Shown piece by piece: positions 1 through 64,000 of a stretch of 64,000 nt of DNA (position 1 is its first letter; the number at the start of each line of letters is the position of its first letter). Location: positions 62,001 through 126,000 of the forward strand of contig MU401461.1 in NCBI GenBank assembly GCA_022579005.1. The letters are read 5' to 3'. This stretch comes from Poronia punctata. Lineage: Eukaryota; Ascomycota; Sordariomycetes; Xylariales; Xylariaceae. Made by a program: the position numbers and the translations under genes. Under the pieces are notes generated by a model, which had not been told where the DNA came from, searched no databases, and was given only the letters and a program-made list of their open reading frames with translations.

Positions 1-1495
1 CACCAACTGTACCACACTGTGGCGGATAGACGAATTGGAGTGTGTGGCTGGCTTCTAGTCTAGTCCTAGAAAACTTGGCTTAAACCTAGGAATCCATGCG
101 TCCGTACGAGAGTTGCAAACAATTCTTTCAAACGTCGATGACTTGCATTCTGGTGTGTCTTGTCGCGGATGTTAATTGGGGGATGGGACGGCCGTTGGTG
201 GGGTAGGTGTGCGTTCAGCTTCGTAAGCTAACGTCATTCCTTTTCAAGGTGTACAGCCAGACAGGCGTGACAGGGAAACCCAATTACCGGCATGACATTC
301 CCTGTTTACAGGATTTCTCGGAAGTCGGTTGATTCGGGTCATCCTCGCATAACAAGAGCGTCCCAGGTTTAATTGTTACGTTGTAGGGGTTATGGTAGAC
401 ACCTCAGATATGGCCGTGTGTAAGCGTGGCTGCTCAACTGAGGGCTATACCTAAATTCATTATATCGTACGTAGGTGGTAGATAGGTGAGTGTTAGGTGA
501 GTGTTGGTGCTGTCCACCTTGGTAACTATGGAATGTCTGCGACGGTGTATGTGATTTGAAAACGAACCGGATCTACGCATAGTGTAGGTTAGATGGTGGT
601 GATTATAAGGACTTTCCATGGTCGGGGAACCTCTTCATTCATACAGACGTGCCATGACAAACATGTCTGCTAGAAATCTAACCTCACGTTAGTTAAGTTC
701 ATATATAACCTATTGACAAGCAAAAAGTAGATAACACTTACCACGCAAGATTTCGTCCGTTCCGGCGGAAAACACAAAAACGACCTACCTACCGTCAGGT
801 AAACCATCTCATATGTAAACAGATGGGCATTACAAATACACCCAAGGTTACCTACCTCGGCACATCAATGAAACCATCTACAGCATGTTTCATTACAACA
901 TATCGATAGCGTCATCATATACTGTTTTCACCAAAGATCTACCTACGAGTAATAGTATCCCCCGTCGGTGGTTGATTTCTCGATCCGGACATATGGGCGC
1001 GGGGTTGGCAAGAGCCGATTGGAAAGAAGACAAATAGGCGAACCACGCCGGCATGATCCGTGGTAGGTACTACATTACCTATATACGTGTAGAAGGGCCG
1101 CTGGTTATCTATATTATTTTACCTTGACCGTACGCAAGGGCAAGTGAGACATCCCAACAAACCCGATTTGAAATCAACCTGCCCATATACCTACTTAACC
1201 TACCTCACTCGTATACTCTTAGCTACACAAATCTTGAATCAATAGCCCGATTCCTTGTTTTCTTTTTGTGCACGGGCAAAAGGCAGGGGTTTACTCGGCG
1301 TGGAAGATGTGACCGGAGTCCGGAAAGCACGTAGGTTGGGCAAAAACAACAGAGTTGGTAGGTTAGGTAAGGTAGCGTCGGTTTGTTTATGAAGGGTATC
1401 TTGCCCCGATAAATATACCTGTCCTTCATGGACCGATAACACTTAGTATTTGCGCGCCACGATAGAGAGAGACCTCTTGTCAAATCCGAATAATC
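1..1495. other. Intergenic, no gene seen
   Basis: I find no supported gene here. Both strands carry only short open frames without fungal coding character or family similarity. The stretch is rich in TACCTA/TAGGTA words and holds one copy of the octamer TACGAGTA (944-951). It probably includes the promoter of the downstream carboxylesterase. Confidence 0.6.
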
Positions 1496-3411
1496 ATGAA
1501 GGGCATCAATAATAGACTTGTTGCGCTATGTATAGCGATATTATGTTTCTCGGCTACTACGGGGGCAGCGCCACTCCTCCCCATACAAACACCTACTATT
1601 AACCTAGGTTATGAGATTCACCAGGGCACAGTGAATGTTCGTCCATGTCTGAGACGGTGTTACCTTCATGCACAGCTGACGTTTCGTGTATATAGGAAAC
1701 AGGCGATTATTACATCTTCAAAAATATCCCTTATGCCGAACAGCCTGTCGGTGCGCTTAGGTTTCAGAAGCCCGCTCACATCGAAAAAAGGGGGGCGGAG
1801 ATCAACACGGGTGCTCAAGATGTTATATGCTACCAGGCCTTACCGGGTTGGGAAGCGTCGCGATCCAAGGCCGACCAAAAGCTTCTACGACAGAGAGCGG
1901 CCGATGCTGAAGAGCCCGTAGCTACGGAGAGTTGCTTGGTTCTCGACCTCCGTGTCCCGGCCGAAGTCTTCCGTAAAGGTCGGGCTGCTAAAGGTCAGTA
2001 CTGGAGTCGAATGGCATCAACCAACCCCTTTTCACACGTTACCTGTTAACTTGTTCGAAAGTCCCTGTTATGGTATGGATCCACGGCGGTGGCTTTGTCC
2101 GGGGTTCCAAAACCTCGGAGGGAGACCCGGCAGGTCTTATTACCAGGTCGATGATCGGAGGCCAGGATGGCATGATAGTCATATCCATCAACTATCGTCT
2201 GGGCATGTTTGGGTGGCTAGCTGCTGATGGCGTGACGCCGAACCTTGGGATTTATGACCAACGGGTAGCCCTGGAATGGGTAAAGCGATATGTAGGTCGA
2301 TTCGGAGGCGACCCAGATCGTGTGACGGTCGCGGGTGAGAGTGCTGGTGGCGCGAGCGTTGTTCACCATATTACGGCTTTTGGCGGGGAAAATGACCCTA
2401 CCCCTTTCCGGGCTGCCATTCCAATGTCGCCGGCATGGCAATTCAGCATCGATGTGGATAAAAGCTACCAGGTCACTCTCGCCGCTGCGTCTAATGTTAC
2501 TGGCACGTCTATCACCGACATAGATGCCTTGCGCAACTTGAACTCCACCCAACTTGAACAGATCAACCAGGCGGCAGTATTCGTTGCCGATTATGGTCAG
2601 TTCACGTACGGCCCGACGACGGATGACTCTTTGGTCCCGAATCACCCCCAGGTCCTTCTGCATGATGGGAAATTCCATCGAAACGTGGATGTAAGTCAAG
2701 CCAGCACCAGCACCAGCACCAGCACCAGCCAGGTAATGATCTTATCGGCTTCAGCTTCCGGGGTTTTTGGCTCTTGGAAAATGCTTTGCCTAAGACCATA
2801 TATATATCCTGCTAACGAGGTAGAGATAGGTCATGACTAGCCACGTACGCAACGAATCAGCAACATTTATACCAACAACCCTCAAGACGTCATCGGACGT
2901 AAAAGCGGCACTAAAGAACAACTTGCCAGAAGCGTCGGACTCGACGATTGACACCCTGCTCACGGATATTTACCCGGCAGTTTCCGACGGCAGAAAACTA
3001 TGGGAGACGGAATTCGCGCGGGCCGCCCAGATGGATTCCGAGCTGTTCTTCGCTTGTATCACGAGATATCTCGCCGTTGCAAACGGTAACGCGACCCACA
3101 ATTACCTATTTGCGGTCCCGCCCGGTTTCCACGCGGACGACATAAAGTATGTCTTTTTTAACGGCGACACCGGAACCGGCGATGATGGACTCGAGGTGCA
3201 CGCGGACATGGCTATTGCGCTCCAGGACTACATCGCGGCGTTTGTGATGACGGGCGACCCCAACACTGCTGCTCAGCCGCCCTTTCCAATGTACGGAGAG
3301 GATGGTACGGTAATCAAGTTCTCCGACAAGGGGATTACGACACAAGTTGACGATTTGAAGAACGGACGCTGCGAGTGGTTGCAACAAGCCATGGTGGATG
3401 GCCTGTTGTAA
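1496..3411 (+). CDS. Secreted type-B carboxylesterase/lipase (alpha/beta hydrolase)
   Basis: This is a probable extracellular ester hydrolase of the cholinesterase/type-B carboxylesterase family; the substrate cannot be told. Proposed exons are 1496-1636, 1696-1993, 2062-2690 and 2830-3411, giving 549 residues. The N-terminus is a signal peptide (hydrophobic VALCIAILCFSATTGA). Exon 2 reads YYIFKNIPYAEQPVGALRF, the usual family start. HGGG near residue 154 is the oxyanion hole, GESAG holds the nucleophile (about Ser240), NES near 364-366 fits the acidic residue, and GFHADD near 455-460 fits the catalytic His. Intron 3 contains a small CCAGCA repeat. The first donor is uncertain: GTTCGT at 1637 keeps the family-like VNETG junction, while GTGAAT at 1631 is also in phase. 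Introns 2 and 3 are clear. Reading without splicing would break the gene into four frames, so this is an intact spliced gene rather than a pseudogene. The family is certain; the physiological role is not. Confidence 0.88.
2701..2730. repeat. CCAGCA hexamer microsatellite inside an intron
   Basis: About five tandem copies of a 6-bp unit CCAGCA lie just after the donor (GTAAGT at 2691) of carboxylesterase intron 3. It is a length-variable spot that would read as Ser/Thr repeats if the intron were retained. Confidence 0.75.
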
Positions 3412-4037
3412 CTTGGGAGCGCTGAGTTGTCTGCTGCTTAGTAACGCGCCGCTGCTGAAACGTAAACGTCGTGTGTAAATGATAATGTTATATAACGCTT
3501 GCTTTTAAGGTTTGAGTAAGGCAGGCAGGGCAGGGAACATCCTTTCTTCAGCTGATTTTTGCTGACATGGGAAGGAGCAACTTGATACGGTGCTTTAATT
3601 ACTATTTCTCGGTGCTGTTGGGGAGGGGGGACTTCCTGTATTATACGGGATGCGAATGGTCATCGGGGTTCGCAAATAGCATATTTCTTGCAGTTGCATA
3701 CATATTACTATACAGCCTTGCACTTGCCACTTACTCGAGGACAGCTTGAATTACTAATACATGATTCGAAAGAACATGCCATCCTCGTTCAACACCCATG
3801 ACTAACGCAGATTTTCAGCGCTATAACACATTCCAAATAATCCGATGCAGTTTGAGATAAGTGATGTGTGGCCTGCTGGTAAGGCATGATACACAATATA
3901 CCATCCTGAAGGCAGGATTGTCGTGGACCGACGAATCCGACGCGTCCGGTCTGGTCCGTCGTTGTTCATAAGAAGACAAGCCATTCAGGCCACGCCGACC
4001 AAAATCCCTCAGTCAACCAACCGCAGCAACTGGTGGC
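3412..4037. other. Intergenic, no gene seen
   Basis: This 626-bp gap holds the 3' region of the esterase and the 5' region of the dehydrogenase. Short open frames near 3567-3749 and 3802-3984 have no recognisable similarity, domain or splice structure. Confidence 0.5.
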
Positions 4038-5781
4038 ATGGAGGCAGCATTACTACAACTATTAGAGCCGATTCTGACGGGCACCATGGCTGATGCTAGT
4101 TATTGGGCCAGTTGGGCCGTCATAGTCTTCGTGACCGGTGTTCTGGCTTATCTGATGCGAGTAAACACACAACTCAGTGGGACCCCTGAAGCAGTAAAGC
4201 GACTATCGCCATCCCAATGGACGCCCGATCTTCTCAAAAGAACATATGAGAGACTTGAGCGAAACCCGGTCGACTATACCGATAAATTGCCACCGAAGCT
4301 TGATCGGAGATATATCGTTACTGGCGGTTCTGGTAAGTTTTGTGTCGTTATTCGACCGCATCTGAGACAGGTCATCTTGTTTTGACTCACTTATCCCTTG
4401 CTAATGCCGTTACAGGTCTAGTGGGTGGTTACATAGTGTTGCAACTTCTAGCCCGAGGTACGCCTCCTGAACACATACGCATCTTAGACATCCGGCGCAC
4501 AGAACGTAGTGATATGCTATGTGGGCCAGCCACGGCCGTGGACTTTGCGCAAACCGACATAACCTCGCGCGCATCCGTCGACGCAGCTTTTGCGCGTCCG
4601 TGGCCAGCCTCTGCGGCTAAACTGCCGCTCACAGTATTCCACACCGCGGCAGTAATTCTAGCGTCTGATCGCTCGCCCCATGGATACAGCTTTCCAGAAT
4701 CTGTCAATGTGAAGGGGACTGCCAATCTTCTAGCCGCTGCCAAAGCGGCAGGCGCCTCCGTCTTCAGCGCCACGTCATCGGGTAGTATTGCCATCAGGAC
4801 AGTCGGTACATGGGTTGCGCCATGGGAAACGGAGCCGCGAGACTTCTTCCAGGTGCTGGATACGCGTGACTTCGAAAAGCCTCTGCGAAAGCGCGAAGAG
4901 TATTTCGGTAACTACGCCGCAAGTAAGGCCGTTGCTGAGCGTCTCGTGTGCGATGCCAACCAAGAGGGATTCCGAACCGGTGCGATTCGCCCTGCAAACG
5001 GCGTATATGGAAATCCGACCGATAATACACTGGGAGACCAGCTGAGTCGAACTGTGATGCCGACGTGAGTAGGCCCGATTATATGCATATTGCACTGTCC
5101 AAGTATATACGAGAGCTAACCATTCCTCTTGACATCAGTTGGGTATCACATGTCGTGCAAAGCTTTGTTCACGGTGCCAACGTAGCTGTAGCACACTTGC
5201 ACCATGAGGCCGCATTGCTGGAAGCACCCCAATCGTCGGTCTCGGGCAGACCTTTTGTGGTGACAGACCCTAACCCGCCAATACCGTACGGTGATCTGTA
5301 CACGGCGGTTAAAACGCTCGCGAGAGATCCGTGCTGGATCCTTCCGCTCCCACCCGTCGTCATGCTCATCATGTCCCACATTGTCGAGTTCTACGGTGAA
5401 CTGGCGTACCTACCTTTCCCCTTCTCGATTCTGGGAAAAGTCTTGCCATCGCTGAGAGGCGACCTGCAGCATCTGAAGCCGGGCATATTCTCAATCACTA
5501 CCCACCTGGTCGGATCGAATGCGGAGGTGAGCAAGCCCGTCAGTGAAGGCGGCTTGGGATATCAGGGGCTCGTGGCCACTCTGGACGGCATGGTGTTCCA
5601 GATTCTAGAGTGGAACCGTGAACGTCAGGGATATGGAGAGGGGAAAGCAAAGGTTAAGAAGACATATACGACGTCCATCTCCCTCGCTGAGCAGATCTGG
5701 AAGCTGGCTTCTGTTGGACAACAAGTCACAAGTTCATTACAGGATAACTCTAGCTACCTAGATGTTAATGGGGGGAAGTAA
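4038..5781 (+). CDS. Membrane-anchored 3beta-HSD/ERG26-like sterol dehydrogenase family protein
   Basis: This is an NAD(P)-dependent short-chain dehydrogenase of the extended class, closest in layout to the 3beta-hydroxysteroid dehydrogenase/sterol-4alpha-carboxylate 3-dehydrogenase (ERG26/NSDHL) group. Exons are 4038-4332, 4416-5064 and 5139-5781, giving 528 residues. An N-terminal hydrophobic segment (about residues 21-40, ASYWASWAVIVFVTGVLAYL) suggests an ER-membrane anchor. The Rossmann motif TGGSGLVGG is rebuilt exactly across intron 1 (residues about 95-103). The catalytic YxxxK is NYAASK (Tyr265, Lys269), and the phase-2 junction at intron 2 restores TWVSHVVQSFVHGANVA, a conserved block of this family. 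A true ERG26 would act in C4-demethylation of ergosterol precursors. The long N-terminal extension could instead mark a secondary-metabolism paralogue, so I give no symbol. Nothing clusters with it apart from an upstream esterase. Confidence 0.85.
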
Positions 5782-7125
5782 AACGGGGAACATATTACGC
5801 TAGGCATTATCGGACGAAGAAACGGGATGTGACCAATAGATAGAGGCGATGGCTGGGATAGTAGGTATCTTTCTTGAACCTAGTGGGTTTTTTTTGCTGG
5901 GGGGGCGCCGGTTTTGGGAAACATGAGACCAGGACCTGATAATAACAAGATTCTCTACACGTATGCATTCTTCGGAATGTATTATTAGACGGTTCTATTT
6001 ACGAGAAGCGATACACATTTGACAAGTCATCTTACTCGTATATCTCGTGGGATACAGCCACCTCCCGCTTATCAAAGTGGCGCAAAATACGTACCAATAG
6101 ACAATTTTCGACATGTACGTGTGCGTAAACCTCCCCTCCCAACTTATCTTTCATGTATCCCGAACATTAATTATAAAACACCCTATCTACTCGTAGGTCC
6201 CTTCATGTAACACACAAAAAGATAGACTCGGCGGTGGCGGGAAAACTCAAAGCGTTGCGAGTCGCGCGTAAAGTACGTGTGCATACCGACCACCTGAATA
6301 AAGTAAGCACTTGCGCAGAGATTAGCCGATTGGCAAGACATCCATCATCCCCTCTCGTTTTATTGTAAGAGCAGCGAGTAGTATTAACCGCATCAGTAGA
6401 TACACTCCGAAGCGCCAATCTACAACTATTTCTCTTGGCTGGGGATTGGTTGCAGGAAAAAGAGGAGGCGATGTTTTTTGATAATCCGGGGAAAAGGTTA
6501 TATGTTGTTGATCGGGCCGTGTCTAATATATCGTCGACAAAAGCCATGACAGGAAACATTGCTTGGGATAGATATTTACGAGTATGTTTTAACGTAATAG
6601 TGATGTGGCTTTTACATTTGTTAAATACACGTAGAGAGTTGAAAAAGCACTTTACTAATAGTAATAATTATCTCCTTCCGCTTGAAAAAGAAAAACGAAG
6701 ACGTGAAGAGCCAAGATCTATTGAAACCGGTTATGTGTTTTATTACTGTGTTACCTGAGAAGCTATTCCGGTTCAAGCGTACTTGATTTAGTCTGTAACA
6801 GTAATTGGTGGAATGGGACAGCTTAACGCAGGAACGCCCCACATCCCGGCTGCGACCGCGTGGTTTATCCCCTGCCTGCCGCCCTTCCTACCAAAAGATT
6901 CCTGCGATGGTACGAATAGATAAAAAGATAGAGAGATACACACTCGTACACGTACACGTAAAACATCAAGCCACATGGATGCTCTTATTTGATGATACCT
7001 AATACCGGATCGTCTAGGTTTGTGCTACATGATCATTCTAATTCGTTTGATAGATAGGGGGTCTCTGTTACATCACCACAATAAACTATTTACTTTGTAC
7101 TGTGGTTTCCTTTCCCTACCTATCG
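5782..7125. other. Intergenic, no gene seen
   Basis: This 1.3-kb stretch has scattered short open frames (for example 6019-6210, 6435-6758) without recognisable similarity. Three TACGAGTA/TACTCGTA octamers are present (6033, 6188, 6577). A TACACGTA word lies near 6948. Confidence 0.5.
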
Positions 7126-7534
7126 TACAGTGGGTACTCACTAGAAACGAGCAAAACTAAACTTTTTTTCTGAACTTACCACTGCAATAACTCTGTCAAT
7201 TTACAAGATATAAGGTTATACGTAGATTTAATATATTAGGCATGCTATAATAAACATAAATAAAAAAATAAAAATTTAATACCTATTTTATTTATTTAAT
7301 TATATATGTTTTAAGTTTTTGCTAATAAAGTAAGTAAGTCTATTTTTTAATAATTAAATTAAAAAAATAGGTATACGTTAAGTACTTATATAATATAAAA
7401 GCTAATGATAGCCGCTATATACCTTTATTTTTAATAGATATTAGACCATGTTGTAGTTATGTTATGTATCGTTAAACATGTTAAGTTTTGGTGTAAAACA
7501 TCGTGGTGCTCGTTTCTAATGGGTCCCCACTGTA
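7126..7534. mobile_element. Non-autonomous Tc1/mariner-type element (MITE), copy 1
   Basis: The two ends are inverted repeats: left TACAGTGGG...GAAACGAGCA (7126-7153) and right TGCTCGTTTC...CCCACTGTA (7507-7534), matching at 25 of 28 positions. The outermost TA on each side is the probable target-site duplication, the hallmark of Tc1/mariner/pogo transposons. The 350-bp interior is very AT-rich and non-coding. The subterminal sequence next to the right end is shared, inverted, with the left end of the element at 28983-29392, and the two are almost the same length (409 and 410 bp). It is therefore a family rather than a chance palindrome. Confidence 0.8.
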
Positions 7535-7587
7535 TTACTGTTTGCAGCGGAACAGCTTCTACAGATCCCTACAATCTTACCATCTTC

Positions 7588-8088
7588 TAGCCCACCTACG
7601 TCTACCTTGAAAAATTCCTACATCCAAGGAGTTCCCTACTTAGGTCCCGATACTCAACGCTAGCATGCAAATAATAAGGGCAGATCGCAACGCAGCGTCT
7701 TTTGCCTAAGTATTTAAAAGAAAAATGACATAACCTATACTTGCAGCCTGATTTTGCTACCTACACTTTCTACTACTGGTACCTAAGTACCTATGTATAC
7801 TAAGCCGCTATACTAGCTATATGTACTTAAGTACCTTCCTTTTAACCTGCTATACCTGCTATACTTGCTATACTTGCTATACCTGCTATACTTGCTATAC
7901 TTGCTATACCTGCTATACTTGCTATACCTGCTTGTAAGTACTACCTATGTTAATTAAAAGTCATTAATCTTAGGGGTACATGCTAAGGCGCTGTACCATA
8001 GAAACATTTAAAGGGAGGGGGCTAACGTGCACTAAGTGGGGAAACTCCTTGGATCTAGGAATTTTTCAAGGTAGACGTAGGTGGGCTA
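7588..8088. mobile_element. Non-autonomous hAT-like element (MITE) with 8-bp target duplication
   Basis: Ends are long inverted repeats: TAGCCCACCTACGTCTACCT at 7588 is mirrored at 8069-8088, and the match continues through TTGAAAAATTCCTA and ATCCAAGGAG with only a few mismatches or indels (about 55 bp in all). The element is flanked by a perfect 8-bp direct repeat CCATCTTC (7580-7587 and 8089-8096). An 8-bp duplication and TA-starting ends are typical of hAT transposons. The 501-bp body encodes no transposase and contains a 9-bp tandem repeat. It lies 53 bp from the Tc1/mariner-type element on its left. Confidence 0.82.
7848..7928. repeat. 9-bp tandem repeat, nine copies
   Basis: Nine contiguous 9-bp units of TGCTATACC or TGCTATACT lie inside the hAT-like element. 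The last base alternates in the order C,T,T,C,T,T,C,T,C, so there is a partial 27-bp higher-order period, indicating expansion by a three-unit block. Confidence 0.92.
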
Positions 8089-8096
8089 CCATCTTC

Positions 8097-9058
8097 AGCG
8101 TAGAGAGGAGAAGCTTGCGATCATATTATCCTGAACTAGGTTTAGTTGGATAAATGTCGTGGTATCTGATAGGTGTACCTTGTACATAATAGGTAGGTTC
8201 AATATGATAGCGTCTCTTGACTCTGCACGACACAACTAGTCCACACAACCCCGGCCCGATCGATCATCCCTCACGTTTTGGGGTCTGGTCTGGGCTGGGC
8301 TGGATCTGGATACTCTCCCGACCTGGGGGGTCCCTCCCATTCTTTCTTCCTTTCTTGACCATACTTTCATTGATATGAAGCTTCAACAAGGGGTCTCATA
8401 AGTTTTTCTAGTCCTCTGTCTTTCTTTATTACATTCCTTTGATTATATTTTTAACGCCTCATCTTCCCTCTTGCAGCCGTTGATAATCCTATTTTCCTCC
8501 CATCATCATCAACCCGGATCTACGGCCGACTGGAGCTCTGGCTACGCATTTTATTTGGTGAATTATCTACCTCGTATTGCGCCTTTTAATCATCGGTAGC
8601 CAATTGCGCGCTGTCAATTCGGAACCTCGTGGACTTCCCATTGCTCACTGTCACTTATTCATCACTTACTTACACATTCCTTCCACCTTGCTTCAATCGA
8701 CTTGATACGTCGTTCCATTGAGTTTAGATCTGGTGATACAGTCAGTCAATCTGAGCCGTGAGGCGCTAGATACCGTGCTGTATCAAACAACCCCACACAC
8801 CCAATTGTCTGAGTCAATAGACGCCAGTGTTGGTGGTAGTATAGACCTAAGCGCCGACTTTACTACTCACGTCATCGCGGTTATAACGCGCTGGTTGTCA
8901 CCCATCATCTATATCCTCGTCTTTGCCGCCGAAAAAGACACCAAAATCTATAAACGCTACCGAACCTCTTCGACACGACCGACTAGCAACTCGCCATTAG
9001 TGCTATTTGCCAGCAATACTCTTGAAAGATAAAAGAGACGCTACTTCCATTCATCATA
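8097..9058. other. Intergenic, probable promoter/5' UTR
   Basis: No gene is seen. From about 8330 the stretch is pyrimidine-rich, as in fungal promoters and long 5' leaders, and it leads into the small gene starting at 9059. An open frame at 8718-9032 lacks an ATG in good context and has no recognisable similarity. Confidence 0.5.
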
Positions 9059-9394
9059 ATGGGTTTCTTGGAAAAACTCCAGTCGAAACTGGAAATCTAC
9101 CGACTGGAGAAGCGATACACTCGCAACCGCCATCGGAGGTCTACCTTTGTCAGCAACGCCATGTATGTCGACGGCGAATACGTCTTCCAAACACCGAGCA
9201 CGACGGGCTCCTCGACAAATAGTAACGCGTCTGCCTCTACATCTACCGAGGATCATGCACGTCGCAATGGCGATATGCCCACGGTATCGGAGTATCCGGA
9301 ACAAAACCAGACTCCCGCACCACCGCAGAAGCGATTACATCGATTCTCCTCGATTCCGAAATTCAACACGGGAACTTTCCGCTCGGAGCGGTAA
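9059..9394 (+). CDS. Small conserved fungal protein, unknown function
   Basis: This is a single-exon, 111-residue protein with an ATG after CATCATA. The N-terminal half is strongly basic and helical (MGFLEKLQSKLEIYRLEKRY, then TRNRHRRSTFVSNAMYVDGE), and the C-terminal half is low-complexity Ser/Thr/Pro-rich with a final HRFSSIPKFNTGTFRSER block. The N-terminal pattern looks like a family of short Sordariomycete hypothetical proteins, but I recall this only as a family resemblance and know no function. There is no signal peptide or membrane segment. A long pyrimidine-rich leader precedes it. The sharp split between a motif-like basic part and a disordered tail, plus fungal codon use, support real coding. 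Confidence 0.7.
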   Translation: MGFLEKLQSKLEIYRLEKRYTRNRHRRSTFVSNAMYVDGEYVFQTPSTTGSSTNSNASASTSTEDHARRNGDMPTVSEYPEQNQTPAPPQKRLHRFSSIPKFNTGTFRSER

Positions 9395-11714
9395 ATTACA
9401 CAAAAAAGCCTCGGGAAAAATAATAAAAATAACGATGATGAGTGACGAAACGGCAAATTCTTTTGGGGGAATAAAAAGAGGGTTATGACTGGGCTATGTA
9501 TGGTATGCAAAGACACTGTCAGAGCTCGATATATCCATTCAGGTTGGCAACCTCAACCTTGTTGTTGAAACGGGAACCGAACGGAATTGATTTACGCTCC
9601 AAGCTGGTACTTTATCGGTCATGCTTATTATTATTATGACAAGGTTGGGAGTTGGAAATGTAACCTAATAAGTTTTCTGACTAACCTACGCCATTGGATA
9701 TGGGGCAACAAACATAGGAAGACGATTACGCTCAGATGTAATTTGCGGATGCGCAATTTGGCCATCCTCTCCTGTCTTTCCATATCTTGATGGCCGATAA
9801 ACGTCTAAATAATAAACTCGATAGACCCTAGTGCTCAAGTGCGTCGTACTATATAGCCCGCATACGCTACTAAAACTGATATACTTATTCTGTCGGACCT
9901 GAACATGCATTCTTCTGCGTTTGGCGATTGTGTGTAACCCATTCATGACAATACCAAATAGTAAACGAATGTTCAGGTTTCCGAGTGGGTAGGTAGCCGA
10001 TGTGCGGGCACTTCACTCACTACCTATACGGGTTGGACTGCACCGCACCGTACCGTGAACGTGAAAGAGGGAAGGGACGGGCCGGGATCTACCGTTTTTC
10101 TAGTTGCCCGGCCCGGCATCGGGGCTTCCCGCTCCGGAATTCGAGGGGGCCTGAAGACATGAATTGTTGGTCCGGAGAGAAACTGTATGTTATATATCAC
10201 TCTTCTCGATAGCTTTTGAAGGAGTGCGAGGAAGTCTTCTTCCCTTTCGGTTCATATTTTCCCCAACATTTCACGAACCTGCAGACGTATTTTCAGGGCT
10301 AATCGACCTGATGTCTAGAAGGCTCCCTTGAAAGGGCGGCAGGATCTGTTGAAGGAAAGAAAGAAAGAAAATTATTTGTGGCGAAATGGTCCTAGTGGTA
10401 TCGTGTCCAATATTAGAGAGGTGGGTATAATATCACGACTGCTGAACAGGGCCTTTGAAGCTGTAGTGGTGCTCTCTTGTTTATCATCAAGTTGAATATC
10501 ATGTCTAGTAGACGGGGGTATATATCGCCCAGAAATCCTGTTACATAAACGTAGGATGTTTGACTTTCGTACATACAGCCGTTCTCGTACGGGGCCGAGG
10601 AATTGTATAGGGGAGTAATCTCTCGCGTATAGACGAGGGTAGTTTTATAAGTATTATGGCTGACGCAAGCAAAAATGTACTTGGATTTTAAAGGATCGAT
10701 ACTCTCAAGCCCCGAAGTCCATTATATGTATCTACTTACGGGATAAATAAAGCCCGGTCATCCCAACATCGTCTCGGTCGGAATGTGGGATAGGGCAGAA
10801 TTCTTTGACTCATCGGTCAAACTTATGCGTCTGTCAATATAATATCTCCCTTTAAATAAAACTTGTTATTAAGAATCTCCGAATTGTAATTGTCATAATA
10901 CCCTTGCTTCTCGTCCCTGATTTCTGGTGGATTTGCTGGCAGAAGTATTCTTATTCTGTTCTAGCATCGGAGATAATAACAATGTCAGCTCGGATTACGG
11001 TTGGGTCTCACCCGAACTACCTAACCAGTTGCCAGTATTGACGACAGGAGTTAAGGTACCTTCGGCCGATTGATCTCCAACCGCGTGGTCAAGTAACTCG
11101 GTCTTTTGCTGTTTAACGCGAGGCGAAAACCCCCCGACTTCTTTATACATGTACCTAACTGTAAAGAATGTAACCCCTAATCCTACTGAACCCCGCACGT
11201 ATTCAACGTCTACCAAGCAGATGGTGCAATTGCCCGAAAGCAGTAAAGGCAGGAAAAGAATCGGCAGGCAATTCTATTGTTCTCCGTAACGACTTACTCA
11301 CATCACCGAGTTGGGGACTGAGTGGGTTGTGTACATGGAATAATAATAATAATAATAATCTCAATAGAAATATAGGTACCCGTACCCGTAACCCCGAGTT
11401 TACAACCCATGTCCGATCCGTGTTTTACGGGGTGAACCGAGATCTTATCCTCCATTTGTATCTGATTACAAAGAAGTTTTTTCTTTCTTCTTAAAAAGAA
11501 AACATCGTCAGCTCATGTTCACGGACGCTACTTATATATATTAGACCACGGTCACACAGCTTTTGGGTTTGTGTCATTGCCATATACGTTTTGTGGAATA
11601 ATACGAGGAAGCAACCACTCACTACATCGAACCTTCCATACAACTAACTGCCTAATCAACAACAAGACCATTTCCCCATCAAAAGAGTTGGACTGATTGG
11701 GCAAGGAGGAAAAG
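9395..11714. other. Long intergenic stretch, no gene seen
   Basis: About 2.3 kb without a supported gene. Short open frames on both strands (for example 9686-9946 minus, 10995-11216 minus) have no recognisable domains or consistent splice partners. A (TAA)n microsatellite lies at 11341-11359. The last 200 bp before 11715 are the probable leader of the transporter gene. Confidence 0.5.
11341..11359. repeat. (TAA)n microsatellite
   Basis: Six full TAA units lie in a row, in intergenic DNA. Confidence 0.9.
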
Positions 11715-13332
11715 ATGCCGGAATCTGAAACGGAATCGTCCACGATTAATATCCAGGACCAGTACCCGAAGATGAGCGGGAATAACAAAGAAATAATATC
11801 TTCCTCTAGAAGACCATCGTCAAGTTCCATGTCCAAGGAAGAACGGTTATCATCGACACAAAATGTGCCCGAAAAGGATGTAGAGAAAGCCGTACCGCCA
11901 CTGCCGTCTGGGCCCGGAGCTTTCAATCCTGCTGATTTTCCAGATGGCGGTCGTGAAGCCGTAAGTTGTTTTTGTATTTTTTTTTTTTTACCTGTATCAA
12001 TGAGGCAAGATGGAGAAGAACAAACAGTCCGTGATCACTTACTGACATTTGACATGACCAGTGGTTGGTAGTAGCTGGCGCATCTCTCATATTATTTTGC
12101 TCCTTTGGTCTGATCAACTGCGCCGGCGTCTTTGTCCAATATTACGCCAACGGACCGTTAAAAAACTACAGCACATCGAGCATAACATGGATCACCTCTC
12201 TCCAAATCTTCCTCCAATCCGGCAGCAATCTCCTGATGGGCCATCTCTTCGACAGCTACGGAACCAAATGGATCCTCCCCGTCGGCACCGTCGTCTACAC
12301 CCTCGGCCTGATGCTCCTCTCTCTCTCGACCGAGTTCTACCAGATCATCCTGACGCAGGGCATTATCTGTGGCGTGGGCGCCGCCGCCGTCTTCAACTGC
12401 GCCAACAACTCGACCCTCACGTGGTTCTACAAGCACCGCGCCGCCGCCCTAGGCATCGTCATATCGGGCTCGTCCGTCGGCGGCGTCGTCCTGCCCATCT
12501 TGATGAGCAAGCTGATCCCCCGCATAGGCTTTCCCTGGACCGTGCGCATTCTGGGATTCATCGCCCTCTTCTGCTGCAGCGTCGGCTGCTTCACCGTCAA
12601 GTCTCGTCTTCAACCCCGCCCCAAGACTTTCCACTTTGTCAACGTTGTGAAGCCGTTCCGCGAATTGACCTTTAGTCTTGTGGTCGCCGCTGCATTCTTT
12701 ACTTACTGGGGAATCTTCCTGCCGTATAACTATCTCAATATCGAAGCCCAAGAGCAGGGTATCTCGCCAACACTTGTCCCTTATCTACTCCCTATCGTGA
12801 ACGCCGTTAGGTAAGCTACCTTTTTTTTTTTTTTTCTAAAAAAGTTTACCTTGCTCCCAACCCCAATGTCGCACCAAGCCAAAGAAAGCTAACACATTTC
12901 TTCAGCATCCTCGGCCGCATCATCCCCGGCATAATCGCCGACCGCGTAGGCCGCTTCAACGTAGTCATCCTAATCGCCTCCCTATCAGGAATCATAACCC
13001 TAGCCCTCTGGGTGCCCGGAAAATCCACCGCAACGACCATCGTCTACGGCGCCGCTTTCGGCTTCACGTCAGGCGGCTTCATCTCCCTCCTACCTACCAT
13101 CATCGCTCAAATCAGCGATATCCGCGAGATCGGCGCCCGCAGCGGCGCTTTATTATTTGTCGGTTCCCTCGGCGCACTCACTGGTTCGCCTATCGGAGGC
13201 GCTATCGTGACGGCGCAAAATGGCGATTACATGGGTCTTAAACTATGGACGGGCTTGACTATTCTGGTTAGTGCGTTGATCTTTGTGGTTGCGCGTGCGG
13301 TACAAGTTCGGTTTAGATTTGTAAAGATTTAG
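11715..13332 (+). CDS. MFS transporter, monocarboxylate-porter type
   Basis: This is a twelve-helix plasma-membrane transporter of the major facilitator superfamily, monocarboxylate porter (MCT) group, as in fungal Mch/Esbp6 relatives; the substrate is unknown. Exons are 11715-11960, 12062-12810 and 12906-13332, giving 473 residues. The start is the ATG at 11715. Residues 1-80 form a Ser/Pro/acidic cytosolic tail ending in FNPADFPDGGREA, followed by WLVVAGASLILFCSFGLINC (helix 1) and VFVQYY. Other family blocks are SITWITSLQIFLQSGSNLLM, GHLFDSYGTKW (loop 2-3) and, after the phase-2 intron 2, SILGRIIPGIIADRVGRFNV (loop 8-9). The donors are GTAAGT and GTAAGC and the acceptors CCAG and TCAG; intron 2 carries a poly-T tract. 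No biosynthetic genes flank it, so it is probably a stand-alone transporter. Confidence 0.9.
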
Positions 13333-14461
13333 AGTTTGAGTTGTTACCTAGTAAGAGCATGCAGGGTTTTGGATGGGGATAAAAATAGAACTTTTAATGC
13401 GCAGGGTACTCTGGCCAGCATAGATGGTTGCGCGTCTTTCGTGTTTTGAGTAGGGAAATGCATGTATATAGGAGTTGGTCTTGCATATGGTAGCTTAAAA
13501 AAACATGATACATAATTTAGACGACCGGAGGTCCGGTAGCACTGTATAATCTTTTCTTCTGCGTAACTTTCTAGACTTGGTCCGAACCCCGGGGAATAAG
13601 TAGTTATGACGCAACGGTGTCATGATATTAGTCCGGATATCTCTTGTTTACATTTGTGAGAGCATGTCGGAGGCATCATCGACCCGGCCCCGGCGCCACA
13701 GTTTACTTGTTGTCATGCACCCAAGGTTGAAGGGGTTAGGGGGGAGAGCTCTCTTCAGCCACAGTTTCTATCTAGTCTGTGTATCGCATATCTAAATACA
13801 TACCTAGGTTAGACTAGACTAGAGCCTCTTCTCTCCAAGTAATAATAATAATAATACCTGAAAACATGGTCAAGACCGATCGGAGTAAGTGGTAGGTCAC
13901 TATCGTAAAGAGACGGGATGACGAAACTGAACACGTATAAGTGTATGTAAATAGCAAGACATCGGAGATAGGGTAGGTAAACTTTGAGTTCCGTACCGTA
14001 TCCGTGCGTGCGTGCGTGCATCCGTGTCCGTGTCCGTGTCTGTGTGTCTGTGTGGGATTCATCATCTCCTTGCTGTTTAAACTTTCAACCTGCATTGCGT
14101 ATACCCGTAACCTACCTATCTACCGCCATCCAACCAGAAGAGAAACAGTGCAGAAGAAATCAAAGCATCACGGTCAATGCAGCACGAGTATACGTATACC
14201 TTTTCTTCTTTTTCGTTCCAGGAGGTAAAGATTCTAGTTCTATATAAGAGAGACCAAGCCCCCCCCCCTCTCCCCTTTCCTTCCTTTCCTTTCTTCTTCA
14301 CCAGGTACAGTTCTGCTAGTTCATGCTCTCTGTTACTGTTATTACTGCTATTAATGCTACAATCGAAATCGACTTTTTTCACGCTTTCACTTTTTTCGGC
14401 AACTAACAAGCTTCGAACCATCCACACCCATCCACACCCATCCATCCAACGATCCGACAAA
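13333..14461. other. Intergenic, pyrimidine-rich leader at its right end
   Basis: No gene is seen. A (TAA)n run near 13840-13856 and a GTGCGTGC/GTCCGTGTCC simple repeat at about 14003-14055 are present. The stretch 14259-14300 is a C/T-rich tract. TCCACACCCA is repeated at 14420-14445, just before a possible small ORF. Confidence 0.5.
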
Positions 14462-14635
14462 ATGGCCCGCAACCCCAACCGTTTCCATAACCAGAGGGGT
14501 CTGCGAGACCTCTTCTGGGCTAACCCAATTTATCTAGCTCTCATCGTTGCCATCTGTCAGGTTTTACTGACACTTGCTATCTTCCTTAGGTTCTGGTTTT
14601 GCGGCCGATGTGTCCGCGGGACGAGACGGCTATGA
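14462..14635 (+). CDS. Possible very small single-pass membrane protein
   Basis: An ATG after a long pyrimidine-rich leader opens a 57-residue frame: basic start MARNPNRFHNQRGLRDLF, one hydrophobic helix (NPIYLALIVAICQVLLTLAI) and a basic Cys-containing end (FCGRCVRGTRRL). It looks like a single-spanning membrane micropeptide. The position, AAAATGG start context and leader favour translation. Against it, the frame is short, and the downstream bases also read in a second frame (SGFAADVSAGRDGYDL) that would need an implausibly short intron. I do not recognise a family. Confidence 0.35.
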   Translation: MARNPNRFHNQRGLRDLFWANPIYLALIVAICQVLLTLAIFLRFWFCGRCVRGTRRL

Positions 14636-15431
14636 TTTGTGAGTACTTAATTGGTAAAAATAACTAACTAACTGACCTAGCGAGTAAAAAAAATTATAAA
14701 TTATCAAGCGATTTTTTATTTTTGCTTTCCCGTGGTGGGAGGGTGGGATAGCGAGTGCTTTTTTGTTTTTTGTTTTTTTTTGTTTTTACCCCGACCCCCA
14801 GCGTTTGATTTGCGTAACATTCGTTTTTGTTTTCCGTAACACTCGTTTTTCCCCCGACACAGCGTTTTTGAATTTTTGACTGGGAGTACATTTATTCATG
14901 TCTCCTCAAGGTCATATATAACTACATAGGTAGGTCTGTGATTCGGACTTGCTGTGATTTAGGTAGGTTGTACTCGTAAACGTAGGGAGAGAAGGTAAGT
15001 TGGAATTAGAATCGGGGGTGAGTAGAACCGAGTTCGTAGTCCCTAGTCTAGCACACCTCGTCGCAGGGATAGAAGCTAAGATTTGTAGAGAACGTGTTGT
15101 AGTTTTTGATTGATGTGTCTGCGGCATATATCTTTCTTTGGTTGTTTGGATGGGATGGGATGGATAGGTAGGTACGTATTTGGAGGAAGACACCTACTTT
15201 CAGGGGTTATACCAAGGTAACTATCACTACGTGCCAATTAAGGATCAAAGCATGACCCTCTCTACGCTGATAGTAAGATGGAAAGTAAAACGTCGCCATC
15301 AGTATCAAGACCATATGCCTGCTTCATTTGTCGTGAAAAAAGACGCCAAATCTATATATACAAAGTAGGTCAACTGGCAGAGGACAGACACATCCTCCCC
15401 ACCCCCTTTTTTTTATTTTCTCTTTTTATTT
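14636..15431. other. Intergenic, no gene seen
   Basis: This 0.8-kb stretch has T-rich simple sequence (14755-14860) and a TACTCGTA octamer at 14971. It contains the 3' side of the AUH-type gene, which ends at 15432 on the minus strand. Confidence 0.5.
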
Positions 15432-16487
15432 TCACCTCCCCTTAAAAACAGGCTTCCTCTTCTCCTTAAAAGCGGCCAAAGCCTCATCCCTATCCTCACT
15501 CTTAACAACGCGCTGATACATCGCATTCTCCATCTCCTCCCTCGCCCAAGAAACAGCCTGCAATCCAGCCCTCACAGCAATAGGCCCACCCTCACAAATC
15601 TCCGTCGCGAGTCTAACCGACTCCGACAAAACCGCTCTCCTCGCCCTCGTCGCCATCTCCGCCGTCTTATCATCTCCCTCTTCCTGCTCCTCCGGAAGCA
15701 CCTCGACCAATCTATCCGCTATACCGAGGAAATACGCCTCGGGCGCCGAAACCCTCCGTCCGGTGAGGACCAGGTCGCGGGCGCGCGGCAATCCGATCAG
15801 AGCGGGGAGACGAAACGTACCGCCCGCACCGGGGATTATGCCCAGTCTCGTCTCGGGTAGACCGACGGTGGCGGTGGATGCCAGGACACGGAAATGCGTG
15901 CACAGAGCGAGCTCGAGACCGCCGCCTAGTGCTAGTGACGATATGGCCGATATAGTGGGGACAGGGAGGGCGGCGAGGGCGGAGAATGTGCCGCGGAGGT
16001 TGGAGAGGAATTGAGCCGTTCTGCGGCGCGTGTCTCTAATTAGTAATTATGGCGACAAAAAAAAAACCCCAAATCAGAAAAAAGCGAAAAATAAACATTA
16101 CTCTTCTTGCGTGAATCCCCTCCTCTCTTTTAAATCCGCGCCAGCGCAAAAGCTCGCGTCGACGGCACTCGCGACAATCAACGCCCTAGTCGGTCCTGGT
16201 CCCGTTGTACCACCGCCAAACTTCTGAGACACCTCGTCGCCTTCGGGTGTATATTGTGCTTGTACATCATCAATCTCTGCGCGGAGGGCGGCGAGTAGGG
16301 CTTTCGAAATGGCGTTTCGGGCAGCTGGTCGGTTGAGCTCTAGGACGCGGATGTGCCCTGTATTCGGCGCCGGTACGTTGACCACGTTGATTAGCGGGCC
16401 GGTCGTCTCGCTGGAATATAGCCGTGCCAACAGGCGGCCAAAGGTCGGGGGAGAGATCCGCTTTAGGGTCGGACGGAGGAGAGACAT
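15432..16487 (-). CDS. Mitochondrial enoyl-CoA hydratase/isomerase, AUH (methylglutaconyl-CoA hydratase) type
   Basis: This is a crotonase-fold hydratase, most like AUH, which hydrates 3-methylglutaconyl-CoA in mitochondrial leucine breakdown. Minus-strand exons are 16487-16102 and 16035-15432, giving 329 residues. The intron (GTAATG...CTAATTAG) joins GFTQEE to DTRRRTAQFLSNLRGTFSAL in phase 2. The N-terminus MSLLRPTLKRISPPTFGRLL is a basic, Arg-rich mitochondrial targeting sequence. Crotonase motifs are present: FCAGADLKER (CoA-binding/oxyanion part 1), LPVPTISAI, LALGGGLELAL (oxyanion part 2), LPETRLGIIPGAGGTFRLP carrying the catalytic acid, and the C-terminal EALAAFKEKRKPVFKGR. The FCAGADLKER and AFKEKR blocks are what point to AUH rather than general short-chain hydratase. 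A 40-residue polar insert (YTPEGDEVSQKFGGGTTGPG) before the first oxyanion block is unusual. It is divergent from the ankyrin gene, with 637 bp between the starts. Confidence 0.9.
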
Positions 16488-17124
16488 GGCGAATGTTTTT
16501 ATTTTATTTTTTTGCGCGGTAGATAAGAGTCTGAGAGGAAGCTGTTCAATTACAGAACACCAGGGTGCGAGGTTTACCGTTCGTTGTACGAAGTACGTCT
16601 CTTGATATCGGCTAATGACGGGATTGAGTGGATCTTTTACCTACATATGTACTATATACCTCCGACCAAGTTACCCTACAGACTCTCCGGGGATGAAGTC
16701 CATATCTTGTCGTCATTATTCGTATACTCGTATGATGAGGAGAAATGTAGAAATGTCGTCAAGATAAACTTGATGCCAAAAATACCAAGATACCGTAGTT
16801 ACAATAAGGTTTATTTCTATGGATGTAGACTTTAAAGGACTATTAAGTAAGCAGCCTCAAGAGGGGAAGCCGCTTATGTATGATTAATGTATGTATCATC
16901 AGGCTGTGTAAACAAAGTCCTAGGTTAAGTTACCTACTATTAGCTGACTACTACTCGTAAGCACTCGTAGATTTTATTCATGTTGCCTCGTCTGACATCA
17001 GAGAGTTCTTCATCTTGACCGCGACGAAAGATGAGATAGATTCTCAACCGTCATCTAAAGTTCTAAACTAACATTCTACAACACTACCCACTGGCACCCA
17101 ACCCAGCCCTTTTCCATCCTCACC
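16488..17124. other. Shared 5' region of two divergent genes
   Basis: This bidirectional promoter lies between the AUH-type gene (minus) and the ankyrin gene (plus). TACTCGTA octamers are at 16725 and 16952. No additional gene is supported. Confidence 0.5.
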
Positions 17125-17745
17125 ATGACAACTAACACCACCTCATCCTCATCCAATACACCACCCCTGCCCCCGCAAGCAATCGAGCTCGCAACACGAA
17201 TGTACAGCGCCGCCCGAGAGGGCTCGATAGAAATATTCCAACAAGCACTACCAGCCGGTCTACCACCCAATCTAACCAACGACAAAGGCGACACACTAGT
17301 CTGTTCCATCCATCTAATCCAATCCACCCATCCACTAACCTACTTACTTACTTACTGGTTAACATTTTACAGTTAATGCTAGCAGCCTACCACGGACACG
17401 CAGACCTCGTGAAATTATTGGCCGAATACGGCGCAGATCCGAACCGTTTAAACGATAGGGGTCAGAGTCCTTTAGCCGGTGCTGTTTTCAAGATGGAGGA
17501 TGCTGTTATTGATGTAAGTGGGAGAAAAACAATACCTTAACTAGGTAATCTTAGTTTTGGCTGATGAGTGAAAAATAATGATAAAAAAATATTAGGCCCT
17601 GCTTCAAGTCGGCGCGGATCCCGAATATGGGTCACCACCGGCGATACAATGTATTTCCATGTTCAAACAGGAGGATAAATGGGCGGCTAGATTCGAGAAT
17701 GCCCCGGGGAAGGGAAAGGGAAAGGGAAAGGCGGGCGCTACTTAA
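17125..17745 (+). CDS. Short ankyrin-repeat protein
   Basis: This is a small ankyrin-repeat adaptor of 154 residues from three phase-0 exons: 17125-17298, 17373-17513 and 17596-17745. After a Ser/Thr/Pro start comes AIELATRMYSAAREGSIEIF, then the repeat core NDKGDTL joined across intron 1 to LMLAAYHGHADLVKLLAEYG (the classic ankyrin consensus) and ADPNRLNDRGQSPLAGAVFK. A third repeat begins ALLQVGADPEYGSPPAIQCI. The end is a Gly/Lys run (GKGKGKGK). Ankyrin repeats bind partner proteins; the partner here is unknown. Similar short three-repeat proteins are common in Pezizomycotina. Introns have GTCTGT and GTAAGT donors; the first donor is weak, but the TL-LMLAAYHGH junction is unmistakable. Confidence 0.87.
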
Positions 17746-18509
17746 AATGCGGGCTGGGTTGGACTAATGTATTTCCGGGTACCGTTAAACGGTCTGTGAT
17801 TATTTATATAAAAACATGCAAGTAATGCTACGAAAGCCTAAGAGGTAACTTAAGGGGATCTATCTACGAGTAAATGATTTCTCATCTTCATCTCTGTTGG
17901 CCGTCGTACAGTCTCGTACTAGTACTACCTACCCAAAGTTGGAGTCACTTATTTAATGAACCCCTCACATCACAGACAAGCACAACACAAGACGGCCCTT
18001 GAAAGTTAAGCTTCTTTTTCCCCGCACCGCTCCAACCACCAAGGGTTTCTTCCCAATTGCCTATTAAGGCAGGTATATATGTGATGGATATCAGCTAGTT
18101 AATCTTACTGGGTCTTGGCGGCCCTATCTTCTCTCCATGTATCGTAGGTACGAAGTAAGTATCTATGCATACTTATTGAACCGAGCAGCCTTTTACTCCG
18201 AGTTTGACAATGCTTTTAGTTTAGATCCCTACTGCCATGACGAGTTGATTTGTGTATGAACCCTGTACATACGTACACGTACAAATCGTGGGGGAAAAGA
18301 TGCGTTAGGCATCTTATCTCTCTTGGGGTTGAATTGAAAGAGAAATAACCCGGGTCCGGTAACGATATTCCTTCCCCAACCGCTCGGATCCAACGTTGCA
18401 CGGAAGGAATAAAAAGCCCATAGACCCCTTCTCTTGTCTCTCTCTCCCTCTCGTACCATCTGCTCAATTGAAGCTCACGAAAGGGGGAAAAAAGAGAAGA
18501 AAAAAAAAC
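17746..18509. other. Intergenic, probable promoter of the M6-like peptidase
   Basis: No gene is seen. A TACGAGTA octamer lies at 17865. An AATAAAAAG box near 18410, about 100 bp before the start at 18510, may serve as a TATA element. The final 25 bases are A/G-rich. Confidence 0.5.
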
Positions 18510-20575
18510 ATGGGCTTCCAAATAGCCCACGGCTTACTCTGGCTAGCCGCCTCGGTATCGGCATCATGCAGCAGTTCGAATCCCTTCGCTGTCCTCGATC
18601 CGCAGGAAATCGTCCTGCCCGATAACATGACATGGGCCGACTACGTCAAGGTGCCAGGGACCTCGTGGTCGGACCCCAGCAGGAAGGGCTCGGAGCGAAA
18701 CTTCAACATCGCCCTCGTAGTCGTCGACTACCCCGACGAGCCCTTCGTCATAACGTTAGACCCCGGGTCTACGCCGTTTGGGAACCCGCTTGATGTCGTA
18801 TCGCCGATAACGCGCGACGAGGTCCCGGCTTTCTATCGCGATTTCTTGAATAAGCCCAGTGAGCTTAATCGGAACCATACTCTGCACGAGTATTGGATGG
18901 AAGATTCCGGAGGACGATACGGTACGAATAATCTTTTCTTGTCCAAGGTAGTAAAGTGAAATCAACAAAGCTAATGCAAAAAAATATAGGCGTGGACCTA
19001 ACCGTCTTCGGTGCCTACAAAATGCCCCAAAACTCCTACCAATACGGCGTCGACGACGAAGAAGACGGTGGCTTCAACCCAGGCGCTTGCCCTTCAAAGG
19101 GCCCCTGCTCCGTCGATCTCCGTACCGACGCCCTAGGCGCATGGCGCGCCGAAGTAGGCAACGACACAGCCGACGCTTACGAGCTCGTCTTCATCCTCTC
19201 GGCTGGACAAGACGAATCCTCTACATGGCAAGAGTTTGGCGAGATGAAGTTCCAGACACCAGAAGACGTCCCGGCGGAATTCGGTCCGCCAGACGACTCG
19301 GTGCCGAACTGGTCGCACACGCGCTACGTGAACTGGACATCGTGGGCCTCGGCATCCGTCATCTGGCCCAACGCCGGCGACGGCTCGTCCACGCAAGCCG
19401 AGAGCTCTGGTATGGGCACGTACGCCCACGAGCTGAGCCATCTACTGGGCATAGGCGACAACTACAACAATCCGTACGGGGAGCCGCAACGACGCGACTA
19501 CGCCGGTCCTTTCACAATGTTAGGGCGCGGCAGCTTCAACGGCCCGGGCGGTCCCCATACGCGATGGCAGATTCCCGCCCAATTGGGCGGGTCCATGGGC
19601 TCCGCGCACACAATGGGCGATAAACTCCGCATCGACCTCGTAGATGCACAAAAGGTGCTCAACATCTCGCGGTCCGCGCTTGCAGACTCGGGTCTCGTGA
19701 AAGCGGAACTGACAGCGCGCGTCGTGAGCCCGGGGAAAAACCAGTTGATGGGTCTACACATCCTCATGGGCGAAGATTTGACACCTTCTTGTGATCCGCA
19801 GACTGACCCCTTCTGCGACGGAGGCGGATACCACAATTACGACGTCGAAGTGATTGATCGCATGGGCATCGACTCCTTCGTCACGGACCACGGCGTCATG
19901 ATCAGCAAGACGAAGGACAAGTCCAATCGCGCGCCCTTCCAATGGATCATCGATGCCAATCCGCAGGATATCGAGGTCGTCGATTTCTACCGGCCAGACG
20001 GCACGCCCAAGATGCTCACCGTGGGCGATTACAGACAATTGGCCGATGCGCTGTTCCACGCCGGTACGCGTTCAGGCTCGCAGTTCGAGTTTGTCGACAA
20101 GTATAACCGGTTACACTTTTACGTCTTGGATACTCGACGTGACGATACGGGTGTGTTGCACTATACAGTAGCCGTGCGCTCGCTTGATGGGAATGGCGCT
20201 AGTAAACACGGCGTGAAGCTCAAGTCAAATGATAAGACGAGTGGAAAAGCTAGAGAGAAGGGCGCGACTTGTACCTTTGAGTTGACCAACTCGGGGAAAT
20301 ATGTCGATGCTCATGCTGACCATCCCGTTGATCTCTCGGCGTATCTGCGTTCCGACGTCTACCGGTTGGATGCCGAGGTCAAAGGTGAAGGGTGGCGTGT
20401 TGTGATTCCCAATTCACTTGCTGCTGCTGAATATGGAAAGGGCAAGACGGAGGTCAAGGTCGCCGTCGGTGCGGATAAGGATGCGGAAAAGAATGCTGTT
20501 ATTACGCTTACAGCTACGTCGGAATCTGATCCAAAAGTGTCGGCCAAGGCGAAATGTCATGTGAAGAAGGACTGA
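18510..20575 (+). CDS. Secreted M6-like zinc metallopeptidase
   Basis: This is a probable extracellular zinc endopeptidase with M6 (immune inhibitor A-like) catalytic features. Exons are 18510-18921 and 18990-20575, giving 665 residues; the phase-1 junction joins DSGGRY to GVDLTVFGAYKMPQNS. A signal peptide is present (MGFQIAHGLLWLAASVSASC). The zinc site is HELSH at about 284-288 followed by LLGIGDNY, so His284, Glu285 and His288 are intact, with a downstream PFTMLGRGSFNG Met-turn-like stretch. The last 150 residues look like a beta-rich accessory domain (AVRSLDGNGAS through DPKVSAKAKCHV). Bacterial M6 enzymes are virulence or nutrient proteases; in a fungus a nutrient or host-protein role is an inference. 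It converges with the S28 peptidase gene at 20895-22734 (319 bp between stops), so two secreted peptidases lie together. Confidence 0.85.
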
Positions 20576-20894
20576 GTGAACAATATACGATATAATGTGT
20601 ACCTGGGATATAGTCTAATTGACCCACTTGAACTATGTATGTACCTGTGCAATATGGCTTTCAAGTACCTAAAATTAGACGTACCTAATACCTACCATCA
20701 TGTGTCGAACAGTAGATAACTCCTTCCTCATCTGCTGAAATGACGAAATAGTGCATAGTAGAGATGTACGTACACCTTTTACACATAACATAATGCTTGC
20801 CTCTTTTCAAAAGTAGATATAATAGGTAGTAGGTCAAAACATAAGCTTCAAACTGATTAAATTCTAGTTTCATTCACCAAAGATTGGTGTCTAT
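20576..20894. other. Intergenic spacer between convergent peptidase genes
   Basis: This holds the two 3' ends of the M6-like (plus) and S28 (minus) genes. It is AT-rich, with no other feature seen. Confidence 0.6.
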
Positions 20895-22734
20895 CTAGTT
20901 CTTATAGGTTGGATACCCATAAAACTCCTCTACCCAGCTCTTCATCTGCGCCGTCTCGTCTTCGGCAATAGCCTTGGCGTCCTCATTGACGTCCCAGTTC
21001 TGGCCGTACAAGTCGGAGCAATGCGTGCCGTGCTTGAGGTAGCGGACGGGCAGCTGGTCGGTGCTCTCCAGGGGTCCACCAGGGCGGAACTTGGAGCTGT
21101 AGGTCGAGTCACGCCATGGGTCCCACTCGCCATTGGTCATCATCAGACGCGTCGTGTTAGTCGCGAGCCACCCGCCCGTGTACTCATTGACGGTCTCGGC
21201 CGACTTGCCTTGAGCGAGGCCGAAGTCGTGTCCGGGGAACCAAAGAGGGCACTGGGACCGCCAGTAATCCGTGTTCACCAAACGGGAGACGAGAGTGGGC
21301 TGGTCGAGAGGAGCTCCATCTTGCCAGTACTCAAAGCTGAAATAAACCAATGTCAGTAATAGAACAGATAAAATTTGTAGAACCGTGTGTCATAAAAAGA
21401 AGAAGAAAAGAAAACTTACGGCTCATTGCAAAGCATCCAATTCCACTGTCGGTTACCCCCATTACTAGGCGATAAATCCTTATAGATGGGGTTGGAGGCA
21501 TTCAGTGCTTGCAAGCAGTCGGTGTTGAGCTTGCCCCAGAAATAGCCGAAGCTCTCACAATAGCCGGGGAGCTCGATATCTTTCCACCATTTAGCGTAGC
21601 CGTCGAGAGCTTTATGTAGGCCGACTCCCTTGGCGTCCGGCACTTCGTTTGTGGAGTTGGGCCAGACGTTCTGGTTGTGGGGTTAGCGCGAGCTAGAATC
21701 GCGTTTAAGAGTCAGATTAAGATCTGACCAGCGATGCTTACCTCGACGTAATCACACCATTGGTAGAATGGTGTGTAGCCTAGAACACTCTCGCTATAAA
21801 ATTGTCCCGACTGCCATGTCCATGGTCCGTTCTCGATGGCGCTGCGATTCCATGTCAGTCACGCCCCCGCTATCTGGTATTTTTATGACCGGTAGGCCAA
21901 GTTGAGTACTCACGCGGCAAAGTCGGCATCTTCAAGGTTTTCCAGGTCGAACTTGGCCTTGAGCTGGTGCTTCTCCTTCTTCGAGCCCTTGGTGAGGATG
22001 TGGTCGACGTGGTTGATGACGGCATTCACGTCGCTAGAGCAGTTCTTCGGAGTGGCCTCCTGGACAGGGACAAAATACTGCCAGAAATCGCCGACAGCTT
22101 GGACCACACCACTTGTGCCGTAGTAGGCCCAGAATGTGCCAGGGTCCTTGACGGCAATCCAGCCAGCAAGAGCACCAGGGTAGGAACCACCAGTGAAGAT
22201 CCAAGGAGCGTCCTTGGCGGTGCTCTTTCCACCGTCGAAAGGCGTCTTGAAGTTGTTGGCGAAATAAGTGTTATCCTTGATCGAGTTCTCAAGGGTCAAA
22301 TACTGCAGATTCTTCGGGGTCAGCTCCTCGAAGGGAGACGACTTGCCCCAGTAACGGTGTTCCATGATGACGACGGCACCACCCATCTCCTCGGCGAACT
22401 TGCCGGTCAGGCGCAAGTTGGTGGGGTAGCTCTCATTAAAGCCATCACCCGCTTGCTCACCAGGGTTGACAAAGACGACGGGCGATCCGGGTCCCTTCCA
22501 GTAATCGGTATTCCACCAGTATCGCTGCTTAAAGGTGCCGAGCTCAGGGCTGGCGTGGTCGAGCAGCTGGTCGAAATAACCCCAGCCAGAGGTAGTGGCG
22601 TTGGAGGGCCCGACCTTCTTCAAGCTGGGACTAAGCGGACCAACTTGCATGCCACCATAACGGGCTCTGTGGAAACTGGCAGATACGCCAGCGGCCAGCG
22701 CTAATAGCTGGCCGACTGTGGAAAGAAACTTCAT
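20895..22734 (-). CDS. Secreted S28-family serine peptidase
   Basis: This belongs to the S28 peptidases (lysosomal Pro-X carboxypeptidase/DPP7/fungal prolyl peptidases), which cleave after proline. Minus-strand exons are 22734-21914, 21841-21742, 21670-21420 and 21336-20895, giving 537 residues. The signal peptide is MKFLSTVGQLLALAAGVSAS. The nucleophile motif is TGGSYPGALAGW with Ser184; the acidic residue lies in NGEWDPWRDS and the His in LKHGTHCSDL near the C-terminus, so the triad looks complete. EHRYWGKSSPF is another family block. Several N-glycosylation sites (NAT, NES, NCS, NST, NTT) fit secretion. The start is the ATG at 22734; upstream in-frame sequence has no ATG. A TATAAAA box lies about 130 bp upstream. 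It converges with the M6-like gene. Confidence 0.92.
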
Positions 22735-24649
22735 CTTGTCGGGGAGCCGCGAAGCGGTGGGACGGGGCAGCGCTGCTCGTTCCAAACACCTAGGCAGAAA
22801 AAGCTGTAGGTAAACTTTCGCAAAGGCTGGCGGCCCGAAGAGTGTCGGGATTGCCCGCTTCTTTTATAGGAGCCATATTACCCGTAAGACTAGACTAGGT
22901 AGGTTACCAAGTGAATCAATGCCTTGGTACCTTGCGTTGGTCCCGCCTTGGACTTCTCGAGATGGATATGGATCCCGCGCCATGGATCCATTATCCATCA
23001 TCCCACAGCTTATCTTGCATACCGATTATCGTAGGCGGACGACAATGGGTATAAGCTGGAGACCCCTATCAAATAACAAGCACGAGAGCACCGCCACGAG
23101 ATCGCCTGGTTCGTTGGGCTCACATCCCGGCACTGCCTGGATCGCTTGGCCTCTGAAGATTATCTTCTCTACCTTCCGGATTGGCTGCAGTCTTGGCATG
23201 GGCTCAGGGATGCGATGGGGTTTATGCTCTGGGAGTGGACGCGGCTGGATACTTCCTTCCTGATGTAGTTAAGCACACGGGCACACCACTTCCCAGCTGT
23301 AGCACTCACTAGAATACCTACCAGTCAAACCAGTTAAGAGCTTGACGCAAGGGAGCACAGCAGAAGTAGGTACCTACTCGTACATCACCTGCAGTGTCTA
23401 ACATAAGGTTACATGTAGGTAGTGGACTCCCCTTGACACCATTTACGAGTACAACATACACGACCCTGCTAGCAGTATCGACTTTTATGTCGGGTCAATT
23501 GGAATCTTCGTATTGGGGAAACACAAACCCGGGGTCCCCCGGTTGCTGACGGGCGTCACCTGTGGGTGGTAGGTAATGCCCGCAAATGACAGCGACAAGA
23601 CTTGCATAGTGGCGAGCCAAGATCTGGGGTCGTTCGGGCAGTTAGTCTTTTTACAGTAGAACTGTTTCGGCAGCTCTGATTTCAAGCTCTTTATCAGCCG
23701 AGCCGGCGTCGCTTGATTCTCGGCGAGTGGGGTCAGTCAATAAAACAACTCGAAACTTGAGTTAGATACGTGTATAGTACACTATTAGTCTATAATTCTT
23801 GGTTTTCGTGTCTTGAACTGTAAGATAGCTATCTTGATTGTTTCTAATCCGCCTATTGTGTATCGCAATTAGTAAAGTCATGATCTAAAATTCTGGTATT
23901 TTGTGATTAGAATGGGAAATCGGGAATGCGTGATGGCTTTGTCGGCCCCCACTTTGTACATACGCGTAGACCCTTTTGCTAATAACGGATCGTCGAACTT
24001 TTCTAGAAGGTCAAACACATCGTAATTTCCAACTGTAGGTATCTGCATCTGTCAGTGTCTCGGGACCCTGGGACTCAAACATTTTACACGTATACGTACG
24101 TCTCACCTATCGTCAAGATCACATGATTGTATCAACTGACCATCATCAACATTTTACATTACACATCTTGTTTGCGTTTGCGAAACTGAATAGTAGGTAC
24201 ATGTATCTACTATCTACATACTACGTGGAAACCCGAAGAGAGGTCACGTGGGGTGGTAAGGGGCGGCTGGCTGCCAAGGCACTTGCAGCCACAGTCGCGC
24301 CATTATAGTTAGCCCGGACCCACCTAAGATAGACGTTAAAATTCTACTACTACATACTACGTGGAGTAAAATAGGCCCTGGCCAATACTCTAACCTAGAA
24401 ATTACCAAAAAGAGGCCAGCATCCTTCCCTTGGCAGTGAGATGTACCCACGTACTACATTCGACTTGTTCTAGCCTAGCGGATAACTGCGCCGCTAATGT
24501 AGCCTATCAGGTAATGAGAATGATTTCTCCAGGATCTCGTGCGCGACTCGCTCTGTTGCAGACGTCGGAGACAGCGAGTCGAGGTTGATGTGACAAAGTA
24601 GCGAGCGTTTTAGAAAACGACATTCGCATCCTACCTACATCGATAGACC
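22735..24649. other. Divergent intergenic region, no gene seen
   Basis: This 1.9-kb region lies between the divergent S28 and SGNH genes. Open frames here (for example 22919-23263) lack recognisable motifs. A 16-bp direct repeat CTACATACTACGTGGA is present at 24214-24229 and 24350-24365, and TACGAGTA-type octamers lie at 23375 and 23444. Confidence 0.5.
22862..22868 (-). promoter_or_regulatory. TATA box of the S28 peptidase gene
   Basis: The minus strand reads CTATAAAAGAAG about 130 bp upstream of the start codon, a good TATA position for a short 5' leader. Inferred from sequence only. Confidence 0.5.
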
Positions 24650-26130
24650 ATGTTGATAAGTAGGTCGCGCATAGGCGGTGCAGGCGAGAAGTGGAGGCAG
24701 CTGTCAAAGTTGGCCAGGTTTGCCCTTGTAACTACTGCTGTTTGCTTTGTCCTCGGTAAGCCCCGATCGTCCCCCTTATTTTTTTCATCTTTGCTGCTGC
24801 CAGATGAATGAAACAAGAAACAATACTGATATTACATCGATAGCCCTGTTGTGGGGTACTGGCACTGTGGACGTCGACTATATGCGTGATAAGTTCAAGG
24901 CTCTGTCCGATACCAACAGCGATGAACCCATACCGGAGGAAAAGAACGAGACGCCCATCATCGACGGTGTTCCCAACGATCAAAATGATCGCCCTATCCC
25001 CGAAGGCGTCTTAGAGGAGCCCGAGGATAACCAACGCGTCACTGACGGCGATGATGTCGACAAAGATGTCGTTGACGAGGAGAAGACGCCGGTTGATACT
25101 AAGCCTGTCGATCACCAGCCGCACAAGGAGACCAAACCGGAGAAGACAACCGTTGAAGACACCCCAGCGCCATACAAACCGAAGCCGATCCATACGGAAG
25201 AAGAAGAGAAACCAGGATCCAAGGCCCTCGCCGGCGGTGTCCCGATCCGTGTCATGTTCATCGGCGCATCGATGACACTAGGCGATCCGCCGCAGGGAGC
25301 CTATCGCAAGCAACTTCAGGAGTGGATGATATCGCTCGGAAACAAGGTGAATTCGGTTGGCGTAGTACGTATTAACCCCAAGGCCACACTTTACTTGCCT
25401 GCCCCCTCTCCCGCCAAAAGCCAAGACTAACCACACCATTCCCAACAAACAGAGACGCTTCGGACAATTCAAAGACAACGACGTGCAAGCCTACCCAGCC
25501 ACACCCATCAAGAACCTACACAAGAAATCCCTCAAAGCCATACCGGAAATGCAGCCGAACCTAATAATCGTCAACGCCGGCTCAAGCGACTGTTTCCAAG
25601 AGAAGCACGGCTGGGGATCCGCCCACGGGTACGACCACACGCGGGATCTCCTAGAATTCATCTTCGAAGCCACGCCCGACGCGGCCGTCATCGTGTCGAC
25701 GCTAGTGCCGAGCACGAACCCGGACTACGAGCGCTGCATCAAGAGCATGAATGCGCAGATCCGCCAGGTCGCGCTCGATCTGAGCCGCGAGGGCTACCAC
25801 GTCTTGCTCTCGGAACAACACTACGACCAGGGCATGTCCAATCGCGTCACCGAAAACTTCATCAAGCCCGATAAGATGCATCCCACTTTCCAAGGGTGGG
25901 AGATGATGGGCGAGATCTATAAGCTGGATATCCTCGAGCTCGATAAGAGGGGCTGGATCGTCGCGCCTGTAGAGAACGGCATCATGGCTGATGGGGAGGC
26001 CGAGAAGGATCTTGAGGAGGCAGAAGGGAAAGACAAGGAAGAAAAAGAAAAAGAAGAAGAAGAAGAAGGAAAGGATGATAAGAAAACTACTCGGCGTCGT
26101 AGTCGCGCGAGACGGGGTTCTATGCAGTAG
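24650..26130 (+). CDS. Membrane-anchored SGNH (GDSL-like) hydrolase
   Basis: This is a probable type II membrane esterase or acyl-hydrolase of the SGNH superfamily. Proposed exons are 24650-24755, 24844-25364 and 25453-26130, giving 434 residues. Exon 1 encodes a basic start and, across the phase-1 junction, one continuous hydrophobic anchor (FALVTTAVCFVLALLWG, residues about 24-40). Residues 55-165 are an acidic, Pro/Glu/Lys-rich stalk. The catalytic domain has block I VMFIGASMTLGD (Ser nucleophile), block III NAGSSD and block V DKMHP (Asp/His). The tail is a Lys/Glu/Arg run (about residues 385-434). The intron 2 donor could be 3 bases earlier (GTAGTA); GTACGT is the better match. Exon 1 is an inference from the acceptor giving a perfect anchor. 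Similar fungal enzymes include deacetylase-like wall proteins; the substrate is unknown. Confidence 0.8.
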
Positions 26131-27098
26131 GTACCTAATTAGGTTTTCTAGCCACGTGGGTTGGCATAGTTGATATATTTAAAACTTGTAGTTTCTACTG
26201 GTCTAGATCAAGTAGGCAATTAATTAATGTACGTATACGAGTAGATGATGAAAGTGTGACATCTCACATATACACCGGACGTAAATGACCTTTTTTTGCT
26301 TTGCTGCAGTTTCATCTGCAGCCACGGTGACACGCATTGACCTGTGTATCCCCAACCAACCAATGACATCCTCACGCTACACATGGAACCTTATTGGGCC
26401 CGGTGTCTACACGTATGAAAACATGCTTTCTTTTTGTCTTTCATGGGTTATAATCGATCATCAAAGTGACCCTGAATAATACGACCAGCTGAGAGTTCTG
26501 GTCGGGTTACATGTTACGGTTGTATCCGCAACATTGGAAAATTAGCACAAGGTATAAAGGGGTTCGACCGAAGCATTTAAGTTCGAACTGTCTTGCGAGT
26601 ACCGGCGTAGCTGAAGATAGTCTCGGCATAAATAACGAGGTATTACTATCAAGTTGATACCGTTTTTACACCGGAATATTCTTCTACTCTACTGTGGAGG
26701 CCAAGTCGGGTCTTCAGAGGTTCGACTTTGAATATATTAATTACTGCTGCCAGAACATGTCTCGGCATGAACCTGATTAACTCACCACAATCCTCTGTTG
26801 GTAAAGGTAAAGGGGTACGTCGCCATCAATGGCTCGAATAAACTAGATGCAAAAATACGGACATTTAGGACTATTTGCGTCCGTCATGCTGAGTTTTGTC
26901 ATGATAAACCACCTAGGTAAGAGACTCGGTACGGCTGTTAAGGGTATCAATTACAACTAAAGGAACCGATCATAAGAACTAGACGATTACATCTAATCAA
27001 CTTATTTCATATCCCCAAACGCCGTCTCAAGAGAGAAAACATCGCTCGCTTGCCAATTCCCATATGCCCTTTGCCATTATGCGCCGATTCCCAAGCTT
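26131..27098. other. Intergenic between convergent genes, no gene seen
   Basis: About 1 kb separates the stops of the SGNH hydrolase (plus) and the PIPK-like gene (minus). A TACGAGTA octamer lies at 26236. No supported gene. Confidence 0.5.
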
Positions 27099-28253
27099 TC
27101 ACTCTTCGACCTCGACGAATTCTTCGCACATCTCTAGGAACCTGTCCCGATACTCGGTGCTCTCAGCGGTGATGCTCATCGGGCCCTGCTCATCTATCAG
27201 GTTATATCCGTTGACCAGGCCGGTCATAACCTTTGCATGCACTGTATGCTTTGCCCAGAAGAAATCAAGTATAGCTGCTCGATAGACTTCTTTGCCATCG
27301 CTAGAAAGGATGCCCGTCCGCCAGCTCGGTGGGTTAGGAGGGGAGAAGGGTGGTTGTGAAGGCGGGATCGGCTCGTTGCTCTCTTGGCCTGGCTCTAACC
27401 TCGGTTGATCCTCAGGGCTGGACACATCGGCGGCGGATATTCGGACGAGGAAAAGGGAGTAGTCCACAGTATTGTTGTCAGCAAGTAGCTTCGTATCCTT
27501 CTTCAGAAGTTCTCTAAACCGAGCGGCGTCTTCTTTGGTAAGCCTGACCTTGTCGTTGAACTCGTCGGCAAGCTTCGACTTGGTCGCCTCGGTGGCCAAT
27601 GCGCCACCTGCAATATCTCTCTCCGGGTAGAAGAACGACATGGGCTTGAGGTCCCACGATTCCCATTTACGCTCGCGGCCATCCGCCGAAGCGTGATTTT
27701 GACCATATAGGATGTTTTCCATGACGATATGATGGCTAGGCGCGAGGCCCAGGAACTCGCCGATGCTCTTGTGGGTCCTCTCGAGCATATCCGTGATTCG
27801 AACTAGCAGACTTTCCGGATTTTCCTTCATATGTTCCGCGTAGGGCAACAACAACTCGTTCTTGAAGAAATCATGTTCGAAATGGCGAGGGACCGACTTG
27901 ACAAGGTAGGCTCCGTCACTGGTTTGAAAAAAGGTTGATCCGCTGTATCCCATGTCGCCCATGGATTCTAATACGTCGTTCTTCTTGTTCTGCTTCTTCT
28001 TCTTTCGGGCGGTAGGGCCGTCGATGCTTTCGGCACCGAAGCTTGCCCTATAGTCCTTCTCTTGTATCTGCCATACACCCCGCAACGCTCGAAAAAGATC
28101 GGGTTGGACCAAGCGGAATGTCAGCCAGAATAATCGGAAAATCCTCAGGGCTCGCGATATAAAAGATGGCTTGTGAGCAGGTTCGCCGGTGGGTAAAGTG
28201 GTCAATATGGCGTAGACCACCGAACGCGCGATGAGTACTTCGCGCCGCGCCAT
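27099..28253 (-). CDS. PIPK-fold lipid-kinase-like protein
   Basis: This is a single-exon protein of 384 residues with a phosphatidylinositol-phosphate kinase fold. Visible PIPK landmarks in order are the glycine-rich loop GYSGSTFF; the ATP-site lysine in AYLVKSVPRHFEHDFFKNEL; LLPYAEHMKENPESLL; IVMENILYG; a WDLKPMSF block where canonical kinases have DLKGS; DYSLFLVRI (canonical MDYSLL); AAILDFFWAKH (canonical IIDFLQ); and SITAESTEYRDRFLEM (canonical activation-loop/C-terminal block). Key Asp and Lys positions are kept, but the GST of the catalytic loop is replaced. It lacks the long N-terminal regions of Mss4 or Fab1. It is probably a fungal PIPK-like paralogue whose activity is uncertain. 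A Lys-rich patch (RKKKKQNKK, about 83-91) could bind membranes or act as a nuclear signal. Confidence 0.82.
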   Translation of the reverse strand: MARREVLIARSVVYAILTTLPTGEPAHKPSFISRALRIFRLFWLTFRLVQPDLFRALRGVWQIQEKDYRASFGAESIDGPTARKKKKQNKKNDVLESMGDMGYSGSTFFQTSDGAYLVKSVPRHFEHDFFKNELLLPYAEHMKENPESLLVRITDMLERTHKSIGEFLGLAPSHHIVMENILYGQNHASADGRERKWESWDLKPMSFFYPERDIAGGALATEATKSKLADEFNDKVRLTKEDAARFRELLKKDTKLLADNNTVDYSLFLVRISAADVSSPEDQPRLEPGQESNEPIPPSQPPFSPPNPPSWRTGILSSDGKEVYRAAILDFFWAKHTVHAKVMTGLVNGYNLIDEQGPMSITAESTEYRDRFLEMCEEFVEVEE

Positions 28254-28982
28254 GATGAAAATTAGATGCCCGTGTTGCTATCTTAGTAGCATGATATAAC
28301 GGCGTGGTAATTAGGAGAGTAGAACAAGAGCTTTGTTATAAAATCAAATAGGAAAACTGCACAGAATAGGTATTATGTAGTGTTGGAGATAACATTCTGT
28401 CAGCTTTCCTTGGGCCAATGGTGGTAACTGACGTCATGATTTTACCCTTGACGCGCCAGGCACGAGCACGTTGCCAAGGTAAGCTAATACAGGTATGTAT
28501 TAGCGGTATACTATAGCAGGTTAGATTCCAACTGTCAGGTCCCTGCAGGAACTTCCCGCAAGACATCGTCGATCTGGACCTACGTGTAGAATCGTAGATG
28601 CCACAACGTACAAGTAGATAGAGAGTCAAATAACAGAACTGGACACCTAGGGGTATGCTGTTTACTCACCGCCTCCTAAGCAGGTATCTACATACCTAGT
28701 ACTTGTTAGTATTAATTGACTCCTTATTCCCAACTTCTATCTACTTACGCTGGGAAGGAAGTGTAAACATACATACGAAGCAGTTGTCCAATGTCAACTC
28801 TACATACACGGCCTTCTCCATCTGAGCTACCCTACTTATCTCGACTCCAATTTACACTACGAGTAGGTTAACGAAACATCCAAGACTGCAATTGACAAGT
28901 ACAAGTTAGGTATGCCATGTATCAAGAGAGGGGGAAAAAATATAACCTTAGCTTATAGCTAAAATCAATTACCCAGACTAGG
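28254..28982. other. Intergenic, no gene seen
   Basis: This is the upstream region of the PIPK-like gene. A TACGAGTA octamer lies at 28858. It ends at the border of a small transposon. Confidence 0.5.
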
Positions 28983-29392
28983 TACAGTGGGAGTTCAAAA
29001 GTTCCGAGCAGCACGATGTTTTACACCAAAACTTAACGTTTTTGACTGCGTATAACCCTTTCCTTATAACAAATAAAAAATAATAAAAAATATAATAAAA
29101 TAAAAGAAAATAAAACATTTATTTTTATAACCGGTACTTTTTTTTTGTTAACTTTTCGGTAAGATATAGACGATTTAAGCAAGTACTCTTTTTTAAAAAT
29201 ATTTCTTTTTGCTTTAATTAATTAAATAAAATAGCTATTAAAACAAATAAAGTATTATTAAATAGAGAATAAAAATCTCTATCTTATAGTTAATAACTTA
29301 CAATTGTTATTTATTATATTTTATTTTTTATAAATTTCCTAACATAAAATTCTTTTTTTACTTTTGCTCAAAACATATAAACTAGTACTGTA
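28983..29392. mobile_element. Non-autonomous Tc1/mariner-type element (MITE), copy 2, mutated
   Basis: The left end TACAGTGGGAG...GAGCAGCACG is followed by GATGTTTTACACCAAAACTT, which is also found, inverted, at the right end of the element at 7126-7534. The right end GCTCAAAAC...TACTGTA (29375-29392) is a decayed inverted repeat. The outer TA pair is the probable target duplication. Its length of 410 bp nearly equals copy 1 (409). The interior is AT-saturated and the right repeat has lost most of its GC, consistent with RIP. Confidence 0.72.
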
Positions 29393-29439
29393 CGTATAAG
29401 TCTAAAAGTAAAGAAGCCGCAAGCTAACAGCAAACATCC

Positions 29440-32204
29440 TACTAGGGGGCCTACCCTTCGTAGTCCTCTTTGCTACGCAGAGGGGGCAACATTAATATCG
29501 ATCACTTTAAAAATCATTGTTTAGTTAACTGTAAGCTTTATACCTAATTTATATAGGAAAACCACCAAAACGCAAGCAAAATTACTACTTTTAACAAGCT
29601 ACTATAATTGCATTATAATTAATAATAATGTATAAAGTAGTTAGTAAGTTAAAAAAATAGTTTTTATAGTGTTTTTAGCGTTTTTAGCCTTATTTTAGTA
29701 TAATTAAGTTATTTATAGCGTTTTAAGCCTAAGGGGCTTTTATATTATTATATAGCCTTTATAAAGTTAAAGCCTTTAAAAGAGAAAGGCTTAAAGGCAG
29801 TTTTACCTTGCTATTGCTTTTTTATTATTAAAGTTATTGTTAAAGTTTATTTTAAAAAAATTGTTTAATTTTATAGCATTGTTATTAAGCTTTAAAAAGC
29901 TTTATAGTTTATTTAGCTTAATAAGCACATACTTATTATTACTTATAATAGCCTTTTTAAAGTTAAAGCCTTTTTAGTTATATAAAAAAGGCTTATTAAC
30001 GTAGTAAATTTATTTAAAAAAAAGTATAAAGTTTATATTTACTATAAATAAAAAAAGCTGTTTATTTTTTTTACTAGCTTAAAAAAGGTGCCCTTTACTA
30101 TAAAAAATATAGTTATCTTTTTTTTTTACGTTTTTTAACTAGTTATAAAAGTAATAATAGCCTTTTTTATTACGCTACTACTTTTTTTTTAGTTTTTTTT
30201 TTTGCTTTTTTTTAATAGCTTTAAATATTTTTATTTGCTTAGCTATAGCTTTTTATTTTTTTTAGCCTTTTTTATAGCTACTTAATCTTTTAGCTTACTA
30301 GCGCTAACGCTATTAAAACGCTACCTTTAAAGCTTATAAAACCGCTTTTAAGTTTTATTTACTATAGTATTTTTTTAAGTAATAATTAACTTAATATGTT
30401 AATTATTTACTTGTTTTAGCATAATAGCTTAGTTAAGCGTTTTATATACTAATTAAAAAGCTTTTTATAAAAGTAATAAAAAAAGCAAGTTTAGTATATT
30501 TATATACTTTTTATATAAGTAAGCTATATTAAATTTTGCTTATATAAATACGTTATTAAACAATAGCAATAATAGCACTTTTAAAGTACTTTAGTTAGCT
30601 AACTTTTATTTTAAAACGTTAATAATAAAAAAAAGCTTATAAAGCTAAAATCTTGCTATTTTAAAGCTTTTTATTAAGTTTTTAGTAATAAAGCTAAAAT
30701 AGTATATATTATTAAAAGCTATAATAAAATTAATATAAGTATAAGTAAGTTTACTTTTATAAAAGTAGTTTTTAAAAGTATATTAGTATTTAGCTTTTAT
30801 AGCTTTAAATATATTAAAATTTAAAAGCTAAAAAAAATAAGTTAAATAAAAAAATAAAAATAAAAAAATAATATAATATTATAAGCAATATTTACTTGCT
30901 TTAATGTTAATATAGCTAAAAAAGTTATTTAAAGTTAATATTTGCTAAATTTTACGCTTTTTTAAGTACTTTTATATATTATCTTTAATAGCAAGGTTGC
31001 TTTTATTTTTTATAAAAGTTATGCTATACTTATTAATACTAAACTACTTTTAAAAAGTAAATTGCTACCTTAACTTAAAATTTATAGCTTTATAGCTAAA
31101 AGTAAAAAATTGTTTAAAAAAATGCTTATTAAAGTGCTTTAGCTAGTTAACCTATATTTTTTAAGTAGTAAAGCTATTTTTAAAGCATATAAATTGCGTT
31201 TTTAACCCTATTTTTAACTTAGCTTATACTACTAAAAAAAATACTTTAAAAATTATATATAGCAAAATAGCCTTGCTTATAGCTAAACTATACCTAATAT
31301 AAGTAGTACTTCTTTTATTACTATAATTACTTATTTTAAGCGTTTTAAAGTTTTTAAGTATAGTAATAGTAATAACTTTAATATTATTGCTAACGTAGCT
31401 AATTTATATGCTTATTTTGTTTATATTTTAATTATTATTTATAAAAATATTATATTTTTTAACTATTTTAGCGTATAAGTTATAAAACGCTTTAATTAAC
31501 TTAATTTTTTATTATAAAGTAAAGCATTTAGTATTAATAGCTTTTATTTTTTAGCAGCGCAATTTAAAATATAAAGTAAAAATATAACAAAAGGTTTAGC
31601 TAAAAATAAAGCTTATAAAAAATAAATAGCGCGCTTAAAGTTTAGTTATAATTATATTTATTATACTTTTTATAAGTAGCAGGCCTTTATAAGTAATAAA
31701 GCATATATATAAAGTTAACGCTTTATTTTTAGCTTTAGTTAATATAGCAAGCTTGCTATAAAGCTTTTTAAGCAAATTATTAATATTACTGCTTTTTATA
31801 TGCTTTAAAGCATTAAAAATACTGCTTTAAAGGATTTTAAAGCGTTTTATAGTATTATAAGTTAAAAAAGCCTTTATATAAAAGTACTTAAAATAGCTTA
31901 CAATAAGTAACTTGCAATAAAAGCGGTTTTTTTAGTTTAAAATCTACTTTGCTGCCTTATTTACTTTTAAAAAGCTAATTATATTTATTAGCATTATTTT
32001 GCTATAAAAAACAAAGTTAAAATAGCTTTAAGTAAATTATATTAACGCGTTAAAAATAGTAATTTTGCTTACGTTTTAGTAGTTTTCCTATACAAATTAA
32101 ATATAAAGCTTATAGTTAACTAAACAATAATTTTTAAAGTAATTAATATTAATGTTGCCCCCTCTGCGTAGCAGAGGGGACCACAAAGGGTGGGCCCCCT
32201 AGTA
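29440..32204. mobile_element. 2.76-kb AT-saturated DNA transposon relic with GC-rich terminal inverted repeats
   Basis: Ends: CTAGGGGGCCTACCCTTCGT at 29442 continues through CTACGCAGAGGGGGCAACAT and TAATAT (to about 29500); its inverse lies at about 32143-32202 (ATGTTGCCCCCTCTGCGTAG ... GTGGGCCCCCTAG). Allowing a few mismatches, the repeat is nearly 60 bp. TA directly outside both ends (29440-29441, 32203-32204) is a TA target duplication, as in Tc1/mariner-like elements. The interior is almost entirely A/T with TA- and TTTA-rich words and stop codons in every frame, the usual outcome of RIP. No transposase can be read. The length would suit a former autonomous element, which is inference. 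It begins 48 bp after the smaller element on its left. Confidence 0.82.
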
Positions 32205-33479
32205 ACAGACCACCCTGCTAACTTACTTTTGTCAAGTAACAAAGGAACAATCCATTATACGCATCATAAACAATCATGTCTTTCATACTCACGCCAGCTG
32301 ATCCTTCATTACCTTTCACTTCGCTCTTGATCCTTTCATCCCACAATCCCCTTATGAATAACAAACAAACCTTTTAATGTCTATTAAAAACTATTAAATC
32401 ATCTAACCCCTCGCCAAGCCCGTCCGTCCGTCCGTCCAACAATCCCCAACAAATAGAAATAACACATCAACTTACTCGTAGATCGAGACCGAACCTTTGA
32501 CGACAGCGTATTTAACCATCAAAAATAAAAGGTTTCCCGCATCGTCAAGAAAACTGCGAGTATATAAACTGCTACTACAACAACAGGAAACGCCAGTCAT
32601 ATCCAGGTAAGACAAGGTAAGGCAAGGTACAACGTACACACCAAGCCCTCACTATTATTATTCCCCTTCTACTTAATCCTACTTAATCCTACTTACCTAA
32701 ACCCTCCTACCAAAAAAAAAAAAAAAAGAATGCATCTCCTTCTCCTCACCCCCCTACTCCTTCACATCCACATCCCCGTATCCATATTCCTTTCTCTTCT
32801 TTCATACACACTTAACCTTACTACTTTCCACTCCAGATTCCAACTCCTACTACAACAACAACACCTCGTGTCAAATTCTAATTCTGCCATCCACCGCCAC
32901 CACCTCCTCGAGTACATCTGGGAATTCCATTTCCGCCCGTCCGCTCGTTTAATCCTCATCTGTCTCGGTTGGGCAATGCAGAATTTAGAGCCCGATGCTG
33001 CTGATTTATATCTCAGTCTGGAGTTATAAGAGACGCCGAAAATGCCTAAGGTAGGTTAGGTACGAGTAGTGAGGAATACAGATAGTAAGCAATACAAGTT
33101 AGGGATTGACGGGGGAACAGGGAAAATACGACTACATAAAGATAAAGAGGTAAATGGATCGTGATATACTAATAGTTATCCAACCATGCACAAATTCTAT
33201 TAGTTATGACAAGCAGTGACTCCCCGGTGGCCCATCGATATCGATCTTGAGGAATATAAGCCAAGTATTCGAGTTATATAGAAAAAAGGTTATATACATA
33301 AAGTGAAGGAGTAATAAATGATGATGCTGTAAAGCCAGCTTAGCCGTTCTAGGGGTATCAATAATCGTCATCGTGAATATGTCCAATAGCAAAAAGGCCA
33401 ATCGATTAAATGGTTCTCCCAAGCATCTGCCGACTTTGACGAGTTACGACCTCGTCGTCAGGCAAGACAAGGCATGGTC
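32205..33479. other. Intergenic, no convincing gene
   Basis: Normal base composition resumes directly at the transposon edge. A CCGT simple repeat lies at 32419-32437, a poly-A run at about 32713-32727, and TACGAGTA-type octamers at 32473 and 33061. An open frame at 32730-33029 starts right after the poly-A run but is low-complexity Leu/His/Ser with no recognisable family; I do not call it. Confidence 0.5.
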
Positions 33480-36400
33480 TTAGTCGGCCTTTAGTGTCAC
33501 ATCTGCTTCGTCGCTATGTGCACTTCCTGAATCGCTCAGTTCTTGCCCCATGGCCGCTCGTCTCGCGTTTTCACGTTCAGTGTATATCTCCTTACTTCGC
33601 TCAGTAGCGTGTTGCAACGAGTCGACATATGTTCTGAACTTGACAATCTCCCGGAGAAGGTAGCTACTCTTTCGCTCCCAGTTTGCCATGGCCTTTGCCG
33701 CGTTGTGTCCTCGGGGGGTGAAGGCTAGAAGCATTGGCGATCTCAGTTGATTGTGTTGTTGGAATTCCCCATCGACGGATTTTACGTAGGCTATTAATGC
33801 TTCAAGCTGTTCGGTTTCTGAAAACTGGCTTGGCCGCAAGGATTGGGACGGCGGCGACCACTCGGCGATGTGGATTCGATCGCCCGGTAGTTTGACGCGG
33901 GTACTACCACCCACGTCGAAAGAAGACCGGAGACTACTCTGCCGGCTACCTTGCCGACTGTGACTGTGCGTGCTCGTCCTCCCCGCAGCCGCACTTCCCG
34001 GACGTTGGGGCATACTTGGCTCGTCCACCGGCATGATCAGGGCATTATTGATCACCGCATCACTCCAGCCGTACTCGATATTGCTGATACCTCCAACAAG
34101 TGGGTGCGTGCTCAGACGCGCACTCCAGTAGTTAACGGTCAGAACGAACTCCTTGCTTATTTCAGGTGTACCGACTTGAAAGAGATGTACAGCGCCCGAC
34201 GGAAGACTGAGTGCCCACACATTTGGTCGCGTGCGAGAATAGCCCGGGGGCGGCAGTGCCGAGGCCAGTGTATGGCGAAGCGAAAAGGTGCCGAAACTGG
34301 TGGCATTCTCTTGCCAATTGCCTCCGCCCACGACAGCGCCCGCGGCATGTTTCCGTCCCGTTCGAGCCTTTTGGCGCATCGACTTGGTCGAGAAGGAAAA
34401 GAGGCTCAGCGTCCCTTTTTGCACAACCGCAAAGACCTCGACCCAGTTCCTATCTTTAGCCTTCTTGTCGGCCCCGTCTAGGTGGTGCTTGTGTGTGACC
34501 ATGCCCTCTTTAACCCAGGGAGGGCCTAATAGTTCCAGAGACTCATCTTCGAGAAGCTGTGTGCCCGGGATATCCTCGCTTATAATCGACTGGGCACTGT
34601 TCCCTACCGTGTAGTCGTCTCTGATGATGGCTTGACTAAGTGCGTTGGCAAACCCGATAGACTGCTGATAGTCGCCATATCCGGAGCCAAATGAGTCGAT
34701 AGACATGGAAGTCTGCATCCGCCCCAGCGAATGTTTGCTCCACGTAGCAGACGAAGCCGCGGGGCTCCAGAGCGAATGTCCGTCGTCGAAGCTCGTCCGA
34801 CTCGAAGAAAACCCATTAGCAAATCTCGGACGGGACCTGCTCTTTGAACTCCACCGCCCGCCTTGTGTACGGTTAGTCTCGTTGATCCGTCCTCGCATCG
34901 AGACCTGGCCTTCCGACGGTGCTTTGCTTAGTACGCTGGGACTGCGTTTAAGCTTCCCCATGACGCTAAGGTTGTTTTGTGACTGTCCTTGGTGATTACT
35001 AGGATCCGCACCAAAGAGAGGCAGTTTCTCGTCACGAATCGAGGCGTAAATGTCCTTGAGCACGATTTCGACTTGTGCTTCCCAAGCCCGGATAGGCCCA
35101 TCAAACGGAGCCTTTACTAACGGCCCACACGAATCAACAGGGTCCGAATGGCCGCCTAGGGATGACTCGGGACGGGGCAGTGGTTTAAACGACGCTCTCC
35201 AGCTTGGCCTATCCTGGTCTCCGTCAATAGGCGTTGCAGCTTCGGAGTCCGCAGGGCTTAGTAGGCCATTCCTCGATGGGAGGATGCTAGAGCGGTTCAA
35301 AGCCTCTGGGGCCGAATCGACAACGGCCTGTGTAATAGTTGACATGGTGTTCTTGACAAACTGACTTCGAGTCATCTTTTGTTCGATATCCGCTAGGTGG
35401 AGGTCGGTGTTTAGAAGCATGATCGAGTAGCACATCGTGTGAATAACATCTGGAACAGCCATGTTAGAATGTTAATTGCGCAGTCGCAAGGCGACAAGGA
35501 CACTTACCAAACGTCTTGAAACCATGATTCGGGTTGCATTCGCACCAGCGCTTCGAGAAAGCCACCAGAATGCGGTCGACCTGCTGTGTTTCTGCTTTTA
35601 AAACAAGTCGAGTACATACTTGTCGAAGCGCAGCAAGAACGCTTTGGTTCTTGAAGTCGTAAAGACTCATATACGCGCGCAGTGTCCGCTGGCGTACCGG
35701 CCCCTCTTCGCCCATCCAAGCCGCTGCTTTTTCCTTCTGGATAAAGTCCTCATCGCCGTCAAATATGCCTAGAGCCTTCTGATGGTCGTCCTCGGTCGGC
35801 TCTCCGATACTTACCTCGGGCTCATCGAGAGGGCCGGTAGGAATCAGAGGGCTAGCCTGGGAGCCTTCAATGTTGACGCTCGGCACACTACTAGCTGATC
35901 TGCTCAAAGGAGGGCGGGAGGCTGAATAGGTCGAGTTCTTCCTGCTTCCCGTAGGCACATCTAGGCTGGCTGGCGTCTGTTCATCCTCGCCAGTGTTTAT
36001 CTGGAGTAGTAGATTCGGCGATGGTTCCGGCCTGCTGAGATCCGAATATGCCCTGGTTGGCTGTCCTAGTGGCATAGGAGCATGGGCTTTCAACGCAGCG
36101 CCAGATGGAGTCATTTTCCCGGTGTGTGCTCGCTGTCGTGGCATAGTCTTAGCGGCCGGTGCCTTTTCACCTTCATCACTGCTATCATGGAAGAACGTCG
36201 AGTCCCCTGCATTTGTGGACTTGACCGGCACATCAGGAGGGTTACGCAACGGACTTTCTAACTGACTTCGCCAACTAGACTCCTGATGTTTGAGAGCCGA
36301 TGTTGACTTTACAGTTCGAATTGTAGCACTTGGGCTAGGCTCGTACTCTGGTGAGAAACCTCTGGCTCTTAGGTTTCCTTTGCCGGGCGTCTCAGTATCA

Positions 36401-38049
36401 TACGTGCGCAACGTGCTATCCCGTTGGGAAACCAATCCGTCTTGAGGTGTTGTCGGGTTATTGTCCTTTAGATACGGGTTCATAACCTGGCGCAGACTAC
36501 TGACAGGACTCGGCTCTGCCAACGGAATTGAGGTATCCATCATTCTGCTCAAGTCAATGGGAGGAAGGGGTGGCACCGGAGGCTCGGTAACCGACTTTTT
36601 CCTCCTCCGGAAAAATGACGACTTCTTCTGGATTACGTGAGGCATCTGGCGAGGCGGTTCCGAGTCACGCGTTGGGGGAGCGGACTGGGCTGTTTGCGGT
36701 TTCGGCCTCGTGGTGGGTTGACCAGCCTTATTTGCAACATTTTCAAGTGGCTCTGGGATCGAAGGAACGGGCGTAGGAACAGCCGGTTCGAGCGCAGGGC
36801 TAGAGCTCGATCGCGAGGAGCTAAATAACCTGCTGAAGAATCCTTGCTTCTCTTTCACTGGCGGGGCAAAAGATGGCCCGGTCGGTTGAGCTTCTTTCGA
36901 CTTGCCATATCCCACATGAGGCGCAGGGGCCGCGTCGACGTCCAACGGAGGTAGCGGGGGAGCAGCTTCGCTTGACGGACAGTATTTCAACTGTGCCGTT
37001 TTATTGCTGCTCCTAGACCTGGTATCTCGTCTGCGCTCGGGGGTTTTCGGCTCGTGTTCCGAGGGATAAGCTGATGAAGGGATGGTTGAGGACGGCATTG
37101 CCGGGCGTCGAGGTCCACCAGGAACAGTGGGCATGGGAGCTGCTTCGTAATTATCAGCTAGGCACGTATCTGGGGCTTCATTTTCCCAGGGTCGTGGTAG
37201 GTTGAGTGATGGTCTCTGGCCGTAATCGAAGCTTGACGACCTACCGCCTCCGCCATGGCCCCACCGTTGTGCAGGTGGAGCTTGGGCATAGCTTGTCCCG
37301 GCAAGATCAAAGCTGCTGGTACTGCTACTCTTTCCACCTCTCGAGTGGAGAGGGCGCCTACCTGGGGTACCCGGGTGGCTCTGCTCGCGCATGCTGTTGA
37401 TCCTCGATAACCCAGACTGAAAGCCTGCAATGCTGTCACTGCGACGGCCTCGCGACATTGGGCTGGATATCTTGCTCTCGGCATCATCAAAGCCCTCAAA
37501 ATCCGAGCTATAACTGTAGTCATGACCCTTGGCATTCTCCGGAGCCTGCGTGCTTGTCGGTGGGTGAGAGACGCTAGTCATGGTTCTCGTAAAGGGGTCG
37601 CGTCGCGGTACACCATAGACATCACTATGCTCGTCAAATGCAGCCGCAGTTGGTGTATTAATCTGACTCAGCGAGAACTGATCAAGCGAATTCAACATAT
37701 TTCCAAGGAGAGAATCGCGTGTGAATTTTTGAGCGGGTAATGACAGATCGTGCGAGTCTCTAGGTGGCCTCGCATGGCGATAGTCGAGATCGGTCCTTTC
37801 AGCGTCCGTGGAGGAGGCACGGCCGAGGGAGGACTCGTCAGAGTTTCGCTTCGAGGCAGCGGCAGAAGAGGCAGGAAGTCGGAACCCTCGATTAGATACG
37901 GGCGGCCCGCCCCTACTTGGGTATTGCGGTTTTCGGGACGGTAGGGCCTCGGAAGTAACATCCCGCGCCTTGCTAACAGCGGTGGAAGTATTAAGATTCA
38001 GCTCGGGACGTTGCTTGGGACCCCTTCGAGCTTGCTCTGGGGTCTGCAT
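33480..38049 (-). CDS. Sec7-PH guanine nucleotide exchange factor for Arf/Arl GTPases (Syt1/Sec74-like)
   Basis: This is a 1503-residue protein that should exchange GDP for GTP on Arf-type GTPases at Golgi or endosomal membranes. Minus-strand exons are 38049-35508 and 35449-33480. The phase-1 intron (GTAAGTG...TTCCAG) lies inside the Sec7 domain and joins NPNHGFKTF to DVIHTMCYSIMLLNTDLHLA, a diagnostic Sec7 block. The glutamate finger is within LKAETQQVDRI (about Glu820); the canonical LPGE is LKAE here. Residues 1-720 are disordered, rich in Ser/Pro/Arg. A PH domain spans about 1155-1285 (WVKEGMVTHKHHLDG..., NWVEVFAVVQKGTLSLFSFS), followed by a Ser-rich linker and a coiled-coil-like end (LLREIVKFRTYVDSLQHATE). 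The order of long disordered N-terminus, Sec7, then PH matches yeast Syt1 and S. pombe Sec74. Confidence 0.9.
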
Positions 38050-40817
38050 GGCTGGTGGAGGTGCCGGTTGGGGCTTAGAAAGTCAGCTCGGCACAAGAAG
38101 TCGAAGGCATGCCATACGAGGCAGGATGGGTAATAAGGCTGCCGGATCCAGCCAGAACCAGGATGATGCCAAAGGTGTTGAATGCGACGAAGGGCTGCTT
38201 TCCACTCTCGTGTTCTATTCAGCTGTCGCCTGTGATCCGATCTCGAACTGGTTTGGTAAGGGGTAGTCCACTATCGGTTCCGTTTATCTCATTCGGAGGA
38301 AGTGCTAGATATGGCCAATTCGACGCTCCGTTGGCATACGTGATCTGTTTCCATAGGTGTGCACAACTCGTAGGTGGAGTGGCTCCTCACTGGCCCAAGG
38401 TTTTCTCTCGCTACCACATGCACTATCAAAGCGTGTCTGGACGTTACAACGAATGCAACAGCAGATGCAAGGGCAGCGGATGTTGAAGATGCTTTGGCAG
38501 ACTACGAAGGAGATTGGGCGGAGGGAGAGCTGGGAGATGCAGGCAGTTTCTGGTGCATCCAAATCGAGGACAAATATTGGTCGGCGGCGATGGTAGGTAT
38601 TACGGATTAGGTACAACGGACAATATCGCGGTCAGGCCTGCAAATCGTAGATAAAATGGAGGCCAAATGAACAAGTAAACGAAGGACAATTCAACGCTCC
38701 CTACTCTGCTGGAGGGAACCTAATACCCAAAATCTCGGTGCGGTCTGGAGTAACAACCACCAACAGATCCAAAGGAAAAGAGCAAGAGAAAGACAAGATT
38801 GACCCCAGTCCAGAACAAAAAACACCACAACAGTTGTATCGGTCGTGCGAAAATACCTACTGTCCTGAACACACAGGAGTCATGCCCCTTGGGCTTCTGT
38901 CTCCATATTTTACAGGCACTACAGGGTAATTACCAGGGACAGATAGCACTAAAGAGGTATCCGCACAGATTAGTCTTTTACGCTAGTGGCATTGTACGTG
39001 TACAGGTAAATGGATGAGATGATGACCTGTCAATTTAAATAATCTACAGCACCTTGCAGCAGTTCTTGATCGGATAATGCTGCTTGCAATGTTCGAACTT
39101 AGAGCTATCAGCAGGTGCATTCTAGGGCTTCCTAACCTATAAGTATGCATCACCATATCGTAATTAGAATCCGACGTTTTACAGCTTGGGCTTCTACGTG
39201 TAGATGCAGTTACTTTATGTTTTAATCATTCCACTTGCAAGTAGGTTAGGTACTTTACCCCACACCGCTACGGTAGAAATGCAATTATATGTTTGGTATC
39301 ACCATCCCACAGGAGACGGCTTGCCATGTACGTCTCACGTATTCTACACGTACAGAAATACTCTTCGTAATCAAAGAGGACAGTTGTACTACGCCTCGAG
39401 GCAAATAACATAACGGGACGCCATGATTTCGAATTGAATCCTTTTCAGTAGTACACATCCTTCTTCAAGATTTTCTTGTTAGAAGATGATGATCGGAACT
39501 AAGTCGGGTTACTCCTGGCTTGTTCAAGTATACCTTACCTATAATATGCAACCTGGGGACATGTACCTATTCCCACATGTACTAGTCAAGTAGATAGCGG
39601 GACTTGGTATATTACCCCTGAAAGCTTGGCATCTACGCGCGCCGTACTCGTAGTAGGTATACGTGGAGAACCCCTATAAAAATAAAAAGTGACCGAAGAC
39701 ACCTCACCTTTGTAAACGCTTGTTTCTACGAGTAGGTATTCTGTCCGGATGCGTCTTGTACGCCTGTTTCAACTGGTATTGCGGCATTCCTCTCAAGATA
39801 GTTAAATAACTAAAATGACTACCAACACAATGCCACGGCGCTGGGTTAAGAAGCCATGCGATCAGTTGATGAGGGTTATATAGAGAATAAGTCCCGCTTT
39901 CTTGTCTAGGTACTATAATCAGCGGTGCTGTCCGTCTACCGTTACAGCACAGGTATAATACCAGGCACGTATAGTTCTTGATTATGATCATAGTTCATAG
40001 GCTGCATATGCAGTCAAGGGCAAAATTTTGAGCACGCGCATACGAGTACAAAGCAAATAAAAGACGGTTTTGAGCCATTTAATCGGCGGAAGAAGAGTAT
40101 CATGTAGCGCTCACAGGAGTATCCTACCTATGAGATTGTATGGCTACTACCTAGCAAACCTACGAGTAGGTACCTAGGTTAGGTTGGTAAGGGTCTAGGA
40201 TGCCGTGACATTGAACATGGATCGTAGTACCAACCAAGCAGTGAGCTTGGATGGATTAATCAACATCAAGCACGTTTTACCTTGCAAACCTATGCAAATC
40301 ATGCCCGCGCATTTTGTTCCGAGGCGACTGATAGGGGGACACGAAATATGCACACACATACTTCACCATGTGACCGCTTTTCCAGCACACCGGGGTAGCT
40401 TGGGATGCCGATGTGTTGCTAAAGTACTTGAAGAATAAACTACGATGGTGTCTTTATTGACCAACCCAGGACAAGTTGGTGACCAAGGTACCAACCGGAT
40501 TGTAGAAGAAGGTAGACCTCCGAATTTCAACAACACGCGGAGTATCACCCTAGGCCATGTAAGTATATTCATCCCCCCTTTCGCCAAATAATACCGAGTC
40601 AAGCAAAATACACATTATATTATACTCATCGTGATACTGTAGAAGCTTCACCAAGCTGAGTTTCATAGATGCGAGTTGATTGATGGATGGAGGAACCAAG
40701 ATTGACAGACAAGCCCACCCCTCGGCGCCCTACCACATTACCAACAGGTGAGGTGCACTGCTCTCAAAGTCGATAAATGTAGAGAATGCTAGTATAGTAG
40801 CCGCGGGACCGGAACTA
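38050..40817. other. Long gene-poor stretch, no gene supported
   Basis: About 2.8 kb upstream of the Sec7 gene. Open frames near 38357-38610 and 39204-39413 show no domain or splice partners that I trust. Four TACGAGTA/TACTCGTA octamers lie at 39645, 39727, 40041 and 40161. TACCTAGGTTAGG-type words occur around 40170. Confidence 0.5.
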
Positions 40818-41313
40818 CTACTGGCTAGCCCCACCATTCTGCCCCGGCCCATGCTGCACGGCAAACTGACGAAGCGTATTCAAATCGACCATACCAAGGG
40901 CCGAGTCCTCGGTGGCATCCAAGTCGACACGAGGCACGCCTAGATTGCTAACCTTGCCAGCGCGATAAGCCTTATAGGCCTCGTGCCAACGCGCGGTGCA
41001 TAAACACCAGCGACAGCCGCCCCGAAGGCCGGCCGCGCGCAGATCATTGCCGCGCGAGGCCGAGAAGTCCAGGAACTCGTCCGTCACCACGCCTGCCACG
41101 GCGTGGTTGCCCGGATCCAGGTTTCCGCCCGTCCGGCAGTAGCCGTCGCGGAAATAACCTGTCATCGGCTGTTGCGAGAATAGCTTGAGCGGTTGCTTGA
41201 ACACTTTTTCCCGATGTCAGTGTAGGTAGGTTACGGTACATGTCGGTAGTACGGATTGGTGGGGCATCGGAGTATCGGAGTATCGGCTTACCATTGAGAC
41301 TCCCTGATGCCAT
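40818..41313 (-). CDS. DUF2237 family protein
   Basis: This is a 135-residue protein of the DUF2237 family, found in bacteria and fungi, with no known biochemical role. Minus-strand exons are 41313-41292 (only 22 nt: MASGSLN) and 41203-40818. The phase-1 intron (GTAAGC...AAAAAG) makes LNVFKQPLKLFSQQPMTGYF, which fits the family opening NVLG-like then PLTGFFRDG. The core GYCRTGG, DPGNHAVAGVVTDEFLDFSA, SRGNDL and GGCRWCLCTARWHEAYKAYR is nearly the full family signature, with conserved Cys, His and Trp. The end VDLDATEDSALGMVDLNTLR also fits. The acceptor AAAAAG is poor, but no other acceptor keeps the motif. The tiny first exon would be missed by most gene finders. Confidence 0.88.
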
Positions 41314-43098
41314 TTTGTTGCACAGCTGGATAGGGCAAGCGTATCGGGTAGTTAAGATCGTGGATTTGGGGCCTGTGACCGTCCAAGAGGTGCTGGTATC
41401 GTGCAAGTAAGTAGAAAATCCTAACCTAGGTTAGGTTAATTCTAGGCTGGAGAGAATCTGGTTTGAGCTTATGTGCCTGGGTAACCTTAGGTATCTCCTG
41501 TTGTTGGAATACTCGCAAGGCTAAAGCTCTGCATTCTGTTCAGGTAGGTAATAGGTAAGTACATATCTAACAACAACCTCTACCGCACTTTCTCAATTAT
41601 CATGGAGTAACCTGATACATGACGTCATGTAATGACGGTCGTGTTACGCCTTCTTCTTGTAGATATCAAAGTTGCTTCAGTCCATTGTGAAACAAATTAT
41701 ACAACCGCGCCAAACAATCTCATCGGGTTGTATCAGGTATATTGTTTGAAACATAAGACGCCCATTTAGCTGCCATGTTCAACGCGTTGCAGTATAGTTG
41801 ATGCTACGCCACCACCGGCACTGGGTGACCACACGGCGCAAGCCACAGGTTCAGGACTGGTGAGAATAACCAAGGGTAACGACAACAATGGCACTTTTAG
41901 ATTATTTTTCGTCAGGCTTTGTTCCCGAGGTGAAATTAAAGTAAGTAACCGCTCATGATGGCTAATTTAAAGTTCTTTGAAAAAGACATTCCAGGCTGGT
42001 GTTATTAATAGAAAATGGCAGCTAACAGAAGATATGTGTACAGTGCATGTCTCATTTGTGTATCCTTCTTTATCGACCGGCTTGCGCTTTTCTTTAACCC
42101 CTTCAACGTGTGAGTTGGATCAAAAAGGGGCTCCTACAGTAAATATGCACCGTTACCCCCTAGCCGAATCTCTTCCGACATGGCGTTGAGAGACTGGAGA
42201 GACTGGAGGCGCTTTGTCACAAATATTACCAAAGACCTTGCAACAAGAAGCGGGATGGTCTGGACTCTGAACAAGTCTCAACTCGACGGAGATGAGCTTT
42301 GTGTGTCCCTAAAGTTGGCCATATGCAAGGTTACGCCACGACGTTTCCAATCTGCGCCGTTGTGAATTACCGAAATTGAACACGATTCTTCACTAGCTCC
42401 CGGTGAACCACTACGACACCTTCAATTGCGGCCAACCGATTGATAGCTTGCTCGCCGGACTAGCTGTAAATCATGGAAAGCTCAACGGAAAACATGAGCC
42501 TCTATCCGGGCCAATGCTGTTGAAGCCATCCTACCAAGTATAAACAGGCTGATGACTGAGTGTCCTCTTCGGTGGCGCTTAGATCGTTTTAGATCTTGGA
42601 TTATCTTGGGCTTTGACAGCCTCATCTCAACTGTTTGATGACTTATCATACGCCGGTAGTTGACCGGCGTGTGGAAGATATAAAATGCTTTGCAATATTG
42701 CAGTTCCATGGGACAGCAGTTGAGGCGCGATGACCCTAAACGGATGTCCCTACCGAGCATGCGACCAAAAGGGGTTGCTCCTAGTACCAGTTCGAACTCC
42801 TTTATTCTCGGCCTTCGAGAAGGTCAATAGGAGTAACTCGGTTCTCAACTCACAAAGAGGCCCAATTGTGATTTAAAGGCTCTCATTGCTGTCGTGCCTT
42901 GGTCCATTTCGTCTCGTCTCGTCCCCTCTCACGGCCCTTTGCCTAGTCACTCTTTTACTCGTACTTTTGGACTTCAACTGAAAATAATCTATCAAGTCTA
43001 TAAACGTCGTCGACCATAGCTCACTCATTTACCCATCATCTGAAGATCAACTCACATTCGTTTAAGATATCCCTTAACATATAATCATAATAATCAAA
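41314..43098. other. Intergenic, no gene supported
   Basis: This 1.8-kb stretch has one suggestive short exon-like frame starting ATGGCACTTTTAGATTATTT at 41889 and ending at a GTAAGT donor (41940), but I found no continuing exon, so it is not called. The right end has a TACTCGTA octamer (42956) and the promoter of the GPI-protein gene. Confidence 0.45.
42999..43004 (+). promoter_or_regulatory. TATA box of the GPI-anchored protein gene
   Basis: TATAAA lies 95 bp upstream of the ATG at 43099, after a pyrimidine-rich tract. Sequence inference only. Confidence 0.45.
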
Positions 43099-44115
43099 AT
43101 GCGTGGACTATTCCTTGCTTTGGGCGTTGTCGCCGTTGTCGACATGGCGGGTGCTTCTATGTGTGCCGAAGATAACTGCTACCGAGCCTTCCTCAATCAG
43201 CAATATGCTGAGCTTGGTTCCTCGTTCTGCCAGGGGTTCCTTGCGTCGACCACCACGGATGCCGCGGTCATCCCCACTCCGTTCGAGGTAAGGCATTTTC
43301 ATCTCTCGTTACAGGGTTTATTGAATATCAATGGCTAACAAGAGTCGTAGAACTGTGAGGGAAGCATCGCCGCTGTCAGTTCGGCATGCGCCTGTGTCGC
43401 CTCCCCTGCCACCGCTGTCAAGATGGACAACGCCCCCAAGGTTACACCTTCGCCCGAGCTCCCCCTTGTCACTGCTGCTGCTGCTGCTGCTGCTGTCGTC
43501 ACCACCACTGAAGCCAATGATCCATCTGCTACCGCAGCCGCAACCGAGAGCAAGCCCGAAGAGCCTATCGTCTCGGCTTCTTCTTCTGCTGCCAGCACCG
43601 GGAACGATGCTGTCGATGCGGAAGCCGTCTCGGGCACTACTACCCTCACCTCTACAACAACCTGCTCAACAACCCTCAGCAGCACCGTCTCCGCCAACAC
43701 CACCACCACCAGCACAGCCTTCAGCGAGGAGGAGGCCGCCGTGACGTCAACCGTCTTCTCGACAAAGGTGTACACGGTGACATCGTGTGCCGCAAGCGTC
43801 ACCGACTGCCCCGCTCGCTCGACACCATACGAGACCACCGAGCTCCTCACCTTGACCCTGGCCCCTATCCCTTCTTCTTCGTCTTCCTCTTCTTCGTCTT
43901 TTGCGCCCGTGTTGACTCAGGGCGTCTACACCTACCCTGTCCCTTCCGCCGGTAACAACTACACGCTCTTCACCACTTCCAAGCCGGCTGCTACCCCGGT
44001 TGGTCCTAGTGCCACCGTTGCGTCGGTGAGCAGCATGCCTACTGCGGCGGCCGACCGTAGCGTCACCATCAGTGCGTTTGTGCTTGCTGGCGGTTTCGCT
44101 CTGGCTCTTCTGTAA
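43099..44115 (+). CDS. Secreted, GPI-anchored Ser/Thr-rich cell-surface protein
   Basis: This is a predicted cell-wall or plasma-membrane surface protein of 317 residues. Exons are 43099-43287 and 43351-44115, phase 0, joining PTPFE to NCEGSIAAVSSACACV. A signal peptide (MRGLFLALGVVAVVDMAGAS) is followed by a small Cys-containing head domain: C(AEDN)C, FC, NC and SACACV, six cysteines within about 60 residues. This is reminiscent of, but not the same as, the eight-Cys CFEM pattern. Then comes a long Ser/Thr/Ala stalk with an eight-Ala run, TTT and SSSSSSSSS tracts (likely O-mannosylated), a further Cys pair in TSCAASVTDCPARSTPYETT, and a C-terminal hydrophobic tail (TISAFVLAGGFALALL) typical of a GPI-attachment signal. 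Such architectures are common fungal surface or adhesin proteins. Function is unknown. Confidence 0.82.
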
Positions 44116-44593
44116 AGCGAAAGAAACCCCGTTTATACACGTACTCTTCTCTTCTTCTTCGGACGGGTGTGTGTGTGGCTTGATGATGTAGGTATGGTTA
44201 TGATTAGGTTCTTTACATGTACCTAAAGGTTTCATGAGATAATAAAGCAATAAAATCAAAAAATAAGCTTCTATGTTTTTGAAGAATGGATGTATTTATT
44301 TCTTCCTTTTTCACACGTTGCCTCCGCTACTTGTTGCCTATAACTTGGTCGGTGCCTCACATGAAAACATTTTGATGTAGTAGGATGTATGTCACAGTGA
44401 CAATGTAGGTAAATAGGTAGGATGATGGGGAAAAAAAGTGTGTTTCAAAAGTCTCGACTTGAAAACACCAACATCTTCCCATTTTTTCCATTTCACAAGA
44501 GGACGAGATATATATATCACCTCCTTAATATAAACCACGTCGTTTGAAAAAACCACATCCCTTTTTCTCCTCCTTTTTTCTTCTTTTTCTTTT
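44116..44593. other. Intergenic between convergent genes
   Basis: This holds the 3' regions of the GPI-protein gene (plus) and the small secreted protein gene (minus). It is T-rich near 44565-44600. No gene seen. Confidence 0.55.
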
Positions 44594-44926
44594 TTAAATA
44601 CACCAAACGGACCGAACCTTGACGGAATCGACAGTAGACAGGACAGTAGGCTTGCCAACGGTGAAAGGCTCGGCCTCGTAACCGCCATTGTCGTCCTCGA
44701 CATAAGGCGTGCAGGAGACGCCCTCGGGACCCTCGAGCTCGAAGGTCGAGACGTTGTCGAATGCTTTATCCATGTAATACTGGCCCAGGGGAGCGTCGAG
44801 GAAGAAGAGCTCGTTGAATCCGTCCGGGACGATGATGTCGATCTGGATGTGGGCCACGTCTTCGGCGGCGAGGACGCCGGTTGCCGCGAAGGCGGTTGCC
44901 ATTAGGGCGAGGGTGGTGGTGTACAT
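44594..44926 (-). CDS. Small secreted protein, 110 residues
   Basis: This single-exon gene encodes a predicted secreted protein. The signal peptide MYTTTLALMATAFAATGVLA is followed by a mature part of about 90 acidic residues (AEDVAHIQIDIIVPDGFNEL, FFLDAPLGQYYMDKAFDNVS) and a last block GKPTVLSTVDSVKVRSVWCI. Only two cysteines remain (SCTPY and VWC), probably one disulfide. There is one N-glycosylation site (NVS). The start is the ATG at 44926; upstream in-frame sequence is a leader of CA-rich repeats. A TATA-like box lies about 155 bp upstream. I do not recognise a named family. By size and secretion it qualifies as an effector-like candidate, but nothing demonstrates a host role. Confidence 0.75.
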   Translation of the reverse strand: MYTTTLALMATAFAATGVLAAEDVAHIQIDIIVPDGFNELFFLDAPLGQYYMDKAFDNVSTFELEGPEGVSCTPYVEDDNGGYEAEPFTVGKPTVLSTVDSVKVRSVWCI

Positions 44927-45076
44927 TTTTTCTTTCTTTTCTTTTGGGGTGGGGGTTTTTGGTTTTTGGTTTTTGGTTTGCTGGAAAAAGTGTATGTGTG
45001 TGAGATTTGGATTTTTGTGAATGTGATGTGTAGTTATGATCATATACTTGGAAAGGGGGAGGGGATGTCTGGTTGA

Positions 45077-45083
45077 TTTTATA
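45077..45083 (-). promoter_or_regulatory. TATA-like box of the small secreted protein gene
   Basis: The minus strand reads CTATAAAATC about 150 bp upstream of the ATG at 44926. Sequence inference only. Confidence 0.45.
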
Positions 45084-46324
45084 GATAACATATTGTCTTC
45101 GACTTACACGTATCTACGATATATCTATCTACCTACCTACCTACCTACCTAAAACAAATGAATGAAACGTACAGTCTATTTTTGGGCAAAAAGGCACCTA
45201 CCTACCTACATACTTACTTACCTACCCCCTACCCCCTGACCATTCACCAATATGCGTATCCTTCTTACCTTGGCGCGCGTATAATAATACCTATCCCACC
45301 TGTGTGAATAAGCGACTCTAGATAATATCATGCATACCCGCAGCCCGGCATCTTTCATGATGATGAATTGTCGTGTGGCTTCGCCAACAATGCGAGAATG
45401 CGAGATCCCTAAAAGAGAAACTAGATCGGATGATCACAATAAGCACTTGTCAGCATCCTATCGGCAAAACTCCAGACTTTATCTTTCTCGATTTGACCCC
45501 CATCATTCATTATACTGCTACGAGTAGGTATGAGCACGACTTGAAAGTTGGGGGGGGATGTCTCCGTAGGTACCTTAGGTAGGCGAAGACATCCTTTTCA
45601 GCCTTATTTATAGAGCAGATCCTAGGTTAGATTTGTAGTCACCTCCCAACCTGAGCCTAGTACGCTCCCCCTCCCCCTCCCTTTTCCTTTTTAGGATATT
45701 ACGAGTACTTGATTGCCAACTTGCTGCGGCAGATCCACACCGGGTATCTGGCACTGGCTTGAATATGACTTGTACTTGTAAATTCTTCGGCTTCGGCTAG
45801 ACTACACACTACACAGTACCTAGGTTAGCTGACTCACAAAACGCGTACGTGTTTAAAAGCAGTGCCGCCTCCCTGGCGCATCTGGGGTGCATTGGTTTTG
45901 ATGATATACCGTTTACCTAGATTGCCGAAAGCCGTTCGGGAGAAGATGAGCGGTAAAGCCAATGCTTGCTTACCTAACCTACCTAACCTACCTACTCACC
46001 TGCAGTTTCTAATCTAATAACCCCAGAGCCTCGGACCGGTTTCTTCCAGACGCAAGCACACGGTCCCTCGTTAACATAAGATGACTTCCCTACCTATATA
46101 TGTTTCTTCATTTGGCGGTGAAGTTGTACACGTACGTACCTAGGTTAGAATGGACCAAATAGGGAAGGTAGGTAGGTTAGTGGTGAGAATATCTTTAGGG
46201 TTAGGTGGTCTTAGGTAAGTAACCTTCCTTTAAAAAACAAAGAGAAGTCCGCGGGGGCATTCCTGAAGGATCAACAGGAATTGTTGAAACGAAAGAAATC
46301 GAACCGAACCGCCACCCCATCGCC

Positions 46325-46351
46325 TTTTTTTTTTTTTTTTTTTTTTTTTTT
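46325..46351. repeat. Poly-T tract (27 bases)
   Basis: An uninterrupted T run lies in intergenic DNA. On the minus strand it would be a poly-A tail-like tract, but no retroposed gene or flanking duplication is visible. Confidence 0.85.
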
Positions 46352-47809
46352 CCCTCGCTACGTCACGTCCAAGTCGACAGGTTAACCTTCTGCCTAATAA
46401 TCCCAAGACCACAGTGAGGACATCGCTTACGAGTAGGCGCAAGGCAAGATGTAGATAGATGGCCACTAATGCCCCCCTGGGCCCCTTCCCCCCACGATGA
46501 CACGAAAACTTCCGATTAACTCATGGAAGCGACTTTTTTTTTTCCATCAGGGAGTTCTGTTGTCGGGTTCTTATAGGTAGGTAGATCCGGAGTTCTAGCC
46601 GCGGGAATCGTTTCGCAACTCCATAGAAAGTAGGTACAGGGGTTGGCATAGAGTTCGACTTAGGTGCCTAACATAGGCCTCATATCATGGACACCCTCTG
46701 GATATACCGATCTGTGAATTCATTTTCTTAACCTAGTAGGTATCCTTCCACTTCCCAACTACAGATTCGGACTCTCAGGCGGGTGGGTGTATTCTGTAAG
46801 ACCCTGACTGGTATTCTCCTCGGCAGAAGTAGTGAAGCGGGAGTCATAACAAGCGGCCGAGTTTGGCTTCGTTGGCTTCTTACAGGGAAACTCATCCGAA
46901 ATCAAATAGAACCGGACTCACGGTAACTTTACTTACGTGAGTGACGAAAAAGTGTCTCCTGTTGTTCCATTCCCTGCCGGGCTCCAAGTCTCATTGCATA
47001 GAATGATTAGGTAGGCACGCAGACAGGAGGGGCATGATAGTTATCGAAGCTCAAATCTACTTACTTACCATCTAACCTACTCTAGTTACGTATATTTACT
47101 TGACACAGCAGATTTCTACCTTCCCAGAAGCATCCGCATGAGGGGGAAAAAAAAGAAAAAAAAGAACAGAGACTTATTTATCATCCCACTCTTTTACAAG
47201 CGTGCAACAGTTAGAACGAACGTACAACCTTGTAGGTAGAACCGAGGCCAGCTAAATAAGAAGAAAAATCCGGGTACGCTTGATATGATGTACCTACCTT
47301 ATAACCTACCTCTTCGGTCCCGATATAAAGGATTCTGGAGATTTCCGTAGCGTAGGATGAGCTAGGTATCCGGGAATCTCCCGTATAGTTTCGTGATGCA
47401 TATTTCACCAAACAAAACAGTTCCATGCGATATCTCGCGTGTTATTAAACAAGTTGCCTCGGAACTTAATTTTGACTGCCCACCACGCAAACAAACGTGC
47501 AACTACAAAGTCGCTTTCCCATCTGCAACTTCGAGATTCCACATCCATAAAGACACACTTTGTTTTACAAGCGTGGGATTCATACACGTAAAAAGTACCT
47601 ACTTTCGAGATAGTTACGAGTAGCATATGACCTCTTTAGTGCTTATGTAGTTGTTCGATACCAAGATGTCTACCAGGCCGAGAAAAAGAAATGCGTAGGG
47701 ATGATGACTAGCCCGGTGAGTCTTGGTATTGGACCGGTTGTTGACGAATTACACATTTCAAAGCAAGCAAAATGTTAAAATAATCAAGAGCCGAGAAAAA
47801 AAGAAGAAG

Positions 47810-47819
47810 AAAAAAAAAA
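47810..47819 (-). terminator. Possible Pol III terminator (T run) of tRNA-Lys
   Basis: A run of ten T on the minus strand begins 44 bases after the mature 3' end of the tRNA. It is the first strong T run downstream, so it is the likely RNA polymerase III stop. Confidence 0.45.
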
Positions 47820-47862
47820 GGAAGGCTGCTATCTCCAGTTAACTGAAGAGCATCAGGAATTG

Positions 47863-47996
47863 AGCCCAATGCGGGGGTCGAACCTATGTCGATTTGTTAG
47901 TCAAATGCGAGCAAGAATTTTTGATTTTTTGAAAATCAACTTACCCGCAACCTTGAGATTAAGAGTCTCACGCTCTACCGATTGAGCTAACCGGGC
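47863..47996 (-). tRNA. tRNA-Lys (anticodon CTT) interrupted in the T-arm by a 61-nt GT-AG insertion
   Basis: Read on the minus strand, 47996-47945 gives GCCCGGTTAGCTCAATCGGT, AGAGCGTGAGACTCTTAATC and TCAAGGTTGCGG; 47883-47863 gives GTTCGACCCCCGCATTGGGC and T. Joined, these 73 nt fold perfectly: acceptor GCCCGGT/ATTGGGC, D-stem GCTC/GAGC, anticodon stem TGAGA/TCTCA around loop CTCTTAA (anticodon CTT, Lys), and T-stem GCGGG/CCCGC around TTCGACC. The anticodon loop has no intron at the usual 37/38 site. Instead 61 nt (47884-47944) split the T-stem after its fourth base. The A box (TAGCTCAATCGG) is intact, and the B box GGTTCGACC survives in the DNA because the insertion ends in G. CCA is not encoded, as normal for a nuclear gene. 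Confidence 0.9.
47884..47944 (-). other. Spliceosomal-type intron within the tRNA-Lys T-arm
   Basis: This 61-nt insertion begins GTAAGTTGAT, has a branch-like TTGACTAACAAAT ending 15 nt before the end, and ends CGACATAG. That is the same donor, branch and acceptor pattern as the protein-gene introns in this window, and unlike archaeal or yeast tRNA introns, which sit one base 3' of the anticodon and are cut by the tRNA-splicing endonuclease. Confidence 0.75.
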
Positions 47997-48472
47997 AGAT
48001 GTTGTTAGGTTTGCCAACGTTTAGTTCGAATCAAGTCAGTCCAATGTCGTGGAAAGAAAGAAATCATGTACCTACACGTAATTACACGTAAAAATAATCG
48101 GTGCATGATTTTAAGTTACAGGCTAGTCGAGTCTAGGTCGATGACTAATTCCAGAAGAGTAAAGTTTCATGTGTAAAATAGTACGTTATGTACCTGACTT
48201 GGGTTAGTACATGGTAGTAGTGAATATAGGCGCATCCATAAATAGGATCACGAAAGGGGCCATGGATGACCTATATTCATCGAGCTTCTGCTTTTGAATC
48301 AAGATCCAAGCTATACCACGCCGATGTGTTCTTATTGCTAATAAGATTTCGAAGATCAGAGCTTATCTCGGTCTCTTATAAAGGGAAAACGCCACATGGG
48401 AATTAGTCGAAATAGGTAGGTGCTTGGTTTATGCCGATGCGTTCTGACATCTACTGCAAGGTTTGAAACATC
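47997..48472. other. Intergenic between tRNA-Lys and the GH114 gene
   Basis: This is the 5' flank of the tRNA and the promoter of the GH114 gene. Two TTACACGTAA-like words lie at 48075-48095. No other gene seen. Confidence 0.5.
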
Positions 48473-49468
48473 ATGGCGGAGACGAGGATCGAAGATGATG
48501 TTCAAAAGGAAGCCGAATCGCACGTCGATCGCGATGATAACTTTATAAGGACGCCGTCTGGTTCCCCTGCGGTTAAGAATCTCTTTTCTCGTAAGAAGGT
48601 CATCGTCATAATCTCCATAAGCATCATGATTGCTGTCACTGCTCTGGCATTGGGCCTGGGACTCGGCCTCGGTCTCGCAGACGCAAGACCGAACCGTAAC
48701 TCGGCGTCATCTAGCAATTCGAAGGCCGACTTCGACCTCGGCCTGACCCCCGGAACAACATGGGACTACCCGCTCGGCTTCTCCCTGACTACAAAAAATG
48801 TCGACAAGGACACTCAATTTTACGTTGTCGACCTGGAGAACACATCGAAGAATGACATTGCGGACCTCATAAATGCCGGCCACACCATCGTATGCTACTT
48901 TAGCGCCGGCAGCGTCGAATCCTATCGCGACGATGCGGGCGACTTCCCAGATGAGGCGATTGGCAAGACGCTCGATGGCTGGGATGAAGAGCAATGGCTG
49001 GACGTACGCAACGAGGGCGTCCGCGACGTCATGACGCAACGTATTCGGACTGCCGTCGACAAGGGCTGCCAGGGCGTCGATCCGGACAACGTGGACGGAT
49101 ACCAGAACGAGTCGGGCTTCGACATGACCGAGGACGACGCGGTCGACTACGTGAGATTTCTCGCCGAGGAGGCCCACTCGCAGGGCCTGGCCTTTGGGCT
49201 CAAGAACGCCGGCGACATCGTGGAGCAGGTCGTCGATGTGGCTGAGTGGGCCATCAACGAGGAGTGCGTCGAGTGGGACGAGTGTGACAGCTGGGCGCCT
49301 TTCATCGATGCCGGCAAGCCCGTCTTCCACGTCGAGTACACCGAAGATGACGATGCCACGAGCGTCAGCCCCTCCCAGCTCAAGGAGGCTTGTGCTGCGG
49401 GTGGCAACTCGGACTTTTCCACCATTGTGAAACATCTGCCTCTAGATGACTGGGTTGTTAAATGTTAA
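48473..49468 (+). CDS. Membrane-anchored GH114 endo-alpha-1,4-polygalactosaminidase-like glycoside hydrolase
   Basis: This is a single-exon, 331-residue type II membrane protein. The layout is an acidic cytosolic start (MAETRIEDDVQKEAES), one transmembrane segment with a GLGLGLGLA end (VIVIISISIMIAVTALALGL, about residues 43-67), a Ser/Asn linker, then a TIM-barrel GH114 domain. Family blocks are TTWDYPLGFSL, AGHTIVCYFSAGSVESYRDD, FPDEAIGKTLDGWDEEQWLD, GCQGVDPDNVDGYQNESGFD, GLAFGLKNAGDI, WAINEECVEWDECDSW and KPVFHVEY; the Asp and Glu residues expected for catalysis are within the VDPDNVDGY and NEEC/EY blocks. GH114 enzymes such as Aspergillus Ega3, also membrane-anchored, cut partly deacetylated galactosaminogalactan. 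The rest of a galactosaminogalactan cluster is not in this window. Role in wall or biofilm polymer processing is inferred from family. Confidence 0.9.
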   Translation: MAETRIEDDVQKEAESHVDRDDNFIRTPSGSPAVKNLFSRKKVIVIISISIMIAVTALALGLGLGLGLADARPNRNSASSSNSKADFDLGLTPGTTWDYPLGFSLTTKNVDKDTQFYVVDLENTSKNDIADLINAGHTIVCYFSAGSVESYRDDAGDFPDEAIGKTLDGWDEEQWLDVRNEGVRDVMTQRIRTAVDKGCQGVDPDNVDGYQNESGFDMTEDDAVDYVRFLAEEAHSQGLAFGLKNAGDIVEQVVDVAEWAINEECVEWDECDSWAPFIDAGKPVFHVEYTEDDDATSVSPSQLKEACAAGGNSDFSTIVKHLPLDDWVVKC

Positions 49469-50650
49469 AATCTGGCAACTCTCACCTCGTCGCCTTTTCA
49501 CCATCAACTTGCAACAGTAGCCATCTTGTATTTTCCTCCGACTCTGTAGCGCTTTCTTCGCCCCCATGTCTTGTACACACTTCATGGCCAACTGTATAAA
49601 TGAAAAACATATCTATCTCACCAGGCGAATCCAAGTGATGCATGCATTACCGTGAGAATCGGTTTTCACCTTGGTAGAAATAATGGCCGGTGCGCGTATA
49701 CTCGTATGTACTAAGTAAGATCGATCGTACGAGGAATCCGAGTCAAAATGTCGCAGCCACTCGGGTAGATAGCGGACCTAGACCGGGTAACAAGCTGCAA
49801 CCATCTTACGCCTTTACGAATTATATATATCCCTGATCTTTATATCATAACAGGGCAATCTGACAGTAGGTAGTCAGGCATAGACCTGTTACCGTTACAC
49901 CTACGTACCTCAGTCTGTTACGTAGGTACCTATATCCAGGGTGCTGTCCTAGTATGATAGGAATATAATGTACGAGTACGAGTACACGTAAGTGGTTCTG
50001 CTACCCCTGAATTTGGAACGAACTGCCCCGCATTCGCAGAGGTACGTGGATTATTTTCAAGATCAAGAATTGGTGCCTACCTCGTACATGGTATTTAAAA
50101 GATATTCAGCTTAGTTTAAACTTAGAATCAAACTCGCAAACGGTGCTCCTTTTCTTTGCTCGTCGCTCTACAGGTAAATGTTCACAAGCAGGTCTCAAAG
50201 CTGGGTTACAGGCGCCCACTAGTCTAACCTAGATCCAAGGCGCGAACCGATGCTTATCTTAATGGTCACTATCGATAAGTACCTCTAACTTGATAAGAGA
50301 CACCCCGAGATTCTGCCGACCGCAGGATCCTAGGTAGCTCGACGTTGTCTTGGTTGTACCAGGTACCTTATCAGAGAGTGGATCGTGGAGCTGGGAGCTT
50401 CTGGATCCAAAATTTTCAATTCAGAGGCTTTGCGTTCTCACACTCGACCAGTCTTATTAATCGCAGGCGCGACGGATTGACAACCAAGTTCAATCACGAG
50501 ACCGACGCCGACGTATATCGGTCAACTCGAGGTTGCTGGATTATACGAAGCTTCGGAATTGAAACTGTCGCCTATCAGCCCAAGAACAGATATCAATTAT
50601 CACGAGTTTTGTATGCGCCAATCGAGTCGCGCTCGACACCAACTATAACC
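49469..50650. other. Intergenic, promoter of NOP56
   Basis: No separate gene is supported. The open frame 50345-50695 runs into NOP56 exon 1 in another frame and is not convincing. Octamers TACTCGTA/TACGAGTA are at 49699, 49971 and 49977 (the last two overlap). Confidence 0.5.
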
Positions 50651-52706
50651 ATGCCGCACATCGACTATCTTCTGCACGAGGTTAGCACTTTATAAGACTC
50701 TTTCCCCAAAGAGCGCCGCATATCCCATACCACGAGGGCCCGCGGGAATTGTATTAACGGCTACTAACGTCGACTTGCAACTTAGTCTGCGACTGGATAC
50801 GCCCTCTTCAAGGTCGTCCACCAGCAAGATGAAATCGGCTTACGGACCGAGGAGGTGAAGAAGGCCGCGGAGGACCTGGCCAAGCTTGGAAAGATGCTCA
50901 GCCTCACCTCGTATGCCGTCTGGCGATCGGCAGCGGAAGCGCTGGAGAACATCCATTCCATCAGCGAGGGCTTAATGACCGACTACTTAAAATCTACCAT
51001 CGAGCTCAACATTCCTCAGTCTAAGAAGAACAAGGTCGTCTTGGGTGTAGCCGATAAGAATCTTGCGGGTAACATCAAGGCCGCATTCCCTGGCATCGAA
51101 GCCGAGACCGGTGATACGTCCGACGTCGTGGCCTACCTACTGCGCGGTATCCGCCTGCATTCGTCCAAGCTTCTAAAGGAGCTGCATGAAGGTGATGAGG
51201 AGAAGGCACAGTTGGGTCTTGGCCATGCCTACTCCCGCAGTAAGGTCAAGTTTAATGTCCATCGCAATGACAACCACATTATCCGATCCATTGCTACCCT
51301 CGATAACCTCGACAAGGGTATCAATCTCTTTTCCCAAAAACTGAGGGAATGGTATTCCTGGCACTTCCCGGAGTTGTACCCGATCTGCTCGGACAATCTC
51401 AACTATGCCAAGGTAGCCCGTTTCATCGGGGATAAGAGCACACTTTCGGAGGATAGACTCCATGAATTGGCCGGACTTCTAGACGACGACGAGGAGAAAG
51501 CGACCGAGATTATCCAGAAAGCCAAGATTTCCATGGGAAGAGAACTCGGTGAAGCCGATTTGGAGAACGTCATCACATTTGCCGAGAAGGTCCAGAGCTT
51601 AGCTGGTAAGACCTCCTGGATTCCTATGGGATACAATTTCCCGGTGCTGACTCCCTCGATGCAGAGTACAGAAGGACCCTGTACTCCTATTTGACCGAAA
51701 AAATGAGCCAGGTTGCGCCCAACCTTGCCACTTTAAGTAAGTACCTTTTGGTGTTTTTCAGTGCTCTTCTCCGAAAAATCGGGGAGGCTTTGATAGCTTA
51801 ACACCACCTATAAACATCTTCTTGGCCCAAACTAACACATATTCCGTCCGTAGTTGGCGAGGTTGTTGCTGCGCGTCTTATCCAGAAAGCCGGTTCTTTG
51901 ACGAACCTGGCCAAATACCCGGCTTCCACACTCCAAATCTTGGGTGCTGAGAAGGCTCTCTTCAGGGCGTTGAAGACTAAGACGTCAGTATTCTCTTCGC
52001 GCTACATCCGCGCCATCCGAAACCTGACCAATGTCTGAACTGGCACTGACCATTGAATAGGAATACCCCTAAGTATGGTCTGATCTATCACAGCAGCTTT
52101 ATTGGACGCGCTTCACAGAAGGATAAGGGCCGTGTGAGCAGATACCTCGCGAACAAGTGTAGTATTGCGTGAGTAGCCCATCACCCTTTTCATTCTTGCC
52201 TTCAATCCAGATAGGCAAGCTAGTGATGCAGCTGGTTAACATCATCTCCTCCAGTGCTCGTATCGATAATTTCTCAGAACACCCATCCAAGAAGTTCGGA
52301 GATGTCCTTCGTGGCCAAGTGGAGGACAGGTTGGAGTTTTATGCTACTGGCAAGAAACCCATCAAGAACCAGGATGCCATGGTATGTTATAATTCCCCAG
52401 CCCTGTAGTTTTCTGTAACTGTATTATTCCTGCTGACACCCAAACCAGGACAAGGCTGTGGCAGATCTTCTTGCCGAGGGCGACGACATGGCCATCGACT
52501 ACGAAATGATCGACGCACCAGCTCCCGCCAGCACAGAGACGCCCAAGAAGAAGGAGAAGAAGTCCAAGGACAAGAAGGAGAAGAAAGACAAGGAAAAGAA
52601 GGATAAGAAGCGCAGACACAGCGAGGTCAAGGACATAGTGGATGCGGACGCGGAAGTCGACGGTGAGAAGAAGAAGAAAAAGAAGAAGAGGCACTCGGAG
52701 GCATAA
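50651..52706 (+). CDS. NOP56: Nucleolar protein Nop56 (box C/D snoRNP core)
   Basis: This is a core subunit of box C/D snoRNPs that guide 2'-O-methylation and rRNA processing in the nucleolus. Seven exons: 50651-50680, 50786-51605, 51665-51736, 51854-51983, 52061-52168, 52255-52381 and 52449-52706, giving 514 residues. The start [10 protein letters not shown] joins [19 protein letters not shown], a Nop56-type opening. Conserved blocks are [80 protein letters not shown], the Nop-domain core [20 protein letters not shown] and [20 protein letters not shown]. The first 65 residues are the N-terminal domain, the middle is a coiled-coil, then the RNP-binding Nop domain. The last 65 residues are a Lys/Glu-rich tail ([14 protein letters not shown]), as in yeast and human. 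I checked the introns for snoRNA C/D boxes and saw no convincing pair. Confidence 0.96.
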
Positions 52707-53412
52707 TAATCTCAATATTCGAGCTTCCTCCCCTCCCCAACCCCTTTCCCCGAATTTGACCTGACGGCGGGAGAAAAATAATCGCTTTGTCAGACAAAAA
52801 AGGATGGATGGATGGATGGATGGTTGGTTGTTAAGTGTTTGTCGTCGGTCTTCTTCTTCTTCTAACGCATGGTCATGGGCGTTTTTTGGGTTATTATTCT
52901 TACTTCGGGGTCTTTCTTCTGGTGTCTCGTGTGTATATGAAATTAGGGACCATATCCCACCGTTCTTATCAGTCTCCTGGCCCCCCTTTGTTTCCCGTAA
53001 CCTCGACTCAGTCTTGTGGATTTGCATGCGTAGAATCCGAAAGTGTTGATTATCCAAACGGCATTGGTCTAAATTTCTAGGCGTATGAGCAGCAAAACAA
53101 CAGCAACAGCAAACAAACTCTAGTGGGAGTAGAAAAAAGACATGAAATTTTATCACCAAACACGCCATAGTCAATTCGACCGACCCATTCAATACACCCT
53201 CAGATAGCCCAGCCCAGCTCCATGTCCGCGTGTGAAAAACGATGCCTGAAAAACGCCCTGTATAATGCCGAGACAACATCTGCCTCCCACGTCTTTAAAA
53301 CATGTCCCTTTGTGTCCTCTGTACAGCAAGCCCTCGTTTCTCATTTTCCGTACCCCTCTTCCGAAACGCTAAATTAAAGACCACTTCTCCCTAGAGTGGG
53401 CTCAGAAAGTAA
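52707..53412. other. Intergenic between convergent NOP56 and VPS4
   Basis: This holds both 3' regions. There is a GGAT repeat at 52803-52822 and TTCTTC runs near 52850. No gene seen. Confidence 0.55.
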
Positions 53413-55508
<2,096 letters not shown>

Positions 55509-56029
55509 ATGGCCGAGTTACAGGCGAAGCTTCAGGCGCTGTCCGAAGACTACCAAAAATTACAACAGGAGCTCCAGACCGCAGTTGAGGCCCGACAAAA
55601 AATCGAAGCCCAGAAACAAGAAAATCTCGGCGTTCAGAAAGTAAGCAGGTGTCTTATGTGTTCAGAGCTTTCCTGGCTGTTACCTCCTTCGTTTTTATTG
55701 ACCAAATTAAAGGAATTCGATAGGTTAAAAGACGGCGAAAGCATATACAAAGTTGCAGGTCCTATCTTATTAAAGCAAGACAAGATCGAAGCAGAAAGCA
55801 CTGTCAAGGGACGGCTTGACTTTATTGGCCACGAACTGTAAGTGCATCACAAGACAGGAGGGAGAACAGAGTCCAGTTATTAACCCTTTCCTTTTCACGT
55901 CGGAACAGTGACAGGACAGAAGGTCAGATTAAGGAGATCCAAGAGAGGTTAGAGAAGAAAAAGGGCGAGATTATACAAGCCCAGGCCGGGCTTCAGGCCG
56001 CTGCCGCACCAAGCAAGGCTACAGCCTAA
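55509..56029 (+). CDS. Prefoldin subunit 6 (beta-type)
   Basis: This is a subunit of the heterohexameric prefoldin chaperone, which passes unfolded actin and tubulin to the CCT/TRiC chaperonin. Exons are 55509-55640, 55713-55837 and 55909-56029, giving 125 residues, typical of this family. The protein is a beta-prefoldin: first coiled-coil MAELQAKLQALSEDYQKLQQ to QKQENLGVQK, a central hairpin EFDRLKDGESIYKVAGPILL and KQDKIEAESTVKGRLDFIGHEL, then a second coiled-coil RTEGQIKEIQERLEKKKGEI. The LKDGESIYKVAGPILLKQD block is diagnostic of subunit 6 (Yke2). Introns are 72 and 71 nt. The end is Ala-rich (AGLQAAAAPSKATA). Confidence 0.94.
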
Positions 56030-56913
56030 AAGCGATAATACCCATTTCTCGAGCTGAAAGTTGCGGACGGATGGTCTACGCAAATTTAGACAGGAGATTA
56101 CTCATGTTGCTGGATGTAGGCAATAATCAATCCGTGCCTGATATGGGTTTGAGCCAATAGGTCGGAATCAAGCCCCTCATAGACCAAGTCGTCCTGAGAG
56201 CTGAATAATAAGTTACTGTTCAGTCAATTTTCCTCAGCCGGACATGGGGGCATACAACCCCGCCATATTCGCTGTGCCCTGGATCTTCCGAGAAGGACAA
56301 CGTATTGGCATAGCTTTCGACTAAGAAGGTCGAAGCCAGTTTAAGACGTTCTGCTTCAAAAAAGAGAAGCTAAAATACTGTACTTGAAAAGATATACTTT
56401 TGCTTGCCCGCCTGGTATTACCTGGTCTTCGAATTCCAAGTGCTCAAAACCACACCTATCGCCAAATTAAGTTCATGCAATGACGTAAGCTGGCTAACCC
56501 TTAAAAAGTACCTACGTACCCCGCGACATGGGCTTCAGGTAGGAGGAGGTGGGGACCTTCGGTCGGCCATACGGCCAAGGCAAATAGAGCTCCGGGTAAC
56601 GCGCGTCCTACAGGCAATCAGTCCAGCGCTACAGTATCACGCTGTGTACTTTAACTTCTCAAGGCACACAACTACTGTTATGAACTTCAACTTTTAGCTG
56701 CTGCGTTGAAGATTCAGTTGTTTTACGAATCATTCTTTTAGTACCTTCGGCTCGTTTACCCCGCCATCCAGCTCATATACAGGCAAGCGCATCATTTCGA
56801 CATTCCAAGTCCTCATCGGACCTCCTCGAACTCGCAAACCGACCGAGTGCATATACGGTTCTTATGGCCTTATAGTCCGCATTAAGGTGTTTCTTTCGCC
56901 CATACTGCCCAAC
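56030..56913. other. Intergenic, promoter of the AMSH-type gene
   Basis: No gene is seen. A short open frame at 56404-56697 has no recognisable motif. Confidence 0.5.
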
Positions 56914-58762
56914 ATGGCGCCCGTTTTTGACGAAGACGGCCGCGGGCGCCCTTTGAGTGTTAAGGAGATTTCAAATCGGGCACAAGCTTTCGATTGGAAT
57001 GGGAACATACCGTTCAAGCATTGGCTGCGCACAGCGCAGACCTTGCAGCAAGAGGTAACGAACGCATGAAATAGCCTCGATTAGGGCCCGATTTCGTAAC
57101 CTGATCATGCTGACCAATTGTCGTATTAAAGGCGGACATGTATCTCCGGGACGGGAACATTACGCAGGCATACCTTCTTTACCTCCGGTACTCTATGCTG
57201 GTGCTAGACCTACTCAATACCCACCCCGAGGCGAAGACGCCAGATGGGAGAAAGGCCCTACGAAACAAAGCTCCGACCGTCGAGGTTGTGTTGAAAAATA
57301 TGGAAAGGCTTAAGCCAATAATAGAACAAGATTACCAAGACTGGACGGAAGCTCAAGCTAAAAAGAAGATACTGGCTCAGAAACACCGTCGAGCCCCTTC
57401 TGATAAATCCGAGCAGACAGTATACCAGCAGCACGCCTCGAAAGACCCAGCACTAGCCTACGCAAGTCGTTTATTGGATGCAGGCGAGCATCAAGACCTG
57501 GCCGTTGAGCTCGCCCAGAAAGAGATTCGAAGACGAGACAAGAACCGCAAAATAGGGAAAGGCGAGGGCGATACCCAAAATGACCCACAAGACCGCCGTA
57601 CAGCTGGCTTTTGGGAGAACTGGACTAAAGAGATAGCAGAAAAGCAAGCGGAGGATGAGGAGGCCTTTCGAAGACAGATGGAATCGACAAGGAGGAGATT
57701 GGATGGCGATACCGTCCAAAATACTATCCAATCTGGCCTCACGGCACACAATTTGCCGACATCTCGTTTCCCGGAACCGCCTAACTCCGTCTCTAATTAT
57801 TCTTACCCAAAAGTATTGAAATCGACACCAGTAGATTACAATCCCCAGCCACATAAGACGAGCGACATCAACACACTCCGACCGGATCGGCCTCTGAAAC
57901 AGGCGATTGATAAATACCCCTCTATTGCTCCGGAGCGGCCAATGAAGACACCGCATCTTACAGAGGATAATTCTCGCCCATACGCTATCGTTGACAGATC
58001 GCAAGATGTTCCAGGCGTCCCCCCCAAGATACGAGAGAAAGAAACAGAAGCAAAGACGAAGCAACATGGTGTGGCATTCAAACCAGCAGCGTACCTGGAG
58101 AATGGGGACCCTATTCGGCCTATTTTCCTGCCAAGGCGTCTTCGTGACGAATTCCTCAACCTGGCTGCAGATAATACTAGGCGCGGCCTGGAAATGTGTG
58201 GAATCCTATGCGGAACTGCAGTTAACAACGCCTTGTTTGTACGGTGCTTATTGATTCCCGAGCAAAAGTGTACCTCGGACACGTGCGAGACGGAGAATGA
58301 GGGGACTATGCTGGAGTATTGCATCGAAGCGGACCTGCTGATGCTGGGCTGGATACACACACACCCTACACAGACTTGTTTTATGAGTTCGCGAGATCTT
58401 CACACGCAAGCCGGGTACCAGGTCATGTTTCCCGAGAGTATTGCAATCGTGTGCGCGCCCAAGTTCGAGCCATCGTAAGTTGACAAATGCGCCCCTACTT
58501 GTTTAAAGCCGGTTTTGATTACGCAGAGGATCTAACATTTCCTACCAGGTATGGCATATTCCGACTAACAAATCCGCCGGGCTTGCCACACATACTGGGA
58601 TGTACACAATCATCAACATTCCATGCCCATTCGGCAGACAACCTGTACACTGGGGCAGAACATCCACCTGGCCATGTGTATGAACACGACGGCCTCGACT
58701 TCTATGTGCATGATCTTCGACCAGGTTTTAGTAACACTACCGGCGCGAACAAGAGATTTTAG
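56914..58762 (+). CDS. AMSH-type JAMM deubiquitinase (Sst2-like)
   Basis: This is a Lys63-specific zinc deubiquitinase of the AMSH/STAMBP class that recycles ubiquitin from ESCRT cargo at endosomes; the S. pombe counterpart is Sst2. Exons are 56914-57054, 57132-58474 and 58549-58762, giving 565 residues. The N-terminal USP8-dimerisation/MIT-like helical domain runs about 1-115 (RPLSVKEISNRAQAFDWNGN, ADMYLRDGNITQAYLLYLRY), followed by coiled-coil and a long disordered linker (120-370). The JAMM domain is about 370-565: GLEMCGILCG provides the Glu, and HTHPTQTCFMSSRDLHTQ the HxHP, Ser and Asp (His456, His458, Asp469), so the metal site is complete. The AMSH-specific insertions for Lys63 recognition (CTSDTCETENEG and the late Cys/His stretch) are present. 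The phase-2 intron 2 joins KFEPS to YGIFRLTNPPGLPHILGC. Confidence 0.95.
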
Positions 58763-61044
58763 GGCGTCAAGTTTCAAGGGGTCGGTTACCACCCAGGCAT
58801 ATGTTCATTATTTGCTTGCTTGATTTCTCCGCGGGCTGTCCGGTTCATAAAAGGAGGGTGGAGTTATCAACCCTGTTCTGAAGACCAGAAAGGTGGGATC
58901 AGACTTGCAACAGGACAGAAAAATGATTGATACCCACACACAGATATATTTCTATAATTACATAGCGTGGGTGTTTGGAAGGCCATTGTTTTTGTTTGAC
59001 TGGGTTTAGATGCATTAGCCTGGGATTATCAATTTGGAAGTTAGAACTAACAAGTGACCATGTCTATATTCAAGATTGAAAATCAACTAATGTAGTTGAC
59101 GATTGGGAAGAGGACAGTAGAATTGCCGTTCAAATTTAATCTTGTTGCTTACATCATTATTAGTCTTCTCTGCATGATCATCTGCATTTCATGGAAGATG
59201 GAGCGATTTACGAGCTGTATTGGTTTACTAAAGGTCTCATTTCGGCAAGAGTTATAAGGCTTGAGTCCTCGAATACGCCATGTCATTGAGCTGTAGCAAC
59301 TCTGCTATTACGGACGATTATGTCTACTTTACCTATTGAATTTGCAACTACCACTAACTAAGTGGGAAAAGAGAGCGAGCTCAAAGCTAACCACTTGAGA
59401 TCATGCCTCCCGAGCTTGTTTGCCTTTCCTTTCCATTTGTTTCTTTTTCACAGTTCCTTTGGTTGAAGACCTTAACATTAGGGCTCTCTATGTTTGTTGT
59501 CAGGATCATGTTCTATTCTAATTTACTTACTGTTCACGATCCCTTCGTTTTGCAACCTCAACTACAGGATCCAGTACACTCCTGTGCATAGGTAGTTACC
59601 TACCTATACCATCTGCATCGAGGCCGATCAGCTTTACCTGCATACTTACCTACATGTTCTGTGATAAGGAACGCTTCTCCTAACGATGGTTGTTTTGGTA
59701 TGAGGTCGTCATCCGGTACCTCCTCGATCGTTGGACTGTGGTATACTGTGCCTGGGTGTTTGGGTCGACGTCCAGGTCTCCCGTCCATGGGAAATCGTTG
59801 TTTGGAAACATCATCACTGAGCGTTCCCGGATTGCGAACATCTGGTCAGGTAGGTACGAATTGCCCGCGCATACATTAATCTACGAGGACCCAGACCAAC
59901 CTTCCACTTATTACACTCCAATACACCTACCTACCTACCTACCGTGACTGAGGGCTAATGAGAAAGTATCTTGGAACTTCTACAATCGAACTTCATCATG
60001 TCGGCAGCCCAATCCCCCAGCGCTGAAATCGACCTACCAGACCTCACAACTACCTGTAGCTTTAGGTAGTAACACAAGATGCTCTATACCTAACCTAACC
60101 TACAGCTAGTCTTGGTAATAATAGGTTTGTCTACCTATGAGGATAAGGGATGGTATTAAAGGTCTTTTAACATGGGATAAATGATTTATAAAAGCGCTTA
60201 TCACGTGCATTATCACGTGGTTAATACCACCTTAACCTAGGTGTAACAGTTCCCTTTTTCCTTATTCCTGACTTGTTTACCTGGTCAGACAATGACAATA
60301 TTATGGTTATTTTAAGGATAATAAGATAGTTATTTTGCTTTGTATAATAGGGTTAAGACTTTCTTGTCTAACTGTATAACTTTAAGTAAGTAAGTCATGA
60401 TCCTATCACAACTTCTAGTATGTATGTGTCGACTTGACTGTGCCAGCTACTTAGAGGTATCTAAAGGGAGGACGTAGCATGTTTCCATTGCGTGTTTTTG
60501 TTGTTTCTGACTGGTATTAATACCCCTTGTAATGCATTTAACTTCCACCGTCTTGCCTAGACCTATCGCGTCTTCTAAACAGCCGCCGGGCAGTTTGCAT
60601 ATTGGTAGCTGGCTATCTAATCATATCATCCACCGAATTGCGTGTAGCTGATACGGTTGCAAACTGATTTCAAAACCTGCGTGGTTTAAAGCTCTTGATG
60701 TTACTTCTTAGGCACTGGGAACATTTTGCATACTTGTGCCTAGCTAGTCGTTTTGACAGTTTGCGTTTGGGTATACCGGCAAAATCAAATTTGGTTAGAA
60801 GCTGTGTATCGTGTTTTTATTGCTATCTTCACGCTCTTGTTATCAAGGTTCCTGCTCTACAGCTTCGGCTGAGCTATCGTTAGACGATGTCTTGTCTTCG
60901 TTGCTAGCCGGGGCCACATAGCATGATGGCGTTTCCGGCGACTTTCGGTCTCGTCTTGTTTTTTTCCTTTCTTTCTGCTTAGTTCGGCTTTTGTCACGGT
61001 TCCGGTCTCGGTGCTTACGTGTACAGGCCAAGTCTACACCGAAA
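58763..61044. other. Gene-poor stretch leading to the AT-rich block
   Basis: About 2.3 kb with no supported gene. Two TTATCACGTG words lie 12 bp apart (60198, 60210). A minus-strand open frame 61031-60843 (start RKHRDRNRDKSRTKQKERKK, end SSNDSSAEAVEQEP) directly abuts the AT-rich block; its basic/acidic low-complexity character might be the end of a transposon protein, but this is a guess. Confidence 0.45.
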
Positions 61045-64000
61045 CGCCTATATAAGTAAATATAAGAGACCTTTGCTTTTTAAAAAAACCTTTTTTCTTT
61101 GTATAATAATAATAAGTTATTACGGACCCCTTAGTAGTGTAGATTATAATAGTTTATTGCACTTTAAAAAATCTTTATTAATTATTATTAATAAAACCTT
61201 TAGCTAAACATATTTACTATATTGCATTTATAATAAATTGCTATAGATTTGCTGCTAGAATAACTTGTACTTTGTACTTACATTGCTACCTACTAAGTAA
61301 AACTTATAATATATTAATATAAAGCTAAAAAACTACTTGCTTATTAATACTGCTACAACACTACTACGCTTACTTTAGTATATACTTTAAAAGCACACTA
61401 TAAACTTTAAATTTAGCAGTACCTTGTTTTGCTAACTAACCTTTTTTTTTTTACTTTAGCTTTAGCTTAATAGCATTAGTGCAATTTTAGCTCTTTTTCT
61501 AGCTTTTTAGCAAACTATTTATAAGCTTAATGCTAACTACTATATTTTTATTAACTATTTTAACTATAGTAAACTAGCTAGCAAAAAGCTGTTAAAGATT
61601 TTATAGCTTATTAATAATGTTGTAGCAAGCAGGTTTTAATAAGTTACTAAATTATAATAACAAGCAAGCTTAAATAATAAATAACTTAAGCAGCTTTAGT
61701 AACATGCAAGCAAATTAAAAGCAGCAAACTAATAACTTTACTTTAAAAAATAATAACTAAAAAAAAAATATATTAAGCTTTAAAACAATTTTATTACTGC
61801 TAAGAAATAGTATTAAAATACTATTAATAAAAAAAATATTATTACTGCTTAGCTAAAATAAGCAATATAGCAATATAATAAAGTATAATAAAATAATATG
61901 CAACTTTAAGCTAAAGTAGCAACGTTGCAAAGCTAGCTTAGCGCTGCTTTATAAAAACCTGCTTTAGCTTTACTACCTAGCATACTTATAGCTTTTAACC
62001 TTATTGCTCTTATATTTTAAGTTACATTTTTTTTTAGCGCTATTATTTTGCTTATATATTTTATATATAAAAAACTACTATGCAACTAAATTAGCAGCCT
62101 TTTTTTTTTTAATAAATTAAAAAAAGATAATAAAAAGCAATAAGAAAAATATGTTAACTAGTATAGCTAACTTAAACTTAAATTTGCTTTAAATAAAGAC
62201 TACTACTTAATACTAGCAAATAAGATTTTATTTACTTGCTTTAGCTTTTTTAGTATAGCATTTATATAAGTTTAATTATAAGTTAAATAAGTGTTAAGCA
62301 ACCTTTTTAACAACTTTAAATAGCTTGCTAGCTAGAAAAACTATAACAATGTGCTAGCAAACTTAAATGCGTTTTATGTTATTATTAACGTTTACTTAAA
62401 AGCTGTTTAAAAGTTTAAAAAATTAAAGCAAAGCAATACTTTGTTTGCTAGCTTTATTTTTACTTTTATTTAACTTGCTAATAAAAGCTAATATATTTTT
62501 TTATAATAAGTTAAACAGCTTTAAGCTAAAGTTAACAAAAGACTTTAAAACGCTTTTGTTTTATAAACAAGTTGCTTTAAACCTAATAATATTATAGCTT
62601 AAATAAACTTTTTATAATAGCTTTTAAATAATATTGCTAACTAGGATTTTTGCTTAAACTACTGCGCTTTAGCATATAACTTTACTTTATTAACTAATAA
62701 TTATATTTAAAAAAACTTTATAAACTTAAGTAAGCTTATAATAACAAAACTTTAAAGCTTTTTTATAGCTAAAAAAAAAAAAAAGCGCAAGCAACTTAAG
62801 CTTTGCTAATATTATAGTTAGCTAAAATACTTAGCTATATTTTATAAATTGTTAAAAGCTAGAAAATTATAAAAAAAAATAAAAAAGTTAATACTAACTA
62901 CTTAAATTAAGTTAAAAAAAAAGTAGCTTTTAGCTTAAGCTATAGCTAAAAGCGTTATATAAAGTTTTAAAAAACTAAAAAAAATTACTTATATATATAG
63001 TTTATAAGGCCTAATATATTTTTTAGCTTTAATGCTTATATATTTAATAGTAATAATACTTTAATTTTATATTAAACCTTTATTAACTTAAGCTGTTTTT
63101 TTTATAGTTTTATTAATACTTTATTTATATAAACTTATAACTTTACTTTTTATATTATTGCTTACTTTTATACTTTTTGCTTTATTAATAGCATAATAGC
63201 TAAAAAGGTTACTTAGTGCTGCACTATTTAGCACTAGCTTAGGGGGTATATTAAAAATTTAAAACTATACGCCTAGCTATTAAGCAATACTAACGTTATT
63301 TTAAAACTTTTTTAGCTACGCTAATATAACCTAGTTATTAACTAGCAAAAGGGCACTTTTATAATTAAAAATAACATAGCAATAAAAAAGCAGACTAAAG
63401 CTAACTTAACGCTATAATAATAAAATACTACTAAACTTAGCTTTAAAATACTTTAAACTTTAGTTTTTTTTATTAATACTGCTGCTTTTTTTTTAATAGC
63501 AAAATAAAAGGGCACTACTATTAATTTAATATTGTTTATTAAATTTATAGCTATTATAAACGCTTTTTGCTAAATTTTAAATAATAGCGCAGCTGCTAAC
63601 TACTATTTAGTAAAGCGCTTTGCTTTTAATACACTATTAGTGCTTTTATATAAACTGCTTATTAATAAAAACATTTTAAAACCTTAGTTTTTTTTACCTA
63701 GGCTTAAAGCGTACTATAACTAAGTATAAAAAGCGCTTTTTTTATAGCAAATAGCTAATAAAAATATTAATAAATTTTTTAAACGCAAAGACTTTTTTAT
63801 AAAAAAAAAAGTACTTGCTAAGCTACTAGCTAAGTATTATAACTTATTTAACGCTTTTTTGCTATAAAACATAAAAACCCTTTTTTTTTACTGGCCTTAT
63901 AACTATAAAATTAACTTTATTTTTAAAAAAAAACCTTTTAGCGCTATAGCATAATTTATATTTTTTTAAAAGTTATTAGTAGTTTAAAAATACTTAAACA
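61045..64000. repeat. AT-saturated block, probable RIP-mutated repeat, open at the window end
   Basis: Composition changes within about 40 bp near 61045 from normal to almost pure A/T with recurrent TTTA, TATAA, AGCT and GCTT words. No frame stays open and no gene is readable. The texture is the same as the interior of the transposon relic at 29440-32204, so RIP of a repeated element is the simplest explanation. No terminal repeat can be defined because the right end lies outside the window. Confidence 0.75.

What the first reader, a model, noticed from the sequence alone, without database searches (positions are those of the whole stretch)
47863..47996. tRNA-Lys(CTT) gene split in the T-arm by a spliceosomal-looking intron
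Seen: removing 61 nt (47884-47944, minus strand) yields a flawless 73-nt tRNA-Lys; the insertion starts GTAAGT, has TGACTAAC, and ends ATAG, with the anticodon loop itself uninterrupted. Known: nuclear tRNA introns in fungi normally sit at position 37/38 and are removed by the Sen endonuclease, not the spliceosome. Inference: a Pol III transcript may be spliced by the spliceosome, or a second excision path exists, or this copy is kept silent. The insertion spares the DNA B box, because its last G completes GGTTCGACC, so transcription could continue. Such a constraint would favour insertion at exactly this spot.
Basis: partly seen in the sequence, partly recalled or inferred. Interest (0 to 1): 0.88.

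Follow-up and report, generated by a model that had tools for sequence, protein, structure and literature searches.

The report
Spliceosomal introns inside tRNA-lysine genes
A xylaria-like fungus appears to carry messenger-RNA-type introns inside many of its lysine tRNA genes, which would make the spliceosome a tRNA-processing machine there; the sequence evidence is strong but no RNA data were available.

Summary
It is not a lone oddity. The searches found 15 tRNA-Lys(CTT) copies in the genome: 6 uninterrupted and 9 interrupted at the identical spot. Eight interrupted copies have letter-identical exons, while their inserts (59-66 nt) have largely drifted apart. All 9 inserts keep GT[A/G]AG[C/T], a branch-point motif with its A 13-17 nt from the end, and a final AG, like the mRNA introns of the same genome (15 of 19 examined were kept). 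Exons that stay fixed while inserts drift argue against pseudogenes: the introns are very probably removed and the tRNA used. All 14 undecayed copies also share a structured 3' trailer with strong compensatory change, which might time precursor folding (inferred, weak). I know of no tRNA gene with a spliceosomal intron, and ten literature searches listed none. No RNA data and no relatives' DNA were available, so splicing itself is inferred.

The parts
47863..47996 (-). interrupted tRNA-Lys(CTT) gene
   Evidence: RF00005, 49.8 bits
47945..47996 (-). exon 1: tRNA positions 1-52, with A box and anticodon CTT
   Evidence: letter-identical in 14 of 14 places found with up to 3 mismatches allowed
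47978..47989 (-). A-box region (tRNA positions 8-19)
   Evidence: sequence; positions of the boxes as in PMC3978253 passages
47884..47944 (-). 61-nt U2-type spliceosomal-like intron between tRNA positions 52 and 53
   Evidence: GTAAGT, CTAAC with A 13 nt before the end, ATAG
47939..47944 (-). 5' splice site GTAAGT
   Evidence: GTAAGT in 7 of 9 copies, GTGAGT and GTAAGC in one each
47896..47900 (-). branch-point motif CTAAC (A at 47897)
   Evidence: spacing within the range of the 15 kept mRNA introns
47884..47885 (-). 3' splice site AG
47874..47884 (-). B box GGTTCGACCCC, whole in the unspliced DNA because the intron's last G stands for G52
47863..47883 (-). exon 2: tRNA positions 53-73, U68 variant
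   Evidence: identical in the 9 interrupted copies
47947..47952 (-). P1 5' strand GGTTGC (tRNA 45-50), predicted to pair with trailer 47824-47829
   Evidence: RNAfold of the spliced sequence with trailer; not in the best fold of this copy's unspliced sequence; exon side invariant, so no covariation test is possible
47865..47872 (-). P2 5' strand GCATTGGG (tRNA 64-71), able to pair with trailer 47850-47857
   Evidence: 100% of cells paired in 11 distinct rows; 2 of 8 pairs vary, on one side at a time
47850..47857 (-). P2 3' strand CCTGATGC in the trailer
47832..47849 (-). P3 trailer hairpin TCTTCAG-TTAA-CTGGAGA
   Evidence: 97 of 98 cells paired in 14 copies; 7 of 7 pairs with changes on both sides
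47824..47829 (-). P1 3' strand GCAGCC in the trailer tail
   Evidence: RNAfold of the spliced sequence
47810..47819 (-). T10 run, likely Pol III terminator, 43 nt past the tRNA end
   Evidence: first T5+ run at 38-51 nt in 14 of 14 copies

Best explanation
This is one of nine tRNA-Lys(CTT) genes, in the genome of a fungus probably of the Xylariales, that carry a short U2-type spliceosomal intron between positions 52 and 53. SHOWN by sequence: the shared insertion site, the splice signals, the frozen exons against drifting introns, whole A and B boxes, no run of more than four Ts before the terminator, a T run after a structured trailer. INFERRED: Pol III transcribes tRNA, intron and trailer from the internal promoter; the spliceosome removes the intron in the nucleus; only then can the T arm form, so enzymes that need it (RNase P, RNase Z, exportin, T-arm modifiers; their needs partly recalled) act after splicing, and the product joins the ordinary tRNA-Lys(CUU) pool that reads AAG. 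The trailer can pair with the 3' side of the acceptor and T stems and with the variable loop, which might hold the precursor in a non-tRNA shape and favour splicing before trimming (inferred, much weaker).
For: 15 copies found: exon-1 53-mer at 14 places, all with 0 mismatches although 3 were allowed, reversed-pattern control 0; exon 2 plus trailer start at 15 places; 8 full interrupted copies plus a ninth with a 1-nt exon insertion. A looser tRNA-Lys(CTT) pattern finds only the same 14. 9 of 9 inserts have GT[A/G]AG[C/T], YTRA with A 13-17 nt from the end, and AG; 1 of 200,000 shuffles does. Own-genome control: of 19 gaps between Ras-family exons 15 were kept, and 15 of 15 have CTRAY with A 13-22 nt from the AG, a motif not used to place them. 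Donors are stronger than in those mRNA introns: GTAAGT 7 of 9 against 4 of 15, p 0.033. Inserts have drifted: 5 of 36 pairs align better than at least 99.7% of 300 shuffles (z 2.8-4.7), the rest weakly or not. Between the 8 interrupted loci compared over about 10 kb each, 0 matches lie outside the gene region, longest match 232 bp. A T-arm intron blocks Pus4 in a red alga (PMC9602550, abstract and passages), in line with a splice-first order. AAG outnumbers AAA 169 to 76 in 11 window ORFs.
Against: No transcript data of any kind; 6 uninterrupted copies could by themselves feed the tRNA pool, so need is not shown. U6 of this genome, the classic Pol III host of such introns (recalled), is uninterrupted in the 1 hit found. 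T-run avoidance inside the introns is not significant (TTTT seen 1, expected 2.2, P 0.31), and T content does not differ from mRNA introns (p 0.44). The introns are more A-rich than the mRNA introns (p 0.0005), which I cannot explain. L010 has CTAAG, not CTAAY, as its branch motif. One copy (C43) looks decayed. Gene conversion could also keep exons alike. No relative's locus could be compared.
Confidence: 0.85

Rival explanations
1. Disrupted, silent tRNA copies (pseudogenes); the 6 intact genes do the work.
For: Six intact copies exist. One interrupted copy (C43) does look decayed: extra C in exon 1, degenerate trailer. [quoted passage not shown]
Against: Here 9 of 15 synonymous genes have the insert, at one spot. 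8 of 9 interrupted copies have no exon change although inserts have drifted; splice signals are kept in 9 of 9; the trailer hairpin keeps pairing in interrupted copies too; with 3 mismatches allowed no mutated copy appears (copies with gaps, such as C43, escape that search).
Confidence: 0.06
2. The insert is excised by the tRNA splicing endonuclease (Sen) or another tRNA-specific nuclease, as in red-algal and nucleomorph tRNAs, and the GT-AG look is incidental.
For: Red-algal and nucleomorph tRNAs have T-arm introns, many nucleomorph ones without a defined BHB (PMC9602550, PMC4090602, PMC3978253); the boundary here is ambiguous over four positions, including 53/54 used in one C. merolae gene.
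Against: All three spliceosomal signals with mRNA-like spacing in 9 of 9; BHB geometry in 0 of 9 copies over four boundaries (one copy, L013, has a full 4-bp central helix without flanking helices), but the same scan also fails on 3 of 3 ordinary introns of this genome, so this is weak; apart from the splice signals the inserts share only traces of common ancestry.
Confidence: 0.06
3. The loci act as DNA elements (TFIIIC-binding or boundary sites), and the RNA does not matter.
For: A and B boxes are whole in the DNA of the interrupted copies.
Against: Acceptor stem, anticodon arm and T-stem 5' strand, outside the boxes, are equally frozen apart from base 68; the trailer shows RNA-type compensatory change.
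Confidence: 0.03

Closest known systems
Spliceosomal introns in U6 snRNA genes of fission yeast and red basidiomycete yeasts (recalled, not from a call)
   Same: mRNA-type intron inside a Pol III-transcribed structural RNA gene; short, GT-AG, branch motif; proposed origin by reverse splicing
   Different: Host gene is a tRNA with internal promoter in multiple dispersed copies, some with and some without the intron; the U6 hit of this genome is uninterrupted
Ectopic T-arm introns of Cyanidioschyzon merolae and Guillardia theta nucleomorph tRNAs (PMC9602550 abstract and passages; PMC4090602 section 5; PMC3978253 passages)
   Same: Intron in the T arm, 53/54 in one C. merolae gene; Pus4 action on the T arm blocked while the intron is there
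   Different: Those inserts are 3-24 nt (G. theta) or 11-69 nt (C. merolae), attributed to splicing endonuclease and BHB motifs in C. merolae and of unknown excision in G. theta; here the signals are spliceosomal and the B box is preserved
Canonical 37/38 nuclear tRNA introns
   Same: Present in the same genome, for example three tRNA-Lys(TTT) genes
   Different: Different site; Sen-type excision by a ruler mechanism (PMC4090602)

Membership tests
U2-type spliceosomal intron | GT...AG ends with U1-complementary donor | tested here: met
   9 of 9 GT[A/G]AG[C/T]...AG
U2-type spliceosomal intron | branch-point motif near the 3' end at the spacing used in this genome | tested here: met
   YTRA, A 13-17 nt from the end in 9 of 9; CTRAY at 13-22 nt in 15 of 15 kept mRNA introns, 4 of 19 gaps dropped as doubtful, 2 of those 4 with no YTRAY and one with it 5 nt from the end
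U2-type spliceosomal intron | excised by the spliceosome as a lariat | not testable with these tools
   no RNA data
tRNA-Lys(CUU) gene | cloverleaf, anticodon CTT, consensus elements after joining | tested here: met
   RF00005 49.8 bits unspliced; 68.2-70.3 for the 6 uninterrupted copies; fold
tRNA-Lys(CUU) gene | Pol III internal promoter and T-run terminator | tested here: met
   sequence signals only: A and B boxes whole in DNA; T5+ at 38-51 nt in 14 of 14, no inner run above 4
Sen/BHB-type tRNA intron | position 37/38 | tested here: not met
   insert lies at 52/53 in 9 of 9
Sen/BHB-type tRNA intron | bulge-helix-bulge at the junction (ectopic type) | tested here: inconclusive
   0 of 9, but the scan also missed 3 of 3 ordinary introns
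SINE or other mobile tRNA-derived repeat | graded divergence along the whole copy and a shared longer body | tested here: not met
   exon 1 is 0 mismatch at 14 of 14 places; no match outside the gene region between 8 interrupted loci

The most novel reading that the evidence does not exclude
In this fungal lineage the spliceosome is a regular tRNA-maturation enzyme: more than half of the genes found for the main lysine tRNA depend on it, and a conserved, compensating 3' trailer acts as an RNA switch that keeps the precursor in a non-tRNA fold until the intron is out, tying the supply of the AAG-reading tRNA to spliceosome capacity.
Probability: 0.2. Interest if true: 0.95.

Novelty: new variant of a known kind. 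Interest (0 to 1): 0.87.

Why it matters
tRNA introns and mRNA introns are treated as two separate worlds with separate enzymes. A tRNA gene family with spliceosomal introns would show that the two can cross, that the spliceosome can process a structured Pol III transcript and leave a working tRNA, and that an intron can invade a tRNA if it spares the DNA promoter. Interrupted and uninterrupted copies side by side with nearly the same product make a natural experiment on intron gain or loss, on splicing of Pol III transcripts, and on the order of tRNA processing. It also warns that a common tRNA finder misreads such genes: ARAGORN missed 4 of 8 interrupted copies and gave a wrong structure for the other 4, while it read 6 of 6 uninterrupted ones.

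Tried and rejected
Relatives: pattern scans for the interrupted T arm found 0 in viral contigs and 0 in genome contigs; the trailer pattern found 0 in each. Those collections hold viral, bacterial and archaeal contigs, so this says nothing about fungal relatives. Source of the intron: the C96 intron as DNA query finds only itself. Other tRNA isotypes with a T-arm insert: GTAAGT-N37..67-AGGTTCGANNCC gave 7 places, 6 of them this family and one site beside a tRNA-Leu on C456 that I could not read as a tRNA; other donors were not scanned. The tRNA list (63 rows) is incomplete: a tRNA-Pro missing from it turned up. Known RNA family for the trailer: none in the 6 stretches searched.

The trailer switch is the weak part. 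Tail P1 is absent from the four group A intronless copies (C4, C30, C200, C206). In the best fold P1 appears in 7 of 8 spliced sequences of interrupted copies but only in 4 of 8 unspliced ones (my reading), and not in the unspliced window copy. P2 varies on one side only. With P2 enforced, the alternative is more stable than the enforced cloverleaf in 7 of 8 unspliced copies (+2.2 in C133), but also in 7 of 8 spliced ones and 2 of 6 uninterrupted ones, so folding does not single out unspliced RNA. For this the odds of the novel case were lowered from 0.25 to 0.2 on checking. U68 occurs in 9 of 9 interrupted and 1 of 6 uninterrupted copies, but the copies are related, so this is no independent test. 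My first bulge-helix-bulge scan used a wrong geometry and is replaced. The batch ARAGORN run returned nothing for some intact loci; the per-locus rerun read them and is the one cited.

Full report
What is there. The minus strand of window 47863-47996 carries a tRNA-Lys(CTT) gene with a 61-nt insert at 47884-47944. Rfam's tRNA model finds the whole 134 nt at 49.8 bits, with the insert between the T-stem strands; ARAGORN finds nothing in the window nor in the 2-kb piece around the gene with introns allowed. Linear and standard tRNA numbering coincide here, so the GT-AG boundary lies between G52 and G53, inside the T stem. Repeated letters make boundaries 51/52 to 54/55 give the same product.

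The family. A search of the whole genome (45.05 Mb, 573 contigs) with the exon-1 53-mer, allowing 3 mismatches, gives 14 places, all with 0 mismatches; the reversed pattern gives 0. Exon 2 with the start of its trailer gives 15 places, 0 mismatches with 2 allowed. Six copies are uninterrupted (C4, C30, C117, C200, C206, C270) and eight have an insert of 59-66 nt at the identical site (window, C8:254736, C14, C20, C77, C84, C96, C133). The fifteenth (C43) has a 91-nt insert at the same site (length), an extra C in exon 1 and a degenerate trailer, and is probably decaying; Rfam still gives it 36.8 bits. A looser tRNA-Lys(CTT) pattern finds only the 14. Counts from these searches are lower bounds.

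The inserts look spliceosomal in every respect tested. Donors: GTAAGT 7, GTGAGT 1, GTAAGC 1. Ends: ATAG 7, TTAG 1, AAAG 1. Branch motifs: CTAAC 5, TTAAC 2, CTGAT 1, CTAAG 1, with the A 13-17 nt from the end. The whole set appears in 1 of 200,000 shuffled inserts. As a control I placed introns in 19 gaps between Ras-family exons of the same genome by reading frame and protein alignment, requiring GT or GC and AG ends but no branch motif. Four were dropped as doubtful: L119 (a tie), L126 and L130 (no branch motif, weak alignment), L132 (332 nt, motif 5 nt from the end). In the 15 kept, CTRAY lies 13-22 nt from the AG in 15 of 15, but only 4 of 15 donors are GTAAGT, so the tRNA introns have stronger donors (p 0.033). 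They are also more A-rich (p 0.0005), while T content does not differ (p 0.44).

Why they are probably not pseudogenes. Exon 1 is identical in 14 copies and exon 2 differs only at base 68: C in five uninterrupted copies, T in C270 and the nine interrupted ones. The inserts have drifted: of 36 pairs, 5 align better than at least 99.7% of 300 shuffles (z 2.8-4.7), which suggests a shared origin for at least five copies (C14, C96, C20, C8:254736, window) followed by long drift. Between the 8 interrupted loci, compared over about 10 kb each, 0 matches lie outside the gene region and the longest match is 232 bp. Keeping 73 letters on both sides of a drifting insert points to selection on the joined product. 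Gene conversion of such short tracts cannot be fully excluded.

Transcription. A and B boxes are whole in the DNA; the intron's last G stands in for G52 of the B box. In 14 copies no run of more than four Ts lies before the terminator, and the first T5+ run is 38-51 nt past the tRNA end. In 49 other tRNA rows the median is 19 nt, and 3 have none within 150 nt. T-run avoidance within the introns is not significant on its own (P 0.31).

The trailer. All 14 undecayed copies share CAATTCCYRATGC, a 7-bp hairpin (P3) and a short tail before the T run. P3 pairs in 97 of 98 cells over 14 copies. Over the 11 distinct stems, P2 and P3 together pair in 99.4% of cells against 87.4% in shuffles (0 of 500 as high), and 7 of 7 P3 pairs change on both sides; slid registers give 35-55%. 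P3 is thus an RNA structure under selection. CCYRATGC can pair with tRNA 64-71 (P2, one-sided changes only), and the tail GCAACC with tRNA 45-50 (P1): in the best fold of 7 of 8 spliced sequences of interrupted copies, but of only 4 of 8 unspliced ones. With P2 enforced the alternative beats the enforced cloverleaf in 7 of 8 unspliced precursors, by 0.2-7.0 kcal/mol, but also in 7 of 8 spliced ones and 2 of 6 uninterrupted copies. The idea that the trailer delays trimming until splicing is therefore only a hypothesis.

Mechanism. Best reading: Pol III makes a precursor of 175-189 nt plus leader, the spliceosome removes the intron, the T arm then forms, and RNase P, RNase Z and modification follow. 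That a T-arm intron blocks a T-arm enzyme is known for Pus4 in C. merolae (PMC9602550, abstract and passages). The Sen complex is thought to measure the distance from the tRNA body to the splice sites (PMC4090602, section 5), a body that cannot form here before removal (inferred). AAG outnumbers AAA 169 to 76 in 11 long window ORFs, so this tRNA is in demand.

Host. The neighbouring GH114 protein (window 48473-49468) has its best named matches in Xylariaceae, so the fungus is probably of the Xylariales; this rests on one protein. The one U6 hit is uninterrupted.

What is known. A review says that insertions in the D or T arms of eukaryotic tRNA genes are mostly found in one of many synonymous genes and so are supposed to be pseudogenes, with nucleomorphs and C. 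merolae as exceptions (PMC4090602, section 5 read; its text has no word beginning with spliceosom). Here more than half of the synonymous genes found have the insert. Ten full-text searches listed no tRNA gene with a spliceosomal intron, judged by titles and starts of abstracts; two searches listed 25 of 35 and 15 of 770 papers, and the library lacks most subscription journals. Passages only were seen of PMC3978253, PMC5709842, PMC11782384 and PMC10085805. mRNA-type introns in fungal U6 genes are recalled, not from a call.

Verdict. A real, multi-copy, selected feature. That these are functional tRNA genes with spliceosomal introns I hold at 0.85; with the trailer switch as well, 0.2.

Noticed in passing
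window 47824-47862 and the same place in 13 other copies: Structured 3' trailer with a compensating hairpin on the 14 undecayed tRNA-Lys(CTT) genes, interrupted or not; no Rfam family in the stretches searched. It may be a functional small RNA or a precursor switch.
   Followed up: partly
L103 (C43, about 386-560, minus strand): Ninth interrupted copy, 91-nt intron, extra C in exon 1 and degenerate trailer: a copy that seems to be decaying (or carries an assembly error).
   Followed up: partly
tRNA base 68 across the family: U68 in 9 of 9 interrupted copies and 1 of 6 uninterrupted ones (C270); weakens the acceptor stem (G5-U68). C270 may be an intron loss or the pre-gain form.
   Followed up: partly
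C4, C30, C200, C206 trailers (L025, L029, L031, L032): Four uninterrupted copies share a different tail, AGCCTCA (three) or AGGCTCA (one); by eye it could pair with the anticodon arm, perhaps by chance.
   Followed up: no
L009-L013, L017, L018 and window 47000-49000: ARAGORN misses 4 of 8 interrupted genes and gives wrong ends or a false anticodon-loop intron for the other 4, so such genes are easily hidden in annotations.
   Followed up: yes
nine tRNA introns against 15 mRNA introns: tRNA introns are clearly A-rich (39% A against 23%) compared with mRNA introns of the genome; unexplained.
   Followed up: no
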